Below, one piece after another: positions 1-64,000 of a DNA stretch of 64,000 nt. Both the position numbers and the translations under genes were made by a program. Where the stretch lies: NCBI GenBank assembly GCA_039962225.1, contig JAMPKV010000011.1:186001-250000 (forward strand), read 5' to 3'. Every line of letters starts with the position of its first letter. The stretch's first letter is position 1. This DNA is from Microcoleus sp. AS-A8. GTDB lineage: Bacteria > Cyanobacteriota > Cyanobacteriia > Cyanobacteriales > Coleofasciculaceae. The notes under the pieces were generated by a model. It was not told the DNA's origin and ran no database searches. It was given only the letters and a program-made list of their open reading frames with translations.

Positions 1-1
1 T

Positions 2-694
2 CAAGTGAACATCCCTTGGATTCGGATGCACTACGCCTATCCAACGGGTTTGACCCCAGCCGTAATTCAGGCCATTCAGGAAACCCCGAATGTCCTTCCT
101 TACCTGGATTTACCCCTACAACACTCCCATCCAGAAATCCTGCGCGCCATGAACCGCCCCTGGCAGGGACAGGTGAATGACAGGATTATTGAGCGCCTCA
201 AAACAGCACTGCCCGATGCAGTGCTGCGGACAACCTTTATCGTCGGGTTTCCTGGTGAAACAGACGAACACTTCGATCACTTACTCCAGTTTGTCCAGCG
301 CCATGAGTTTGACCATGTAGGTGTCTTTACCTTTTCTCCGGAAGAGGGTACCTCGGCCTACAACTTGCCAAACCAACTACCCCAAGACGTAATGGATGCC
401 CGTCGGGATGCCCTGATGGCAGCTCAGCAGCCCATCTCCTGGAAAAGGAATCAGGCTTGTGTCGGTAAGGTGGTTGATGTCTTGATTGAGCAAGAACACC
501 CTGAAACAGGTGAATTAATTGGTCGCTCTACTCGATTTGCCCCTGAGGTAGATGGATTGATTTACGTCCAAGGCAATGCTCCCTTGGGCACAATCGTGGG
601 AGTGGAAATTACTGATGCGGATGCCTACGACCTGTATGGTTCTGTAGTCCCTCATTCTTCGTCAGTTGTTAAAGGATTACAGGTGGCTCTTTAG
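2..694 (+). CDS. rimO: Ribosomal protein S12 methylthiotransferase RimO, C-terminal part (5' end outside window)
   Basis: The frame is open from the window edge, so only about the last 230 residues are present; complete family members are about 440 residues. RimO is a radical SAM enzyme that adds a methylthio group to an aspartate of ribosomal protein S12. Visible family features are the stretch [20 protein letters not shown], the [15 protein letters not shown] segment of the radical SAM barrel, and a C-terminal TRAM-type RNA-binding region ending around GSVV. The radical SAM cysteine triplet would lie upstream and is not seen. The next gene is a CrhR-like helicase, and rimO-crhR is a known cyanobacterial gene pair. 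The related tRNA enzyme MiaB is an alternative, but gene order and the TRAM-end sequence favour RimO. Confidence 0.9.
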
Positions 695-720
695 AAGTAT
701 TGCAGGGCGAGCAATTGTTC

Positions 721-812
721 AGGATAAGTCGGTTAGAAGACGAGTTTCAACTTCCAACCTTCTCACCTGAAACGTGCCCCCCTTAAACTTTTCAACCTTG
801 CCCCCCTTAACG
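721..812. repeat. Degenerate pyrimidine-rich short repeats in the rimO-crhR gap
   Basis: The gap between rimO and the helicase holds repeated words such as CAACTTCCAACCTT and two copies of TGCCCCCCTTAA about 25 bases apart. Similar CAACCTT-type runs occur in three other gaps of this window. No terminator hairpin is obvious, so transcription from rimO into the helicase gene is possible. Confidence 0.5.
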
Positions 813-870
813 CTTTGACAACGGATTCTCGATCACTAACAACTAAAAACCTAACAGCGAACACTAACCT

Positions 871-2271
871 ATGACCCTTTCCTTTAAAAGCCTGGGCCTG
901 TCTGAAGCTCGTGTCAATCAACTGGAAAAATTGGGCTTTACAGCACCAACCACCATTCAAACCCAAGCAATTCCCGAAATCCTAGCGGGGCGTGATGTCG
1001 TCGGTCAATCCCAAACGGGTACTGGCAAAACAGCGGCATTTTCGCTGCCCATACTAGAGCAGATTGACCTAGACAACCGAGTCGTACAAGGCTTAATTCT
1101 GACGCCAACGCGAGAGTTAGCCTCTCAAGTCGCTGATGCGATTCGTGACTTCTCTGGCAACCGCCGATTGTCAGTCCTGACAGTTTGTGGCGGTCAATCC
1201 ATTGAACGGCAAATCAAAAGCCTGCAACGTGGCGCTCAACTCGTCGTGGGCACACCAGGACGGGTGATCGATTTACTCGACCGGGGTGACTTGAGATTGG
1301 ATCAAGTGCGCTGGGTGGTGCTGGATGAAGCCGATGAAATGTTGAGCATGGGCTTTATTGATGATGTCAAGAAAATCCTCCAACAATCACCGAAAGAGCG
1401 TCAGACGGCTTGTTTCTCAGCCACCATGCCCCGCCCGATCCGGGATTTAATCAACAACTTCCTGAAATCACCCATTACCGTCACCGTTGAGCAACCCAAA
1501 GCAACCCCGTCGCGGATTGAACAACGCGTGTATATGGTGCCGCGTGGTTGGACCAAGGCCAAAGCACTCCAGCCCATCATGGAACTGGAAGACCCGGAAG
1601 CCGCATTAATTTTTGTGCGGACACGCAAAGCAGCGGCTGAACTAACCAGCCAATTGCAAGCCGCAGGTCACAGTGTAGATGAGTATCACGGCGACCTGAG
1701 CCAGTCCCAACGAGAGCGCTTGCTGTACCGCTTCAAGGCCGGTCAGGTGCGCTGGGTTGTGGCAACCGATATTGCCGCACGCGGCTTAGATGTGGATCAC
1801 CTCACCCATGTGATTAATTACGACCTGCCTGATCAGGTGGAAAGTTATATTCACCGCATCGGTCGTACCGGTCGCGCGGGCAAGACGGGGACGGCAATTA
1901 CCATAATTCAACCGTTTGACCGTCGCAAGCTGAACCTGATTGAGCGAAAAGTGCGGCAAGCCTTGGTCGTTTCCCGCATTCCGACGCGCTCCCAAATTGA
2001 GGCGCAGCGTTTGGAAAAACTGCAAAACCAGTTGCGCGAAGCCCTTTCAGGGGAACGGATGGCCTCCTTCCTACCAGTGGTGCGCGATTTGAGTGAGGAA
2101 TACGATCCCCATGCGATCGCAGCCGCTGCCCTGCAAATGGTCTACGACCAAACCCAACCCGCTTGGATGGCAGGTGATTATGATGATGGGTCGATGGTGG
2201 AACGGCCGAAAATCATCAAGCGTCAGAGCGACAAGCCCCAACCCTCTGTAACACCGAACCGTTCACGATAA
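871..2271 (+). CDS. crhR: DEAD-box ATP-dependent RNA helicase, CrhR-like
   Basis: A 466-residue superfamily 2 RNA helicase that unwinds RNA using ATP, probably in cold or redox stress and RNA turnover. All core motifs are present in order: an N-terminal Q motif, motif I (SQTGTGKT), Ia (PTRELA), TPGR, motif II (DEAD in VLDEADEML), motif III (SAT), then in the second RecA lobe VATDIAARGLD and HRIGRTGRAG. The tail after about residue 380 is short and ends in a basic region. The ATG at 871 follows a 176-base gap after rimO. In Synechocystis the homologous rimO-crhR pair is cotranscribed and processed; the same arrangement here suggests shared control, which is inference. The paralogue name crhC is possible, but size and neighbour favour crhR. 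Confidence 0.88.
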   Translation: MTLSFKSLGLSEARVNQLEKLGFTAPTTIQTQAIPEILAGRDVVGQSQTGTGKTAAFSLPILEQIDLDNRVVQGLILTPTRELASQVADAIRDFSGNRRLSVLTVCGGQSIERQIKSLQRGAQLVVGTPGRVIDLLDRGDLRLDQVRWVVLDEADEMLSMGFIDDVKKILQQSPKERQTACFSATMPRPIRDLINNFLKSPITVTVEQPKATPSRIEQRVYMVPRGWTKAKALQPIMELEDPEAALIFVRTRKAAAELTSQLQAAGHSVDEYHGDLSQSQRERLLYRFKAGQVRWVVATDIAARGLDVDHLTHVINYDLPDQVESYIHRIGRTGRAGKTGTAITIIQPFDRRKLNLIERKVRQALVVSRIPTRSQIEAQRLEKLQNQLREALSGERMASFLPVVRDLSEEYDPHAIAAAALQMVYDQTQPAWMAGDYDDGSMVERPKIIKRQSDKPQPSVTPNRSR

Positions 2272-2304
2272 ACTGAAACAAAAGATGAAGTAGGAAAAAA
2301 GGAG

Positions 2305-2392
2305 GAGGTATGAAGTATGAAGGCAAAAAAAAGTTAGATCACTCGGTAATCACCCAGGTTGTTTGACTTTGAAACCTCATACTTCATACCTC
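2305..2392. repeat. Long inverted repeat between crhR and thrC
   Basis: The arms 2305-2320 (GAGGTATGAAGTATGA) and 2377-2392 are perfect reverse complements, 16 bp, separated by 56 bases. Flanking A- and T-rich runs extend the symmetry imperfectly. It could be a folded 3' end of the helicase transcript or a small palindromic intergenic repeat. No coding potential is seen. Confidence 0.6.
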
Positions 2393-2450
2393 TTACTTTT
2401 TTTCCCGCTTCCTTCTGCCCACTCCCTACTTCAAAACTTTTGCAACGATT

Positions 2451-3572
2451 GTGGCTTCAACTCTGTCTGCTGCCGATTCCTCTGCCTTTGAAGGCACCGC
2501 TCCCCGGCGTCTGAACTGGCCGGGTTTAATTGAGGCATACCGTCCTTATTTACCAGTCAGCGCTTCGACTCCCGTGGTCACCCTGCAGGAGGGCAACACT
2601 CCGCTGATTCCTGTCCCGGCGATCGCCCAAATCATTGGCAAAGGGGTACGGGTACTGGTGAAATTTGACGGACTCAATCCCACCGGGAGCTTCAAAGACC
2701 GGGGGATGACTATGGCCATTTCTAAGGCAAAGGAAGCCGGAGCCAAGGCAGTAATCTGCGCGAGTACGGGTAACACCTCGGCATCAGCCGCCGCCTACGC
2801 CCGTCGTGGTGGGATGAGGGCATTTGTGTTGATTCCCGATGGATATGTGGCACTCGGTAAACTGGCGCAGGCTTTACTTTATGGGGCAGAAGTGCTCGCG
2901 ATTAAGGGGAATTTTGACCAAGCGTTGAATATTGTGCGGGAGATGGCAGAAAGTTATCCTGTGACTTTGGTCAACTCCGTTAACCCCTATCGTTTAGAAG
3001 GCCAGAAGACAGGCGCGTTTGAGGTAGTCGATAATTTGGGCGATGCTCCGGATTGGCTGTGTATCCCAGTTGGAAATGCAGGAAATATCACAGCATATTG
3101 GATGGGTTTTTGTCAATACCATCAGCAGGGAAAATGTAACCGATTGCCTCGGATGATGGGATTTCAAGCCTCTGGAGCCTCTCCCTTGGTGACAGGCAAA
3201 ATATTCACCCATCCGGAAACAGTGGCGACAGCGATTCGGATTGGAAATCCCGCGAGTTGGGAAAAAGCGATCGCCGCGCAACAAGCGAGTCAAGGACAAT
3301 TTAATAGCGTCACCGATGCCGAAATTCTCGAAGCCTATCGGTTACTCGCCTCTCAAGAAGGAATTTTCTGTGAACCCGCCAGCGCCGCATCGGTAGCGGG
3401 TTTGTTAAAAGTCAAAGACCAAGTTCCCCCAGGATCAACAGTGGTGTGTGTGCTGACGGGTAATGGTCTTAAAGACCCAGATACGGCAATCAACCACAGC
3501 AATAACCAGTTCAAACCAGGAATTGAGCCAACCACAGCAGCAGTGGCTCAGGCAATGGGACTGAAGGATTAA
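2451..3572 (+). CDS. thrC: Threonine synthase
   Basis: A 373-residue fold-type II PLP enzyme that converts O-phosphohomoserine to threonine. The PLP-binding lysine lies in GSFKDRGM (about Lys82), followed by the phosphate-pocket segment [19 protein letters not shown]. The C-terminal part has [11 protein letters not shown], typical of the family. The start is GTG at 2451; the next in-frame ATG would cut into the fold. The stop TAA ends exactly where the reverse-strand glycosyltransferase remnant ends. No other threonine genes are nearby. Confidence 0.93.
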
Positions 3573-3836
3573 TCATTTTTCATGCACTGGCTGTTTTATT
3601 GCCGCCAGTTGTTCCAGCTTTTCTAACAAGGATTCAGGCATTTTCTTCGGGTCAGAGGGATCGAACGCATTGAGTATGGGAACGTAGCGTGCGCCCGTCG
3701 CCTCAATATGAGACTGGAAATCTTTCCCGGTATACCACCATACCTCATGACCACGCTCTACGAGCTTGCGAGCAATAGGTAAAGCAGGATTGACATGTCC
3801 AAAAGCGGGGATTGTGCCGATAAGAAAACGAGCCAT
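3573..3836 (-). pseudogene. N-terminal remnant of an MGT/UGT-type glycosyltransferase
   Basis: Eighty-seven residues beginning MARFLIGTIPAFGHVNPALP match the N-terminal nucleotide-fold start of GT1-family glycosyltransferases (macrolide or UDP-glucosyl type), which run to about 400 residues. The acceptor domain continues to about GARYVPILNAFDP and the frame then ends. The whole C-terminal donor-binding domain is missing. The stop abuts the thrC stop from the other strand, so the rest was probably lost by deletion. It is unlikely to be an active enzyme. Confidence 0.75.
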
Positions 3837-3962
3837 GTTGAATCGAAACTCTAATGAACTGTAAGAGGACAGCTAGCCCTGCCTCTGGTTGCGAGTTTAG
3901 CGATCGCGCCTTACTGTTGTCTTGCCCGTTCTTGTGAAAAATATTCTAATATTGTTAAAATT

Positions 3963-4859
3963 TCAGAGTAATTCCCTGTAGACTTTTGGTGTTTTTGCTG
4001 TGTGCTTCCGAAAAACTCTTGTGAAATGACTTTGACTTTGAAAACCGACTTGGTGACAAATTTCTATAATTGTTAAGTCTCGGCTTTTCAACAACTGTTT
4101 TGCTTTCTCAATTCGGCATTTAGTTACATACTGATGCGGTGCAAGTCCTGTAGATTGCTTGAACAAAGTAGCAAAATAATAAGGACTCATCTGGGCTAGA
4201 GTGGCAAGTTGAGTCAAACTTAAGTCCTGATCAAGATGGTTGTTAATGTAGGCGATCGCTTCCCTCAATTTGTACTTTGGCAGTCCGCCTGTATAGTCTC
4301 GAATAACAAGTGGCTTTGTAGAGTATCGCCGCAGTAGATGAGCTGAAAGGGCAGTCGCCATTGATTCAGCGTACAGACGACTATCCACTTCACCTGATTC
4401 AAGTTCAGTCTTAAGTGCCAGACCAATGTGTTGAATGAGCGGGTCGCGTATCTTGACTTGCGATATAAGCTCAACATGCTCTACATCAACTGATTCGTAG
4501 GCAATATGAGCCAATTTTGTGGGTTCAAGATAGAGGTTGATAAACTCAGCTTCTCCACTGCACCAGGTTAAAGGACTGGGTTGGTTAGCAGGTAAGATAC
4601 CAAGTTCGCCATTGCTGTAATTTTCGTTCTGAAAATGTCCCTTTACCGTCAGCCTTGCCGGGGAATAACCGACATGGATGCTGATAATGTGCTGTGCAAG
4701 GCAAAATTCAGGAACTTCGTGAGCCGATTGTCGGTAATAGGCAAAGTGAATACCTTCCCAGCCTGCCTGATAACTTGAGAGAATAGGCGATCGCGGCAGA
4801 ATTAGCTTTAAAGCGTCTCGATGGGTGCCGTCAATCGTTAAAGGTTTATCTTTGTTCAA
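3963..4859 (-). CDS. AraC-family transcriptional regulator
   Basis: A 298-residue protein. The last 100 residues form a double helix-turn-helix of the AraC type, with first HTH around LSLTQLATLAQMSPYYFATL and second around IIEICHQVGFQSQSHFTRVF, ending in the usual TPKVYRELL. The first 170 residues would be the ligand or dimer domain and match nothing I can name. The only plausible start is TTG at 4859, which sits inside the end of the upstream coiled-coil gene (14-base overlap), suggesting translational coupling. The target and effector are unknown. Confidence 0.85.
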   Translation of the reverse strand: MNKDKPLTIDGTHRDALKLILPRSPILSSYQAGWEGIHFAYYRQSAHEVPEFCLAQHIISIHVGYSPARLTVKGHFQNENYSNGELGILPANQPSPLTWCSGEAEFINLYLEPTKLAHIAYESVDVEHVELISQVKIRDPLIQHIGLALKTELESGEVDSRLYAESMATALSAHLLRRYSTKPLVIRDYTGGLPKYKLREAIAYINNHLDQDLSLTQLATLAQMSPYYFATLFKQSTGLAPHQYVTKCRIEKAKQLLKSRDLTIIEICHQVGFQSQSHFTRVFRKHTAKTPKVYRELL

Positions 4860-5331
4860 GTTCCTGGGATTCTGAACTAGACTGTTGATTGCCCCGTTCC
4901 TTATTCAGCTGGTCGATGGTGTCGCCAATGACGGCAGTTAAGCTTTTGCGGGTTTGAGCATGATTAGATTGCTCAGTTTTTAAGGCATCAATTAGGCGAT
5001 CGCGTTCCACTAATACCTCTTTCAGCTTTGCCTTCAATTCTTCAGGCGTTAGCAGTCCTGTCACTTCCTGCTCAAGTGCTGACTCCCCTTCAGGATCATC
5101 CGCACTCAGGCGAGAACTCTCTCCTGTGAGTTGCTGGATTTGAACCTTGAGGGATTCCATTTGTTGTTGTGCCAGCTTCGCTTCTGTACGACGTTGCTGT
5201 GCTTCGTTGGTGTATAGTTTACGCCAGTTATCAGCACTCTCATAAGCGGCATCGCGATCGCTAACGGTATCTGCCAGTTGCTGCTTGAGCTGCTTAATTT
5301 CGTTTAACCACTGCTTGATATCGTTGTTCAT
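4846..5331 (-). CDS. Coiled-coil protein of unknown function
   Basis: About 161 residues, mostly charged heptads: a first coiled segment (roughly residues 1-65, rich in K, Q, E and A), an acidic linker (SADDPEGESALEQE), then a second coiled segment. No catalytic or membrane motif is visible. The start is taken as ATG at 5331; a TTG two codons upstream (5337) is possible. It overlaps the AraC gene by 14 bases, so the two are probably expressed together; the coiled coil may be a partner of the regulator, which is inference only. Confidence 0.7.
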   Translation of the reverse strand: MNNDIKQWLNEIKQLKQQLADTVSDRDAAYESADNWRKLYTNEAQQRRTEAKLAQQQMESLKVQIQQLTGESSRLSADDPEGESALEQEVTGLLTPEELKAKLKEVLVERDRLIDALKTEQSNHAQTRKSLTAVIGDTIDQLNKERGNQQSSSESQELEQR

Positions 5332-5468
5332 CGACAACCGCTCCTGTAATAGCTTTCTGGTTAATACTCCCTTGTGTCGGTCACATTACCGACCTCTTTT
5401 GATCAGTCAATCGCTTATAAATTTGGCAGATTAATCATTAACATACCTTGCTGCCAAACTCAGTACCT

Positions 5469-6377
5469 ATGCTGTCTGCGCGTTTTTTTCGTTTTTTTCG
5501 CCACCTCAATTGGGCAACCCTAAGGAAAACGTTCGCCCGTGCCATAGAACGTCGGCTGATGGGACTATCTGCTGAAATGGCCTATAACGCCATATTAGCC
5601 CTGTTTCCAGCAATTTTAGCGATTCTCACGGCAATTGGACTGTTTGAAGAATCTTTACAATCCACCTTCCGTAACCTGGTACGTCAGCTTAGCGAAGTGG
5701 CTCCTTACGAAGTTGTGGAACTCATTCGTCAGTTCAAGCTGGAAATTAGCCGCACAAAAAGTAGCGGCCTCTTCTCTCTGAGCTTTGTTTTCGCCATTTG
5801 GGCTTCTTCTGGGGTGCTGAGTGCGGCGATGAACGCCTTCGATCAAATGCATAAAATTCCTCCAGAACAAACACGACCCTTTTGGAAAGCTAAATTAGTA
5901 TCCTTAGGTTTAACGATTGGCAGTATTTTATTCTCAGTTCTGGCTTCTTTCTTGGTCTTCGTCAGTGATTGGCTGGTGAAAATAGTCGTTGCTCATAGTG
6001 GAGCATCGCTCCTATTGACCCTATGGCGGCTTTTAAGTTGGCCTTTAGCGTTGGGTATCATTGCTACAGGTTGTGCTTTTATCTATCGCTATGGCCCCAG
6101 TCGTTGGACTAAAGGCACACCGATTATGCCAGGAGCCGTTTTGGCGGCAATTTCCTGGGCAATTGTCTCAGCGCTGTTTCGGCTTTATGTCACGAACTTT
6201 GGCAATTACAATAAAGTCTACGGAGCCGTCGGTGCAGTCATTGTCTTATTACTTTGGCTCTATATGACTTCTTTGGTACTTTTATTAGGCGACCAGCTCA
6301 ACGTCACCGTAGGAGAGACCATGCAACAAGGCAGATTCCTAAACAGTCTCAGCAGAACTATAAAGCTCAAAGAATGA
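5469..6377 (+). CDS. YihY/BrkB-family (UPF0761) inner membrane protein
   Basis: About 302 residues with a basic N-terminus, the family signature region RLMGLSAEMAYNAILALFPA, and six hydrophobic segments spread over the chain, ending with LLLWLYMTSLVLLLGDQLN. This membrane family was once called ribonuclease BN in error; its function is unclear. The ATG at 5469 is used; a TTG at 5448 would add seven residues and neither has a clear ribosome site. It is divergent from the coiled-coil/AraC pair. Confidence 0.85.
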   Translation: MLSARFFRFFRHLNWATLRKTFARAIERRLMGLSAEMAYNAILALFPAILAILTAIGLFEESLQSTFRNLVRQLSEVAPYEVVELIRQFKLEISRTKSSGLFSLSFVFAIWASSGVLSAAMNAFDQMHKIPPEQTRPFWKAKLVSLGLTIGSILFSVLASFLVFVSDWLVKIVVAHSGASLLLTLWRLLSWPLALGIIATGCAFIYRYGPSRWTKGTPIMPGAVLAAISWAIVSALFRLYVTNFGNYNKVYGAVGAVIVLLLWLYMTSLVLLLGDQLNVTVGETMQQGRFLNSLSRTIKLKE

Positions 6378-6661
6378 CTCAAAAGCAACACCTACAAAGT
6401 ACCTCCCTAGTGCAACGTGGCAAAAGTTTTCCACCACTTCAATAGGATTAACGTAAAAGCTTGCTCCGAGATCTCCCCCGTGGCCAACGGGTGGGTTATT
6501 TCTGCCAAGCTCAAGCTGGTCTGGGGTGGTGTCTGGTGCCCCTTTTAAAGAGTATGGGAGGGAAACGAAATGGAAGGGGCTTTAAATCTTCTGTCATCCT
6601 CATAGAGGATAAATATTTCATCCTTTATTTTTCAAACCTTAAACGCTAAGTCAATTAAACA

Positions 6662-7171
6662 ATGTCCCAAATCTCTCCTCAATCTTCCCATCCATCCGGT
6701 GATGCTAGGATATCTAGCTTTCGGCGTCTGCGTCGGTTGAGCCACATCCTAGATAACGCGATTCCCATTCCGGGGACATCTTATCGCATTGGTATTGACC
6801 CCCTCATCGGTCTGTTACCGGGAGGTGGTGATTTCTTCGGAACCGCTGTCTCCGCTTATATTGTGCTGGAAGCGGCACGAATGGGGGTACCACGAGAGAC
6901 TTTAGTTCAAATGGTCTGGAATATTATTGTTGATACACTCAGTGGGACTGTGCCTGTATTGGGGGATTTGGTCGATGTGACTTGGAAGGCAAATACCAAA
7001 AATATTGTTCTGCTGGAAGAACACTTAAAAATTCCTCCTTCCCCGACTCGAAAAAAGGTTGATTGGTTGTTTCTGGCGCTGCTATTTGGGGTACTGCTTT
7101 TAGTAGTGGTGGGTGTCGCCGCCATCAGCGTCATGCTGTTGAGGTGGCTTTTTAGTGCAATCACAGGTTAA
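6662..7171 (+). CDS. DUF4112 membrane protein
   Basis: A 169-residue protein matching the DUF4112 family: LSHILDNAIPIPGTSYRIGI, then DPLIGLLPGGGDFFG, then the GTVPVLGDLVDVTWKANTKN block, followed by one strong C-terminal membrane helix (FLALLFGVLLLVVVGVAAIS). Family function is unknown. The ATG at 6662 follows a 284-base gap after the YihY gene in which I see no gene. Confidence 0.85.
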   Translation: MSQISPQSSHPSGDARISSFRRLRRLSHILDNAIPIPGTSYRIGIDPLIGLLPGGGDFFGTAVSAYIVLEAARMGVPRETLVQMVWNIIVDTLSGTVPVLGDLVDVTWKANTKNIVLLEEHLKIPPSPTRKKVDWLFLALLFGVLLLVVVGVAAISVMLLRWLFSAITG

Positions 7172-7331
7172 GCGATCGCACTTTGAATGGGCAACATTCA
7201 ATACAGGAGAATCAGCCAGCAAAAACTCTAAGGTAGGCACCGTGAGTTAACCCTCACAACGTGGATCGTGCCCATCTTTTCCTACTCCCTATTTTCCAGA
7301 TAGTCAGGGTAAGTAGGAAATTGAGAACGCG

Positions 7332-7985
7332 TCAAAAATTACAAAAAAATAAGGCTTCTGGTTCATCGCTAAAAATATAGGCATAGTCGAATACTAAGAA
7401 ATTCAGATGACGAATCATCAAAAAGCCTAAATGTTTTACGGTGTCTGTTGTAAAAGTAGCCATGACTAATTCATTCAATTTTTTCTCTTTGATGCAAGGT
7501 CTTTTGACGAAATAGTTCCGTTTCGCAAAAAAAATATTTTCATGTTTAGGAACAATAATTCCATTAATTTGATGAGTATTTTGAATAGGTTTTATATAAT
7601 TATTGATAAAACTATCTTGGTTTTTCTGTAGTCCATATAACCGTTCATGCTGTAACCAGCTCATCTGAAAAATCATTTTCAGGATTTCAAAACCCAAAAG
7701 ATAATAAAAAATATTGTTAGTTTCTTTTTGATTAGACACTAAACGTAAAGATAATTCATAATGAGAGTCACTATGGGTGCGTAAATCTTGAGCTAAATGG
7801 ATATAAAACTGTTCAATAAACTCTCTTAAGACAAAAGCATTAATTTCTTTATTAATATGAAATTTCCTGAGATGCTTTTCTATTATTTTTTGAGGAAACT
7901 GCCCCAAAAGATTAGTTATCGCCAGGTCTTTATCTTTAAAGGAAGTTAAAGATTTTGATTTACTTTCTCTAGTAATGGCACGCAT
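7332..7985 (-). CDS. Hypothetical protein, AT-rich orphan
   Basis: A 217-residue protein that I do not recognise. It is lysine-, asparagine- and phenylalanine-rich with no signal peptide, no clear membrane span and no known motif. The gene is visibly more AT-rich than its neighbours and ends with FFCNF just inside a spacer. Predicted content is mostly helical. Codon bias unlike the surrounding genes suggests recent acquisition, but a fast-evolving native gene is equally possible. The ATG at 7985 has no strong ribosome site. Confidence 0.6.
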   Translation of the reverse strand: MRAITRESKSKSLTSFKDKDLAITNLLGQFPQKIIEKHLRKFHINKEINAFVLREFIEQFYIHLAQDLRTHSDSHYELSLRLVSNQKETNNIFYYLLGFEILKMIFQMSWLQHERLYGLQKNQDSFINNYIKPIQNTHQINGIIVPKHENIFFAKRNYFVKRPCIKEKKLNELVMATFTTDTVKHLGFLMIRHLNFLVFDYAYIFSDEPEALFFCNF

Positions 7986-8789
7986 TCAATCACCTAATGA
8001 TAATTTAACGGTGTTAAGACTCATGAGACTTTTATCCCCATCCTCTAATTTGTAGAAATTAAAAACTAGTAACATCCCTCTTTAGTGTAGCTTCCCTAGG
8101 GATAGTTGGGTTGCGCCATTAATCGTGAGAATTGAACAAGAAACATTAAGAAAATTAAGATTCAAATAACTTAATATTTGGTCAGAGTCGATTGAAACCA
8201 TCCTGGAAGCTTGAGCTACGAAACAGAGCTGAAACACAAGCCATCAACCGCATTCTCCATAAGCGGACAGTGCTGGATACAGGAAACTTTATGAGCCTGT
8301 ACGAATTAGGTGAAAAACCGGATTAATCTAACTAGAATAGGTTTCATCTTCCTCCAGGAATAGTACGCTAACGCAACAGGATAGGAGGTTTGCCTTGAGT
8401 CGTCAAGCGGACTCAAAAGCTGTTTTAAAATGGAGTAATAGCAACTCAGTTGTTAATAGTAAAGCCTTTGGTAATGTTGCAGCTTAGTCAGTTAGCTGCT
8501 CAATGCTGCGGTACGCGAACCTGACGTGAACGCAGCCATCAAATCTGTGCCAATTATTGTATCCTTCTTGAGAAGAGTCAGCCAACTTAGTAGGACAGAA
8601 AGAAATCTGGCCCCCTGTTCTGTTCCCCCCTTTTTTAGCCGGATCGACCGCTAAAGATGAGCGGAGTTCATAGGAGGATGAGCAGGTTGGGGGATCGAGG
8701 TGTAACCTCTGGGTTAAATGGTATAAGGTGGGCAATGCCCACCCTACCTATAGTGCGATCGCCTTGGGCAGGCGCGTTATTCTCTCAGG
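7986..8789. other. 804-base gap with possible small ORF and a palindrome
   Basis: No convincing gene. A 44-codon frame from TTG 8192 to TAA 8326 on the plus strand looks mildly coding (contains RILHKRTVLDTGNF) and could be a small gene or a remnant. At 8727-8743 there is a near-perfect palindrome GGTGGGCAATGCCCACC, a type of repeat common between cyanobacterial genes. The region lies upstream of the AT-rich orphan and downstream of glgP. Confidence 0.4.
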
Positions 8790-11387
8790 TTACGAGATGG
8801 CTGGTGGTTGAGAGAGCTTCAAACCAGCAGTTTCTTGGCTGTACTCTTTTAAATCAATCTTGACTGGCTCCACGTTCCAGATATCCTGGCAATACTCCCG
8901 AATAGTGCGATCGCTGGAAAAGAAGCCCATACGCGCCGAGTTGAGAATCGACATCCGAGTCCAGTTCTCCTGATTGCGATAAGCTTGACTGACTCGCTCC
9001 TGGCACTCGATATAAGATTGGTAGTCTGCAAACAGCAGATACTCATCTTTGTGCATCAGCGAATTGACAATCGGCTGGAACAAATCGGGATTCTCTGGAC
9101 AGAAGTATCCCGAACTAATCCGCTCCATTACCTCCCGCAGTTCCCCATTCGTGTTGTAGTAATCCATTGGATTGTATCCCTTGGCTTTGAGGGCGTAAAC
9201 TTCCTCGGCGGTGAGACCAAACAAGAAGAAATTTTCTGCCCCCACAGCTTCCCGAATCTCAATATTGGCACCATCCAGGGTACCAATCGTCAGCGCCCCA
9301 TTCATCGCGAACTTCATATTACCGGTTCCGGAGGCTTCCTTGCCGGCGGTGGAGATTTGCTCCGAGAGTTCAGCCGCTGGGTAAACTCGCTGACCCAGAG
9401 AGACAGAGAAGCCTTCGAGGAACACAACCTTGAGGCGATCGCGCACATCAGGGTCGTTGTTAACCACTTTCGCCACCGAATTGATTAACTTAATAATCAG
9501 CTTGGCAATAAAGTAGCCCGGAGCTGCTTTCCCGGCGAAGATAAAGGTTCGGGGCAAGATATCAATATTCGGATTCTTCTTAATCCGGTTGTACAGCGTA
9601 ATGATATACAACACGTTGAGCAACTGACGTTTGTATTCATGAAGCCGCTTAACCTGAACATCAAACAAGGAATTGGGATCGATGGCAATATCGTTGTAGA
9701 GCAGAATGTACTCCGCTAATTCTTGCTTACGCTCTTGCTTAATCTGACGCCAGCGCTGGCAAAACTCGGTATCATCCACCAAGGCTTCTAGTTGCTTGAG
9801 TTCGTCAAGCTGAGTTACCCAACCCAAGCCAATCTTCTCGGTAATCAGTTCAGATAACTTGGGATTGCTCAACAACAGCCAGCGACGCGGTGTCACCCCA
9901 TTCGTCTTATTATTGAACCGCTCAGGCCACAAGGCGTAAAAGTCTCGCAGGACATCTTGCTGAAGCAATTCTGTATGTAATGCCGCCACCCCATTAATCG
10001 AATGGCTACCGACACAAGCCAAGTGGGCCATGCGGACGGACTTTTCACCCCCTTCCTCAATCAGGGACATGCGAGCGAGTCGTCCCGTGTCATCGGGATA
10101 CTTGGCACGCACTTCATCCAGGAAGCGGCGGTTAATTTCATAGATAATCTCCAGATGCCTGGGCAGCAGGCGTTGAAACAAGCTCACAGGCCAGCGTTCC
10201 AGAGCCTCTGACAGCAGGGTATGGTTGGTATAGGCAAAGGTGTTTTTGGTGATGAACCAAGCTCGGTTCCAACCCAAGTGGTACCGATCCACCAACAGCC
10301 GCATTAACTCAGCCACACCAATGGAAGGATGAGTGTCGTTGAGTTGGATGGCTACTTTTTCATGGAATTGGTCGAAATTCTGATGATTTCGTCGGTAAGT
10401 CTTGATAATGTCCTGTAAAGAACAGCTCACGAAGAAATACTGCTGCTCTAGCCGTAGTTGCTTACCCTGCTCTGTGTTGTCGTTGGGATAGAGAACTTTG
10501 GAAATATTTTCGGAGAAGATCTTACTGGTTACGGAACCGACATAGTCACCACTATCGAACACGCGAAAATCGAACTCTTCAGAAGCACCCGCACGCCACA
10601 GACGCAGGACGTTCACCGTATGGTTGTTATACCCAGGCACCGGTGTATCGTAGGGCGTGCCCAAAATTTTCCGCTCTGGAATCCAACGCACTCGATAATT
10701 GCCCTGGGCATCCAGGTAAGCTTCTGTGTGCCCTCCGAAGAGTACCTCAGCGGTTAATTCTGGGCGTCGGAGTTCCCAGGGGTTGCCAAAGCGGAGCCAC
10801 TTGTCAGGGTATTCAACTTGAGCACCATCCTTAATCCGTTGGTCAAAAATACCAAATTCGTAACGTATCCCGTAGCCAACCGCCGGAATTTCTAAGGTTG
10901 CGAGGGAGTCGAGGAAGCAAGCCGCCAGACGCCCCAACCCTCCATTTCCCAGTCCGGGTTCCGCTTCGAGTACGATCAGGTCATTCAGGTTGAGGCCAGA
11001 TTCGTGGAGCGCTTGCAGAACTCGCTGGTACAGACCTAAGTTAAGCAGGTTATTGCTCAACTGCCGCCCCATCAAAAATTCTGCCGACAGGTAATGTACA
11101 CTCTTGACATCTTTCTCAAGATATGTAGTCGTTGTATTAATCCAGCGATGGAGTAGGCGATCGCGCACGGTATAGGCGAGTGCCATGTAATAGTCGAAGG
11201 GTGTAGCTAAAGACTCATTTTTTCCCTGGATGTAGTAAAGGTTATCGGCAATGGCTCGTTTAAGCGTCTCAACCGTCAAGCCAGTGCGATCGTCCTCAAT
11301 CTGAATCCGTACATCCTCTGGGGGAGCCATGTCAGGCTGTACAGGTCTACGATGAGCCTGCTCGAATAAATTTTCATGGGTAGTCAT
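8790..11387 (-). CDS. glgP: Glycogen (alpha-glucan) phosphorylase
   Basis: An 865-residue GT35 enzyme that releases glucose-1-phosphate from glycogen. The N-terminal part has [20 protein letters not shown]; the glucan-site region has [20 protein letters not shown]; the PLP-lysine signature [20 protein letters not shown] is complete; the C-terminal end carries the DVWNVEP-like closing segment. Length is normal for the family. The ATG at 11387 is followed by a variable N-terminal 30 residues. A hairpin-rich stretch lies 40-125 bases upstream. No other glycogen genes adjoin it. Confidence 0.95.
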
Positions 11388-11425
11388 TGTGTCTAGGTGC
11401 CTGCGATCATCAGTACATGAGCAAA

Positions 11426-11513
11426 CAGGACTTATGCAGAGCCTTTACTAGCAGAGTAGAAAGACTTACTCTACGGGGGTAGAGTTTAAACCTTCAATAA
11501 GGTATAAGTCCTG
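11426..11513. promoter_or_regulatory. Nested inverted repeats upstream of glgP
   Basis: An outer 10-bp pair, CAGGACTTAT (11426-11435) with ATAAGTCCTG (11504-11513), encloses an inner 7-bp hairpin ACTCTAC (11468-11474) / GTAGAGT (11479-11485) with a GGGG loop. It sits 39-126 bases before the glgP start. It may be an RNA element in the leader or a mobile palindromic repeat; a related word CAGGACTTACG occurs at 24541. Confidence 0.45.
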
Positions 11514-11773
11514 CCTAATCAACATTAGCTTAGTAGCGCCGAATCACTACTCCTACCCCGTTGCGCTCAAAGCCTACACTATCTAGATGGAAAGATGGCT
11601 CCCACCCTGCGAAAGTTGAGGCGTTAGTTGCTGGCAGGAAATTGCGCCGATCCCGCATTACATCTTGTGTTGTGTCCTTGACAAAATGGTCAAAACCCCT
11701 ATCTGTGGGGTACCTCCTATAATTTGGGAAGCGTGCAATAATAATCCGTCTATCACTTGGCGATCGCTTCCCT

Positions 11774-12814
11774 ATGGCTCAAGTCCCCCAATCTACCGCT
11801 GAACTGGCTGCTGTCCTCCAAGAACCCGTCGATCTCAATTTTGATCTCCCCGATCCAGAAGATGAGGGGATTCAAGAGTATGACTTTCAGCAGTTAGTTG
11901 ATAATGCCTGGCTAGTCTGCGATCGCTTCGACTTACAAACCGAAATCTGGCGGGGGCGAATTCTGCGTGTAGTCCGTGACAGGGAGAAACGAGGAGGCGA
12001 CGGACGGGGAACAGGATTTTTAAACTGGCTCAAAAGTCGAGAAATCAGCAAGAGTCAAGCCTACTCCCTGATTGAACTCGCCAACAGTGCCGATACCCTG
12101 TTAGCTGAAGGCAAACTCAGCACCGATGCCATCCGCAACTTTAGCAAACGGGCATTTGTGGAAACAGCTAAATCCGCCCCAGAAGTGCAGCAACTGGTAA
12201 CAGAAGCAGCCGAAAAAGGCGATCGCATTACCCGCCGTGAGGTAAAGCAACTCTCCGATGAATGGACAGCGATGTCTTCAGAATTGCTACCCGATGAAGT
12301 GAAGGAAAAAGCCACTGCGGGTACGATGCCAGCGCGTTACCTGGCACCCCTTGTTAAAGAAATGGAGAAGTTGCCCGAAATCCACCTGAAACCCTTACAA
12401 GAGGAAGTTGCCTCAAATCCCGATGTCGATACCATTAAACAGGTAACATCCGACGCCCGTTATTTAGCGAAGTATCTCGATTCGGCTGCCCAAGTTCAGG
12501 CGATTCAGCATTCGTCCCTGGATATGGAAATGGCACTAGAAGAAGCCCTGCGACTCGACTGTTTAAATACCGCCGCTGATTTAGTGAAACAGGCATCAAC
12601 CCTCGAACAAACAGTTGGTAAACTCTACACCACCTGGAAACGTCTCGGCAGTTTATCAGACCGATTATATGTGGATACAGGTGCAAGTACACCTCATTTG
12701 CGATCGCTCCTCAGTTGCCTAGAGAGCCTTGTTAATGAAGTGATCGAAGTGCCGTTAGATGATACGGGTGAACAGATCGTTCGGCTGAAAATCCTGACCG
12801 ATTCCAATTCCTAG
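11774..12814 (+). CDS. Conserved helical protein with ParB-like central HTH
   Basis: A 346-residue soluble protein with an acidic N-terminus. The central part (about residues 85-160: FLNWLKSREISKSQAYSLIE, then KLSTDAIRNFSKRAFVET, then DRITRREVKQL) resembles the helix-rich DNA-binding core of ParB/KorB proteins, but no ParB arginine box is visible. The last 120 residues are helical. It may bind DNA; I do not know its role. It starts with ATG at 11774 and stands alone between glgP (divergent) and the methyltransferase gene (convergent). Confidence 0.7.
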   Translation: MAQVPQSTAELAAVLQEPVDLNFDLPDPEDEGIQEYDFQQLVDNAWLVCDRFDLQTEIWRGRILRVVRDREKRGGDGRGTGFLNWLKSREISKSQAYSLIELANSADTLLAEGKLSTDAIRNFSKRAFVETAKSAPEVQQLVTEAAEKGDRITRREVKQLSDEWTAMSSELLPDEVKEKATAGTMPARYLAPLVKEMEKLPEIHLKPLQEEVASNPDVDTIKQVTSDARYLAKYLDSAAQVQAIQHSSLDMEMALEEALRLDCLNTAADLVKQASTLEQTVGKLYTTWKRLGSLSDRLYVDTGASTPHLRSLLSCLESLVNEVIEVPLDDTGEQIVRLKILTDSNS

Positions 12815-12883
12815 TCTCGGCTTTTTCTGGGCAAGCGCAGACGCACAAAGGCTGGCAACCCCTAGTGTCGGCTTGCTCAACGA

Positions 12884-14017
12884 TTAAGCATGAACCATCA
12901 AATATTGCCCGTTACCGTTATATTCACCATCACAACTGGCGAAATTGGCAACAAACCATATCAAATAGAACCGCCATATCCGGCGAAACTTGGCATAATC
13001 CATGCCATAATTTAAATCTTTGATGCTTGCCTGGTTCTCGTCAAAATTATGTAACCAATTGGCTAGTGTTTTAGAGTAATTAGACCCATTAAGATACCAT
13101 CTTTTAATGGTTTTGAGGTCTCTGTTATGGCTGGGAACGGCATCGTTATTCCAGTAGCGACCGTGGGGGAAAATGTATTTGTGGGTGTAAACGCTGGACA
13201 TGTTGTTCGGGATGCGGACTGTGATGATGTGAATAAACACCTTGCCGTTATCCTTCAGAAAAGAAGCTAATTTTTGGAAGGTTTTTGTTAAATTACCAAC
13301 ATGACAAAAAACACCAATCGAGAGGATTTTGTCAAACTTCTCCTCGAATCTGGCGTCATTTAAATCCCCTTCATGTAGAGTAAATCGACCTGAACTCAGG
13401 TAGCTTTCAGGGTCTTGCATTTTGTGGCGCATATATTCGCATTGCTCATGGCTCAAATTCAGCCCTGTAAACCTGACATTGGGGAATTTGGAAAGAATAT
13501 AATTTGGAACGCAACCCCAACCACATCCGAAGTCTAAGATATTGTCGCCATCTTTAATGTCTAGCTTTTCAATCACATCATCAATCATGTGCATCTGGGA
13601 TTGCTCAAGGTTGGAAGCTCCTTTTTCCCACAATCCCATGCTGTACTTCGGATAAATAAGTTTCCCATTACCCAACATAGTATTCAGCATTACTTGAGGT
13701 AAATCGTACTGAATTTTCATTAGATCCCGTGACCCTTCTGCAAGATTATCCGTTTCTTTTAATACCCATTCATAGGGAGCAAGTAGGGAGGGAAAATACT
13801 GAAAGAAGATGGGCATACAAGTATCAAAAAGCGATCGCAGAACTGGATCAGGCACTTCCAATCCATTGATATAAGCTTCTGCAACTGCCATTTGTACCGT
13901 GTTAACGACCTCTACCGCTCCACGGGTGGCTTGGTAGGCAAAGGGGCTTTTGATGTTGATATCGCCTACTATCGGGATATGCTTTTCGATATCTTGTAGA
14001 CTGGTAATAGAGTTCAT
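12884..14017 (-). CDS. SAM-dependent methyltransferase, cyclopropane-fatty-acid-synthase-like
   Basis: About 377 residues. The SAM-binding motif is DNILDFGCGWGCVPNYIL, preceded by LEQSQMHMIDDVIEKLDI, typical of the cyclopropane synthase / coclaurine N-methyltransferase-like group; later FTGLNLSHEQCEYMRHKM and KILSIGVFCHVGN also fit. Likely substrates are lipid acyl chains or a small amine; the sequence does not decide. The start is ATG at 14017, which has an AGGAG seven bases upstream, rather than the GTG at 14053. It is divergent from a fatty acid desaturase with about 110 bases between the starts, so joint control of membrane-lipid modification is plausible. Confidence 0.8.
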   Translation of the reverse strand: MNSITSLQDIEKHIPIVGDINIKSPFAYQATRGAVEVVNTVQMAVAEAYINGLEVPDPVLRSLFDTCMPIFFQYFPSLLAPYEWVLKETDNLAEGSRDLMKIQYDLPQVMLNTMLGNGKLIYPKYSMGLWEKGASNLEQSQMHMIDDVIEKLDIKDGDNILDFGCGWGCVPNYILSKFPNVRFTGLNLSHEQCEYMRHKMQDPESYLSSGRFTLHEGDLNDARFEEKFDKILSIGVFCHVGNLTKTFQKLASFLKDNGKVFIHIITVRIPNNMSSVYTHKYIFPHGRYWNNDAVPSHNRDLKTIKRWYLNGSNYSKTLANWLHNFDENQASIKDLNYGMDYAKFRRIWRFYLIWFVANFASCDGEYNGNGQYLMVHA

Positions 14018-14126
14018 GGGCATACTCCTTATGTTCCCTGAAATTGCTGCCACTATATCACACTAAAGAAGGGTTTAAATTTAGTTAGTTTTTTCTTAAT
14101 ATCTTCTGAAAAATTCATCAAAATCT

Positions 14127-15215
14127 ATGACTATTGATAGAGATAAAACACTGATTCCTCAAGTAGATTATGCAAAAAAATTACGTTCCATGCTGCCGGC
14201 TGAAGCTTTTGCCGCCGATCGCAGTAAGTTAGTCATTTTGTTCATTAATCTGGCAATCTTGATACTCGGCTGGGCGATCGCGTCTCATCTGGATCGTTGG
14301 TCTCCATATCTTTTATGGCTATATTTACCCCTAGCTGTGGTGATGGGCAATAGCGTTACTGTCTTGCTATTTAGCTCTCATGAAGTCATGCATGGCAGCG
14401 TGATTAGGAACCCCAGGCTGATTCGTATGATTGGCTTCCTGGGGTTCGCGATAGGATGGATGCCACCAACCTTCTGGAAATCCGTTCATAACCGAGTGCA
14501 TCACAGTAAAACAAATTCCTTCGATGATCCTGATCGTAATTACTTATACGAGCAGCCTAATACCTGGGGGAAATGGTTTCAGCATCTTATAGAACCTTCT
14601 AGTGAAGTCAATTTCATAGGGTTGGCATTGGGGATGCCGACTTCATGGCTACTTTATACGTTTCGCAATCTGACCTCTGTGCTGTTCTTTAATGATGAAT
14701 CTGTTGATTATGTTCCTGCCGCCGTTAGGGTCAGTGCTAAAGACCGTCTGGCGATCGCAGGAGAATTTTTTCTGATCTTAATGATTCATCTCAGTATCGT
14801 GGCTTATCTGCAATTTGACTTAATAAAACTCGTGCTTAGCTACTTTATACCCCTGGGGATTGGCTATGCGGGAATGTTTTTTTATATTTATACAAATCAC
14901 ATGATTTGCCCCATGACAATCGTTAACGATCCACTACTCAATAGTGTTTCTCTACGGGTTTATAAACTCTTTGATAAGTTGCATTTAAATTTCTCTTACC
15001 ATACCGAGCATCATATTTTTCCAGGAATGAATTCTGATTATTATCCAATGGTTCAAGAGTTATTAGAAACTCACTATCCTGAGCGTATGAACTTAATAGA
15101 TGCTGGGGAAGCTTGGCGCTTGCTGCGGCAAACTCCTCGGCATTACAAAGATGAAAATACCTTTACAAATTGGTCAGGGGAAAAGGATGTTATTTGCCCT
15201 CTTAGTCATAAATAA
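14127..15215 (+). CDS. Membrane fatty acid desaturase-family protein
   Basis: A 362-residue integral membrane diiron enzyme. The three histidine boxes are visible: HEVMH (about residue 90), HNRVHH (about 122) and HTEHH (about 293). Hydrophobic segments at about 30-75, 105-125 and 205-260 place the boxes on the cytoplasmic side. The family introduces double bonds or hydroxyl groups into acyl chains; the exact substrate cannot be read. It is divergent from the cyclopropane-synthase-like gene. The ATG at 14127 lacks a strong ribosome site but precedes all conserved sequence. Confidence 0.87.
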   Translation: MTIDRDKTLIPQVDYAKKLRSMLPAEAFAADRSKLVILFINLAILILGWAIASHLDRWSPYLLWLYLPLAVVMGNSVTVLLFSSHEVMHGSVIRNPRLIRMIGFLGFAIGWMPPTFWKSVHNRVHHSKTNSFDDPDRNYLYEQPNTWGKWFQHLIEPSSEVNFIGLALGMPTSWLLYTFRNLTSVLFFNDESVDYVPAAVRVSAKDRLAIAGEFFLILMIHLSIVAYLQFDLIKLVLSYFIPLGIGYAGMFFYIYTNHMICPMTIVNDPLLNSVSLRVYKLFDKLHLNFSYHTEHHIFPGMNSDYYPMVQELLETHYPERMNLIDAGEAWRLLRQTPRHYKDENTFTNWSGEKDVICPLSHK

Positions 15216-15238
15216 TTAGTTTTTACGGCTGAAGAATT

Positions 15239-15302
15239 ACCAAGGCGGGTCGAGGCAAGGGTAGCATGACTCGCCAAAGAATTTGAATCCGATTTTCCCC
15301 AT
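15239..15302 (-). pseudogene. Decayed fragment of a second sugar ABC permease gene
   Basis: This 64-base stretch matches 16296-16359 inside the permease gene at 55 of 64 positions. On the minus strand it still reads GENRIQILWRVMLPLPRPAL, against GANRLQILWRVMLPLSRPAL in the intact gene. Sequence on both sides is unrelated, so only the conserved transporter EAA-loop region survives. Confidence 0.8.
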
Positions 15303-15314
15303 GTAGTTAAATTC

Positions 15315-15406
15315 GTAGGGTGCGTTACACTTCGTTAACGCACCGCATGACGTTGGTATGTTATGGTGCCAAAATTTACCCATAGTATGCGCCTAATGCA
15401 CCCTAC
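15315..15406. repeat. Cyanobacterial intergenic repeat (GTAGGGTGCGTTA type)
   Basis: GGTGCGTTA (15319-15327) pairs with TAACGCACC (15336-15344), and GTAGGGTGC (15315-15323) pairs with GCACCCTAC (15398-15406). The wording is that of a widespread dispersed repeat between cyanobacterial genes. Confidence 0.65.
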
Positions 15407-16051
15407 AGCTTATATTCCCTGGCATTAGTGCGCGAATTAATATTAGTTACAAGGACGACCTTTAGAGTTACACTCTTTATCCCAACAAACTTCTAAAAGC
15501 TGAACTCTGTAGAGATAAGCGAAGTACCTGGGATTTAGTATGAGTTTAGTTTTGCCACTAAAGACGGGCTGGTTGAGAAACGGCCAGAGAGGGAACTTAA
15601 TTTTGATGTCTTTTTCAGCCATGTACTTTGTTAGATTATCGAGTTCGATGAAGCGAGAAAGCTCTCGACTGTTAGTTAGACTTCTGTCTAAGAAAACCTC
15701 TTTCCCAGTAAAATTTTATGGATTTACTTTTCTACGGATTGAGGAATATTCCTGACTTTAGCCAAGAAAAGTCCCTTGGTGAGCATCCAACACACAGCCA
15801 AGGGGATTTTCCAACCACTTTTACAGGAGGATAACGACAAGATTTATTTCGTTTTAAACTCCTTCATTAAACAGTCTGAAATCCTAAGATTGGATTTAGG
15901 TTGAGCAATGATGAAGAGTTAGTGAAGTTTTCATGAAGTTATAGAATAAGAACAGTTTTTTTGGAAAGAAATATCTTCACAAAAACAAAACGTTAGCTGA
16001 AGACTGAAGTATGAAGTCAATTAGAGTACGCTAGCGAGCGCTTGTCTCAGT
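15407..16051. other. Gap without recognised genes
   Basis: No gene can be supported. A 71-codon frame at 15540-15755 on the plus strand has no recognisable content. The stretch lies downstream of both the desaturase and the sugar permease genes, so it holds their 3' ends only. Confidence 0.5.
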
Positions 16052-16894
16052 TCAATTCTTAATCCCGGTTGTGGCAATGCCTTGGATAAACTGCCGCTGA
16101 CCGAAAAGAAACACGACCACTACTGGTAAGGTAGCTATCACTACAGCAGCCATCAGTAATGACCAGTTATTGGTAAATTGCTCCTGAAACTCTGCCAAAG
16201 CGAGTTGAACTGTTCTTAATTCCGGTCGCGTGGTGAAAACAAGGGGCTTGAACAGATCGTTCCACTCACCGATAAACGTAAACAAAAATAGCGTCACCAA
16301 CGCGGGTCGAGACAAGGGTAGCATGACCCGCCAGAGAATTTGGAGTCGGTTTGCCCCATCCAAGGCCGCCGCTTCTTCCAACTCCACGGGTACGGTGAGG
16401 AAGTATTGCCGTAACAGAAAAATACCGAAGCCACTTGCTGCTGTCGGTAAAATCAGTGCTCCGTAGGTATTGACTAGGTGGCCCCACTTCAGTACTAGAA
16501 AGATTGGTACCACTAAAATCTGAAAGGGAATCACCAGGGTTGCCAAAACGAGGAGGAGAAGCGTTTGACGCCCCCGAAATTTGAGCCTTGCCAAGGCATA
16601 GCCTGCCAGGGCAGAGGTAATCACCTGAAACCCCGTTACGGCAAGGGCGACAACGGTGGAGTTCGCAAACGCCAATAGAAAGTTCCCGCTAGCCCAAGCT
16701 TGCCGATAGTGAACCAGGGTGAGTCCTTTGGGCGCGAGGTTGCCGCTGGTAGCACTTGTCCCAGTAGGTGCCAGAGACATTAACAAAACAATGGCTAAGG
16801 GAAATAGAACAAAAGCTGCCCCTATGAGAAGCAAAGTCACAATTAGCCATTTCCCAAACGACGGGGAGGGGTTTTTCTGAGGGATTTTAGGCAT
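16052..16894 (-). CDS. Carbohydrate ABC transporter permease (MalG/UgpE type)
   Basis: About 280 residues, an inner-membrane subunit of a sugar importer. Six hydrophobic segments are visible, starting with LIVTLLLIGAAFVLFPLAIV; the ATPase-contact EAA loop is EEAAALDGANRLQILWRVML. The start is set at the ATG of MPKIPQKN (16894); the frame runs open to 17050, but that extension lacks family similarity and would crowd the ado promoter. The partner permease, binding protein and ATPase are not nearby, so it must work with distant subunits. A 64-base remnant of a paralogue lies about 750 bases downstream. Confidence 0.88.
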   Translation of the reverse strand: MPKIPQKNPSPSFGKWLIVTLLLIGAAFVLFPLAIVLLMSLAPTGTSATSGNLAPKGLTLVHYRQAWASGNFLLAFANSTVVALAVTGFQVITSALAGYALARLKFRGRQTLLLLVLATLVIPFQILVVPIFLVLKWGHLVNTYGALILPTAASGFGIFLLRQYFLTVPVELEEAAALDGANRLQILWRVMLPLSRPALVTLFLFTFIGEWNDLFKPLVFTTRPELRTVQLALAEFQEQFTNNWSLLMAAVVIATLPVVVVFLFGQRQFIQGIATTGIKN

Positions 16895-17082
16895 TTCTAC
16901 CGGTTTAATTTTATGCTGGAAATGTCTAATGGAATATTCTGTCTGGGGGGCTATTGCCTGAGGACAAGCAACGTATAACATTGACAGGTTAAGTACAAAT
17001 GAAGGGTTTGACCCCACCTTAAGGCACCGGGTCAAGCAAAGTGTTAGCATCCTATCTCATGCAAACAGGAGACAATCGACCT

Positions 17083-17778
17083 ATGCAGCAGCTTGCAGTC
17101 AGTCCAGAGTTCGATTTCACCAGTGAATCCTACAAGGACGCCTACAGCCGCATCAATGCGATCGTGATTGAAGGTGAACAGGAGGCTCACGATAATTACA
17201 TCACACTAGCCCAACTGCTGCCAGACCACAAAGATGAACTCCAGCGCCTATCGAAGATGGAAAGCCGCCACATGAAGGGTTTTCAAGCCTGTGGTCGGAA
17301 TCTGAGTGTGACGCCCGATATGGAGTTTGCTCAACAGTACTTCAGCGAGTTGCATAGCAACTTTCAGAAGGCAGCCGCAACGGGCAATGTGGTGACGTGT
17401 TTGCTGATTCAATCACTGATTATCGAGTGTTTTGCGATCGCGGCTTACAACATCTATATTCCCGTCGCTGACGACTTCGCTCGAAAAATTACCGAAGGGG
17501 TGGTTAAAGACGAGTACATGCACCTGAACTTTGGTGAAGTTTGGCTGAAAGAACATTTTGAAGCGTCTAAAGCTGAACTGGAACAAGCCAATCGTCAAAA
17601 CCTACCCCTGGTTTGGCGGATGCTTAACCAAGTTGAAGACGATGCTCACATCCTAGGCATGGAAAAAGATGCGCTCGTTGAAGACTTCATGATCGCCTAC
17701 GGTGAAGCCTTGAGCAACATTGGTTTTACCACCCGTGACATTATGCGGATGTCAGCCTACGGTCTAACAGCGGCTTAA
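17083..17778 (+). CDS. ado: Aldehyde-deformylating oxygenase (alkane synthase)
   Basis: A 231-residue ferritin-like diiron enzyme that converts fatty aldehydes to alkanes plus formate. The iron ligands match the family: Glu32 in [11 protein letters not shown], Glu60 and His63 in [10 protein letters not shown], a glutamate in [12 protein letters not shown], and Glu/His in [11 protein letters not shown]. The start is ATG at 17083 ([10 protein letters not shown]); an open frame 42 bases upstream is not family sequence. It acts with the acyl-ACP reductase encoded 1.9 kb downstream. A radical SAM gene lies between them. Confidence 0.96.
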
Positions 17779-17870
17779 CACAACTTAACCCGATTGCCTA
17801 ATCCGTTACGAAAAGGCGGTGGTATAAGGGGGGGTAATTTAAGAAAATCCTAGTTTTTAGGAAAAAACCT

Positions 17871-19457
17871 ATGAAAGCTTTACTACTTTACCCCCGCTTT
17901 CCCCAAACCTTCTGGTCTTATGACCGATTTATGGAAATGGCTGGACTGAAGGCGTCTATTCCTCCCTTGGGAATCATCACAGTCGCCGCCCTGCTTCCAG
18001 AAGACTGGGAAATTCGGTTTCATGACCGCAATGTTAACGAAGAAACCGATGGGGATTGGGAGTGGTGTGACATTGTCATTCTCTCTGCCATGCTGGCACA
18101 GAAGCAAGACTTTCTCGCCCAAATTCAAAAAGCTGTGCGCTTAGGGAAAAAAGTAGCCATTGGGGGGCCCTACCCCACCTCCATGCCAGAAGCCGCGTTG
18201 GAGGCGGGTGCCCATTATTTAGTTTTGGATGAAGGGGAAATCACGGTTCCGTTATTTCTAGAGGCAATTGCTCAAGGAGAAGAGCGAGGCATCTTTCGTG
18301 CGGCTGAGAAGCCAGATGTGAGCAAAAGCCCCATGCCTCGTTTCGATCTCCTCAATCGGGATGCCTACTTAATGATGGCCATCCAATTTTCTCGGGGTTG
18401 TCCCTTCAATTGCGAATTTTGTGACATTATCACCCTTTATGGTCGTAAACCTCGCACGAAAGAGCCAAGTCAAATTCTGGCAGAATTGCAGGCTCTATAT
18501 GACTTAGGCTGGCGGGGTTCTCTATTCATGGTTGATGACAACTTTATCGGTAATCAGCGCAATGTTAAACGCCTGTTGCGAGAATTGATTCCATGGATGC
18601 AGGAGCGGAATTATCCCTTTACCTTCCTGACCGAGGCTTCCGTTAATTTAGCAGAAGATAGTGAACTGCTCGATCTGATGGCTAAAGCGGGTTTCTATGG
18701 TGTCTTTCTCGGCATTGAAACTCCCGATCAAGATAGCCTTAAAGTCACTCGCAAAAGTCAGAATACCCGCAACCCCCTAGTAGAAGCCTGTCATATCATC
18801 AATAAAGCTGGGTTGCTCATTTATGCGGGATTTATCATTGGCTTTGACGGAGAAAGGGCTGGTGCTGGTGAGCGGATTCGAGCATTTGTCGAACAAACCA
18901 GCATTCCTCAACCCATGCTTGGTGTTCTGCAAGCACTACCCAATACAGCACTATGGCAACGACTCAAACAAGAACAGCGACTATTAGAGGGCTTGGGTGC
19001 GGTTGAGATAGGTGATCAGAATTCATTGATGAATTTCCAGCCCACCCGCCCGATGACTGAAGTTGCCCAAGAGTATGTTGATGCCCTCTGGGCAATATAC
19101 GAACCCAAAAACTATCTCCGACGCTGCTTCCAACAATGCTTGAATATCAACCCTAATCCCCGGCTTAACCAAAATATGTACTTTCCCCCAGGCAAGGGCA
19201 TTAGACTCGTAGCTCAGTTGATCTGGCATCAAGGAATACGACGACCTGAAATTCGTGGACAATTTTGGCAACAACTTTGGATTATTCTCCGTACCAAGCC
19301 GCAATTTCTTAATATGTATTTAGGACTGTGTGCTGCTGGCGAGCATTTCTGGGAGTACCGGGTTTTAGCCAGAGAACGAATTACTCAGCAGCTAGGGTTC
19401 GACCCGTTGACACAGACCGTAACACCAGAACGAGAACCCGCACTAGTAGGAGGTTAG
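17871..19457 (+). CDS. B12-binding-domain radical SAM protein (DUF4070 type)
   Basis: A 528-residue protein with an N-terminal cobalamin-binding-like Rossmann domain (about residues 1-140, with IGGPYPTSMPEAAL), a radical SAM core whose cluster motif is SRGCPFNCEFCDI (about 175-190), the motif GVFLGIETPD, and a C-terminal domain of the DUF4070 type. Relatives include hopanoid-modifying enzymes such as HpnJ; the actual substrate is unknown. It sits 92 bases after ado and 177 bases before aar on the same strand. It may modify a lipid or cofactor linked to the fatty aldehyde pathway, which is inference from position. Confidence 0.85.
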   Translation: MKALLLYPRFPQTFWSYDRFMEMAGLKASIPPLGIITVAALLPEDWEIRFHDRNVNEETDGDWEWCDIVILSAMLAQKQDFLAQIQKAVRLGKKVAIGGPYPTSMPEAALEAGAHYLVLDEGEITVPLFLEAIAQGEERGIFRAAEKPDVSKSPMPRFDLLNRDAYLMMAIQFSRGCPFNCEFCDIITLYGRKPRTKEPSQILAELQALYDLGWRGSLFMVDDNFIGNQRNVKRLLRELIPWMQERNYPFTFLTEASVNLAEDSELLDLMAKAGFYGVFLGIETPDQDSLKVTRKSQNTRNPLVEACHIINKAGLLIYAGFIIGFDGERAGAGERIRAFVEQTSIPQPMLGVLQALPNTALWQRLKQEQRLLEGLGAVEIGDQNSLMNFQPTRPMTEVAQEYVDALWAIYEPKNYLRRCFQQCLNINPNPRLNQNMYFPPGKGIRLVAQLIWHQGIRRPEIRGQFWQQLWIILRTKPQFLNMYLGLCAAGEHFWEYRVLARERITQQLGFDPLTQTVTPEREPALVGG

Positions 19458-19634
19458 TCCTAGTTTGGAGCGCCACTCCTTTAAAATCGAGCCGAGAGAA
19501 TCTCTACTCTTTTTTCAGCTTGCCGCTCTTGGAGGCGGCAATTTTTTGTAATATTTTGTAAAGTCCTTAACGATTTCTTCTTCTTTCCCTTAACCTCATT
19601 CCGGCTGATTTACAGCTTTACAAGCGAGCAATAC

Positions 19635-20657
19635 ATGTTTGGTCTTATCGGTCACCTTACCAGTTTGGAACACGCTCAAGCCGTTGCTAAAGAGCTAGGC
19701 TACCCAGAATATGCCGACCAAGGGTTAGATTTTTGGTGCAGTGCGCCGCCTCAAATCGTTGATACCATCAAGGTCACAAGCATCACTGGGCAAGTCATTG
19801 AAGGTCGGTACGTAGAATCTTGCTTTCTCCCTGAGATGCTCGCCAATCGCAGAATTAAGGCAGCCATCCGGAAAATCCTGAACGCGATGGCTCACGCCCA
19901 AAAGTATGGCATCAATATTACCGCATTAGGAGGCTTTTCCTCGATTATTTTTGAAGAATTCAAATTGCACGAAAGCAAGCAAGTTCGCAATATCAAGCTA
20001 GAGTTTGATCGCTTCACCACTGGGAACACCCACACGGCTTACATCCTCTGTCGCCAAGTGGAACAAGCCTCGCAAAAGTTAGGAATTGAACTGTCCAAAG
20101 CCACGGTTGCAGTATGTGGGGCAACGGGAGATATTGGGAGTGCCGTCTGCCGTTGGCTGGATGCCAGAACGGATGTCGCGGAGTTGTTGTTAATTGCCCG
20201 CAATCAAGAGCGTTTACAAGCCTTGCAGGACGAATTGGGTCGTGGCAAAATCATGGGATTGGAAGAAGCCCTACCCCAAGCGGATATCGTCGTTTGGGTG
20301 GCGAGTATGCCCAAGGGCATCGAAATCGACTTTTCGGTTTTGAAGGAACCTTGTTTACTAATCGATGGTGGCTACCCGAAAAACATGGGGAATCAGATTC
20401 AGCATCCCGGCGTCTACGTCCTAAATGGGGGCATTGTGGAGCATTCCCTCGATATTGACTGGAAAATCATGCAAATCGTCAATATGCAGGTTCCAGGGCG
20501 TCAGCTATTTGCCTGTTTTGCCGAGTCAATGCTCCTAGAGTTTGAAAAGTGGTACACCAACTTTTCTTGGGGACGCAATCAGATTACGGTAGAAAACATG
20601 GACAAAATTGGACAGATTTCCGTTAAACACGGATTTAGACCCCTACTGAGCTTTTAG
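19635..20657 (+). CDS. aar: Long-chain acyl-ACP reductase (fatty aldehyde forming)
   Basis: A 340-residue NADPH-dependent enzyme that reduces acyl-ACP to fatty aldehyde, the substrate of Ado. The catalytic cysteine is Cys294 in LFACFAES; the nucleotide motif is [18 protein letters not shown]; the N-terminus [15 protein letters not shown] is the family hallmark. Length is normal. accA follows 114 bases downstream, so acyl supply and hydrocarbon synthesis are linked by gene order as in other cyanobacteria. Confidence 0.96.
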
Positions 20658-20664
20658 CAAAGGG

Positions 20665-20762
20665 TGACAGGTTAGCAAGGCGATCGGGTTGAAGATTAGG
20701 GCTTCCAATCTTCAACCTTTCCACCTTGTAATCTTCAACTCTTTAACCTTCAACTCTTTAAT
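20665..20762. repeat. Degenerate CAACCTTT repeats between aar and accA
   Basis: Words such as CTTCAACCTTT, CTTCAACTCTTT and TTCCAATCTTCAAC recur irregularly. Related runs are at 721-812, 28139-28262 and 43596-43710, and all lie between genes. It looks like slipped-strand growth of a heptamer repeat. Confidence 0.55.
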
Positions 20763-20771
20763 GCATCACCC

Positions 20772-21749
20772 ATGACCCCTGAAAACCGAACCTTGCTTCT
20801 CGATTTTGAAAAGCCACTTGTTGAGTTGGAGGCACGAATTAGCCAGATTCGTGAACTTGCCGAGGAAAACAACGTCGATGTTTCTGACCAAATCCGCCAA
20901 CTGGAGGCACGCGCTGTGCAATTGCGTCAGGAGATTTTCAGCGGCTTATCGCCCGGACAACGCTTACAGCTAGCCCGTCATCCTAAGCGTCCGAGTACCC
21001 TGGATTACATTCAGGCGATTAGTGATGAATGGATTGAACTGCATGGCGATCGGGGCGGTTCTGATGACCCGGCCTTAGTGGGGGGTGTCGGGCGTGTGGG
21101 CGGGCGTTCCGTGGTGATGCTGGGTCATCAAAAAGGTCGAGATACCAAAGATAATATTGTCCGCAATTTTGGGCAGGCTTCCCCCGGTGGTTACCGTAAG
21201 GCGCTGCGGTTAATGGAACATGCCGATCGCTTTGGGATGCCAATTTTGACCTTTATCGACACCCCAGGGGCTTGGGCGGGTGTCAAGGCGGAAGAGTTGG
21301 GTCAGGGAGAAGCGATCGCTTACAATCTCCGAGAAATGTTTAAATTCGATGTCCCGATTATCTGTACCGTGATCGGTGAAGGGGGTTCGGGCGGCGCTTT
21401 GGGCATTGGCGTGGGTGAGCGATTATTAATGTTTGAGCACGCCGTCTACACGGTGGCTACACCTGAGGCGTGTGCTGCTATTCTTTGGCGAGACGCTGCC
21501 AAAGCCCCAGAAGCCGCTGCCGCTTTGAAGATGACCGCTTCAGATCTCAAAGAGTTGGGGATTATTGACCAAATCCTGCCAGAACCCGTAGGGGGTGCCC
21601 ATTCTGACCCGTTAACAGCCGCTTCTACCCTGAAAGAAGCCCTACTGCAAAACCTAGAAACTCTGAACCACATGGCCTCAGGGCAGCGCCGGGAGTTGCG
21701 CTATCAAAAATTCCGTAACATTGGCGTTTTTACAGAACTTTCCGCCTGA
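20772..21749 (+). CDS. accA: Acetyl-CoA carboxylase carboxyltransferase subunit alpha
   Basis: A 325-residue subunit that, with AccD, transfers carboxyl from biotin to acetyl-CoA to make malonyl-CoA. Visible features are the N-terminal helical part ([20 protein letters not shown]), [30 protein letters not shown], and the oxyanion-hole segments [11 protein letters not shown] and [14 protein letters not shown]. Length is normal. It forms part of the ado-aar-accA-SDR-folE order. Confidence 0.96.
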
Positions 21750-21968
21750 ATGGGGTGAAAATTGTCAGAGACGAGGGTTATTTCTGAGGAACAGAGGAAA
21801 AGCCATAGATCAGGTCTTTTAGGTGGCTTTGAAAAATTCAATGGCTTAAAACTTTGACCAATTTTCTGATTAGACCTTAAATGGAGTAGGCTGTTTTAAT
21901 TACACAGCCTACTTTTAATTGATGGCGTCAGTCCTTGTGGGTTTGACCTCGTTAACCTTTCCTAGTGA

Positions 21969-21974
21969 TATAAT
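21969..21974 (+). promoter_or_regulatory. Candidate sigma-70 -10 box in the accA-SDR gap
   Basis: A consensus TATAAT lies in GTGATATAATTTTTAGG. The best -35 candidate, TTGACC at 21943-21948, is 20 bases away, longer than ideal. It would start transcription near 21981, just ahead of a structured stretch. Confidence 0.5.
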
Positions 21975-22013
21975 TTTTAGGTAACATTTTTTTACATTGG
22001 CTTGATTCGAGGG

Positions 22014-22078
22014 AGTTAGTCTATGTTCCCCCCAGCGTCAGCAGCCTAAACGCTTGGTTGTGTCTTTGGGGACTAACT
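22014..22078 (+). ncRNA. Possible structured RNA (leader or small RNA) upstream of the SDR gene
   Basis: An 8-bp outer stem AGTTAGTC (22014-22021) / GACTAACT (22071-22078) encloses a CCCA/TGGG helix and an inner AGCGT (22034-22038) / ACGCT (22050-22054) stem. It follows a TATAAT box by about 40 bases. I do not recognise it as 6S, tmRNA or Yfr1/Yfr2. It could be a leader of the SDR-folE transcript or a free small RNA. Confidence 0.35.
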
Positions 22079-22303
22079 GCCTAATAGAAAAGAGAGGTAA
22101 TCTGTGCTATCCAAAAGCCAGGAGAAATTTTGTAGAGTTTAATCTCGTTTAGGGATGGCAGCAGACTTAACTCCAATGCCAGAGTTACAAGCATTAGCAG
22201 GTTAATGAATGTTAGCAGCTCCTCAGCCAAAATTCAGTGATTACACAGAATGCGCTGGCAGGATCAAGTGGGAGCATTGAGGTAGAGAGTACTGGAAGAT
22301 TTC

Positions 22304-23029
22304 ATGACTTCTCAAAATCAACGACGTGCCCTGATTACTGGGGCAAGCAGTGGTATTGGCAAGGCAACCGCTTTGGCGTTTGCCCAGGCAGGGATTGATG
22401 TTGCCCTAGTCAGTCGTTCTCAGGATAAGTTAGAAGCGATCGCGACAATGGCCCGTGAAGCTGGGGTGGAAGCGAAGGCTTATCCTCTAGATTTAGCCAA
22501 GATGGAGCAGGTGAAATCAGAAATCAATGCGATCGCCGCCGATTTTGCTCCCATTGATATTCTGGTTAATAATGCTGGGATGGGTTACACCAATCCCTTA
22601 ATCGAGACTCCTTTATCGGACTGGCAGCGAGTCATTGATCTGAATCTGACTAGCGTATTTCAGTGTATTCTAGGTGTTCTACCGACTATGCGTCAGCAGC
22701 AACGGGGCACTATTATCAACGTTGCCTCGATTGCAGGTCAACAGTTCTTTCCCGAATGGGGTGCCTACAGCGTCAGTAAAGCCGGTCTTATTGCTCTCTC
22801 CAAAACTCTGGCCGCAGAAGAACGTGCTCATGGCATTCGCGTTGTTACCCTCTCTCCTGGTGCCGTGAATACTCCGATATGGGATACAGATACCGTTAAA
22901 GTTGACCTCAATCGGTCAGCCATGCTGACTCCTGAAATTGTGGCACAATCGATTCTGCACGCTGTCATGATGCCAGAACAAGCCGTGATCGATTCAGTCA
23001 CTTTGATGCCTAGTGCGGGGGCACTTTAA
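22304..23029 (+). CDS. Short-chain dehydrogenase/reductase
   Basis: A 241-residue classical SDR. The cofactor motif is TGASSGIG, the structural motif NNAG, and the catalytic Tyr-Lys pair lies in AYSVSKAGL with a serine in NVASIAGQQ. NADP(H) use is likely from the serine/arginine after strand 2 (SRSQDK). The substrate is unknown; FabG-like activity is possible. The same gene type sits between accA and folE in other cyanobacteria. The ATG at 22304 follows a 554-base gap with a possible RNA. Confidence 0.9.
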   Translation: MTSQNQRRALITGASSGIGKATALAFAQAGIDVALVSRSQDKLEAIATMAREAGVEAKAYPLDLAKMEQVKSEINAIAADFAPIDILVNNAGMGYTNPLIETPLSDWQRVIDLNLTSVFQCILGVLPTMRQQQRGTIINVASIAGQQFFPEWGAYSVSKAGLIALSKTLAAEERAHGIRVVTLSPGAVNTPIWDTDTVKVDLNRSAMLTPEIVAQSILHAVMMPEQAVIDSVTLMPSAGAL

Positions 23030-23249
23030 ACTAACGGTCTGGCTGTTTAGTTGCTAGTTATGGGTCACAAGAGTTGGAAAATCCGCAGTTGGCAAACACA
23101 ACAAAGAAAGCAACTGAAAAGTTCTGACCTTCAACCTACCCCTACCCTACCCCTTCGGGGAACGCTACGCGAACAACCTTCTAACTTTAACCGGGCAACA
23201 AACCCAAAAAGTCCATCCATTTTTGTTAAACAATTCAATCAGGCTCATT

Positions 23250-23966
23250 ATGACTATTGCTTCTTCCAACGCATTCAATAGCTCTAACTCGGCTTCAAGT
23301 CCCAACAGCTCAAATCCCATCCCCCAGGTCGAGACACGACCCGATCGCAACACCCACAATGGTCGGGAACCCAATTTACAACCGCCCTCGGAAGAACTGA
23401 ACGAGGAAATGATGAAGGCTGTGCGGACTATGCTGTTGGGCGTTGGCGAAGATCCAGAGCGCGAAGGACTGCTCAAAACTCCTAAGCGAGTGGCAGAGGC
23501 GATGCGCTTCCTGACGAGTGGCTATAATCAGTCTCTGGAAGAATTAGTCAATGGAGCCATCTTTGATGAGGGTCATAATGAAATGGTTCTTGTCCGGGAT
23601 ATCAATTTCTTTAGCTTGTGCGAACACCACATGCTGCCTTTTATGGGTAAGGCTCACGTCGCCTACATCCCTAATCAAAAAGTTGTAGGACTAAGCAAAC
23701 TGGCTCGTGTGGTTGAGATGTATGCACGGCGGCTGCAAGTGCAGGAACGCCTGACTCGCCAGATTGCTGAAGCCGTTCAAACCATCTTGGAACCCAAGGG
23801 CGTAGCGATAGTCATGGAAGGCACTCACATGTGTATGGCGATGCGCGGTGTGCAAAAGCCAGGTTCCTGGACAGTCACGAGTGCGATGGTTGGTGTTTTT
23901 CAGGAAGACCAAAAAACCCGTGAAGAATTCCTCAATCTGATTCGCCATCAACCGAGTTTCTTTTAA
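23250..23966 (+). CDS. folE: GTP cyclohydrolase I
   Basis: About 238 residues; the enzyme makes dihydroneopterin triphosphate from GTP for folate and pterins. The first 50 residues are a variable Ser/Asn-rich extension. The core has [19 protein letters not shown], the zinc cysteine and histidine in [30 protein letters not shown] and the second zinc cysteine in [13 protein letters not shown]. The start is ATG at 23250 with AGG nine bases upstream; the frame is open from a TTG at 23223. It closes the conserved ado-to-folE order. Confidence 0.94.
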
Positions 23967-23986
23967 ACTTGCTATCTTTTAAAAAG

Positions 23987-24026
23987 TAATGGGTAATTGG
24001 AAAGACAACGAGCCAATTACCCATTA
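23987..24026 (+). terminator. Strong hairpin after folE
   Basis: TAATGGGTAATTGG (23987-24000) pairs perfectly over 14 bp with 24013-24026, 12-base loop, followed by TTTATG. The T-run is short, so it is a weak terminator or a palindromic repeat. It is 21 bases past the folE stop. Confidence 0.5.
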
Positions 24027-24141
24027 TTTATGAGCTATTTATTCATGTAATACGACTGGATACGCTAATTAACTTAACTGGACAAAGATAGACAAAGCGA
24101 GCTTTCGACCGTCCGTTGCCCTCAAGTGTTAGACCACCGCG

Positions 24142-24495
24142 CTAGATAGACTTGGGGTCAGCGCCCATAAATCCTACTTTTATACCAGCCGCTTTCATGG
24201 TTTTCATCGCTCTATCATGCAAGGAAAGGAGTATCAACAGACCCACAAACGGTACGACTAAGCCAATAATCAGCAACACCATCCATACAACTGAAAGATT
24301 GAGTGATCGTCCCAGCTTCCATAGCGCAAATATCTGAAAAGCTGCTGCTGTTAAATATACAAAATACCCTATGGGTTGATCCCCCCAGAAAACGCGACTC
24401 AGATTAGCAACTACAGCAACTAAAATAGACCATAAAAGTAATTTGTGATACTTGGCCATCTCTTGAAGCCCTGGACGTGAATAAGTTGTACTCAT
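24142..24495 (-). CDS. Small integral membrane protein, unknown function
   Basis: A 117-residue protein with three hydrophobic segments (about residues 17-33, 42-60 and 68-92) and a polar C-terminus that ends in GIKVGFMGADPKSI. I do not recognise a family. The ATG at 24495 follows a weak GGAG-like site. It faces the end of folE. Confidence 0.6.
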   Translation of the reverse strand: MSTTYSRPGLQEMAKYHKLLLWSILVAVVANLSRVFWGDQPIGYFVYLTAAAFQIFALWKLGRSLNLSVVWMVLLIIGLVVPFVGLLILLSLHDRAMKTMKAAGIKVGFMGADPKSI

Positions 24496-24517
24496 AAACT
24501 CCTGCTGCCAGTTCTGA

Positions 24518-25183
24518 TTTTTTAGGTGTTCCAGTATTTTCAGGACTTACGTAAAGGCACTAGATATAGCGAACACAGGCACTGAAACAGGCGCAACTTG
24601 GACAACTTTAAACGGATATAACAAGAAGTTACAGTTGGAAGTCAAAGAGAAAGCTGTTATCTGTGCTTTGTTCTTTGATGTGAATAATAGTGATAACAAA
24701 GGAGCTATTAACCTTTTAATTAGCAGCGACAAAGCATCTTTCAACCCTCAAACTATAACAGTTGGTAGTAAGCAAAACTGTTATGTTCTTGATGAAAAAG
24801 TTCTATCTAAACTGAAGCAACCAAATTCCAATTTTGTTGAATTGGAGCCAGGGAATTATAAGATAAAGATTCGTGAAAGCAACGCTACTTATTGGTCTTC
24901 TGAGCAAAGATTTCAATTAGAACCTTGGGCTTTGTTATGGATTAAAGATGGAAACTTTGTTTCTAATCTTACTGGTCTTGAAGTTGCAGAAACTTGGTGT
25001 TCGCTCAATGGTTTACAAGACGAATTCATTTTAGAAGTCAAAGAAAAAACCACTATTTTAGGATTTTTCTTTGATACCTACAAAGAAGATAACAAAGGAC
25101 AAGTTGTTCTAGAAATTAACACAGTGAGTAAGGCTGTAGTAGACGAAGGTTATAACAAACAGCCGAAACCGCCAGTAATATGA
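24518..25183 (+). pseudogene. 5'-truncated protein with two internal repeats
   Basis: The frame is open from 24518 to TGA 25183, but no ATG or GTG occurs before the conserved sequence; a TTG at 24635 is the first usable start and lies inside repeat 1. Repeat 1 (WTTLNGYNKKLQLEVKEKA) and repeat 2 (WCSLNGLQDEFILEVKEKT) each continue into a FFD...DNKG beta-rich segment, about 120 residues apart. The family is unknown to me. The N-terminal part appears lost near a CAGGACTTACG word at 24541. An IS630-like element has inserted exactly at the stop codon, and the stop is regenerated. Confidence 0.65.
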
Positions 25184-26522
25184 TGTCCGGCAAATCACCC
25201 ATAATATAAATTGGGGTGCATTATTGGTGCTAGGGCAATGCCAAAACGAGTAACCATCGAACCACATCTAAGCGAGGATGAGTTAGAAACGGGCTACCGA
25301 AAAGCCAAGGAACCACTAAAGCGGACACACTATCAAATCATTTGGTTGTTAGCCAAAGGTAAAACAACACAAGAAGTGGTAGCAGCTACAGGCTATAGCC
25401 GTAGTTGGATCTACGAGTTGGTTTGGGGTTACAACCGTATTGGACCGGAGAGCTTGGGAGACCAACGTAGCTCAAACCAAGGAAGTAGCGAACCACTATT
25501 AGATGATGTGCAGCAAGCGTTGCTTTGGCAGGCACTACAAGAGCCACCTCTCTTAGGGAGGACAGTGGAATGGTAGAAAGGTGGCCAACTGGATGGCTGA
25601 GTTAACTGGTCGTCGTGTCAGTCGTCAACGGGGATGGGAATATCTCAAACAAATGCGTTTTCGTCTAAGAGTTCCCCGACCCGAACATACAGAGTCGAGC
25701 CAAGAAGAACAGGCCGAGTGGAAAAAAAAATTTTGCGACCAAGGTCGAACAAATACAAACAGCACACCCAGAATCCGACGTGGAAGTATGGGCAATGGAT
25801 GAACATCGAGTTGGCTTGAAACCAGTAGTTCGACGTATTTGGGTTGATGAGTGGACAGTACCAACGGCGAAAGTAAATTGGCGTTTTCAATGGTTGTGGC
25901 TCTATGGCTTTGTCCACCCAAAGACTGGACAAACATATTGGTGGATATTACCCTACGTCAACATTCAATTATTTAACAGAGTGCTAGCAGATTTCGCGCA
26001 ACACTTTGACATTGGCATGAGGAAGCAGGTGCTGTTGGTTATTGACCAAGCTGGCTGGCATACCAGCGACCAAGTAGAAATTCCCGAAGGCATACACTTG
26101 GAGTTTTTACCTTCTCATTCGCCAGAATTACAGCCCGCAGAGCGTCTATGGACACTAACCAATGAACCAATTGCTTTCTCGTAATTTTGACAGTCTTGAT
26201 CGGGTTGAGGAGGCGTTAATTAAACGTTGTTGCCAAATCATTGACCAGCCTGATTTTGTTCGTGGTTTAACCAATTTCTATTGGTGGTCTGAACTGGCGG
26301 CTTAATTATATGTTAATTCTCTAGAGATCATATCATCTGAGTGTAAGCGCAGCGATCGCCAACAGCTTAGCGACACCTACTTTTAGCAGTATCAACTGGA
26401 CATTGAGCTAACGCGATTACCAATTCCAAGCTGAGATGTGGTTCAATGGTTACTCGTTTTGACCTTGCCCTGGCCTCAATAATGCACCCCGATTTATATT
26501 ATGGGTGATTTACCGGACATCA
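25181..26522 (+). mobile_element. IS630-family insertion sequence, complete ends
   Basis: Length is 1342 bp. The 46-bp terminal inverted repeats are 25181-25226 and 26477-26522, beginning TGATGTCCGG, with two mismatches. A TA dinucleotide flanks each side (25179-25180 and 26523-26524), the target duplication typical of IS630/Tc1-mariner elements. The transposase gene inside is frame-shifted, so the copy is probably immobile unless helped in trans or read by frameshifting. Confidence 0.93.
25211..26305 (+). pseudogene. IS630 transposase, broken by three frame changes
   Basis: The N-terminal helix-turn-helix part reads from 25211 to about 25560 (KTTQEVVAATGYSRSWIYEL). The next part reads in a second frame (GRKVANWMAELTGRRVSRQR), the DDE catalytic core in a third from about 25730 (Asp in VWAMDEHRVG, Asp in LVIDQAGWHTS, Glu in LQPAERLW), and the last 45 residues in a fourth position after about 26175 (FDSLDRVEEALIKRCC). 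Each step equals a one-base insertion or two-base deletion. The second break is at a run of nine A then four T, where programmed slippage is conceivable, but the other two breaks make inactivation likely. Confidence 0.85.
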
Positions 26523-26616
26523 TATGAGTAATATTTATCACAACGACACATAATTCGTCTTGGCGACAGCAATCCGTTACCGACGACAACTAACGAGTCA
26601 CTGTACAACAAAAAAA

Positions 26617-26687
26617 GCCGATGGGCGGATTTGAACCGCCGACCGTTCGATTACGAATCGAATGCTCTACCACTGAGCTACACCGGC
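26617..26687 (-). tRNA. tRNA-Thr (anticodon CGT)
   Basis: Read on the minus strand, the 71-base sequence folds as a complete cloverleaf: acceptor GCCGGTG/CATCGGC, D-stem GCTC/GAGC, anticodon stem TTCGA/TCGAA with loop TTCGTAA, T-stem GGCGG/CCGCC with TTCAAAT loop. Anticodon CGT reads ACG codons for threonine. CCA is not encoded. A T-run follows the 3' end on the minus strand. Confidence 0.95.
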
Positions 26688-26854
26688 ACCGAGAGACTAA
26701 TATAGCAAGCTTTCTGCAAAAAATTCAAATCCCTGGCTGAATTTTTTCGCTGATTTCACTCGGCAGCGTTTGGCACAGCTACTTCTAGTCCATAGCAGAA
26801 AAATTTTCCTTAGTCATGTCACCATGAAGATGAGGAAGGAAAAATTTACAACTG

Positions 26855-27154
26855 ATGACCAACTCAACACCCAGAAATCGGAATCCCAATCGTAAAATCA
26901 ACCCACGACAGCTCAGTCCAGAAAAATATGCAAAATTAAAAGCTGAGGCAAAAGCCCCGTACCGGGTCTTAAGGCAATTTATTTACTTGGCTTTTGGGGC
27001 ATCCGGGTTTATCGGTGCCTTTGTCTTTCTCGGACAATTAGCGGCGGGTCATGAAGTCGCGACAGCCCTCCCCAACTTTGCCCTACAAATTGGTGTGGTC
27101 GCTCTGATGGTTTGGCTGTTTCGCGTTGATCGGCAGGCAGAACGTAAACCCTAA
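26855..27154 (+). CDS. DUF3493 small membrane protein
   Basis: A 99-residue protein with a basic N-terminus, LSPEKYAKLKAEAKAPYRVL, and two membrane helices (about residues 47-68 and 76-92). It matches DUF3493, a family of cyanobacteria and plastids that includes the LPA3 protein linked to photosystem II assembly in plants. The bacterial role is untested as far as I know. It starts with ATG at 26855, with a GAGGAAGGA purine stretch upstream. Confidence 0.82.
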   Translation: MTNSTPRNRNPNRKINPRQLSPEKYAKLKAEAKAPYRVLRQFIYLAFGASGFIGAFVFLGQLAAGHEVATALPNFALQIGVVALMVWLFRVDRQAERKP

Positions 27155-27391
27155 CACAGATTAACTCTAGTCATCAGGTCAATACTTTTAAGGGTAGGGG
27201 CGCTCTGATCTAGAACCGATAAGTTTCACTGAGATTAAATCACGGAGTGTTAGGTGTCGGAGTGTGTCAGCCAGTGGTATGGTATGACTGACTGATTAGT
27301 GTTTATCGTTTCACAACTTAACGACTACCTTCCTCTCTATCCCCTTTCAGGCTCTGCAGATACTCTGCCTCTGTCGAGTTCATCCGAAACT

Positions 27392-28138
27392 ATGGAAATC
27401 GAACAGCGACTAGGTCTATATCAAGTTTTTCTCAAGCTCTACGAGCATCATCGCACTCTGCTCGACGAAATTCTTCAGCTTGAAAAAACCAGTAGTAAAA
27501 GTCTTTCAAGTGTCCCAACCCGATGTCTCACAGGTGTGATTCAGGGTGAGCAAGTTTATGTGGTCACAAACCTGACAGATGGGAAAACTCAGACCTTACT
27601 ACAGTCTCAAGGAATCTGGACGATCGGACGCGATCGCCAACTTTCCATCCCGATTGCGGATCGGCGGTTATCTCGGCGACATGCTGTGATTCAGTACATT
27701 AAAAACGAGGGCTTCTACTTGGTTGACCTCGACAGCACCAATGGCTCTTTCATCAATGGTGAGCCGGTACATGGTCGTATGCCCCTCAAAGATGGCGATC
27801 GCGTTCGACTGAGTAACCTAGCCTTCTCCTTTTTTTTGTGTAACGATACGCAGACGTTAGACGAAGCTCCTCCAGATATCCTGGCCAAACTGAACGCTGC
27901 AACCGTGATACCCACTCCGGTAACTGCACAGCACTCAGCGGAACCGATGCCAGAACAAAACTTAAAGACTCCACTGATTGAGAACAAAGAGCAAACGTCA
28001 GAATTTTTGCAAGATGACTTGAACCTAGAAGATTTAGCCTCAGACGCTGCTAGACCCCAGCTAAGCCCTACTCAACAGTCAGAAATCTTAGACCGCTTTT
28101 TCAGTCGGCAGATTCAGAAGGTGACAGATCAAAACTAA
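27392..28138 (+). CDS. FHA-domain protein
   Basis: About 248 residues. The FHA phosphothreonine-binding domain spans about residues 65-140, with TIGRDRQLSIPIADRRLSRR (Gly-Arg, Ser-Arg-Arg-His core), LVDLDSTNGSFING and the closing LKDGDRVRLSNLAF. A helical N-terminal part and an acidic C-terminal tail flank it. The start is placed at ATG 27392 (MEIEQRLGLYQ); a GTG at 27299 would add 31 residues. It may read phosphorylation by Ser/Thr kinases such as those encoded 3 kb away; that link is inference. Confidence 0.85.
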   Translation: MEIEQRLGLYQVFLKLYEHHRTLLDEILQLEKTSSKSLSSVPTRCLTGVIQGEQVYVVTNLTDGKTQTLLQSQGIWTIGRDRQLSIPIADRRLSRRHAVIQYIKNEGFYLVDLDSTNGSFINGEPVHGRMPLKDGDRVRLSNLAFSFFLCNDTQTLDEAPPDILAKLNAATVIPTPVTAQHSAEPMPEQNLKTPLIENKEQTSEFLQDDLNLEDLASDAARPQLSPTQQSEILDRFFSRQIQKVTDQN

Positions 28139-28262
28139 AGAAGGGTTGAAAGTTGTGAGGCTGGAAAGTTAGTAAGTTGGCAAGTTAGCAGATTGACGAG
28201 TTCTAACTTCTAACCTACAACCTGCAACCTGCAACCTCCTAACATTCAACCCTTTAACCCAT
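28139..28262. repeat. Degenerate heptamer repeats forming a large inverted arrangement
   Basis: The left half holds GGGTTGAAAGTTG, GGAAAGTTAG and GGCAAGTTAG; the right half holds the complements AACCTGCAACCTGCAACC and TTCAACCCTTT. The two halves can fold on each other between the convergent FHA and recA genes, so the region may act as a two-way terminator. Confidence 0.55.
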
Positions 28263-28266
28263 CCAA

Positions 28267-29343
28267 TTAAATTTCCTCAAACAGCTCCTCTTCCTCCTCA
28301 ATGTCCACAGGAGAGACGGAGTTCGCTTGAACAACGGCTCCCATATCCAGCTTCTCGCGCACTTGTTTGTCCACATTCGCGGCAAACTCAGCATTTTCCT
28401 CCAGATACTTGACGGTGTTATCGCGACCTTGAGCAATATTGTCACCGTTGTAGCTGTACCAAGCTCCTTTACGAGTAATAACGCCAGTTTGCTCGGCTAG
28501 GTCAACCAAACACCCCAATCGAGAAATCCCACTGCCAAAGATAATGTCAAACTCCGCAATGCGGAAAGGAGGTGCAACTTTATTCTTAGCCACCTTGACT
28601 TTGGCACGGATGCCGTATTCGCCTTCACTTCCCTTCTTCAGGGTTTGAATCCGACGAATGTCTAGACGAACCGAAGCATAGAATTTGAGGGCATTACCAC
28701 CTGTAGTCACTTCTGGACTGCCATAGGTGACGCCGATTTTTTGGCGAAGCTGGTTGAGGAAAATCACTGTACAGCCTGATTTTCCAATGTTACCGGCGAC
28801 TTTACGCAGCGCTTTGCTCATCAAACGCGCCTGCAAACCAACCTGGTTATCCCCCATTTCGCCTTCAATTTCCGCACGCGGCACTAAAGCCGCGACAGAG
28901 TCAATAACCACGATATCCACGGCTGAAGAACGCACGAGCTGATCGACAATTTCCAGTGCGGCTTCGCCATTGTCCGGTTGGGAAACTAAGAGGTTTGCGA
29001 TGTCAACACCTAAAGCCGCTGAGTAGGTGGGGTCTAGGGCATGTTCCGCATCGACAAATGCGGCAACGCCTCCAGCTTTTTGCACTTCCGCTACTGCATG
29101 TAAGGCTAGCGTGGTCTTACCGGAACTTTCTGGGCCATAAATTTCGATAACGCGCCCTTTGGGCAAGCCACCGCCCAAGGCTAAATCCAACGTAATTGCG
29201 CCCGTGGAGATAGTCTCCACCTTCATGCGAGTGGCATCTCCCAAACGCATAATGGAGCCTTTGCCAAAGGTGCGCTCGATCTGGTTTAGCACCAAGTTCA
29301 GGGCTTTTTCCTTGTCGGGACTGTTTGTGATTTGGGTAGCCAT
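28267..29343 (-). CDS. recA: Recombinase RecA
   Basis: A 358-residue strand-exchange ATPase. Walker A is GPESSGKT, the Walker B region is [20 protein letters not shown], and the loop-2 region is [20 protein letters not shown]. The C-terminal tail is acidic ([11 protein letters not shown]), as usual. The start ATG at 29343 gives [15 protein letters not shown]. No clear LexA-type box was found upstream. Confidence 0.97.
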
Positions 29344-29733
29344 TAATGCCTCAACAACGGGGGACTAGGATGTGTTGGAAATTACAGTTCAAGTGTTCTC
29401 ATATTTTAACGCTCAGCCAGGAAGAGTTGAAGGCGAGTTTATCATTCTATAAGATGCTCAAAACCTGTATTTACAGCCATTTTGGCACATTTATCTGCCC
29501 AACATCAGGGTTTTTTATACCTGGTCAATATAATATCTCTTGGCAAGCAACAGGGCTGTAATACAGGTTGCCAATTTCCTTGGTTCGCTGAGTCTCCTGC
29601 TTACTAATTGAGCCACTTGAGAGATTCCCGATCCAACGATAGGCCGTTGGTGTGGGTTAAACCGGGTTCATCGCTAAGTTGACTCTCTGCTCTCCGTCAA
29701 TTACGTAATTTCCGCAAATTAAAAGTAAAAAAT
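29344..29733. other. Divergent gap between recA and xseA
   Basis: This 390-base stretch must hold promoters for both genes. I see no gene, no clear LexA box and no strong hairpin. Confidence 0.4.
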
Positions 29734-30966
29734 ATGACCTTAAATATCCATGAATCACTGATACCAGAGGCGGCTCTCTCGGTTACAGGATTAACCGACT
29801 ACATCCAGGACTTGTTAGAGCGAGATGACCAACTTCGGCAGGTTTGGGTGATCGGGGAAGTCTCTAGTGCGAATCCACATCGGAGTGGAATATTTTTCAC
29901 ACTCCAAGACCCGGATTCTAAGGCGTCGATTCAGTGTGTCGTATGGACTAGCCAACTCGGTAAGCTGGTGCAGTTACCAGTGGCAGGGGAACAGTTGATT
30001 ATTTTGGGTAGTATCCGAGTTTATCCACAACGGGGACAGTACCAGCTAACGGTTTGGCAGGCATTACCAGCGGGTGAGGGGTTGCAGGCGTTGCGTTATC
30101 GCCAGTTGCGAAATCGACTGGAGGCAGAAGGGTTATTGGCTCAATCACGGAAGCGATCGCTCCCCACTCATCCTCAAATTATTGCCGTCGTTACTTCGCC
30201 ACAAGCTGCCGCCTGGGGGGATATTCAACGCACACTTCGGCATCGGTATCCCGGTTTACATGTCTTGTTATCACCCGCGCAGGTACAGGGAGAATTGGCT
30301 CCTGCCTCAATTGTGGAAGCGATTGAGCGAGTTGAGCAGGATGGGAGAGCGCAACTGCTGATTTTATCGCGAGGAGGTGGAGCCTCTGAGGATTTGGCTT
30401 GCTTTAATGATGAACGGGTGATCAGGGCGATCGCACAGTGTTCTATTCCCGTCTTAACTGGAATTGGTCATCAACGGGATGAATCTTTGGCAGACTTGGT
30501 GGCGGATGTTTGTGCTCACACTCCTACGGCGGCGGCAGAATTAGCGGTTCCGGAACTTGAGAGTCTTTATGGGGAACACCAACAGCGGCAACGCGCCCTT
30601 AATAATGCTGTCAATCACGCTTTAGCTGCTTCTCACCAGCAACTGCAACGTCTCAAAGAACGAATGCAGCGCTTACCCCTGGAACGACAACTGCGGGATG
30701 AGCAAAAAGCGATCGCACACAAGCGTCAGCAATTAATTCAATGCACATCGAGGCGTCTCAGTCAAGCTAGCCAGCATTGCGAATTTTTGCGGCAACAGCT
30801 AGCGACTCTTGACCCAGAGAATGTTTTGAAACGAGGGTATGCGGTGGTAAGAACAGAAAATGGAATGATTGCGCGATCGACCGCTAATTTAGTTACCGGA
30901 CAGGAATTACAGATTCAGTTGGGTGAGGGGGAAGTAAAAGTTAAAGTAATAAAGATTTTGGACTAG
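29734..30966 (+). CDS. xseA: Exodeoxyribonuclease VII large subunit
   Basis: A 410-residue nuclease subunit that degrades single-stranded DNA. The N-terminal OB domain (about residues 15-115) has LRQVWVIGEVSSANPHRSG; the catalytic part has IAVVTSPQAAAWGDI, LILSRGGGASEDLACFNDE and GIGHQRDESLADLVADVCAH; a long coiled region follows and the end has LKRGYAVVR. Its partner XseB is encoded 10.3 kb downstream, separated by a block of unrelated genes. Confidence 0.95.
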   Translation: MTLNIHESLIPEAALSVTGLTDYIQDLLERDDQLRQVWVIGEVSSANPHRSGIFFTLQDPDSKASIQCVVWTSQLGKLVQLPVAGEQLIILGSIRVYPQRGQYQLTVWQALPAGEGLQALRYRQLRNRLEAEGLLAQSRKRSLPTHPQIIAVVTSPQAAAWGDIQRTLRHRYPGLHVLLSPAQVQGELAPASIVEAIERVEQDGRAQLLILSRGGGASEDLACFNDERVIRAIAQCSIPVLTGIGHQRDESLADLVADVCAHTPTAAAELAVPELESLYGEHQQRQRALNNAVNHALAASHQQLQRLKERMQRLPLERQLRDEQKAIAHKRQQLIQCTSRRLSQASQHCEFLRQQLATLDPENVLKRGYAVVRTENGMIARSTANLVTGQELQIQLGEGEVKVKVIKILD

Positions 30967-31013
30967 AGTTTAGTTGCTCATCACTCTTGTTCTCGAAGAG
31001 CGATCGCAATCCT

Positions 31014-32687
31014 TTAGGGTGATTTTTTATAGTGAGCGATCGCATCCAATGCCATCTGTTTGCTAGAGTCATCTTTGACAGTTTCGGCAACCTCAATGGC
31101 TTTGTCATACTGACCTTTCTCAGCTAACTTGATCGCGATCGTTGCTAATGCCCTCGCTTGTAAATCAGCATTGTTGATAGTATTAGCGACCTCAAGGGCC
31201 TTGTCGTACTGACCAGCGTTGGCATAACTGAAGGAGCTATAAGCCAACTCTACTGCATTCTCTAAATCAAAGCGTTTTGTCTCAATTGAATCTTTCTCTA
31301 AATCAGAGCGTTTTGTCTCATAGGCGTATCTAGAAAGATCTCGTGTGTTTGGGCCGCATTCTAGACCATTTCCTCGCACAATTGGAGCCTCGGCAAGACG
31401 TGGGATTTTAGACCAGTTGGATCGCCAATCCCAATTGCCTTCACAGGCGATCGCTCCTGTCAAAAGCTCACCTGTCTGTTGATTACCGACTGTTAGGAAA
31501 ACAGCCCCAACATAACTCTTGATATTTTTTGTCCGAGCAGTTGCATAATTAAATACAGCTAAGGGTGTGACACGAATTGAATATTCGTAATTTACTGTCT
31601 GATTTTTAATGCCAACACCCAACTCTTGTAAGGAATGGGTAAACTCTTGGTACTCTAAGAAGTAGGCTTGCTGGGCGCGGTTCATTGCGCCCATATTGTT
31701 TTTCGCTTCCGCTTGACGAGCCTTCCAAACCATGCCCAACGAAGAAGGAAGAGCAATGGCAATAAGAAAGGCAACAATATATTGGAAAACAGCTATATTG
31801 ATAGCACCCTCACGACCTTTCGGGGTGGTTTTTTGAGTGTCTGTATCAGCTGTTTCTAGCAGGGAACTAGGGGAACTATTGGCTTGCAAAGCCTCAAGCG
31901 CTTCATGTGCATTGGAGAAGCGCAGTTCTGGAGCTGGATCGATTAGCGTCTCTAGCCAGTGAGCGAAACTGGGAGACAAGCTGACTTTATCTCGAAATTG
32001 CAAGCGCATCTCACGCTGTGGCAAATCTACAGGTGCAGTACCTGTTAACAAATGAATCAGAGTGGCTCCCAGTGCGTAGAGATCGCTCGCTGGCACGGCA
32101 CGTCCCCACAACTGTTCTGGTGGAGCATAGCCTCCCGTGCCAACTACAGTGAAGGTGGCACCCTCTGCCTTGGCTCTCTCTTGCACTGCACCGAAATCTA
32201 CGAGATAGGCTTGGCGATATTTTTGCCAAATAATGTTGCTAGGTTTGATGTCGCGATGCAGCACTGGCGGACTCAGCTCATGCAGATAAATTAGTATGTT
32301 CAGCAAGTGGATAGCTATCTGTTTTGCCTCTGCTTCTGTAAAGCGTTTGCCTTTCTTCAATAGCTGCTGCAAGGTGTACCCTGGAATGTAGTCTTGCACT
32401 AAGCAAAACCAAGGTAAATTACCGCTATTAGACGGCTCAGTGGAAAAATAATCCCGATATTTAGAAATGCGGGGATGATTGAGATGTTTCAGAACTTGAG
32501 CTTCCCGTTCAAATAATTTGAGGTCGTCCCAGTGGATTTGGGGACTAAAGGGCAGTAGCTTAACAATTACCTGCTCTCTGGATTGGGTTGCTAAATCAAC
32601 ACCCAACCAAGTTTGACGACCAGCATTGTTCCCTAACTGTTGCTTGAGTTGATAACGTTCGTGTAAAATCTGTTCTGATTGCAGCAT
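31014..32687 (-). CDS. Ser/Thr protein kinase fused to a type IV pilin-like domain (type A, copy 1)
   Basis: 557 residues. The kinase domain is residues 10-265: Lys43 in IVKLLPF, catalytic HRD at 144-146, Asp164 of DFG, and APPEQ. A membrane helix at about 296-318 runs straight into ALPSSLGMVWKARQAEAKNN and GAMNRAQQAYFLE, which is the alpha-1 helix sequence of cyanobacterial pilin-like G/H proteins; Cys415 and Cys444 match the usual pilin disulfide pair. The prepilin peptidase site (GFTLIE-like) is absent. Two TPR-like repeats (GQYDKALEVA, GQYDKAIEVA) end the chain. The inferred topology is cytoplasmic kinase with an outside pilin-like sensor. Confidence 0.88.
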   Translation of the reverse strand: MLQSEQILHERYQLKQQLGNNAGRQTWLGVDLATQSREQVIVKLLPFSPQIHWDDLKLFEREAQVLKHLNHPRISKYRDYFSTEPSNSGNLPWFCLVQDYIPGYTLQQLLKKGKRFTEAEAKQIAIHLLNILIYLHELSPPVLHRDIKPSNIIWQKYRQAYLVDFGAVQERAKAEGATFTVVGTGGYAPPEQLWGRAVPASDLYALGATLIHLLTGTAPVDLPQREMRLQFRDKVSLSPSFAHWLETLIDPAPELRFSNAHEALEALQANSSPSSLLETADTDTQKTTPKGREGAINIAVFQYIVAFLIAIALPSSLGMVWKARQAEAKNNMGAMNRAQQAYFLEYQEFTHSLQELGVGIKNQTVNYEYSIRVTPLAVFNYATARTKNIKSYVGAVFLTVGNQQTGELLTGAIACEGNWDWRSNWSKIPRLAEAPIVRGNGLECGPNTRDLSRYAYETKRSDLEKDSIETKRFDLENAVELAYSSFSYANAGQYDKALEVANTINNADLQARALATIAIKLAEKGQYDKAIEVAETVKDDSSKQMALDAIAHYKKSP

Positions 32688-32751
32688 CAGGTGTTGCCTT
32701 TTGTTACTTGGTAATGACTAATAAAAAATGGTAGAAAATTAGCATTGCAAT

Positions 32752-34335
32752 TTATTGTTTTAGCCAGGTTTTAATCTCTTCAACTAACCACTCAATCTCA
32801 GGTTTAATTAGGTTTTGATTAAACACATATCTTTGCTGTGTCGTCTGGATAAATATCCCTTCATGGGGAATTGATCTAATGATTTTAATTTCTGATGTGT
32901 GACCTAGCTGGCGGCGATTGCTCCGAAATACAAACAGTTGCCTCCCTATGCCAAAACCCTTTTTGTCAAAGTAGAGGTAGTTATGTCCGAAGCAAGCGAT
33001 AAATCCTTCTAGTAAGTTGAATAATACACCAGATTTTAGCCAGGAAATAAACACCAATAAAATTGAAACAAGTAGGATAGCTAAGGTGAAATCAGAAGAA
33101 AAATAAATAAACAATGCGGCAAATACTAAACTAGGCAATCCTAGAAGTATTCCAGTGGCTATAGTTAATATCAATTTACCAAAACAATTGTTCGCTGCTT
33201 CCTTGATTTTTGCGACAACGCCAAACTTGAGCCATAACCAAATCAGCAAACCTATCAATAAACAAAAGGTAATAGGTACAACGTTTGCAAGACGTGAATT
33301 GATTGAAGAAACATGGAAGAGCAACATTGATAATCCAATAATTGGTAATGTTGTGATTAATGACCAGCCTAATGCATGAACCAATTTAGTGCAAAAATCA
33401 ACAAAATTCTGCAAAACAGTTTTTCCTAGATGTATCTTAAGGCTCAACTGTCTCGGAGATTTCTTCAGTCGAATACGGCTACCAACAGTTTGACGAATTT
33501 TTGGCTCTGAATAGGTAAGAAAACGTCCCGTTTGAAGAGCTTCTAGTGCTTGATTGGCTGAACTAAACCGCCGCTCTAAATCAGGTTCTGTAAGGCATTG
33601 AATCCAGTTGAGAAAACTAGGCTGGAGACTGATGCGATCGCAAAATTGTATGCGTAACTTACTCTGGGGTAAATCGGCGGGGGAAGTGCCAGTTAATAAA
33701 TGAATTAAGGTTGCTCCTAGTGCATACAAATCGGATGCCGGAACTGCCTTTCCATAAAACTGTTCCAAGGGGGCATAACCAGCCGTACCAACTATAGTGA
33801 ATGTTGCTCCCTCAACCGCAAATGGGTCAGCTACCGCACCAAAATCTACCAGATAGACTTGCTCATCCTCTCCCCAAATTAGGTTGCTGGGTTTGATATC
33901 GCGATGCAGTACGGGGGGATTTAACCCATGTAAGTAAGTTAGAATTTCGAGTACTTGGATAGCAAGCGATCGCACCTGCTCTTGTGTAAAGTGCTGACCC
34001 TGATCAAGGAGTTGTTGGAGAGACTTGCCCGGAATATAGTCTTGCACCAAAGCAAACCAGCATAACCCCTTACCAATATCCCCATCTAGGGAAAAATAGT
34101 CGCGATACTTGGGCAGGCGGGGATGGTTGAGACTCTTGAGAACTTGAGCCTCTCGCTCAAACAGTTTGAACTCCTCCCACTGCATCTGAGGACTGAACGC
34201 CAGCAGCTTAACGATGACAGGTTTGGCTGGAGATGCCTTGATATCTGTGGCTAGCCAAGTTTGACGACCAGCATTATTTCCCAACTGTTGAGAGAGTTGA
34301 TAACGCTCCCCTACAACTTGCTCTGTTTGCAGCAT
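32752..34335 (-). CDS. Ser/Thr protein kinase with multi-pass membrane tail (type B, copy 1)
   Basis: 527 residues. The kinase domain is residues 10-265 with Lys43, HRD at 144-146 and DFG at 164-166. After a linker come four hydrophobic segments between about 330 and 460, then a beta-rich end (FVFRSNRRQLGHTSEIKIIR, then GIFIQTTQQRYVFNQ) that looks like a small PH-like domain ending in a WLVEEIKTWLKQ helix. The type A copy follows 64 bases downstream, so the two are likely cotranscribed. Substrates are unknown. Confidence 0.87.
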   Translation of the reverse strand: MLQTEQVVGERYQLSQQLGNNAGRQTWLATDIKASPAKPVIVKLLAFSPQMQWEEFKLFEREAQVLKSLNHPRLPKYRDYFSLDGDIGKGLCWFALVQDYIPGKSLQQLLDQGQHFTQEQVRSLAIQVLEILTYLHGLNPPVLHRDIKPSNLIWGEDEQVYLVDFGAVADPFAVEGATFTIVGTAGYAPLEQFYGKAVPASDLYALGATLIHLLTGTSPADLPQSKLRIQFCDRISLQPSFLNWIQCLTEPDLERRFSSANQALEALQTGRFLTYSEPKIRQTVGSRIRLKKSPRQLSLKIHLGKTVLQNFVDFCTKLVHALGWSLITTLPIIGLSMLLFHVSSINSRLANVVPITFCLLIGLLIWLWLKFGVVAKIKEAANNCFGKLILTIATGILLGLPSLVFAALFIYFSSDFTLAILLVSILLVFISWLKSGVLFNLLEGFIACFGHNYLYFDKKGFGIGRQLFVFRSNRRQLGHTSEIKIIRSIPHEGIFIQTTQQRYVFNQNLIKPEIEWLVEEIKTWLKQ

Positions 34336-34661
34336 TGTGTTATATCGACTGGAGTGATAACTATCTATTCGTACAGGCGGCTACCTGAGTTCTCCACGGA
34401 TTTGTGAGAGAACTCATCCACTTATGTACTTATGTACTTATCTCCAGAGCTTTGCAACTTATGCAAGAAATAGAGTTTTAGAGCAGAGTCTCTTCAAATA
34501 AGGTTGACCAATGGTTTGTCTTTTGAGCTGCCTATAGACCTTAAAGTGATTTCTCACAGGGAACGCACGCGCCTCCAGTACCCTTGCTTTGTCAGAGTAA
34601 TTTTTCAGAGTTTGGACAACCTTTAAAATGGGCTTGTCGCGACTGATAACAACTAAACTCG
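34336..34661. other. Gap between two kinase units
   Basis: This 326-base stretch separates the two B-A kinase units. It holds a short tandem word (TACTTATG twice near 34420-34442) and, at 34590-34640, text resembling the repeat-coding end of the upstream kinase, perhaps a decayed repeat. No gene is seen. Confidence 0.4.
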
Positions 34662-36458
34662 TTAGCGATCGCCTTCAGTGTTTTCAGCCCTGTGAGACAG
34701 AATCCCCACCGCTGTGGATTTTTTTCCAGCTACGGCATACTGCTGAGAAATATCTGCCCAAAGCATGGCTTTAGTATCAGCATCTTGGAGGGTGTTGGCA
34801 ACCTCAAGAGCTTGGGACAGAATTTCCATCGCTTGGGATGGTTGCCCTGCGACGGCATACTTTTGGGCAATGTCTGTTAACACCCAAGCTTTGATGTCAT
34901 CATCTGGGATGGTTTTGGCGATCTCAAGGGCTTGGGAGAGGCTGGGACTGGCTTGCACCTGTTGATTCGTGTTGGGAGAGCGAGTAATTGCCTTTAACGC
35001 CTTCTCTTTGAGAGGGCTGGAATCGATAGCTTCGGCGACTACAAGGGCTTGGTTATACTGACCCGTGACAGCATAATTAACAGAGTTATAGGCCAAAGCC
35101 GAATCCTTGCTTAAAATAATCCGTCCTGTCTCATTGTCTGGGGTGCGATTGAGTAATTGGGTATTGGAGCCACACTCTAGGACGTTACCATGCACAATTG
35201 GCTCAGTGACGTCACTCACTTCATCCAGAAGAATAGGCTCACAAGCGAGCGCGATCGTTACAAGCTCATCCGTCCCATTGTTAGCCGATTCAAGGAAGAC
35301 ACCCCCCACATAGCTTGTAATCGCCTTCTGGCGGGACGTTGCATAATTAAATACGGCTAACGGTGTGACACGAGTGGAATATTCGTAGTTTTCTGTCGGA
35401 TTTTTAATGCCAATCGCGAGGGATTGAACGGAATCGGCAAACTGCTGATGCTTTAAGAAGTACGATTGCTGGGCACGGTTGATGATTCTCAGGCCGCTTT
35501 TTCCTTGACATGACTTGCAGCCCTCTCGGTAAACCACAAAAGTAGGTACAGCAACCGCAAAAACAACGATCGCTGCATATTGAAGTAACGCTAAGCCCCC
35601 GATCCGACCATAGCGTGCTTTCTGGACAGTTCCTTCACTCCTACGACTGGTGGCTTGCAATGCCATGAGGGCTTGACGTGCCTGGGAAAAGCGCCGTTCG
35701 GGAGCGGGGTCTGTGAGTTTCTCAATCCAGTGAGCGAAACTAGGAGTAAGGGTGACTTTATCCTGAAATTGCAGACGCATCCGCTGCTGGGGTAAGTTTG
35801 CTGGAGATGTGCCTGTTAACAAATGAATCAGAGTTGCTCCCAAAGCATACAAGTCACTGGCACTCACGGCACGTCCCCACAGTTGTTCGGGTGGAGCATA
35901 ACCACCAGTTCCTACTACCGTGAAAGTAACTCCCTCTGCCTTCGCTTTTTCTTGCACTGCCCCAAAATCCACCAAGTAAACTTGCCCATCCTCTGCCCAA
36001 ATAATATTGCTGGGCTTGATGTCGCGATGGAGAACTGGCGGACTTAATTCATGTAAATAAATCAAGATATTGAGCAACTGAGTCGCTATCTCTTTGGCCT
36101 CAGCTTCACTAAAGCGCTTGCGACTTTTGAAGAGCTGTTGTAAGGATAAGCCTTTGATATAATCCTGCACTAATCCAAACCAAGGCAAACCTCCACCATC
36201 CTCCTTTTCTACCGAAAAATAATCGCGATACTTGGGAATTCGGGGATGGTTAAGATGTTTCAGGACTTGCGCCTCTCGCTCAAATAACTTCAGGTCATCC
36301 CATTGAGTCTGAGGGCTAAAAGGCAACAGTTTAACAATGACTGGCTGTTTGGGTTCTGCTGCTAAATCAAAAGCCAGCCAAGTTTGACGACTGGGATTGT
36401 TGCTCAATTGTTGAGAGAGTTGATAACGTCCCTGTAAAATCTGTTCGGCTTGCAGCAT
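34662..36458 (-). CDS. Ser/Thr protein kinase fused to a type IV pilin-like domain (type A, copy 2)
   Basis: About 598 residues, starting at ATG 36458 (MLQAEQILQG); the open frame reaches 36491, but the other copies start at MLQ. The kinase core is intact (Lys43, HRD, DFG), but the nucleotide loop reads LSNNPSRQTW, with serines where copy 1 has glycines, so ATP binding may differ. The membrane helix (ALLQYAAIVVFAVAVPTFVV), the pilin-like part (INRAQQSYFLKHQQF, VTPLAVFNYATSRQ) and two cysteines (ACEP, LECG) follow. The C-terminus holds longer TPR-like repeats (AVAGQPSQAMEILSQALEVA). Confidence 0.87.
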   Translation of the reverse strand: MLQAEQILQGRYQLSQQLSNNPSRQTWLAFDLAAEPKQPVIVKLLPFSPQTQWDDLKLFEREAQVLKHLNHPRIPKYRDYFSVEKEDGGGLPWFGLVQDYIKGLSLQQLFKSRKRFSEAEAKEIATQLLNILIYLHELSPPVLHRDIKPSNIIWAEDGQVYLVDFGAVQEKAKAEGVTFTVVGTGGYAPPEQLWGRAVSASDLYALGATLIHLLTGTSPANLPQQRMRLQFQDKVTLTPSFAHWIEKLTDPAPERRFSQARQALMALQATSRRSEGTVQKARYGRIGGLALLQYAAIVVFAVAVPTFVVYREGCKSCQGKSGLRIINRAQQSYFLKHQQFADSVQSLAIGIKNPTENYEYSTRVTPLAVFNYATSRQKAITSYVGGVFLESANNGTDELVTIALACEPILLDEVSDVTEPIVHGNVLECGSNTQLLNRTPDNETGRIILSKDSALAYNSVNYAVTGQYNQALVVAEAIDSSPLKEKALKAITRSPNTNQQVQASPSLSQALEIAKTIPDDDIKAWVLTDIAQKYAVAGQPSQAMEILSQALEVANTLQDADTKAMLWADISQQYAVAGKKSTAVGILSHRAENTEGDR

Positions 36459-36654
36459 AATTTTTTGTTGTTTGTTGTGCGTTGATCTCAAATCTGGACT
36501 TCACCCTGCTAGACCTCAGGGTCTGGCTTCGCCCCTATCCCGTGTTAGCCCAGCAAGACACCCTAATCTCACGGGTCAAATACCCTAGGGTAGAGATCAA
36601 TCCACCATCTAAACACTCAAATGGAGCAACTTTAACTCTCATCTCTTTCCTCAT

Positions 36655-38103
36655 TTATCCGGCTGACAGCCAATTTTTAATTTTTTGCGCCAACCATTCG
36701 CACTCCGTTTCCCCTAGTTCCTGCCCTAATACATATCTTTGATTGCCCGACTGGATCACTATTCCTTCAAACGGTATCGCTTCAATGCTTTGAATGTCTG
36801 AGATTCGACAAGAGCTGTAGTGTTCATTATTAAAACTCAATAAAAATTTATTAAAACCTATATTGTCAAAAGATCGATCAAAGACTATATGGTTTCCTTT
36901 TTTATAGAGATAGAGGCTCTGAATGCCGAAGCAAGCCAATCGGGCCTGATTGATATCATCTCGAACTATTTTCAGTTCTTTTACGGTCTTTTTCGCAGAC
37001 CATAGTAGCAAGATAATTAACGGAATAACCAGCAATAAGGCCGATAGTTTTAAATTCCCCGATAGGATGGCCAATATCACCAAAAACCCCGCTAATATTC
37101 CTATTGCTATCGGTGAAATAAGCAAGAGCAATGATGTTAAAGTGAGAAGTAATTTTCCGCCGAACCGAATTAAGTTATGAACAGATAATTGACCGACACG
37201 AACTTTGATCACCAACTGATTTTGAGCCGCTTGAGCTTGAATGCGCCGCATTGCAGGTTTACGGCGCGTTGCTTCGGGCAAGGGGAGTGAACGACCCGTT
37301 TTAAGAGTATCTAGGGCTTGAGTGGCGCTGACAAATCGCCGTTCTAAATCGGGTTCTGTCATGGATTCAATCCATTGGAGAAAACCGGAGTTAAGGCTAA
37401 CTTGGTCACGAAATTGAAGGCGTAAATTCCTGTGGGGTAAGTCTGCGGGGGAAATACCGGTCAATAAATGGATTAACGTCGCTCCCAGTGCATACAAATC
37501 AGATGCCTCAACGGCCTTACCATAAAACTGTTCTAGGGGTGCATAGCCTGCTGTCCCGACGACGGTGAACGTAGTTCCCTCAAGGGCCATTGGGTCTTGC
37601 ACGGCACCAAAATCGACGAGATAGACTTGCTCATCCTCTCCCCAAATTAAATTGCTGGGCTTGATATCTCGGTGTAGCACGGGGGGATTCAACCCATGAA
37701 GGTAAATCAGAATCTCCAGGACTTGGGTGGCAATGGATTTTACCTGCTCTTCTGAAAAGCGCTGACTCTCATCCAACCGTTGCTCAAGGGAGTAGCCTGG
37801 AATAGAATCTTGCACCAAAGCAAACCAGCATAAGCCCTCACCCAGATGTTGATCCAGGGAAAAATAATCGCGATACTTGGGGATTCGGGGATGGTTGAGG
37901 GTTTTGAGAACTTGAGCCTCTCGCTCAAACAGCTTGAACTCATCCCACTGCATCTGAGGACTAAAAGCCAGCAGTTTTACAATCACGGGATGAGGAGGTG
38001 TTTCTTTCTGATCCTCTGCCCGCCAGGTTTGACGCCCCGCATTTTGCCCTAAACTGTGTTGGAGACAATAGCGCCCCTGTAAGAGTTGTTTGGCTTGCAG
38101 CAT
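36655..38103 (-). CDS. Ser/Thr protein kinase with multi-pass membrane tail (type B, copy 2)
   Basis: 482 residues, about 45 shorter than copy 1. The kinase domain is intact: Lys43, HRD at 144-146, DFG at 164-166. The tail has two or three hydrophobic segments (LLLTLTSLLLLISPIAIGIL, SALLLVIPLIILLLWSA) and the same beta-rich end (GIVIQSGNQRYVLGQ, then WLAQKIKNWL). It is the first gene of the four-kinase run, and the type A copy 2 lies 196 bases downstream. Confidence 0.87.
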   Translation of the reverse strand: MLQAKQLLQGRYCLQHSLGQNAGRQTWRAEDQKETPPHPVIVKLLAFSPQMQWDEFKLFEREAQVLKTLNHPRIPKYRDYFSLDQHLGEGLCWFALVQDSIPGYSLEQRLDESQRFSEEQVKSIATQVLEILIYLHGLNPPVLHRDIKPSNLIWGEDEQVYLVDFGAVQDPMALEGTTFTVVGTAGYAPLEQFYGKAVEASDLYALGATLIHLLTGISPADLPHRNLRLQFRDQVSLNSGFLQWIESMTEPDLERRFVSATQALDTLKTGRSLPLPEATRRKPAMRRIQAQAAQNQLVIKVRVGQLSVHNLIRFGGKLLLTLTSLLLLISPIAIGILAGFLVILAILSGNLKLSALLLVIPLIILLLWSAKKTVKELKIVRDDINQARLACFGIQSLYLYKKGNHIVFDRSFDNIGFNKFLLSFNNEHYSSCRISDIQSIEAIPFEGIVIQSGNQRYVLGQELGETECEWLAQKIKNWLSAG

Positions 38104-38753
38104 CTTAATGGCGATGTTTAAATGGGTTGAACAGCGATCTAAAGCTCTTGTAAAGTTAATTTTTACTCCGTAACGGTAGTACCTAGCTCATGGGTGTGAC
38201 CACTTATGCAATAAAACTCATGAAAGAACCGGATTTCTCAAGGGACAAGACTGACGCATTGAGTTCTTGCTTCCATCCTCATCCCTTCACCTCAAAGATT
38301 TAAAGCTGAATTAACGTCCCGACTCCTGACTTGCAGCGCTGTGAGCTTTGATACTTGTGTGAACTTTTTAAAGGTAAAGGAGGAGTTAGATTTTTTCCTG
38401 CCTCTATCCTGCAAAATCCCGCAAAACCTGTCAATGTCTGCCCTGCGATAGTGTGTGCCTGATCAGAGACAAATTTAAGCTGGAACCTGTAATTTTTGTA
38501 AATTGCCGTAAGTTCTGAGTTGTTCAGCTCTTGACGATGCTGAGGCGACATAACGTGACTCGGAAAGCTCCCAATCCGTAAAGCTACACATTACTAGTGT
38601 TTAAAGCTATAAGACTGACACTAAGATCAGGGCGTATTGCCCTTTGGGCACTGACGCTGCCAATTGCACATCACCTGTGATTACTGCCATCTAGACTGAT
38701 CAAACTACCCCATATTTGCGCTTTAGTCCCCATCTTCTCCAGGCGTTTCTCCT
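38104..38753. other. Gap between the kinase run and the desaturase/diiron locus
   Basis: This 650-base stretch is the divergent region between the kinases (minus) and the next operon (plus). An 83-codon frame at 38300-38551 has no recognisable content. No repeat or RNA gene is evident. Confidence 0.4.
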
Positions 38754-39860
38754 ATGCAGAACAACCCCATCGCTGCTGCTTTGCCAGAACCTTTGCCAAC
38801 AGCGCCCTTAACTTCTTCGGTGAATACGTGGGAAAAGCCTATAGTTCATCCCGAACTCCTCAAGCAGTTGCATAGTATCACTCCCTGCCACTATCGCTTG
38901 CCCATATTTGTGGTGTTTTATGCCATTGCCGCAGGTGCTGCATTTCTGCTGGTTCACACCCTTGCAACTCCCTGGTGCTATAGGGTTTGCCTGCCGTTTT
39001 ATCTGTTGGCGGCGGCTTCCCTACATGGAATAAGCCTGTTTACTCATGAAGGAGTTCATAGCGTCCTCTCTAGTAACCCCCACTGGAATCGGCTATTGAG
39101 TATCCTGTGTGCCTTACCCGTAACGATGCAAGCGTTAGAAGAGAAATCCGCTATCACGACTCAAATCCCCACTCCTCCAGCACTGGCTTGGGAAGACTTG
39201 GCGGCTATGCCAACATTGGACGCTGCCGTGTTGCAGGTAGCAGCAATTTACGACTTCCGGTGCCATCCTTACCTGATTTGGATGCAATCGCATTCCACCT
39301 CCCGTGAAGCATTTCGTCAGAGTCAACTGCCCTTTCGATTTGCAGTGGAGTCGTTTTCCCAGGCACTGGCGGCGGTGTTGGCACGGATACCGTTGCTGGA
39401 GGCACGGCTCCCCCTGGCGGATAATGTAGCAGAGGAGCATGGACGTGGCGATCGCTGGCGTTCCCACAAGTATACGTTTCGCCAATATCTCCAGGCATTA
39501 GGGGCGACTAGCGCCGAACTGGAAAATCCCTGTACCATCCCAGTTCTAGCCTTCAACCAATCGATTCTCACCTACTGTCTGTCCCAATCGGGAGAAGCAG
39601 GCGCTGCTCTGTTGGGCATGATTGAGTATTTATATGTCGGCATCAGTGCGTCAATTGCCCGTACCGTAAACGATCGCAGTTGGGTTGCAGACGGTAGTCA
39701 ATCCCACTACGCCGTACACGAAAAACTCGATATCGAACACGCCAGAGATTTGCTGATGCTGGCAGCACCCGCTTGGCATGAGCCACGTTCCCGTACCCAG
39801 GTTGTGCAAGGACTGGTTCTTGGCGCACACTATTTTTGGAGCCTGTACCGTGATTTGTAG
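38754..39860 (+). CDS. Fusion: fatty acid desaturase N-terminus joined to a heme-oxygenase-like diiron protein
   Basis: 368 residues. Residues 1-124 are the start of a membrane desaturase, with two hydrophobic segments and the first histidine box HEGVH, ending at LCALPVTMQ where the remaining boxes should follow. From the internal ATG at 39126 the chain is a complete heme-oxygenase-fold protein of about 244 residues: candidate metal ligands lie in AEEHGRGDRW, GMIEYLYVGI and AVHEKLDIEHARDLL. An in-frame deletion most likely removed the rest of the desaturase. Translation from 39126 would give a normal stand-alone diiron protein (HDO/CADD/TenA-like). Confidence 0.75.
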   Translation: MQNNPIAAALPEPLPTAPLTSSVNTWEKPIVHPELLKQLHSITPCHYRLPIFVVFYAIAAGAAFLLVHTLATPWCYRVCLPFYLLAAASLHGISLFTHEGVHSVLSSNPHWNRLLSILCALPVTMQALEEKSAITTQIPTPPALAWEDLAAMPTLDAAVLQVAAIYDFRCHPYLIWMQSHSTSREAFRQSQLPFRFAVESFSQALAAVLARIPLLEARLPLADNVAEEHGRGDRWRSHKYTFRQYLQALGATSAELENPCTIPVLAFNQSILTYCLSQSGEAGAALLGMIEYLYVGISASIARTVNDRSWVADGSQSHYAVHEKLDIEHARDLLMLAAPAWHEPRSRTQVVQGLVLGAHYFWSLYRDL

Positions 39861-40397
39861 CCCTTTTTCGGAGATTGCCTTTTCTCAGGTGCGGGAAGAC
39901 CCCAAAATTGAGTTACGGGTGATTGAGCAGTTACAGGAGCGACAGGGACATCCATTGCGAGTCCTGTTGGTTGCCTCCGGAGGGTGTATGGCGTTGAGTT
40001 TGCTGGCGAGTTCAGCCGTGGCACAGATTGAAGCCGTTGACTTGAACCCCGCCCAACTTCATTTAGTTGAGTTGCGACGACAAGCTTTTTAAGATTACAT
40101 CATGGTGCTTTTGCCGAAAAAATGCAGCAACTCGCCGAGTCTAGCCCGTTTGACCTGATCCAATTTTCTAATATCTCTGACTGGATGCCGCTATCTGACT
40201 TACACGCCATGCTCACAAGTGCAGTCAATAGCTTAAAACCTGGTGGTGCCTTGATAGGACGCCGACTCAATGGCGATCATCATCTAGCATCGGTTATGGC
40301 AGATCATCTTCAGGTTGATGAATCACTCAGTCGCCAATTGCTAGCAGGCGATCGCTCCTTCTTCTACCGGGAAGTTGTCGTTGGGTTTCGATTATGA
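39850..40397 (+). pseudogene. DUF3419 (BtaA-like) gene with internal deletion and frame change
   Basis: A GTG at 39850 overlaps the end of the diiron gene and reads ICSPFSEIAFSQVREDPKIE, then the SAM-binding part VLLVASGGCMALSLLA and EAVDLNPAQLHLVELRRQAF, where it stops at 40092. The family's C-terminal part continues in another frame (GAFAEKMQQ, PFDLIQFSNISDWMP, LKPGGALIGRRLNGD) to 40397. The 150-200 residues normally between these parts are missing. Relatives transfer the aminocarboxypropyl group of SAM to lipids (BtaA). This copy should be inactive. Confidence 0.75.
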
Positions 40398-41197
40398 AAT
40401 TTCATCGCATCGCCCTGGAAGAACGCCTGCATTTTCAGCCGGGAATTGTGGCACTGGAGCAAGCGGCGACTTATCCCCTCGGTGATGATTTTTTCCAGTT
40501 GGATCATGGAAGAGATTACTTTGCTTTTTTTGATCGCCTCGGTGAAGTCAACAACTATCTAGCTCTAGATGGCGATCGCGTTGCAGCCGTTGGCGCGGGT
40601 GTGCTGCGCCAGATTCCCTACTCTCAGGATGAAGGGGTTCGTTCGGCTTGGTATCTGTGCGATTTGAAAGTTCATCCCGATTACCAGCGCCAACATCTAT
40701 CCTTGCGATTATTGCGTTACGCACTTAATTATGATATGAAGCGTTGTGATCGGGGCTACACCATCTCCATGAATCCGGGTGATGGCAGCCCTAACTGCCT
40801 AGTCCGTATTTTTGAACGGTTCGCTTCAGTCACATTTCGTTGTACAACTACGCTGAGATTATATAGCCTAGACGCAGAAAAGATGAGCGTTCTGGCACCT
40901 TTGCTGGCTGAACATCGGGGCACAATCTCTTATTTGTCACTTCAGGGGCTGAAGGACTTGAGGCTTCAGAGTACGGGGCAAATCTTACCATTGTTCCATG
41001 TCCAGTGGGGAGCTACCGCACATCAAGGTATTTCGGAACCCTTACCGGGATACACCCATATGTTCTGCGTGCCAGACAAGGATGATTTAGCGCTGGCGCT
41101 TGCTGCACGCAGCATCGAGGTGACGGCAACTGCCAGTGTGGTTAGTCATGGGATGGACGAGAGTGATTGGCGCTTTATCCTCACCAGTGATATTTGA
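40394..41197 (+). CDS. GNAT-family acetyltransferase-like protein
   Basis: A 267-residue protein. The central part (about residues 55-130) has WYLCDLKVHPDYQRQHLSLR, which fits the GNAT acetyl-CoA loop (R/Q-x-x-G/A variant: here RQHLSLRLL), followed by YALNYDMKRCDRGYTISM. The C-terminal 100 residues are specific to this subgroup. It overlaps the broken DUF3419 gene by four bases (ATGA), so it belongs to the same operon. The acyl acceptor is unknown. Confidence 0.72.
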   Translation: MKFHRIALEERLHFQPGIVALEQAATYPLGDDFFQLDHGRDYFAFFDRLGEVNNYLALDGDRVAAVGAGVLRQIPYSQDEGVRSAWYLCDLKVHPDYQRQHLSLRLLRYALNYDMKRCDRGYTISMNPGDGSPNCLVRIFERFASVTFRCTTTLRLYSLDAEKMSVLAPLLAEHRGTISYLSLQGLKDLRLQSTGQILPLFHVQWGATAHQGISEPLPGYTHMFCVPDKDDLALALAARSIEVTATASVVSHGMDESDWRFILTSDI

Positions 41198-41301
41198 GTC
41201 CGAGAGGGGTAAGCTGGGGAGTTGGGGAGAGGAGTTAAGCTCTTGCAGAGAGATTGAGTTCTTTGTCAAAGTGAGAGAGTCTCAACTTAATTACTGGTGT
41301 T

Positions 41302-41559
41302 ATGATTAAACCCGTTGGTGCCTCGAAATCCCCTCAAGTTGATGCCTCCCGTCCAAAAAATTGGAACTACGAGACAACTGTTGCTCAAGTAGAAACGATT
41401 ATTCAGCAGATTGAAACGGGTGAATTAGAGCTAGCAGACGTTTTTGAGCAATTTGCCGCCGCTGTGAGGTACTTACGTCAGTGTGAGGCTTTCCTACAAG
41501 AGCGGCAGCAACAAATGGATTTGTTGATTGAGACACTCGAAGAAGAGTCAGATTTTTAG
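41302..41559 (+). CDS. xseB: Exodeoxyribonuclease VII small subunit
   Basis: 85 residues with the family core [40 protein letters not shown] and [15 protein letters not shown]. It forms exonuclease VII with XseA. In many cyanobacteria it directly follows xseA; here 10.3 kb of other genes lie between them on the map. Confidence 0.92.
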
Positions 41560-41600
41560 AGTGCTGTAACCCTAAAATTGACTTTATTTTGACCGATTAT

Positions 41601-42218
41601 CTAGCCCAGTCTTTGAATTCCCACATGTTGTGTAAAGGCATACCAATCTTTACTAAATCCCTTAAATTCAATACCTTTTAAGGCAAATTTAACATGATTC
41701 CGATCAATGGGTAATTTAACAATGTTATTGGCATCTGGCTTGTCTGTTAAAAGCACCAGTTCAGTGCCTGCGGGGATGACTTGTTTTGACTGATCGTTGA
41801 GTACACTACTATCATCAACGGGTTCTCGCTTGATAACGGTGTCTACGTTGAAGATTAGTTTCAGGAATCCTTGTTGATTCCCGATGGTTTTTTGATCCAC
41901 AGGAATTTTTACGATATTTTTTTCGGTTTGCTTGGCAACCATTGCATCAACCGTTGTTGCAGCACTGAGGGCTTTTTGAGTGATTTCGGCATCTCTTGAA
42001 TAGGCGTACCAATCGCTATTAAAGCCCTTGAATTGAAGTTTTTCAAACGTTAGTCTATAGTGGTCTTGGTTGCTGGCGGGTGGCCCATAGGATTGGATCA
42101 CAAGTAACGTACCCACAGGAACCGACAGAAGCTTATTACTTGGCAGTTGCGATGATTGAACAGCTTCTCGCTTCAGAAATGTATCTCCTTTGAAGAGAAT
42201 TCGGGTTAAACTTGCCAT
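41601..42218 (-). CDS. Protein of two tandem repeats, unknown function
   Basis: 205 residues made of two related modules of about 95 residues: module 1 has GDTFLKREAVQSSQLPSNK and LQFKGFNSDWYAYSRDAEI; module 2 has VDTVIKREPVDDSSVLND and IEFKGFSKDWYAFTQHVGI. Each module looks beta-rich and SH3-like. There is no signal peptide. I do not know a named family. The ATG at 42218 gives MASLTRILFKGD. Confidence 0.7.
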   Translation of the reverse strand: MASLTRILFKGDTFLKREAVQSSQLPSNKLLSVPVGTLLVIQSYGPPASNQDHYRLTFEKLQFKGFNSDWYAYSRDAEITQKALSAATTVDAMVAKQTEKNIVKIPVDQKTIGNQQGFLKLIFNVDTVIKREPVDDSSVLNDQSKQVIPAGTELVLLTDKPDANNIVKLPIDRNHVKFALKGIEFKGFSKDWYAFTQHVGIQRLG

Positions 42219-42258
42219 ATTTTATCCTGAAAATTAGATAACTTTGACCATGCATAAT

Positions 42259-42368
42259 CTAACTGATACTTCCCCCTTTACAGGCTTACTTGTTAGATAT
42301 TTATATATTTCTTAAGCCTGCACGAATGATTTGTTGTTTCCAAAGGAGAAAGAAAGGAGGGCGATCGC
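42259..42368 (-). pseudogene. Decayed copy of the 3' end of nurA
   Basis: On the minus strand the text reads DRPPFFLLWKQQIIRAGLRN, stop, ISNK, stop, ACKGGSIS, stop, against DRARFFALLEQQMIRVGLRN...EARKRGSIS in the intact gene next door. Spacing is conserved except for one indel region. Two internal stops show it is dead. Confidence 0.8.
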
Positions 42369-42394
42369 ATCCTTCACCCTTTCAAGAGCGTGAT

Positions 42395-43588
42395 TTAACT
42401 GATACTGCCACGCTTGCGGGCTTCCTTATAAGAGGTTCCGACATTTCTTAATCCGACGCGAATCATTTGTTGTTCGAGCAGGGCGAAGAAACGGGCGCGA
42501 TCGCCACCTCGAACCACAGCTTGATTATGCGCCTCTGCCAATGCCACCGGATAGCCAAACCCCTTGTGAACCTGTGCTAGGGTCAAACTGAGAGCTTGAT
42601 TGAGTAATGAGGAATTCTCTGCAACCCATTGGGGCATTTCGATCCGCGCCACTTCTGTGCCAACGTGGACATAGCAAAAGTAGATGCGATGATCGCCGTA
42701 TAATTCCAAAATTCGGGCAGAACTGCGAAACAGGGGACTGCGTTGTCCAGGTTGCAACAAGGTAGTCCAAAACGCGGCATCACGCAAGGGGTCAACAATT
42801 TGGCAGGGCAACTTATCGATGATGCTAGCGCAGTGAGTCGCGCAGTCAGGCGTCGGGTGAGGACAAGCTTGTAGCCGCAGGAAATTTAACGCTTCCAGAC
42901 TTCGTGAGGCGCTCAAGTATCCTAACAGGGGAACGTTAACAGAACGCAGTTGATTCCAGGCGTCTAAAATGGGGGGTAAAATGCGATCGCGTGCCTCCCC
43001 TGGCATCCCTTCCAGAAACCAGTAAATCAGCGAACCATCCACCATCGCTAGATTAGGAATATCAAAGTGGGGGCCTGGTGGATTGACCCAACGGCAGGCC
43101 ATTTCGGCTAACATAATGACCTCTGAAACAGTCCGCCGATGCCCCATCCATTCTTCGGTGCGAATGCCCCATTGCCGGGAAACATATAAGTCTTCGGGTC
43201 GGTAAAATACTTCAGGTAAGCTATCTAACAGAGGATGCAAACTCTGCCCATAGTGCAACATCACCCGACCGACATTAATCAGATAACAGTAGGCAATTTC
43301 ATGATGAGAGGGCGCAATTTGTGACCCATCGGTGGCGAAGATGCTATGGCTTTCTGGGGGAGAATTGAGGTCAATTCGAGTATCCAGGGGTTCAATCGGT
43401 GTGGCGGCGGTGAACGTCATGCGCTCGCGCCATTGTTGTTGCCGCTTCACCAATTCTTCCTGTTGTAGCAGAGCCTGTAATAGCAGTTTTTGACCAAGTT
43501 CCAATCGTTGGCGACTCGCCGCTGCCTCTAATCTCAAGTGCTGACTAATTCCCGGAATTTGCCCTGCAAGTTTTGTTAAATCTAGCAT
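42395..43588 (-). CDS. nurA: NurA-domain nuclease
   Basis: 397 residues. NurA nucleases process DNA ends, usually with HerA-type ATPases. The metal-binding motifs are FATDGSQIAPSHH (first Asp), MVDGSLIYW (second Asp) and the C-terminal ALAEAHNQAVVRGGDR. An N-terminal helical stretch of about 60 residues precedes the nuclease core. No HerA partner is in the window. A decayed duplicate of its 3' end lies 27 bases downstream. Confidence 0.85.
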   Translation of the reverse strand: MLDLTKLAGQIPGISQHLRLEAAASRQRLELGQKLLLQALLQQEELVKRQQQWRERMTFTAATPIEPLDTRIDLNSPPESHSIFATDGSQIAPSHHEIAYCYLINVGRVMLHYGQSLHPLLDSLPEVFYRPEDLYVSRQWGIRTEEWMGHRRTVSEVIMLAEMACRWVNPPGPHFDIPNLAMVDGSLIYWFLEGMPGEARDRILPPILDAWNQLRSVNVPLLGYLSASRSLEALNFLRLQACPHPTPDCATHCASIIDKLPCQIVDPLRDAAFWTTLLQPGQRSPLFRSSARILELYGDHRIYFCYVHVGTEVARIEMPQWVAENSSLLNQALSLTLAQVHKGFGYPVALAEAHNQAVVRGGDRARFFALLEQQMIRVGLRNVGTSYKEARKRGSIS

Positions 43589-43595
43589 TGGTCAA

Positions 43596-43710
43596 GAGAG
43601 TTAAAAGTTGCAAGGTTGATTGTTAAAAATTTGGGAGAACAGTTGAACGTTGAAAGGTTGAAAATTAGAAAAATTATCAGATAAACCGCTAACTTTCAAC
43701 TGACTCACCA
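43596..43710. repeat. Degenerate GTTGAAAGGTTG repeats upstream of nurA
   Basis: Repeated words include AAAAGTTGCAAGGTTG, GAACGTTGAAAGGTTGAAAATTAG and CTAACTTTCAACTG. This is the same repeat family as at 721-812, 20665-20762 and 28139-28262. Confidence 0.5.
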
Positions 43711-43755
43711 ATACGTCGCCTTCTACTCCTCAATACAAGCTTATAGCTTGACAAC

Positions 43756-44568
43756 CTAAACAGGCCAAACTGAAAAATCCTGTGCAAACTCTGCCAAGGA
43801 CAATAGCTGAATTTTGGGGTCATTCCGCGCTACTTCCTGATGTGCGGTTGTGTTATAACCCCAATCGGCTAAGTAGAGTCTTACCTCTGTGAGGTCAGGT
43901 TGCTGTTGTACGGATTGTAAGGTTTTCAGCCGATCTTCCACAAACCAGAGCGTCGTCGCGTCACCAGAAAACATTTCAAACAGTTGTCGCAGTGTTTGGT
44001 GTTTAGGGCGCTTGCACTCTTTGCCGATAATTCGCTCCTCCGGGAGTTCAATTCCTTGTTGCTGTAAAAGCTGTTTGACGAAGCGCCCTTCTTTGGTCGT
44101 GACGATGAACAGTTGTGTTATGGTTTCGGGGGATGATGTCTGTGCCGCGCCCAGTGTTTGAGAAAGCCGCTCGATTACACCCGGATAGAATCGATGCAAA
44201 CCTAACCAACTCTCTAAATCGGTAGCAATCCACTCATCCCGAACCGCATCGACTCGCTTACTGATATCGGCTGAATCCAATTTTTCGGTTTCAATCAGGG
44301 ATTGGGCTACTTTTGGCCAATCTTGCAAAATCTTGTCTTCGGAGATGCCGAGTACGAGTGCTCTGAGTAAAACAGGCATTTCCCAGCCGATTTCGACTAC
44401 GGGGCGTAAACGGTAGAATTGAGAGGCTAAGTCGGTTGGTGGTGTCTGGCTATCAGGTTTCCAGAGTTGAGAATAGGTACGCCAGGAAGTCTGGAAATAC
44501 TCAAGTAATCCGTCACAGAGGACACCGTCAAAATCGAGAGCGAGAATTCTGGGGGAACGAGCCGGCAT
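43756..44568 (-). CDS. HAD-superfamily hydrolase-like protein
   Basis: About 270 residues. HAD motif I is LALDFDGVLCDG near the N-terminus, motif II is in FIVTTKEGRFVKQLL, motif III lysine in GKECKRPKHQ and motif IV in TLWFVEDRLKT. The large cap between motifs I and II is all helical. It is probably a phosphatase of an unknown small substrate. The start is the ATG at 44568 (MPARSPRILA); the open frame runs 40 codons further up but lacks family sequence. Confidence 0.82.
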   Translation of the reverse strand: MPARSPRILALDFDGVLCDGLLEYFQTSWRTYSQLWKPDSQTPPTDLASQFYRLRPVVEIGWEMPVLLRALVLGISEDKILQDWPKVAQSLIETEKLDSADISKRVDAVRDEWIATDLESWLGLHRFYPGVIERLSQTLGAAQTSSPETITQLFIVTTKEGRFVKQLLQQQGIELPEERIIGKECKRPKHQTLRQLFEMFSGDATTLWFVEDRLKTLQSVQQQPDLTEVRLYLADWGYNTTAHQEVARNDPKIQLLSLAEFAQDFSVWPV

Positions 44569-45182
44569 AGTTAGAGTCGCTGGAACTTTACTTTCTTTTG
44601 CTGACAAAATATCATCTATCTTAAGGGTGAGAGAAGTGGTGGAGTAGATCAGGTAGGATTTCGCTTCTGGAAAGCTAGATATTGCCAAAACCTGGGGAGG
44701 AAAGGGTAGATTTATAGCCTATCAAAATAGCAGTGATTGCGATCTTAAATAACTGTGATCTAAATCAATACGAGCTGTGACTGGAAATAAATAACCTAGC
44801 ATTTAAAAGGTTTTCAGCTATGTCCGCTCGCTTTTGGGATAGCGGTAATGTTCCGGAAAATTTGAACTTCGAGAAATCTTTAAATATAACTTACACATAC
44901 TCATGGCAACTTTACAGCTAAGTTAATCGTCTCACCTTAGGATAATGTTGTGGAGAGTTTACCGCTGGAGCAAGGAAGCTTGTTATCCGAAGCTTTATAG
45001 CCCGACAATTAAGCCTAACATCGATTTTTAGGAAACTGAAACATTAATTTTAAATGATGTATTCAGTATAACTAATAAAAACTTTTTCAAAAAAAGGGTG
45101 CTTTAAAAACACAAATTTATCAGGGATTTAGGTTAAATAGAGGGCTACAGTCTGAAACATATTAAAATCCAAAGAGGCATCC
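44569..45182. other. AT-rich gap upstream of a secreted protein gene
   Basis: 614 bases without a supported gene; it holds the divergent promoters for the HAD and secreted-protein genes. An AAAGAGG ribosome site occurs six bases before the 45183 ATG. Confidence 0.4.
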
Positions 45183-45944
45183 ATGAAATTCAATCAGAAA
45201 CTAGCTCAAGGCTTATTTTTATGCCTAACACCTTTAGTTACAGGCTCTGTATTCGCTACTTTACCGGGCTTTGCTGCAACTCTAGCTACTTCTGAAGCAA
45301 CCCTAAATTTTAGCAACTTTAGTCATAATCCTGTCACCATTGAGACAGAGAAAACGCCTAATCCTTCCCAGAGTACAAATGACGGTCAAGTCGTAACCGA
45401 ATCTAAGGCTGACGCGATTTTTAGCCTCGATCGTTCTAACGTCTCTGCAACAACAGCCAATAGTTCATCGATTAGTACTGTTCAGGGAGATGGTTATGGC
45501 TACTCCGGGACAGCACAAACCTCTGCAAGATTGGCCGGTTACAATTTCCAGGTTGCCGCCAACGAAACCTTTTCCTTGGACTTTACGGGTTCGTTAAAGC
45601 TCAACACCCGTGTGGATTATGACTCAGAAACAGCAAATGCTTTTGGCAATATAGTGTTTCAGTTGTTAGATAGCAATAACTTGAATACTCCGCTAGCTTT
45701 CTTCACTATTTCCAGTGGATTGGACTCTTTAAATAATAGTGATTTTCTTCTGGAACCTTTTACTAGCTCAAACGTAACTTTTCTACCCCCTCAAACAAGC
45801 TATACAACGTCTTTTGGAGGGAATAAAGAGTCAGTAAATGCTAGTTTCACAGGAAGAATATCTATGTTTTTTGCTAACACAACTAATCTGATTTTAAGGC
45901 AGTTTAGTTCCAATTCCACAGGAGCTTCTTGCCCTAGCCGCTAA
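45183..45944 (+). CDS. Secreted protein of unknown function
   Basis: 253 residues. A signal peptide is clear (LAQGLFLCLTPLVTGSVFA, cleavage near GFAATLA). The mature part is Ser/Thr/Asn-rich and beta-like, with ARLAGYNFQVAANETFSLDF and GSLKLNTRVDYDSE. A PEP-CTERM sorting tail is not present, although the style resembles such proteins; the end GASCPSR may reflect a frame change near the stop. The function is unknown. Confidence 0.72.
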   Translation: MKFNQKLAQGLFLCLTPLVTGSVFATLPGFAATLATSEATLNFSNFSHNPVTIETEKTPNPSQSTNDGQVVTESKADAIFSLDRSNVSATTANSSSISTVQGDGYGYSGTAQTSARLAGYNFQVAANETFSLDFTGSLKLNTRVDYDSETANAFGNIVFQLLDSNNLNTPLAFFTISSGLDSLNNSDFLLEPFTSSNVTFLPPQTSYTTSFGGNKESVNASFTGRISMFFANTTNLILRQFSSNSTGASCPSR

Positions 45945-46428
45945 ATTATCCAGAAGGATGAGATCAAGAGCTTAGCCATTCTGTCAATCACTTTTAAGTG
46001 AAATACTATGGGAGGGTCAGCTCGCTCTTTTAACAAACTCACCCTTCTATTTTTGGGCAACAAGAGCCAAGAAGATAGGATAGCGATACCCTATTTCAAT
46101 AATTTTCAACGCCGAGCCTAAGAATTGATGGGTATCGCGTTTCAGAAATTGGTGGGAAAGTGAACCACAATCATGGACGTATTGGGATGAATCCGTGCGC
46201 TCGCTTCAGCCTGCACTAGTTGTCCTGGTAAACCCAACAAACGATTCGGTTGAGTATGTGCAGTTCAAAGCCATAAGTCATCCATTGGCAGCATTGGTGA
46301 GACTTTTCTGGCAGAGTTTCCTCGTACTAACGAGACGGGAGTATGGGAACTTAACGCTACGGATGCAACCAACAGAGATTTTGGCTCCTTGATGAAGCTC
46401 AGTGGGTCGCTTAACATCCCCACCGAAA

Positions 46429-46990
46429 TCAGAAAAAGGGCACCAACAAGGTATTGCCAAGGAACTGAATCCGATTCATCAATAAACTGAACTGAGGGAT
46501 GAGTTCAGTCATCGCAATTCTTGGGAAAAAGGCTCCCTTAATCGGCTCAATTTCAATCCGACCCGCCCCAAAAGACACGAGCAACAAAGTTGCCAGGACG
46601 AAGATAAATTCTGTACTTTCGTCATACCCAAATTGGCAGAAGAACCAGCGACCTAATTTGGGAACGTCCCATAAAACGGCGAAGGTATAAATAGCCAGTG
46701 TTGGCATCAAGAATCAGCAAAAACTGAGGGTATGATTTCTTCCGTGAGTTTTGACGACAACGGCGAGAACAAAAAGTCCCAGGACATTGGTAATGAGTGC
46801 CCCCCAAAGTAGGGGTTACAGGTTGCGATTGCCTTCGGCACCAGCGAAGCTGATCGCATAATGCCCCACTGGGTGAGAACGGGTAATCATAACAGCGTAT
46901 GAGTGGCAAAACAAGACGCCACTAGGATTGAAGCCAGTAATATAACTACATTCCTTCTGGTCGATGCTTTAATTCCACCAGTGTGGCAGA
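46429..46990 (-). pseudogene. Decayed Na+/H+ (CPA2-type) antiporter fragment
   Basis: Minus-strand text matches the middle of CPA2 antiporters: NVVILLASILVASCFATH, then SHPVGHYAISFAGAEGN, stop, ALITNVLGLFVLAVVVKTHG, stop, then PTLAIYTFAVLWDVPKLGRW, FIFVLATLLLVSFGAG, EIEPIKGAFF and LMNRIQFLGNTLLVPFF, stop. Internal stops and the missing first half show inactivation. 46190-46428 on the plus strand looks faintly coding (GVWELNATDATNRDFGSL), but I cannot assign it. Confidence 0.78.
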
Positions 46991-47146
46991 GTTGCAGACT
47001 CGACTGTTTCACACCGTGGGGAGATGACTTAGACCCTCATAGCCAACGATTCTGAACGTTATAGAGTAATTCGGTCGAAATCAGGGGCTCTTGATTCAAG
47101 AATCTTTAGACTTACGCAACATAAAAATTTTGATGAGGAAAAAATC

Positions 47147-50100
47147 ATGTTTGATAGTGGGGGAATAGCACTGGGAAGCAGTAGCTGGATCGCTTGGTTG
47201 GCGCAGGTGGCTCCATCCGCTACCGACATCGACACGGCAGAGCAAGCCGCTTTGGTCTTTAGTGGACCTAAATTTTTTACGGCCTTGCTTTCTGGAGTAC
47301 TGTTGGCGTTTGGCTTTCAGCTATTGTTAACCAACCTCTCCGTTGCCGCCGGGATCTCTTACTTGGGGCGTTCATCCGATTCAGATTCTGATAAAGATGA
47401 TGACGAGAACCTAGGCGGTACGATTCGCAAAATAAGCACGGGTGTAGGGATTTGGACGGTGGTGACTGTCACCATTGCCCTATTCATTGCTTGTTTCTTA
47501 GCGGTGAAACTGAGCTTATTCGATCGCTGGTGGTTCGGGGCGATCGTTGGTTTAGTGATTTGGGCTACCTACTTCTCGCTGCTGGTTTGGGTCAGTTCGA
47601 CCGCCGTAGGTTCTCTGGTCGGGTCAGTCGTCCATGCCGCGACTTCCGGCTTTCAGGCGATTGTGGGGACGGCTACCGCTGCGATTGGGGGTGGTGTTGC
47701 CAGTCGGCAAATGGTGGCTACGGCTGAAGCCGCTGCTGGTGCTTTCCGCCGTGAATTAACCGCCGGTATAGACCCTGTGAGTATCCGGGAGAACGTGGAG
47801 GATTACTTACAATCGTTGCGTCCCCCAGAGCTCAATGTGCAAGCGATTCGCTCTGAGTTTGAAAACTTACTCAATGACCCGAATTTGAAGGAAATTGCTA
47901 AGAGTGGCAATCTCCGGGACATTGATCGGCAGACGTTTGTGGATTTGGTCAGCAGCCGTAGCGATCTATCCAAACGAGATGTGAATCGGCTTGCCGATCA
48001 GCTCGAAGCCGCTTGGAAGAAAACGGTGAACCAGTTGCCGGCACAAAGAGATGCCATGGGGGAATTGGTCGATTACCTGAAAAATTCCACAGCACAGCAA
48101 CTATTGGGAAGAGAGTTTTCTCAGAGACTGGATGAACTCGTTGGAGAATTGCGCCAACGCCGTCAGTCCCATGAGCAAGAGCAACAGCCAGCTAGTCCAA
48201 TGGCTCAGGCGATGACGCTGGGAATGAACAGTCTGATTGGGTTGGTGATGGGGCGAACCGATCTTTCTGATTTGGATGTGGAAAAAGTGGTCGGTCAGCT
48301 CAAAAAGGTCACAAACCAAGTGGGTGACCAGGCGGGGAAAATTACGGCTCAGGTGAGCAGCGCTCAAGCCGCGTTGCCGTACAGCACAGTTCGAGCAGAT
48401 GTAGAAAACTATCTACTCGATACTCCCGTCTGGAAGATCACGAATCAACAAATTGTTGAGCAGGAATTTAGGGATGTACTTTATGACCCAGCCGCCGACC
48501 CAGGAAACGTTGCTGAGGAGTTGGAGCAGTTGCATCGGTCAGATTTTGCCGACTTGCTGCAACAGAAGGGTCTGCTGACTCAAAAGCAAATTCGGGACAT
48601 TTCCAACTCCTTAGAAGCGATTCGCTTGGAGGTGTTGACTGAAGCGGAGGCCGCTCAAGAGCGAGGGCGAACCCTGGCTCTGTATCAGGAGGTGGAACAA
48701 TATCTCCTCACCACCCCTAAACAAGACCTGACTCCAGAAAAAATTCAGCTCAATTTCAAACCGATTCTGGAAGATTCCAATGCGGATTATGGACATCTGA
48801 GCAATCGTCTGGCCCAGTTTGACCGCTCTACCTTGGCTCGGATTCTCAGTCAACGCCAAGACTTAACCTTGGAGGAAGCAGACGAGATTATTCCTCACTT
48901 AGAACGCGCACACGATCGCGCGCTGGTTGAATCTCAAGAAGTGCAAGAAGCCGCTAAGGCACAAATGGAAGCTCAGTGGCTCAAAGTTCAGTCCTTACTA
49001 CGCGACACGGGCAGAGCAGAACTGAATCCCGAGCACATTGAGCGGGAGTTGAAAATGGTGTTGCATAGCCCACAAGCCGGATTAGCAGCCCTTCGGGCGA
49101 GAGCTGCTCGCTTTGACCGGGATACGTTGGTGCAGCTATTGAACCAGCGTCAAGACCTCAATGAAGATCAAATCAATCAAACGCTGGATCGGGTAGAAAG
49201 CTCGTGGACTCGCATCGCTCACGCACCCCAACAAATCGCTGGCAAAGCCAAAGAGCAATACGACCAAGTGATGTCGTCCCTTGCCGATTACCTGCGCTCG
49301 ACGGGGAAAGCCGAACTCAATCCTGAAGGCATTCAGCGAGACTTAACCAGACTGCTGGACAATCCGAGAGCGGGTACCTATGCTCTGAGATCGCGTTTGG
49401 CGCGGATGGATCGGGATACCTTGGTGAAGTTGCTCTCTCAACGGCAGGATTTGAGTGAGGAACAAGCCAATCAGATCATTGACCAGGTACAATCCACGAT
49501 TCGCAGCATCGTCAAGGCACCCCGACGCTTTGCCAGACGGACTCAGCGTCAGGTGCAAGATTTCCAAGGTACGATCGCCGATTACCTGCGTTCGACTGGG
49601 AAGGACGAACTCAATCCTGATGGGATTAAGCGTGATGTTCAGCTACTGCTGCATGATCCCCGCGCTGGAGTATCGAGTTTGAGCGAGCGTTTGTCCCACT
49701 TTGACCGAGATACTCTCGTGACGCTGTTGTCCCAGCGGGAGGATATCTCGGAAGCCGATGTGAACCGGATTGTCGATCAAATTCTGGGCGTCCGCGACCA
49801 AATGATGGCACAAATGCGGGATTTACAACTCAGCATCCAGGCGTCTGTTGATCGGATTTTTGCCAAAATCCGCAATTATCTCAACAGCTTCGACCGTCCG
49901 GAACTCAACTACGATGGCATCAAGTCTGACTTACGTAAGTTATTTGATGACCCACAAGCTGGGTTTGAAGCAATGCGCGATCGCTTGAGTCAGTTTGACC
50001 GGGATACCTTGGTGGCAGTCATGAGTTCCCGCGAGGATATTTCTGAGGCTGACGCCAACCGCATCATTGACCAGATTGAGCGTACCCGCAACAGCGTGCT

Positions 50101-50284
50101 GCATCGGGCAGAACGTATGCAGCAGGAGGCTCAACGACGCATTGAACAGGTCAAGTATCAAGCTCAGCGTCAGGCAGAAGAAACGCGTAAAGCCGCAGCA
50201 TCGGCGGCTTGGTGGCTGTTTGGCACAGCGTCAGTTTCTGCGATCGCGTCAGCTGTGGCTGGTGCTTTAGCCGTTGCTGGTTAA
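47147..50284 (+). CDS. Large membrane protein with about eight helical repeats
   Basis: 1045 residues. The first 200 residues hold four hydrophobic segments (for example FFTALLSGVLLAFGFQLLLT and IVGLVIWATYFSLLVWVSS). From about 215 to 990 there are roughly eight repeats of 75-100 residues with the pattern YL-(8)-ELNPEGI...LL-DP-AG...RFDRDTLV.LL.QR.DLSEE.AN.IIDQ; the last four are close copies. A charged helix and one short hydrophobic tail (AIASAVAGALAVAG) end it. The repeats look like paired helices, perhaps a scaffold. I know no function. Confidence 0.82.
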   Translation: MFDSGGIALGSSSWIAWLAQVAPSATDIDTAEQAALVFSGPKFFTALLSGVLLAFGFQLLLTNLSVAAGISYLGRSSDSDSDKDDDENLGGTIRKISTGVGIWTVVTVTIALFIACFLAVKLSLFDRWWFGAIVGLVIWATYFSLLVWVSSTAVGSLVGSVVHAATSGFQAIVGTATAAIGGGVASRQMVATAEAAAGAFRRELTAGIDPVSIRENVEDYLQSLRPPELNVQAIRSEFENLLNDPNLKEIAKSGNLRDIDRQTFVDLVSSRSDLSKRDVNRLADQLEAAWKKTVNQLPAQRDAMGELVDYLKNSTAQQLLGREFSQRLDELVGELRQRRQSHEQEQQPASPMAQAMTLGMNSLIGLVMGRTDLSDLDVEKVVGQLKKVTNQVGDQAGKITAQVSSAQAALPYSTVRADVENYLLDTPVWKITNQQIVEQEFRDVLYDPAADPGNVAEELEQLHRSDFADLLQQKGLLTQKQIRDISNSLEAIRLEVLTEAEAAQERGRTLALYQEVEQYLLTTPKQDLTPEKIQLNFKPILEDSNADYGHLSNRLAQFDRSTLARILSQRQDLTLEEADEIIPHLERAHDRALVESQEVQEAAKAQMEAQWLKVQSLLRDTGRAELNPEHIERELKMVLHSPQAGLAALRARAARFDRDTLVQLLNQRQDLNEDQINQTLDRVESSWTRIAHAPQQIAGKAKEQYDQVMSSLADYLRSTGKAELNPEGIQRDLTRLLDNPRAGTYALRSRLARMDRDTLVKLLSQRQDLSEEQANQIIDQVQSTIRSIVKAPRRFARRTQRQVQDFQGTIADYLRSTGKDELNPDGIKRDVQLLLHDPRAGVSSLSERLSHFDRDTLVTLLSQREDISEADVNRIVDQILGVRDQMMAQMRDLQLSIQASVDRIFAKIRNYLNSFDRPELNYDGIKSDLRKLFDDPQAGFEAMRDRLSQFDRDTLVAVMSSREDISEADANRIIDQIERTRNSVLHRAERMQQEAQRRIEQVKYQAQRQAEETRKAAASAAWWLFGTASVSAIASAVAGALAVAG

Positions 50285-50318
50285 CGGTTGAACTTTTTGC
50301 GATCGGTTTTATTGCAGT

Positions 50319-50356
50319 AAGCCTCTCTATATAGATATAGAGAGGCTTGTTTTTTG
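50319..50356 (+). terminator. Rho-independent terminator after the repeat-protein gene
   Basis: AAGCCTCTCTATAT (50319-50332) pairs with 50335-50348, then GTTTTTTGG. The stem and T-run are strong, 35 bases past the stop. Confidence 0.85.
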
Positions 50357-50569
50357 GAGTTAGGGATTGAGAGCGATCTCAATGCAAACAAACTGCCACC
50401 TTCTAAACTCTCTGATGAAAGTTACTTAAAATCCGTCCAGTTTTCTCTAACAGATTTAAGCCAATTTGATGGATAGCAAACCAATCGCCAGCTATCGCAC
50501 CGTCTAACTAGGCTGTAGTAGCGGAAAACTTGTAAAATGCTGTGCGGTGTTCCTTAGTGAAATCTAGCT

Positions 50570-50655
50570 GCGCTCGCGTCAGCAATTGCCGGAGCTTTAG
50601 CGGTTGCTGGTCAACAGTTCAGGCTTTGTTGAGCATATATTGCAGCAAGCTTTCC
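50570..50655 (+). pseudogene. Decayed copy of the 3' end of the 1045-residue gene
   Basis: 50570-50615 matches 50240-50285 at 38 of 46 positions and still reads ALASAIAGALAVAG against AIASAVAGALAVAG. Similarity continues weakly past the stop (ATTGCAGCAAGC against ATTGCAGTAAGC). It lies about 330 bases downstream of the original. Confidence 0.75.
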
Positions 50656-50709
50656 TATTCATCGGGGGTAAAAAGTCATTACCCCCAATGGCAGCAAGGC
50701 TCCCAAATC

Positions 50710-51681
50710 CTAGAACGGTGTTTGACCAAAGGTAAGAAGGTCTGAGCGACTGGTATAAATTTTGTCTTCCACAACACCAATCAAATCATCTCGGTAGTAG
50801 ATAGCAGTGTCATTAGTTGAATTACCAGAGAAGTTGCTCGACGTATCGAGCCGATAGTCATCCTTGATGCCATAGACTATGATTTTATCGCCTTGTGAGT
50901 TCTTGTGAAAATCAACAATTGTGGCATAACCAGCACTGCCATCTCCAAAGTACAAAGCACCCGCATTCACTCCAAGTACAAATTGGTCTGCGTTCGCTCC
51001 ACCCACTAGCGTGTCTCGCTCTGTGCCACCGCCGTAACCAATAAGGGTATCATTACCATCGCCGCCATACAGTGCGTCGTTGTCGTAGGAGCCATCCAGC
51101 CAGTCGTTGCCATCCCCTCCATAGAGCGTATCGTTACCCTTCCAAGCAACTAGGACATCATTGCCACTATCTAGTCCGGCAATATCATTCCCGCCATAGA
51201 GGATGTCATCACCCTCCCAACCATCAAGGTAGTCGTCATCTGTACCACCGTACATGGTGTCGTTGCCACCGCCGCCATACAGTGTGTCGTTTCCTTCGTT
51301 TCCTTCTAGGTAATTTCCTCCATCAAAATCCAGGGGATCGCTAGTAGAACTAGATCCCACACCCCATAAGATATCGTTACCAATGCCACCATACAAAGAG
51401 TCCTTATCGACACCCCCCTTTAATTCATCATTGCCACTACCACCGTAGATAGTATCTGAGCCTGAACCCCCCTCAAAATAGTCGTTACCTGACTCTCCAT
51501 TACCCCAATCATCATTTGCTTGCAACTGAAATCTATCATTGCCTCCACCCCCATACAATTTAGTTCTTGAACTTCCTGGGGTTAGTGCTGAGTCATCGGC
51601 ATCATCGTACTGAAGGATGTAATCAAAGACTTTACCTGTCTGTGGATCGGTCACTGGACCTTGCACTGTATCTATCAGCAT
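50710..51681 (-). CDS. RTX (hemolysin-type calcium-binding repeat) protein
   Basis: About 323 residues, nearly all made of calcium-binding nonapeptides of the GGxGNDxLx type (for example [20 protein letters not shown] and [20 protein letters not shown]). No enzyme domain and no N-terminal signal are present; export by a type I system from the C-terminus is usual for such proteins. The ATG at 51681 has GGGAG eight bases upstream; an ATG at 51714 is the alternative. The upstream region shares a motif with two other genes in this window. Confidence 0.88.
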
Positions 51682-51786
51682 TTTTATATCTCCCTCGTCG
51701 ATTTGTAAATTCATCCCAAGCCGTAATTAGGCGAATGCAATTATCAAACTTGGTATTTAAACTGAAGGTTAAGCTTCCTTGGCCTC

Positions 51787-51900
51787 CTTCTGTCTATTAC
51801 TCAACTCAAACAGCCAGTGTTTTATGCAAAAATTAAAAAATTAATTTATGTAACAAAATGCATAATATTCAGGTTCTTTAGATTGAGTAATAGACAGAAG
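51787..51900. promoter_or_regulatory. Inverted repeat between the RTX gene and the sigma-like gene
   Basis: An 18-bp perfect inverted repeat: 51787-51804 and 51883-51900, reading TTGAGTAATAGACAGAAG outward toward each gene. Each arm is preceded by a TGCATAA word. A close copy (TGAGTTATAGACAGAAGG) precedes the subtilisin gene at 59667-59684, also after TTTTGCATAAAAC. It may be a shared promoter or operator module. Confidence 0.6.
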
Positions 51901-52065
51901 TTCCCTAATTTCCTTGACTATGAATAAATACTCACCCTGACACCTGTGCGTTAACCAGACACAACCGAAGCATCAGATTAATACTTCTTCGGGTTATTTG
52001 AAGAAACGAAAATAATAGTAAACGCTCTAGTCAAGAGTTGCGCTCCCAGTGGTATTTTCAAAACT

Positions 52066-52965
52066 ATGGATGAGCGACTCGAACAGCTAATCACACAGGT
52101 ACAACAACACGCTCCCAAAACTGAGGGGTGGCGGTTGGCGTTAACTCAACTGGTTCAAGAAATTCTCCGATCGCGAAAAGTTGGTCGTCCGCCTATCGGT
52201 CAACCTCTATCTGGTGTTTATCAGGAGATTTATGAGCAAGTACAACAGCAACTTATACATAAGGTAGGTGAAGAACTTAGCAACTACAACCCAAAACGTA
52301 TCCCTGTAAGAACATGGGTCAATACTCTACGGCATCATGCATTTAGAACAGTCTTGGATGATCTGCAACTCAAAAAGTTAGCCTTAGAAGCTCAACGACA
52401 CCCACCCCATAGCGACTTACGACAACATGCTTTAGGCGAATTAGTGGAAGCCATTCGGCTATCGGGCAAGCTTAGCCGCCCACATCGCACAAGATTTTCC
52501 CCTCAATTTTATGACCTGCTTTATGAAGAAGCGGTGAATAAAACCTTGATTTATGTCTGTCGGAAGATTGACAAATATGACCCCGAACGTGGTCAAGACA
52601 AAAAATTTATGACGTGGGTCAATTTTCGACTGGATCGGGTCATTCTAGAGACCAACAGAGAATTCAAAGACCCAAAAATCGTAGACTTACCTTCACTGAG
52701 TGATTTAGAAGAGAGATTACCCTCCGATGAAACACCTTCATTGTTTGACAAACTTCGCGAATCAATAGAGGAGGATGCTAAAAATCTGTTTAAACAGACA
52801 CATGTCCGAAATCGTTGTGATGCTAATTTTCAAGCGATAGCCTTAGCCAGATTTTCGGGTCAAAGCTGGGAAGAAATTTCAATTAAATTTAGAATTCCCA
52901 TACCAACATTAAGCAGTTTCTTTCAACGCTCTTGCGAAAAATTCCGCGCTCATTTGAGTCAATAG
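52066..52965 (+). CDS. Sigma-70-like factor with duplicated core module
   Basis: 299 residues. Two related modules of about 78 residues occur at about 22-100 (KVGEELSNYNPKRIPVRTWV) and 119-197 (VCRKIDKYDPERGQDKKFMT); the second fits sigma region 2, where YDPERG and F.TWV are typical. The end has a region-4-like helix-turn-helix (SWEEISIKFRIPIPTLSSFF). It is the first gene of a four-gene run with short gaps and may direct its transcription. Classical sigma activity is not proven, since some region-2 residues differ. Confidence 0.75.
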   Translation: MDERLEQLITQVQQHAPKTEGWRLALTQLVQEILRSRKVGRPPIGQPLSGVYQEIYEQVQQQLIHKVGEELSNYNPKRIPVRTWVNTLRHHAFRTVLDDLQLKKLALEAQRHPPHSDLRQHALGELVEAIRLSGKLSRPHRTRFSPQFYDLLYEEAVNKTLIYVCRKIDKYDPERGQDKKFMTWVNFRLDRVILETNREFKDPKIVDLPSLSDLEERLPSDETPSLFDKLRESIEEDAKNLFKQTHVRNRCDANFQAIALARFSGQSWEEISIKFRIPIPTLSSFFQRSCEKFRAHLSQ

Positions 52966-53010
52966 TTACCCAGCTTCACAGTTATTCTCCCCCTCGATGA
53001 GGCAACATCA

Positions 53011-53934
53011 ATGAACCCGAATCAATTAATCATTAACTCCGATCTTGAACCTTGGATTTTCACCGTTCCATTAGCTTTAGAAGCTCACTCGCGAGCAGAG
53101 GAGTTCCGGCGTTACCACTCCAATCCTGGCAAAGCCAAACAGGTTTATCTCAATACTCTGGCAGTGTATGCCGTGAATGTTTACTTGGAATGTCGGGGAT
53201 TTGAGACGAATTTAGAGAGAAGCGATAGTTGGAATCCCAGGATGCAGATGCTGATGGATACGGCTGATTTGCTAGTCAAAGATTGCGGGAAGTTGGAATG
53301 TAGACCCGTGTTGCCAGAGGCAGAGGTTGTTGGCGTTCCGCCAGAAGTCTGGGAAGAACGAATGGGCTATGTTGCGGTGCAGCTTTCTGAATCCTTGAGG
53401 GAAGCAACGCTGCTGGGATTTGTGCAAAAGGTGGCAAAGTCAGAGGTACCCCTGAGCCAATTGCGCTCGCTGGTAGAGTTACCAGGCTATCTGCATCAAA
53501 TCAAACCCGTAATCAACCTGAGTCAATGGTTTGAGGATATCTTTGAAGCGGGTTGGCAAGCTGTGGAATCCCTTTTAGGGGAACCTAGCGAGTTCGCGTT
53601 TAACTACAGAAGCGCTTCGCTGGACGTGAGACGGTGTAAGGGGATTGAGCTGGCAACGGCAGATCACTCAGTGGCGCTGATTGTCGCGCTTACGGGAGAA
53701 TCTGAGCAGGACATGGATATTAGCGTAGAGGTGCAGCCCACCAACGGTCAAACCTATCTGCCTGCAAATTTACAGCTAATGGTACTCAATGAGGATGGAG
53801 AAGTGGTGATGCATATCCAGGCGGGTAGCGATAATCAGACCATTCAATTAGAGCTTGGCGGGGAAGCCGGAGATCGTTTCGGCGTTAAGGTGGCTTTGGG
53901 TGAGGTGAGTGTAACAGAGAATTTCATCATTTAA
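53011..53934 (+). CDS. DUF1822 protein
   Basis: 307 residues. The N-terminal 130 residues fit DUF1822, with ALEAHSRAEEFRRYHSNPGK and VYLNTLAVYAVNVYLECRGF. The C-terminal 100 residues form a beta-like domain (VALIVALTGESEQDMDISVE). The family is cyanobacterial and of unknown function, often encoded between a sigma-like gene and a CHAT-CHASE2 gene as here. It starts 45 bases after the sigma-like stop. Confidence 0.82.
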   Translation: MNPNQLIINSDLEPWIFTVPLALEAHSRAEEFRRYHSNPGKAKQVYLNTLAVYAVNVYLECRGFETNLERSDSWNPRMQMLMDTADLLVKDCGKLECRPVLPEAEVVGVPPEVWEERMGYVAVQLSESLREATLLGFVQKVAKSEVPLSQLRSLVELPGYLHQIKPVINLSQWFEDIFEAGWQAVESLLGEPSEFAFNYRSASLDVRRCKGIELATADHSVALIVALTGESEQDMDISVEVQPTNGQTYLPANLQLMVLNEDGEVVMHIQAGSDNQTIQLELGGEAGDRFGVKVALGEVSVTENFII

Positions 53935-53971
53935 ATAGCTAAATAGCTGCAACAATCGCTAGGAGTTGGCG

Positions 53972-56329
53972 ATGGGGAAGTTAATCGTTCTCAAGGTAGA
54001 TGGTGATTTCAATCAAGGTTTTCGGGTAACCCTGGAGATTGGCTCAGAAGGCGATCGCCCGGAAGTGGAGGTTTTGGGCAAGTTGCCCCCCGCGCCGGAA
54101 CTGCTTGCACAGTATAGCGGCTGGCAGTCAAGCTATCGCAGTTTGGGCAAGGCTACCCGTATCCTTAAGGCCAAAGGAGTGAAGATTGATAGTCCTCTCA
54201 AAAGCCGGAAACAAGAGTGCCGCACCCAATCCTTTGAGTTTCGCGATCGCCTGAATTGCTGGCTCAGGGCTGAGTCCTTTCTCTCAATCCGAGAGAAGTG
54301 GCTCTCAAAAGTCAGCACATCGGATCAGGTGCGGGTGCTCATTCGTGCCGACAACCAGCAACTATGGCAACTCCCCTGGCACCAGTGGGATTTATTGGAA
54401 CGCTACAGCTTTGCAGAAATTGGACTCAGTTCTCTGGAGTGTGAAGCACCTCCACGAAGAGAGACGCCTCGCGATCGAGTACAGGTTAAAATTCTCGCGA
54501 TTTTGGGCAATAGCCAAGGCATTCAAGTCGAGCAAGATCGGCAACGGCTAGAGAATTTACCCAACGCCGCCACAACATTTTTGGTGGAACCGCAACGCCA
54601 AGAACTCAATGAGCAACTTTGGCAACAACATTGGGATATTTTATTTTTTGCAGGTCATAGTCAGACGGAAGGTGAAAGGGGGCGGATTTATCTCAACCAA
54701 ACGGATAGCTTAACCCTAGACGAACTCCGGTATGCCCTGCAAAAAGCAGTGGAAGGCGGATTACAACTGGCGATTTTCAACTCCTGTGATGGATTGGGCT
54801 TAGCCAGGGAGTTAGATAAATTGCACATCCCCCAAATGATTGTCATGCGGGAGCCAGTGCCAGACCTTGTAGCACAGGAATTTTTAAAGTATTTTCTCGA
54901 TAGCTTTGCCAGGGGTGAGTCTCTCTATCGGGCAGTACAGGAAGCGCGGCAGCGATTGCAAGGTTTAGAAGATCACTTTCCCTGTGCTAGCTGGTTGCCA
55001 GTCATTTATCAGAATCCTGCCGCCGTACCTTTGACATGGTTACAATCGCCCGAACCTGCCACAGAACTTCCCTCTGTACAACCGATTCCCCCAACCGTTC
55101 CCCCCTGGCGTCGCTGGCGAACCGTCTTGGTCACAAGTTGGGTGGTTACCAGCTTAGTGCTGGGAGTGCGCTCGCTGGGAGTTCTGCAAAGTTGGGAGTT
55201 AAAAAGCTACGATCAGCTCCAACGTCTTCGTCCTTCAGAATTACCCGATGCTCGCATCCTATTAGTGGGAGCCGATGAAGAGGATATCCGTGAATACAAG
55301 CATCCGCTACCCGATGCCGTTCTGGCGAAGCTGATTGAAAAACTAGAGCAATATCGACCCGTTGCGATCGGACTGGATATTTTTCGCGACCAACCTGTAC
55401 CGCCCGGTCATGATTCACTCGTCGCCCAGTTACAGCAGAATCAACGTCTCGTTACGGCGTGTGCGCTAGGCACCAGCCCAGAAGATGCGATCGCACCCCC
55501 ACCCAACAGCCCAGCCAAACAAGTAGCCTTTATTGACTTAGAAAATGACAAACCAGATGACACCGTTCGTCGCCATCTCCAATCCCGTACCCCCAATCCG
55601 ATTTCTCCCCTTTCAGTTTGCAAGACACCCTATTCCTTTAGCCTGCAACTAGCCTACCGATATTTGGAAGCCAAGGGTATCCCAGCAAAAACAACTCCTG
55701 ATAAAAACTGGCAGTTTGGTAATGTCGTTTTTAAACGTTTAGAGTCTCATAGCGGAGGGTACCAAAACCTGGATGCACGGGGAAACCAGGTGTTAATCAA
55801 TTACCGTAACACTCCTCAGATTGCTCAATTCGTTACTCTCAAACAGGTCTTCGCCGGGAAGTTGGAACCGGAGTGGGTCAAGGATCGGGTCGTTCTGATC
55901 GGTGTCACCGCCGCCAGCATTCAAGATGATCACAATACCCCTTATGGCAGAAGACGAGGGCTGGAAGTTCATGCTCACTTAGTGAGTCAGATGCTCAGTG
56001 CCGTTCAGGATGGACGCCCACTGATTTGGTGGCTGCCTCAATGGGGTGATGCTTTGTGGGTTTGGGCTTGGTCACTGACGGGTGGAATACTCGTTTGGCA
56101 GATGCGATCGCGTTGTGTGGGTAAGGTTGAATCACCACGACGCTTGGTTCTGGCGGTTGCCATCTCTGTTAGTGTTTTGTATGGAGTGTGCTGGGTTGTC
56201 TGGCTACAAGGAGGTTGGCTACCCCTGATTCCGGCAGCAATCGCTTTAGTGATTACAGGTGGTGCGATGCCTTCGGCGGTTCGCAAAGCGACCATCGCCT
56301 ACATGCCATTTCCCAGCCGTCAGCCTTAG
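53972..56329 (+). CDS. CHAT peptidase-like and CHASE2 sensor membrane protein
   Basis: 785 residues. The CHAT domain (about 120-345) is a caspase-like fold with the dyad His229 in FAGHSQ and Cys272 in FNSCDG, both present. One membrane helix (VLVTSWVVTSLVLGVRSLGV, about 385) is followed by an outside CHASE2 domain (DARILLVGADEEDIREY, IGLDIFRDQPVPPG, VLIGVTAASIQDDHNTPYG), then three C-terminal membrane helices. The start ATG at 53972 has AGGAG six bases upstream; a TTG at 53966 is too close to it. Such a protein could cut a cytoplasmic target on an outside signal, which is inference. Confidence 0.88.
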   Translation: MGKLIVLKVDGDFNQGFRVTLEIGSEGDRPEVEVLGKLPPAPELLAQYSGWQSSYRSLGKATRILKAKGVKIDSPLKSRKQECRTQSFEFRDRLNCWLRAESFLSIREKWLSKVSTSDQVRVLIRADNQQLWQLPWHQWDLLERYSFAEIGLSSLECEAPPRRETPRDRVQVKILAILGNSQGIQVEQDRQRLENLPNAATTFLVEPQRQELNEQLWQQHWDILFFAGHSQTEGERGRIYLNQTDSLTLDELRYALQKAVEGGLQLAIFNSCDGLGLARELDKLHIPQMIVMREPVPDLVAQEFLKYFLDSFARGESLYRAVQEARQRLQGLEDHFPCASWLPVIYQNPAAVPLTWLQSPEPATELPSVQPIPPTVPPWRRWRTVLVTSWVVTSLVLGVRSLGVLQSWELKSYDQLQRLRPSELPDARILLVGADEEDIREYKHPLPDAVLAKLIEKLEQYRPVAIGLDIFRDQPVPPGHDSLVAQLQQNQRLVTACALGTSPEDAIAPPPNSPAKQVAFIDLENDKPDDTVRRHLQSRTPNPISPLSVCKTPYSFSLQLAYRYLEAKGIPAKTTPDKNWQFGNVVFKRLESHSGGYQNLDARGNQVLINYRNTPQIAQFVTLKQVFAGKLEPEWVKDRVVLIGVTAASIQDDHNTPYGRRRGLEVHAHLVSQMLSAVQDGRPLIWWLPQWGDALWVWAWSLTGGILVWQMRSRCVGKVESPRRLVLAVAISVSVLYGVCWVVWLQGGWLPLIPAAIALVITGGAMPSAVRKATIAYMPFPSRQP

Positions 56330-56372
56330 TAGACACACCGCAGTACTCATCGTTTCCTAATCAATTTAATCG

Positions 56373-57173
56373 ATGATACACCGACCAAAAGTAAAACTTG
56401 CCTTTGTTAGTGTTTTTGCGATCGCTGGCTTCACCAGCCACCCTGCACCTGGATGGACACAACTCATTTCACAAAGGATGGCGAATCAGTCACCCGAACA
56501 AACAAATCCGGGTACACCTATTGGTCCAAGAGGGGGAGGGGGAACCCGCGAACATGAGCCACCCATGCCACCAGATACCGGCAGCCCTGACAATGGGGGA
56601 ACACCAGGGGGAACCCGAACACCAGGGGGAACCCGAACACCAACAAAAGCGTGCAAGCAGACTGCTCAGCCGCTTACTGCCTTGGTACCTGCAAATGGTA
56701 AGGGTTTAACGACTGCTGAGCATCCAGTCTTCTGGTTTTATATTCCCTATGCACCTCAAGACATACAGTCCATTGAGTTTTCAGTACACAATTGGGAAGA
56801 CACGGCTACTCTCTACCGGACTCCTCTCCAACTTTCTAAAACACCAGGAGTGATTGGTATCCCCTTGCCGCCAAGTCCGGAAAACTCTCTAAAACTTAAT
56901 GAGAGCTACCATTGGCGCTTGGTTGTTAATTGCGCTCAGAACGAAAGTTCTGAAAATGTCCTGGAGCTGGATGGTTGGGTGACGCGAGTTCAGCAAAGCC
57001 CTAACAGTGTCACTTGGTATGATGAACTGACAAATCTCGCTAAACGCTACCTGTCTGAGCCACAAAATCCTGAAGTGAAGAAGGCTTGGTCAGAATTGTT
57101 GAAATCTGTTGGTTTGGAAGAAGTTGCTCAAGCGCCTCTACTTAGTACAGTCGGTAATTCTAAAAATCACTAA
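56373..57173 (+). CDS. DUF928 secreted protein
   Basis: 266 residues. The N-terminal signal peptide (LAFVSVFAIAGFTSHPAPGW) is followed by a Gly/Pro/Thr linker with a tandem 18-base repeat at about 56599-56634 (TPGGTR twice). The DUF928 core has LTALVPANGKGLTTAEHPVF, the paired WYDELTNLAKRYLSEPQNPE, and the end WSELLKSVGLEEVAQAPLL. It is the last gene of the sigma-DUF1822-CHAT-DUF928 run. A truncated second copy of its C-terminal half lies at 59164-59493. Confidence 0.85.
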   Translation: MIHRPKVKLAFVSVFAIAGFTSHPAPGWTQLISQRMANQSPEQTNPGTPIGPRGGGGTREHEPPMPPDTGSPDNGGTPGGTRTPGGTRTPTKACKQTAQPLTALVPANGKGLTTAEHPVFWFYIPYAPQDIQSIEFSVHNWEDTATLYRTPLQLSKTPGVIGIPLPPSPENSLKLNESYHWRLVVNCAQNESSENVLELDGWVTRVQQSPNSVTWYDELTNLAKRYLSEPQNPEVKKAWSELLKSVGLEEVAQAPLLSTVGNSKNH

Positions 57174-57188
57174 CTGCCTATCAGCTTA

Positions 57189-58550
57189 CTAGGCAATAAC
57201 GGAAATATTGCTGGCAATCAGGGATAGATTCGTCGATAATGTCGCAAACTGCACTTGCCCGAACGTACCGATACCATCCATATCAAAAAACAGCCCTCCT
57301 GTAGCAGAGTCATAGATGAAGCGATCGCTCTCATCGGCAGCAGCAGAACCAATCGTAAACTGATCCGAAGACAGAGCACCGATGCTCAGTCCTCCGCCGA
57401 ACCCACTCGCTGAAAGCACCAGCTTATCTTCCTGCTGCAATGCGAAATCGGAGATGATGTCAATCCCGTCTGTGGGGGAATAGAAGGTAAATTGATCTGC
57501 ACCAACCCCCCCGGTGAGCGTGTCGTTGCCAAAATTGCCGACTAGGGTGTCATTGCCAGCCTCGCCATTGAGGGTGTCGTTTCCGCCGCCACCGTTGAGG
57601 ACGTTAGAGACATTATTGCCAGTAAGGGTATCATTCCCTGTACCACCCGTTGCATTCTCAATCGTCACGTTGTAAGCAATGGCTAGTGTCTGGCTGACAT
57701 TCTCCGCTCCATTCCAATAGGTAGGGCCGAGTTCGCTCCACTGACCCGCACCCAGGTTAATCTTGGCGGCTGAAGATTGATTAGACCAGTTGATGGTATC
57801 GATACCACCCCCATCCCAGATGGTTTCCAGTAGCTGTTGTCCTGGTGCCCAAGAATAGACTGTATCGCCGCTACGAGTGCTCATATTCGCACCGTAGAGA
57901 TACTGAATCGCAGCGATGTCGTTCAACATCGGCGTAGTTGGGAAAAAACTCTGACCCAGACCAGCATTAACCGACTGACCAACATAGGATTTGTAGCTCA
58001 TGACTGTGTAGGCAGTGCTGTCTATGTTGGAATCAGCAACCACTCCACTCCCCTCAGTCTCATGGGGATGCTTCAGTCCTAAAGCGTGCCCAATTTCGTG
58101 CAGGAATGTGATGTATCCATAGGTGCCTTTTGTGTCAGTGTCATAGTTGCTGCTATGACTGAACCATACATCTCCTGCTTCTGGGGAAGCCCCAGGAAGA
58201 TAAGCCCATGCTGTAGACGGCAAAGAGGATTTGGCAAAGCGGAGGTCTCCGGCAACTGTAGAGGAATCGGTGACTTGGGTGAATTGAATGTTAGCAATTT
58301 CACTCCATGCTGCAAGGGCATTCACCACAGCATTTTGTTGAGTACTCGTCAACGGTTCAAAGCCGGACAACGCTTCACCCGTGCCGTAGTTGTTTTTGTA
58401 AATCGAGTTAGATCCACCGAAACTATAGGTCAAGCTGGCAGATGTTCCTACAGAACCGCCCCATTTTTGCTCGGAAAGAAGGCTGTCAATATTATTACTG
58501 CCAAATAAGGAAACATCAGAAACAACACCGTTTGAAGTAGGGGTAGCCAT
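57189..58550 (-). CDS. Serralysin-like (M10) zinc metalloprotease with RTX repeats
   Basis: 453 residues. The zinc site HEIGHALGLKHPH and the Met-turn YTVMSY are intact. The C-terminal third has calcium-binding nonapeptides (GGGGNDTLNGEAGNDTLVGN) and a typical RTX end domain, so type I export without an N-terminal signal is expected. It converges on the DUF928 gene with 15 bases between stops. It probably degrades outside proteins. Confidence 0.92.
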   Translation of the reverse strand: MATPTSNGVVSDVSLFGSNNIDSLLSEQKWGGSVGTSASLTYSFGGSNSIYKNNYGTGEALSGFEPLTSTQQNAVVNALAAWSEIANIQFTQVTDSSTVAGDLRFAKSSLPSTAWAYLPGASPEAGDVWFSHSSNYDTDTKGTYGYITFLHEIGHALGLKHPHETEGSGVVADSNIDSTAYTVMSYKSYVGQSVNAGLGQSFFPTTPMLNDIAAIQYLYGANMSTRSGDTVYSWAPGQQLLETIWDGGGIDTINWSNQSSAAKINLGAGQWSELGPTYWNGAENVSQTLAIAYNVTIENATGGTGNDTLTGNNVSNVLNGGGGNDTLNGEAGNDTLVGNFGNDTLTGGVGADQFTFYSPTDGIDIISDFALQQEDKLVLSASGFGGGLSIGALSSDQFTIGSAAADESDRFIYDSATGGLFFDMDGIGTFGQVQFATLSTNLSLIASNISVIA

Positions 58551-58860
58551 AGGGATCGCGCTATATGAGATGAGTAGATGTGGTTATGGGGTTTTCGCCT
58601 CGTGGATTACGATAGTTACCAAAAGCCGTTTTCCGTCTAGGTTTCAGTGCTTGAGTTTTAAATTCACCAACATGGGGCTTCGGCGATTCGATTATTGGAC
58701 TTTTGGATTCTACTATCCAACTCCAATCTGTGAACCTCTATGGATTACTCATACTAGGTGTCAGAAATTATGCAGATGATTACAATAATTAATATTTTTG
58801 TGCCGGGAAGGTTGAGCAGATGTGTCAATTTACACCCTAATATATACAGCCGATAAAACA
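58551..58860. other. Gap upstream of the metalloprotease
   Basis: 310 bases without a supported gene. It contains the metalloprotease promoter region; the ATAGACAGAAG motif of other exoprotein genes is not seen here. Confidence 0.4.
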
Positions 58861-59163
58861 CTAAAGCCAATTCCCAACTAAAACATAAGGTGCCCAATAG
58901 TAGGGAGCTTTATATTGTTTAAACAGAGCTAACTGAGCTTGATGCAACGCTTCAGCCTTCGTCACGCCTGGGTTGGTCAACTCCTTGTAGAATTGTCCCA
59001 TTAGTTCAGCCGTAGAGCGATCGCTTACTTGCCACAACGTTGACAGCACACTGCGTGCCCCTGCCCTCACAGCTATCCCCGCCAGCCCCAAAGTCGCTCG
59101 CTTATCCCCTTGCGCTGTCTCACAGGCACTGAGGACGAGTAGCTCAATACTCCTAGATGAACT
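58861..59163 (-). pseudogene. C-terminal fragment of a second CHAT-domain gene
   Basis: The minus-strand frame reads SIELLVLSACETAQGDKRAT, which holds the CHAT catalytic cysteine, then LGLAGIAVRAGARSVLSTLW and VSDRSTAELMGQFYKELTN, ending YWAPYVLVGNWL, a normal CHAT end. Everything before the cysteine region is missing. At about 59155-59165 the sequence switches to an oppositely oriented DUF928 fragment. Confidence 0.82.
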
Positions 59164-59493
59164 TTGGTTGTTAATCCGATGCCACCTAGCTCAAAATCTT
59201 CTCTAAAACTGAAGCAGAGCTACCGTTGGAAATTAACTGTTTATTGTACTGCACAACCAAAGCCAGAGGATGTTATTGCTCTGGAGGGTTTGGTGACACG
59301 AGTTGAGCAAAGCCATAATCTTGAGGGTGCCATTTGGTATGATGAACTGACCAATCGTGCTCAACGCTTCCGATTGGAGCCACAAAATCCTGAAGTGAAG
59401 AAGGCTTGGACAGAATTGTTGAAATCTGTGGGTTTGAAAGAACTAGTTGAAGCACCTTTGGTGAGTTCAGTCGGTAATCCTGAAAAAGACTGA
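59164..59493 (+). pseudogene. C-terminal fragment of a second DUF928 gene
   Basis: 109 residues related to the end of the DUF928 protein at 56373: LKLKQSYRWKLTVYC, then AIWYDELTNRAQRF, then EPQNPEVKKAWTELLKSVGL. The N-terminal signal and first half are missing, and a stop lies directly upstream of the TTG at 59164. It is joined head to head with the CHAT fragment. It might still be translated, but it lacks export information. Confidence 0.78.
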
Positions 59494-59636
59494 ATGTTCT
59501 TATTGAATAATTGGCTAATTGTTTGGAGTCAATCTATTAGCTGGATTGATTAGTTTCTGCTGTGACAAAAATGAGCGATTACTTTCACAAGTTAATAGTT
59601 TTTTTTACACAATAAATGTGTTACAAATGTTAATCT

Positions 59637-59684
59637 AATTTTGCATAAAACTCTGGCTTTTTCACATGAGTTATAGACAGAAGG
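59637..59684 (+). promoter_or_regulatory. Motif shared with the RTX/sigma region, upstream of the subtilisin gene
   Basis: TTTTGCATAAAACTCTGGCT is followed by TGAGTTATAGACAGAAGG (59667-59684). The minus-strand region upstream of the RTX gene carries TTTTGCATAAAACACTGGCT followed by TTGAGTAATAGACAGAAGG. It lies 56 bases before the 59740 start. Confidence 0.6.
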
Positions 59685-59739
59685 TGAGCGAAACAGCTAA
59701 GCTGCCTGTAACTATTTTGTATTAACCAGAGAATTAGAT

Positions 59740-62088
59740 ATGGAAAGTATTCAGCCAGTTCTGACCCATGAAATAGCTCCGTTTGATTTGAGTGGAGGAC
59801 TGGAACAAGCCAAGAACAATTTTTTATTAGACCCTTTGAGTAACAATTCCGAATTAGGGAGTGCCTGGGGAGCAGGTGCTATGAGTTCAGCAGTTGAGCA
59901 GCCATTAACACTGTCTGCTCAAGAAGTAGGCAACCCTAGCTCAGGTTTTGATGTCTACAATTTTCCGGAATCTTATGGAACTACTTTAGATGGAAAGGCA
60001 TCTAACTTAAGTTCCGAAACTGGGGTTCTCACGGCGGGAGAAACAAGCGATCCTCTGCTCTTTGGTGATAACTATATTGCAAGCGTTGTACCAGATCCTG
60101 GTAACACCTTAGGAGCCGCATATGACGTTGGTACGCTCAATGGCACCCGTACCTTGACGGATTTTGTTGGCAGCACCGACACCAACGACTACTACCGTTT
60201 TAGTCTCGCCAGCGTCAGCAACTTCAATGTGTCCCTGACTGGCTTGAACGCGGATGCTGATGTACAGCTATTAGACAGTAATGGAAACTTCATTACATAT
60301 TCAAATCGTAGTAGTAATGGCGATGAATCGATTAACCGCGCTTTGGCAGCGGGTACGTACTTTGTTCGGGTCTATCAGTACAGTGGCGATACCAACTACA
60401 CCCTGAACCTGTCCACTGATCAACGCAGCAACCTCCTACCCACTGAGACTGATATTGGTACTCTCACGAACACCCTTACCTTTACGGATTTTGTTGGCAG
60501 CACAGACACTGCTGACACCTACCGTTTCAGTCTGGGTGGTACCAGCAACTTCAGCCTATCCCTGACTGGCTTGAGTACTACCTATCCCAATGATGCCGAT
60601 GTACGACTGATTCAGGATGTCAACAACGATGGGATGATTCAAGACACAGAAGTCATTGCCAGTTCAGCTCGTGGTGTTGGTCAAGATGAATCGATCAACT
60701 TTTCCGGCTTGGCAACAGGCACCTACTTTGTCCAGGTCTATCAGTACAGTGGCGATACGAGCTACAATCTAAGCCTCTCAGCCGCGAGTTCCAATTACGC
60801 GCGTACTGTATCAGGAAGCCTGCGAGCTGATACGTTTACATTCCAGCGTGGCTACGCCCGTACAGTTTTCTCTGGCAATGGTAATGTTGACTTTGGTAGT
60901 GGTTCGCGAGACGTACTTGATTTTTCCAGTATTTCATCTAACACAGTCAGCTTTAACTTAGCCACCAGCACAAGTGGTGGTGTGCTATATAACCCTGGGA
61001 ATGGCACTCGTGTCTTTGATGCCATCACAGTTAATAACAATCAGATCCTCTTTGAGGGAATTGACAGAATTCGCTTTGCAGACCGGACGATTGACCTATC
61101 AGTGACGCCCAATGATCCCCTATTTGGGCAACAGTGGAACCTGCACATGATGGGAGTTCACAATGCATGGCGCTTCACTACAGGTTCAAATCGGGTGCTA
61201 GTTGGTGTGCAAGACACAGGGTTAGGAACCGACCCTAATGGCTCTATCCACAATGATCTACGCACAACAACTATCTACACAGATAACTACCGTGACGACT
61301 ACTCCCGTGGTGGAATCGCGAAAACGACTTCTCACGGTACTTCAGTCCAAGGCATTATTGCTGCTGCCAGTAACAATGGCATTGGGATGAGCGGGATTAA
61401 CTGGAATTCTCCTGTTTTCAACATTGATGTCCTCGACGGTAACGCTGGAGATCAATCCCTAGCCGAAGCTACACAGAACATGATCAACCAGGCTAATAGT
61501 CAGGGACAACGTCTTGTGATCAACATGAGTTTAGAAGGCGGTGGCATTAACTCGGCATTCGAGCGACTTATTGCTAACAACCAAAATAATGCTCTGTTTG
61601 TCATTGCATCTGGCAATGGTGATACTAGTAGTGTTAGTTACCCAGCCTCTCTGGCTAGCAGATACAACAATGTTATTGCAGTTGGTGCTTCCTGGGGGAC
61701 TCGTGATTGGTATGGCAATACAACAACACCCGGTACTCGCATCTCTTACCCAGGTTGGTGGGGTTCTAATTATGGGACTGGACTAACGCTGATGGGACCT
61801 TCTGAGGTGATTGCTACCGATGCAACTCGTTCATCATCAGGCTCAGTTAACTTTGGCTTTAACACTCGCTTCAATGGAACTTCAGCTGCGACACCAAACG
61901 TTACAGGGGTTGCTTCATTGGTGTGGAGTGCCAATCCCAATCTAACCGCCACGCAGATTCGGACAATTATGTCACAAACAGCCTATGACCTAGGTGCATC
62001 TGGATACGATACAACATACGGTAACGGGTTTGTTAATGCTGATGCCGCTGTCCGGCGGGCAATGGCAATAGCACGAGGTGCTGCCTGA
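59740..62088 (+). CDS. Subtilisin-like serine protease with two PPC domains
   Basis: 782 residues. Two pre-peptidase C-terminal-type beta domains lie at about 118-225 and 235-350 (TLTDFVGSTDTNDYYRFSL and LTFTDFVGSTDTADTYRFSL). A Gly/Asn-rich linker follows, then the S8 domain with Asp492 in GVQDTGLG, His532 in TSHGTSVQG and Ser715 in NGTSAATPN. No N-terminal signal peptide is seen; the linker and first 110 residues resemble RTX-exported proteins. A PrcB-like lipoprotein gene follows 107 bases downstream. It probably acts outside the cell. Confidence 0.92.
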   Translation: MESIQPVLTHEIAPFDLSGGLEQAKNNFLLDPLSNNSELGSAWGAGAMSSAVEQPLTLSAQEVGNPSSGFDVYNFPESYGTTLDGKASNLSSETGVLTAGETSDPLLFGDNYIASVVPDPGNTLGAAYDVGTLNGTRTLTDFVGSTDTNDYYRFSLASVSNFNVSLTGLNADADVQLLDSNGNFITYSNRSSNGDESINRALAAGTYFVRVYQYSGDTNYTLNLSTDQRSNLLPTETDIGTLTNTLTFTDFVGSTDTADTYRFSLGGTSNFSLSLTGLSTTYPNDADVRLIQDVNNDGMIQDTEVIASSARGVGQDESINFSGLATGTYFVQVYQYSGDTSYNLSLSAASSNYARTVSGSLRADTFTFQRGYARTVFSGNGNVDFGSGSRDVLDFSSISSNTVSFNLATSTSGGVLYNPGNGTRVFDAITVNNNQILFEGIDRIRFADRTIDLSVTPNDPLFGQQWNLHMMGVHNAWRFTTGSNRVLVGVQDTGLGTDPNGSIHNDLRTTTIYTDNYRDDYSRGGIAKTTSHGTSVQGIIAAASNNGIGMSGINWNSPVFNIDVLDGNAGDQSLAEATQNMINQANSQGQRLVINMSLEGGGINSAFERLIANNQNNALFVIASGNGDTSSVSYPASLASRYNNVIAVGASWGTRDWYGNTTTPGTRISYPGWWGSNYGTGLTLMGPSEVIATDATRSSSGSVNFGFNTRFNGTSAATPNVTGVASLVWSANPNLTATQIRTIMSQTAYDLGASGYDTTYGNGFVNADAAVRRAMAIARGAA

Positions 62089-62195
62089 TAGACAAATGAA
62101 ACAGGAGTGGTTTTGGATTTTTTTACCTGATGGGAAACTTTTCAAAATCACTCTGCATCTTAGGGTAATAATAATGATGGGATAACTCAAGCTGT

Positions 62196-62798
62196 ATGGT
62201 CTTTTTAACTCAAACTCTTTCCGCTCTAGTTTTGGGCAAGGAGATATTTAAGCTAGTGAGCCTGGGTGCAGTTATTACAGCAAGTGGTTGCTATTCCCAA
62301 GCTCTAAGTAGCCCATCTCGCTCACTTCCTTCACAGTCTAGACCTTCTTTGCAAGCTCCCACAATGAATAAATCTGTTAAATTTGAAAGCCTTGACGTTG
62401 GTCATAGTCCCTTGGAAGAAGGGTTTCAACCTGAACCCAAAGCTATTGTTTTCCGAAATCAGCAGGAATGGGCTAAATTTTGGGCGAGTAGTTCTTTCCT
62501 AGATATGAACTTGCAAAAACGTCCTGCTCCGGCTGTAAATTTTGATAAGCAGATGGTAATTGCCTTAACTTCAGGTTCTAGACCAACTGGAGGATTTAGC
62601 GTTCGGGTTGATCGCATCGCGCCCGTTCAGAATCAGCTGGGTAATCGGTGGGTTATTCATTACAGTGAAATCATCCCTGATAAAAATTGTCTGTTGACTC
62701 AGCAACCCACAACACCTGCTGTTTTTGTATTAACTGAGAAGTCTAATGTTACGGTTGAGTTGAGAGGTCAGAAAATTACTTCTACTTGCTCTAAGTGA
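62196..62798 (+). CDS. PrcB-like lipoprotein
   Basis: 200 residues. The lipobox is TASGC (cysteine about residue 32), so the mature protein should be membrane-anchored. After a Ser/Pro linker, the C-terminal 120 residues fit the PrcB-type domain (KAIVFRNQQEWAKFWAS, VNFDKQMVIALTSGSRPTGG, FSVRVDRIAPV). In Treponema, PrcB stabilises a complex with the subtilisin-like protease PrtP; here too the gene follows a subtilisin-like gene. Partnership is inferred from that parallel. The ATG at 62196 begins MVFLTQTLSA. Confidence 0.75.
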   Translation: MVFLTQTLSALVLGKEIFKLVSLGAVITASGCYSQALSSPSRSLPSQSRPSLQAPTMNKSVKFESLDVGHSPLEEGFQPEPKAIVFRNQQEWAKFWASSSFLDMNLQKRPAPAVNFDKQMVIALTSGSRPTGGFSVRVDRIAPVQNQLGNRWVIHYSEIIPDKNCLLTQQPTTPAVFVLTEKSNVTVELRGQKITSTCSK

Positions 62799-63233
62799 GC
62801 AGTTGATTTTTGCCAGAGAGGTTAAAGGCTACTACTCGAATCGGTACATTCTCTGCCTGTTGTTTCCACCCACATTCCGCATCCTCGACTGGCAGAATCG
62901 GTTTTTACGGAATTGGGAATTGACAACGGAAGTCCATTATCCTTAAGGGGATGGGAGAAAGTGCAGCACCGTCGGTAATGAGTCATTGATGGGTAATTGG
63001 GACAGCGATCTTCGGTGCAATACAGGACTTGTAGGAGCACAATATTGTCGTGTCCTACCGCATGGTATAGGCAACTCCAAGCCTCTATTGACAGGTATAG
63101 TCGATCATAGAAGGCCGGCTGGAAGTTTATAAGCGAAGGCGATCGCTCAAGACTCTGGACTCTTCATGGTTTGGCAGCTGCTCTAGAGCGCTGCCAGGAA
63201 TGTTGACCTTATGAGCTACAGCTAGACAAACCC
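62799..63233. other. Gap without recognised genes
   Basis: 435 bases at the convergent end of the PrcB-like gene and the secreted repeat-protein gene. The frames present have no recognisable content. Confidence 0.4.
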
Positions 63234-63731
63234 TCACTTTTGGTCTACAAGCCCAGGAAACTCTGGATCGATCTTGGAGTCGGCTCCTATATGAGGAGAA
63301 CCAGCTCTTGTAGACGTGTTAGAAGGCGTCATAGGTCTGATCTCACCAACTCGGGTAGAACGAGTGCCAACGTCATAGCTTATTTCTCTGTCGGGTGACT
63401 GGGTGCTGCGTGACGTTGGGGAGCTATCTGTATTTTGTTCAGGCATAGCTGGGACATTCACCAGACTTGGGTCAAGCTTCGCCGCCGGGTCATTTGGTGA
63501 TAGTGGATAGGTTGGGGAGCTATCTGTATTTTGATTTTGTTCGGGCATGGCTGGAACATTCACAAGACTTGGATCAAGCTGCGCTGCTGGGTCATTTGGT
63601 GACAGTGGGACTGAACGAGGTTGAGCTGGATCAGCCTGTGGAAGTGCCTGTGTTACCCCAGCAAGGGACAGGATGATAGAAGCTCCAGTTAACAATGGTA
63701 GAACCCACTGTTTGTTGCTCAAAGACTTCAT
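63234..63731 (-). CDS. Secreted protein with a tandem 30-residue repeat
   Basis: 165 residues. Signal peptide VLPLLTGASIILSLAGVTQA, then two near-identical repeats with PLSPNDPAAQLDPSLVNVPA and PLSPNDPAAKLDPSLVNVPA, each followed by MPEQN and TDSSPT, then a Ser/Thr/Arg-rich disordered tail. The function is unknown; it is likely a wall or periplasmic linker protein. The ATG at 63731 gives MKSLSNKQW. Confidence 0.75.
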   Translation of the reverse strand: MKSLSNKQWVLPLLTGASIILSLAGVTQALPQADPAQPRSVPLSPNDPAAQLDPSLVNVPAMPEQNQNTDSSPTYPLSPNDPAAKLDPSLVNVPAMPEQNTDSSPTSRSTQSPDREISYDVGTRSTRVGEIRPMTPSNTSTRAGSPHIGADSKIDPEFPGLVDQK

Positions 63732-63864
63732 AAAAATTCCTTACTCAATAACAATATAGTTCAGCTAGAGATAAAGACGAAGTAAATTAACCTTTGTTTC
63801 CTCACTACGATCAAAGGAAATTATGTTATTCCATAAAATGTCAAAGTTTTTGTTACAAGTTTGT

Positions 63865-63895
63865 CACCCCCAGTGGCTTGTCGGCGCTGGGGGTG
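63865..63895. terminator. GC-rich hairpin near the window end
   Basis: CACCCCCAG (63865-63873) pairs with CTGGGGGTG (63887-63895), 13-base loop, with no clear T-run on the plus strand; on the minus strand AAACTTGTAACAAAAAC follows. It may end a transcript from beyond the window or be a repeat. The rest of 63732-64000 holds no gene I can see. Confidence 0.4.
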
Positions 63896-64000
63896 AGAGC
63901 TGTGCATAGGGAGTTGCCTTACCAAAACAAGAATTTTGTGGAAGGGTGGGGATGCCTTAGTTGCCAGTAGCAATCCAGGCATTGAGATCTTTTAACTTGT

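Follow-up and report, generated by a model that had tools for sequence, protein, structure and literature searches.

The analyzed window, a stretch of 64,000 nucleotides from Microcoleus sp. AS-A8, contains a run of four kinase genes on the minus strand, arranged in reading order as P0004 – P0002 – P0003 – P0001. All four products match the Pfam Pkinase model, and P0001 and P0002 alone also match Pilin_GH. Both of these genes are real open reading frames, P0001 (31014..32687) encoding 557 aa and P0002 (34662..36458) encoding 598 aa, with an open TTG also present 33 bases further upstream of the P0002 start. P0001 comprises a Ser/Thr kinase domain (31908..32588; aa 34-260, E-value 2.9e-32) with the motifs HRDxKxxN and DFG, a single membrane helix (31749..31805; aa 295-313, hydropathy 2.36) that is the sole segment above 1.6, a Pilin_GH body (31434..31715; aa 325-418), and TPR-like helices (31026..31283; aa 469-554). 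The parts of P0002, likewise a pilin-tailed Ser/Thr kinase, are a kinase domain (35685..36350; aa 37-258, 1.3e-32), a single membrane helix (35547..35603; aa 286-304, hydropathy 2.28), a Pilin_GH body (35235..35507; aa 318-408, 1.3e-21), and TPR-like repeats (34794..34952; TPR_12, aa 503-555, 2.8e-5, below the Pfam cut-off). The joining of a kinase, a hydrophobic helix, a pilin-like region, and TPR-like repeats in one protein, as put forward in the original prediction, is confirmed by concordant domain and hydropathy matches.

Each pilin-tailed kinase gene has a gene for a sister kinase without Pilin_GH directly upstream. P0003 (32752..34335, minus strand; Pkinase 1.2e-27), with four hydrophobic segments, precedes P0001, and P0004 (36655..38103, minus strand; 4.6e-27), with two, precedes P0002, so that the order of a membrane-segment kinase followed by a pilin-tailed kinase occurs twice. 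The same pairing is found at other fusion loci: the next matching frame upstream is a kinase in 18 of the 19 assessable loci (21 in total), and in 17 of these 18 it lies no more than 281 bases from the fusion. Two-thirds of these sister kinases (12/18) have two or three membrane segments and the remaining six have one; the idea that the sister kinase always carries several membrane helices was therefore dropped. Elsewhere in the window, an FHA-domain protein (27299-28138, plus strand; 4.6e-20), a possible phosphopeptide reader, is encoded apart from the kinase run, with recA and a gene for exonuclease VII lying between the two. A short frame at 25780-26184 (plus strand) resembles, by eye, a piece of a transposase.

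Distribution of the fusion and selection on its parts

A survey of named genomes with a profile spanning the kinase C-lobe and the pilin part gave 443 stretches; 409 were relatives, from which 80 (79 loci) were retained. Kinase and pilin share one frame in 21 of the 79 loci (L063-L082 and L084), in records that name Coleofasciculus, Trichocoleus, Symploca, Oscillatoria, Microseira, Symplocastrum, Microcoleus, Phormidium, and Pantanalinema, among others. At the level of the order, at least 26 of 388 genomes, the window's included, hold the single-frame fusion at no fewer than 31 places; these values are lower bounds, since about six candidates were scored per genome and the best matches alone were listed. 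A fusion was counted where one frame covered 266 or more of the 280 profile positions. The two surveys overlap, and their counts are not additive. Such recurrence rules out an assembly or frame artefact, and the fusion is also present in records not titled as MAGs (Microseira wollei NIES-4236 and Trichocoleus sp. FACHB-40). Searches of the open-access PMC literature yielded no paper describing a fusion of a kinase with Pilin_GH, while InterPro or Pfam may list the combination automatically; the word "pilin" has no occurrence in the main text of two kinase surveys (PMC2176072; PMC1262709).

In an alignment of 23 fusions, HRDxKxxN and DFG are invariant and the catalytic lysine (K43) is retained in at least 90% of rows; the Hanks-type catalytic motifs are thus present, and P0001 and P0002 are putative phosphotransferases. 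The GxGxxG glycine loop is absent from this alignment, where the consensus LGQNAGRQTW stands in its place. Comparison of P0002 with its same-genus counterpart in genome G292 yields dN/dS values of 0.12 for the kinase (aa 1-275), 0.33 for the linker and helix, 0.29 for the pilin part (aa 316-440), and 0.31 for the TPR part (aa 441-598), and purifying selection acts on every part of the protein. The G292 counterpart of P0001 is a 268-aa frame (L043:2620-3423, minus strand) directly behind the intact P0002 counterpart; it has the pilin and TPR-like parts and no kinase part, and may represent a gene in decay or a tail that has become separated. The P0001 comparison consequently covers the helix (1.13), pilin (0.75), and TPR part (0.55), the kinase part having had no same-genus partner. 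Together with the unusual glycine loop, this kinase-less frame would fit a membrane pseudokinase or a decaying duplicate devoid of a signaling role, a reading that we consider very improbable in view of the unchanged catalytic motifs in all 23 rows, the low dN/dS of the P0002 kinase, and the presence of the fusion in at least 26 of 388 genomes of the order.

Fold, anchor, and origin of the pilin body

The pilin parts of P0001 and P0002 score 101.9 and 77.6 bits against Pilin_GH (PF16734; curated cut-off 28.9), and the model is matched at E ≤ 0.001 in all 23 fusions. The predicted structure is a pilin-type alpha/beta fold with a long N-terminal helix, an antiparallel sheet, and a late pair of cysteines, which are invariant in the alignment. 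Neither the profile search nor the structure prediction by which the original prediction could have failed refuted it, the region being assigned to Pilin_GH and not to an unrelated family. By profile score and predicted fold the two proteins share this family, many members of which, among the matches listed, are frames of about 160-230 aa; here, in contrast, the domain follows a kinase and a membrane helix and has no prepilin motif. Indeed, none of the 23 fusions has the prepilin peptidase motif with F1 and E5, in agreement with the proposed loss of that site. Among 47 Pilin_GH-matching frames (a set that includes 10 kinase fusions), GFTLIE or GFSWVD occurs in 13; four further pattern matches (ALTIFE/AFTIFE) were set aside for want of a hydrophobic segment beside the pilin part. 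Since the proteins from which it would derive, or with which it would share its origin, are without the motif, the pilin body is expected to remain fixed in place rather than be assembled into pili.

One hydrophobic segment separates kinase and pilin in each of the 23 fusions, as judged by hydropathy, and its sequence varies between them. The motif Y-x-R-[LI] precedes the helix in 13 of the 23 and in three of six kinases that lack a pilin and fall within or next to the group, these three ending soon after the helix. GCGC occurs in two fusions (2/23) and also in several anchored free pilin-like proteins. Because Y-x-R-[LI] occurs both in fusions and in pilin-less sister kinases, the anchor seems to derive in part from the kinase itself and in part from the pilin; the earlier idea of a pilin helix reused as a fixed anchor is thus too simple. 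In P0001 itself, the second half of the helix looks pilin-like by eye. The charges flanking the helix do not settle the orientation in all rows. A kinase inside and a pilin body outside is nevertheless the orientation that we infer, and the role of the pilin body as an outside sensor, as first suggested, is supported as probable. In locus L170 (G380), the order kinase, helix, pilin, TPRs, and second pilin would place the pilin and the TPRs on the same side.

An unrooted tree of pilin bodies (64 rows, 135 columns) unites 22 of the 23 fused bodies with 12 of the 13 rows labeled as motif-less membrane-anchored pilin-like proteins in one branch (99/96), which stands apart from canonical prepilins and most secreted forms. 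Two of these 12 anchored rows may be remains of fusions: L010, the kinase-less G292 tail, and L013, which is cut by a contig end. The exceptions are the fusion L079, found among prepilins, and the anchored protein L001, found in the secreted group; three prepilins (L005, L006, and L012) lie apart from the other ten. Within the shared branch, fusions and free forms are intermixed, and joining is not told apart from splitting. Because the fused bodies branch with motif-less anchored proteins, an assembling pilin was probably not the direct source of the fusion. Simple reuse of such a pilin is accordingly not favored, and the processed pilin implied as the source in the original prediction gives way to this anchored group.

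The kinase tree, built by a quick method from 86 rows (the kinases of L063-L088 with a match longer than 200 aa plus 18 chosen loci of L089-L141; the fusion L082 was too short and was left out), requires eight label changes, at least five of them forced by starred branches. Shuffled labels give a mean of about 19.7, so the fusions are clustered. Pilin-less members nest singly among the fusions, and the fusions L074 and L077 fall inside the branch formed by the remaining kinases. A single gain of the pilin body without loss is unsupported with eight changes needed, a count that cannot part gain from loss.

Pilin bodies joined to other effectors

Besides the group described above, the Pilin_GH body is found on kinases of two additional types, on a caspase-like domain, and on Uma2; these cases, which are new here, were drawn from long frames among the Pilin_GH matches listed, and no frequency is claimed for them. 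Kinases of the second type, whose loop looks GxGGxG-like to the eye, occur in G405 (L152:3147-4925, minus strand), G328 (L154:660-2174, minus strand), G474 (L156:284-1768, plus strand), and G308 (L060). The last is the only true second-type row of its class in the pilin-body tree, where it groups with secreted forms; the other rows so labeled (L009, L028, and L029) duplicate the fusions of the window or of G292. The third type is represented in G546 (L164:1537-3951, plus strand; Pkinase 7.1e-13) and G500 (L165; 4.5e-12), and kinase-like remnants occur in G520 (L163; below the Pfam cut-off) and G172 (L155; matched by our own profile only). The single caspase-like example (L157:368-2005, minus strand; G425) combines Peptidase_C14 (7.8e-22), a hydrophobic segment, and Pilin_GH (4e-31), and may act as a pilin-fold receptor coupled to a protease of the cell-death type. 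Two frames join Pilin_GH to Uma2, a putative restriction endonuclease domain (L152:1298-2677, minus strand, G405, 7e-28; L153:613-1968, plus strand, G349, 4.6e-27), and neither has a membrane segment above the hydropathy cut-off.

Some apparently secreted proteins have a Pilin_GH body after pentapeptide repeats (by Pfam in L158; by eye in L056 and L159), and L160 joins DUF4352 to a pilin (Pfam). Tandem bodies also occur: four matches lie within G129:C6:2057115-2058542, and L168:1883-3301 (plus strand) has three passing bodies and a prepilin-like stretch at its start.

The joining to different effectors points to the pilin body as an independent sensor module. It also bears on a reading in which the pilin body and TPRs would form an envelope anchor or scaffold alone, without ligand sensing. 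TPRs are common as scaffolds, and the pilin-less kinases of the group keep the hydrophobic helix. If the helix alone served for anchoring, however, the pilin body should drift freely, whereas that of P0002 is constrained; this constraint, the invariant cysteines, and the variety of effectors make a pure scaffold rather unlikely.

Proposed receptor role and its significance

A receptor role for the pilin-tailed kinases is likely, and with a probability of roughly 0.7 we read P0001 and P0002 as single-pass receptor Ser/Thr kinases in which binding of a partner to a pilin-fold outer domain switches the kinase. The kinase would lie in the cytoplasm, one helix would cross the inner membrane and run on into the first helix of the pilin-fold body, and this body and the TPR-like helices would occupy the periplasm or the surface of the cell. 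The body itself would have been taken from, or be of common origin with, the motif-less anchored pilin-like proteins. A partner on the pilin body, the TPR tail, or both would alter receptor pairing and thereby switch the kinase, and the upstream sister kinase may take part in the switching.

The closest likeness in layout is to PASTA-type Hanks receptor kinases (PknB/Stk1), which also have a cytosolic kinase, one membrane helix, and an outer domain. PknB_PASTA is the best NCBIfam model for P0001, at 109.3 of 450 bits, far below the cut-off. In contrast to that type, the outer part here is a pilin fold with TPR-like helices and the glycine loop is unusual; a PASTA domain was not found in P0001 or P0002. 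SpkA and other cyanobacterial Ser/Thr kinases are needed for motility in Synechocystis, and the passages considered here mention no pilin domain for them (PMC7076178).

What the outer domain would bind can be considered by analogy. Canonical prepilins (L005 and L006, with GFSWVD and GFTLIE) are encoded in the window's genome, and a prepilin peptidase N-domain (3.6e-36) is present as well. PilS is a histidine kinase. In Pseudomonas, PilS signals from the membrane in a manner dependent on pilin, the output of PilS-PilR varying with the level of PilA (as described in parts of PMC6058289). For these reasons, sensing of pili or surfaces by the pilin-tailed kinases is attractive, and control of their signaling by pilin is a candidate likeness to PilS, with the difference that PilS responds to a separate pilin whereas the kinases described here contain the pilin fold themselves. 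In its specific form, the pilin body would be a sensor of the pilus system that binds pilins, pseudopilins, or the inner-membrane pilus base and reports the state of the pilus. The pilin-like half of the P0001 helix is in keeping with this version, but the F1 and E5 motif is missing throughout, the helix is variable, and no pilus gene was present near the run among 10 frames scanned (27.3-50.3 kb of the window), which leaves it doubtful.

More broadly, and tentatively, the pilin body might be a general receptor module in cyanobacteria: pilin-like membrane proteins that escape processing would have repeatedly been attached to effectors in the cytosol (kinases of three types, a caspase-like domain, and perhaps Uma2), yielding a class of transmembrane receptors whose pilin-fold ectodomains would read pilus subunits, neighbors, or surfaces and act on phosphorylation and perhaps on pathways of cell death. 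For many Ser/Thr kinases of bacteria, the outer domains and the signals are poorly understood. The receptor reading of P0001 and P0002, in which a building block of pili serves as a fixed ectodomain, would tie phosphorylation signaling to the envelope, and the pilin-tailed kinases offer a concrete set of proteins through which the sensing of pili or surfaces by filamentous cyanobacteria could be studied.
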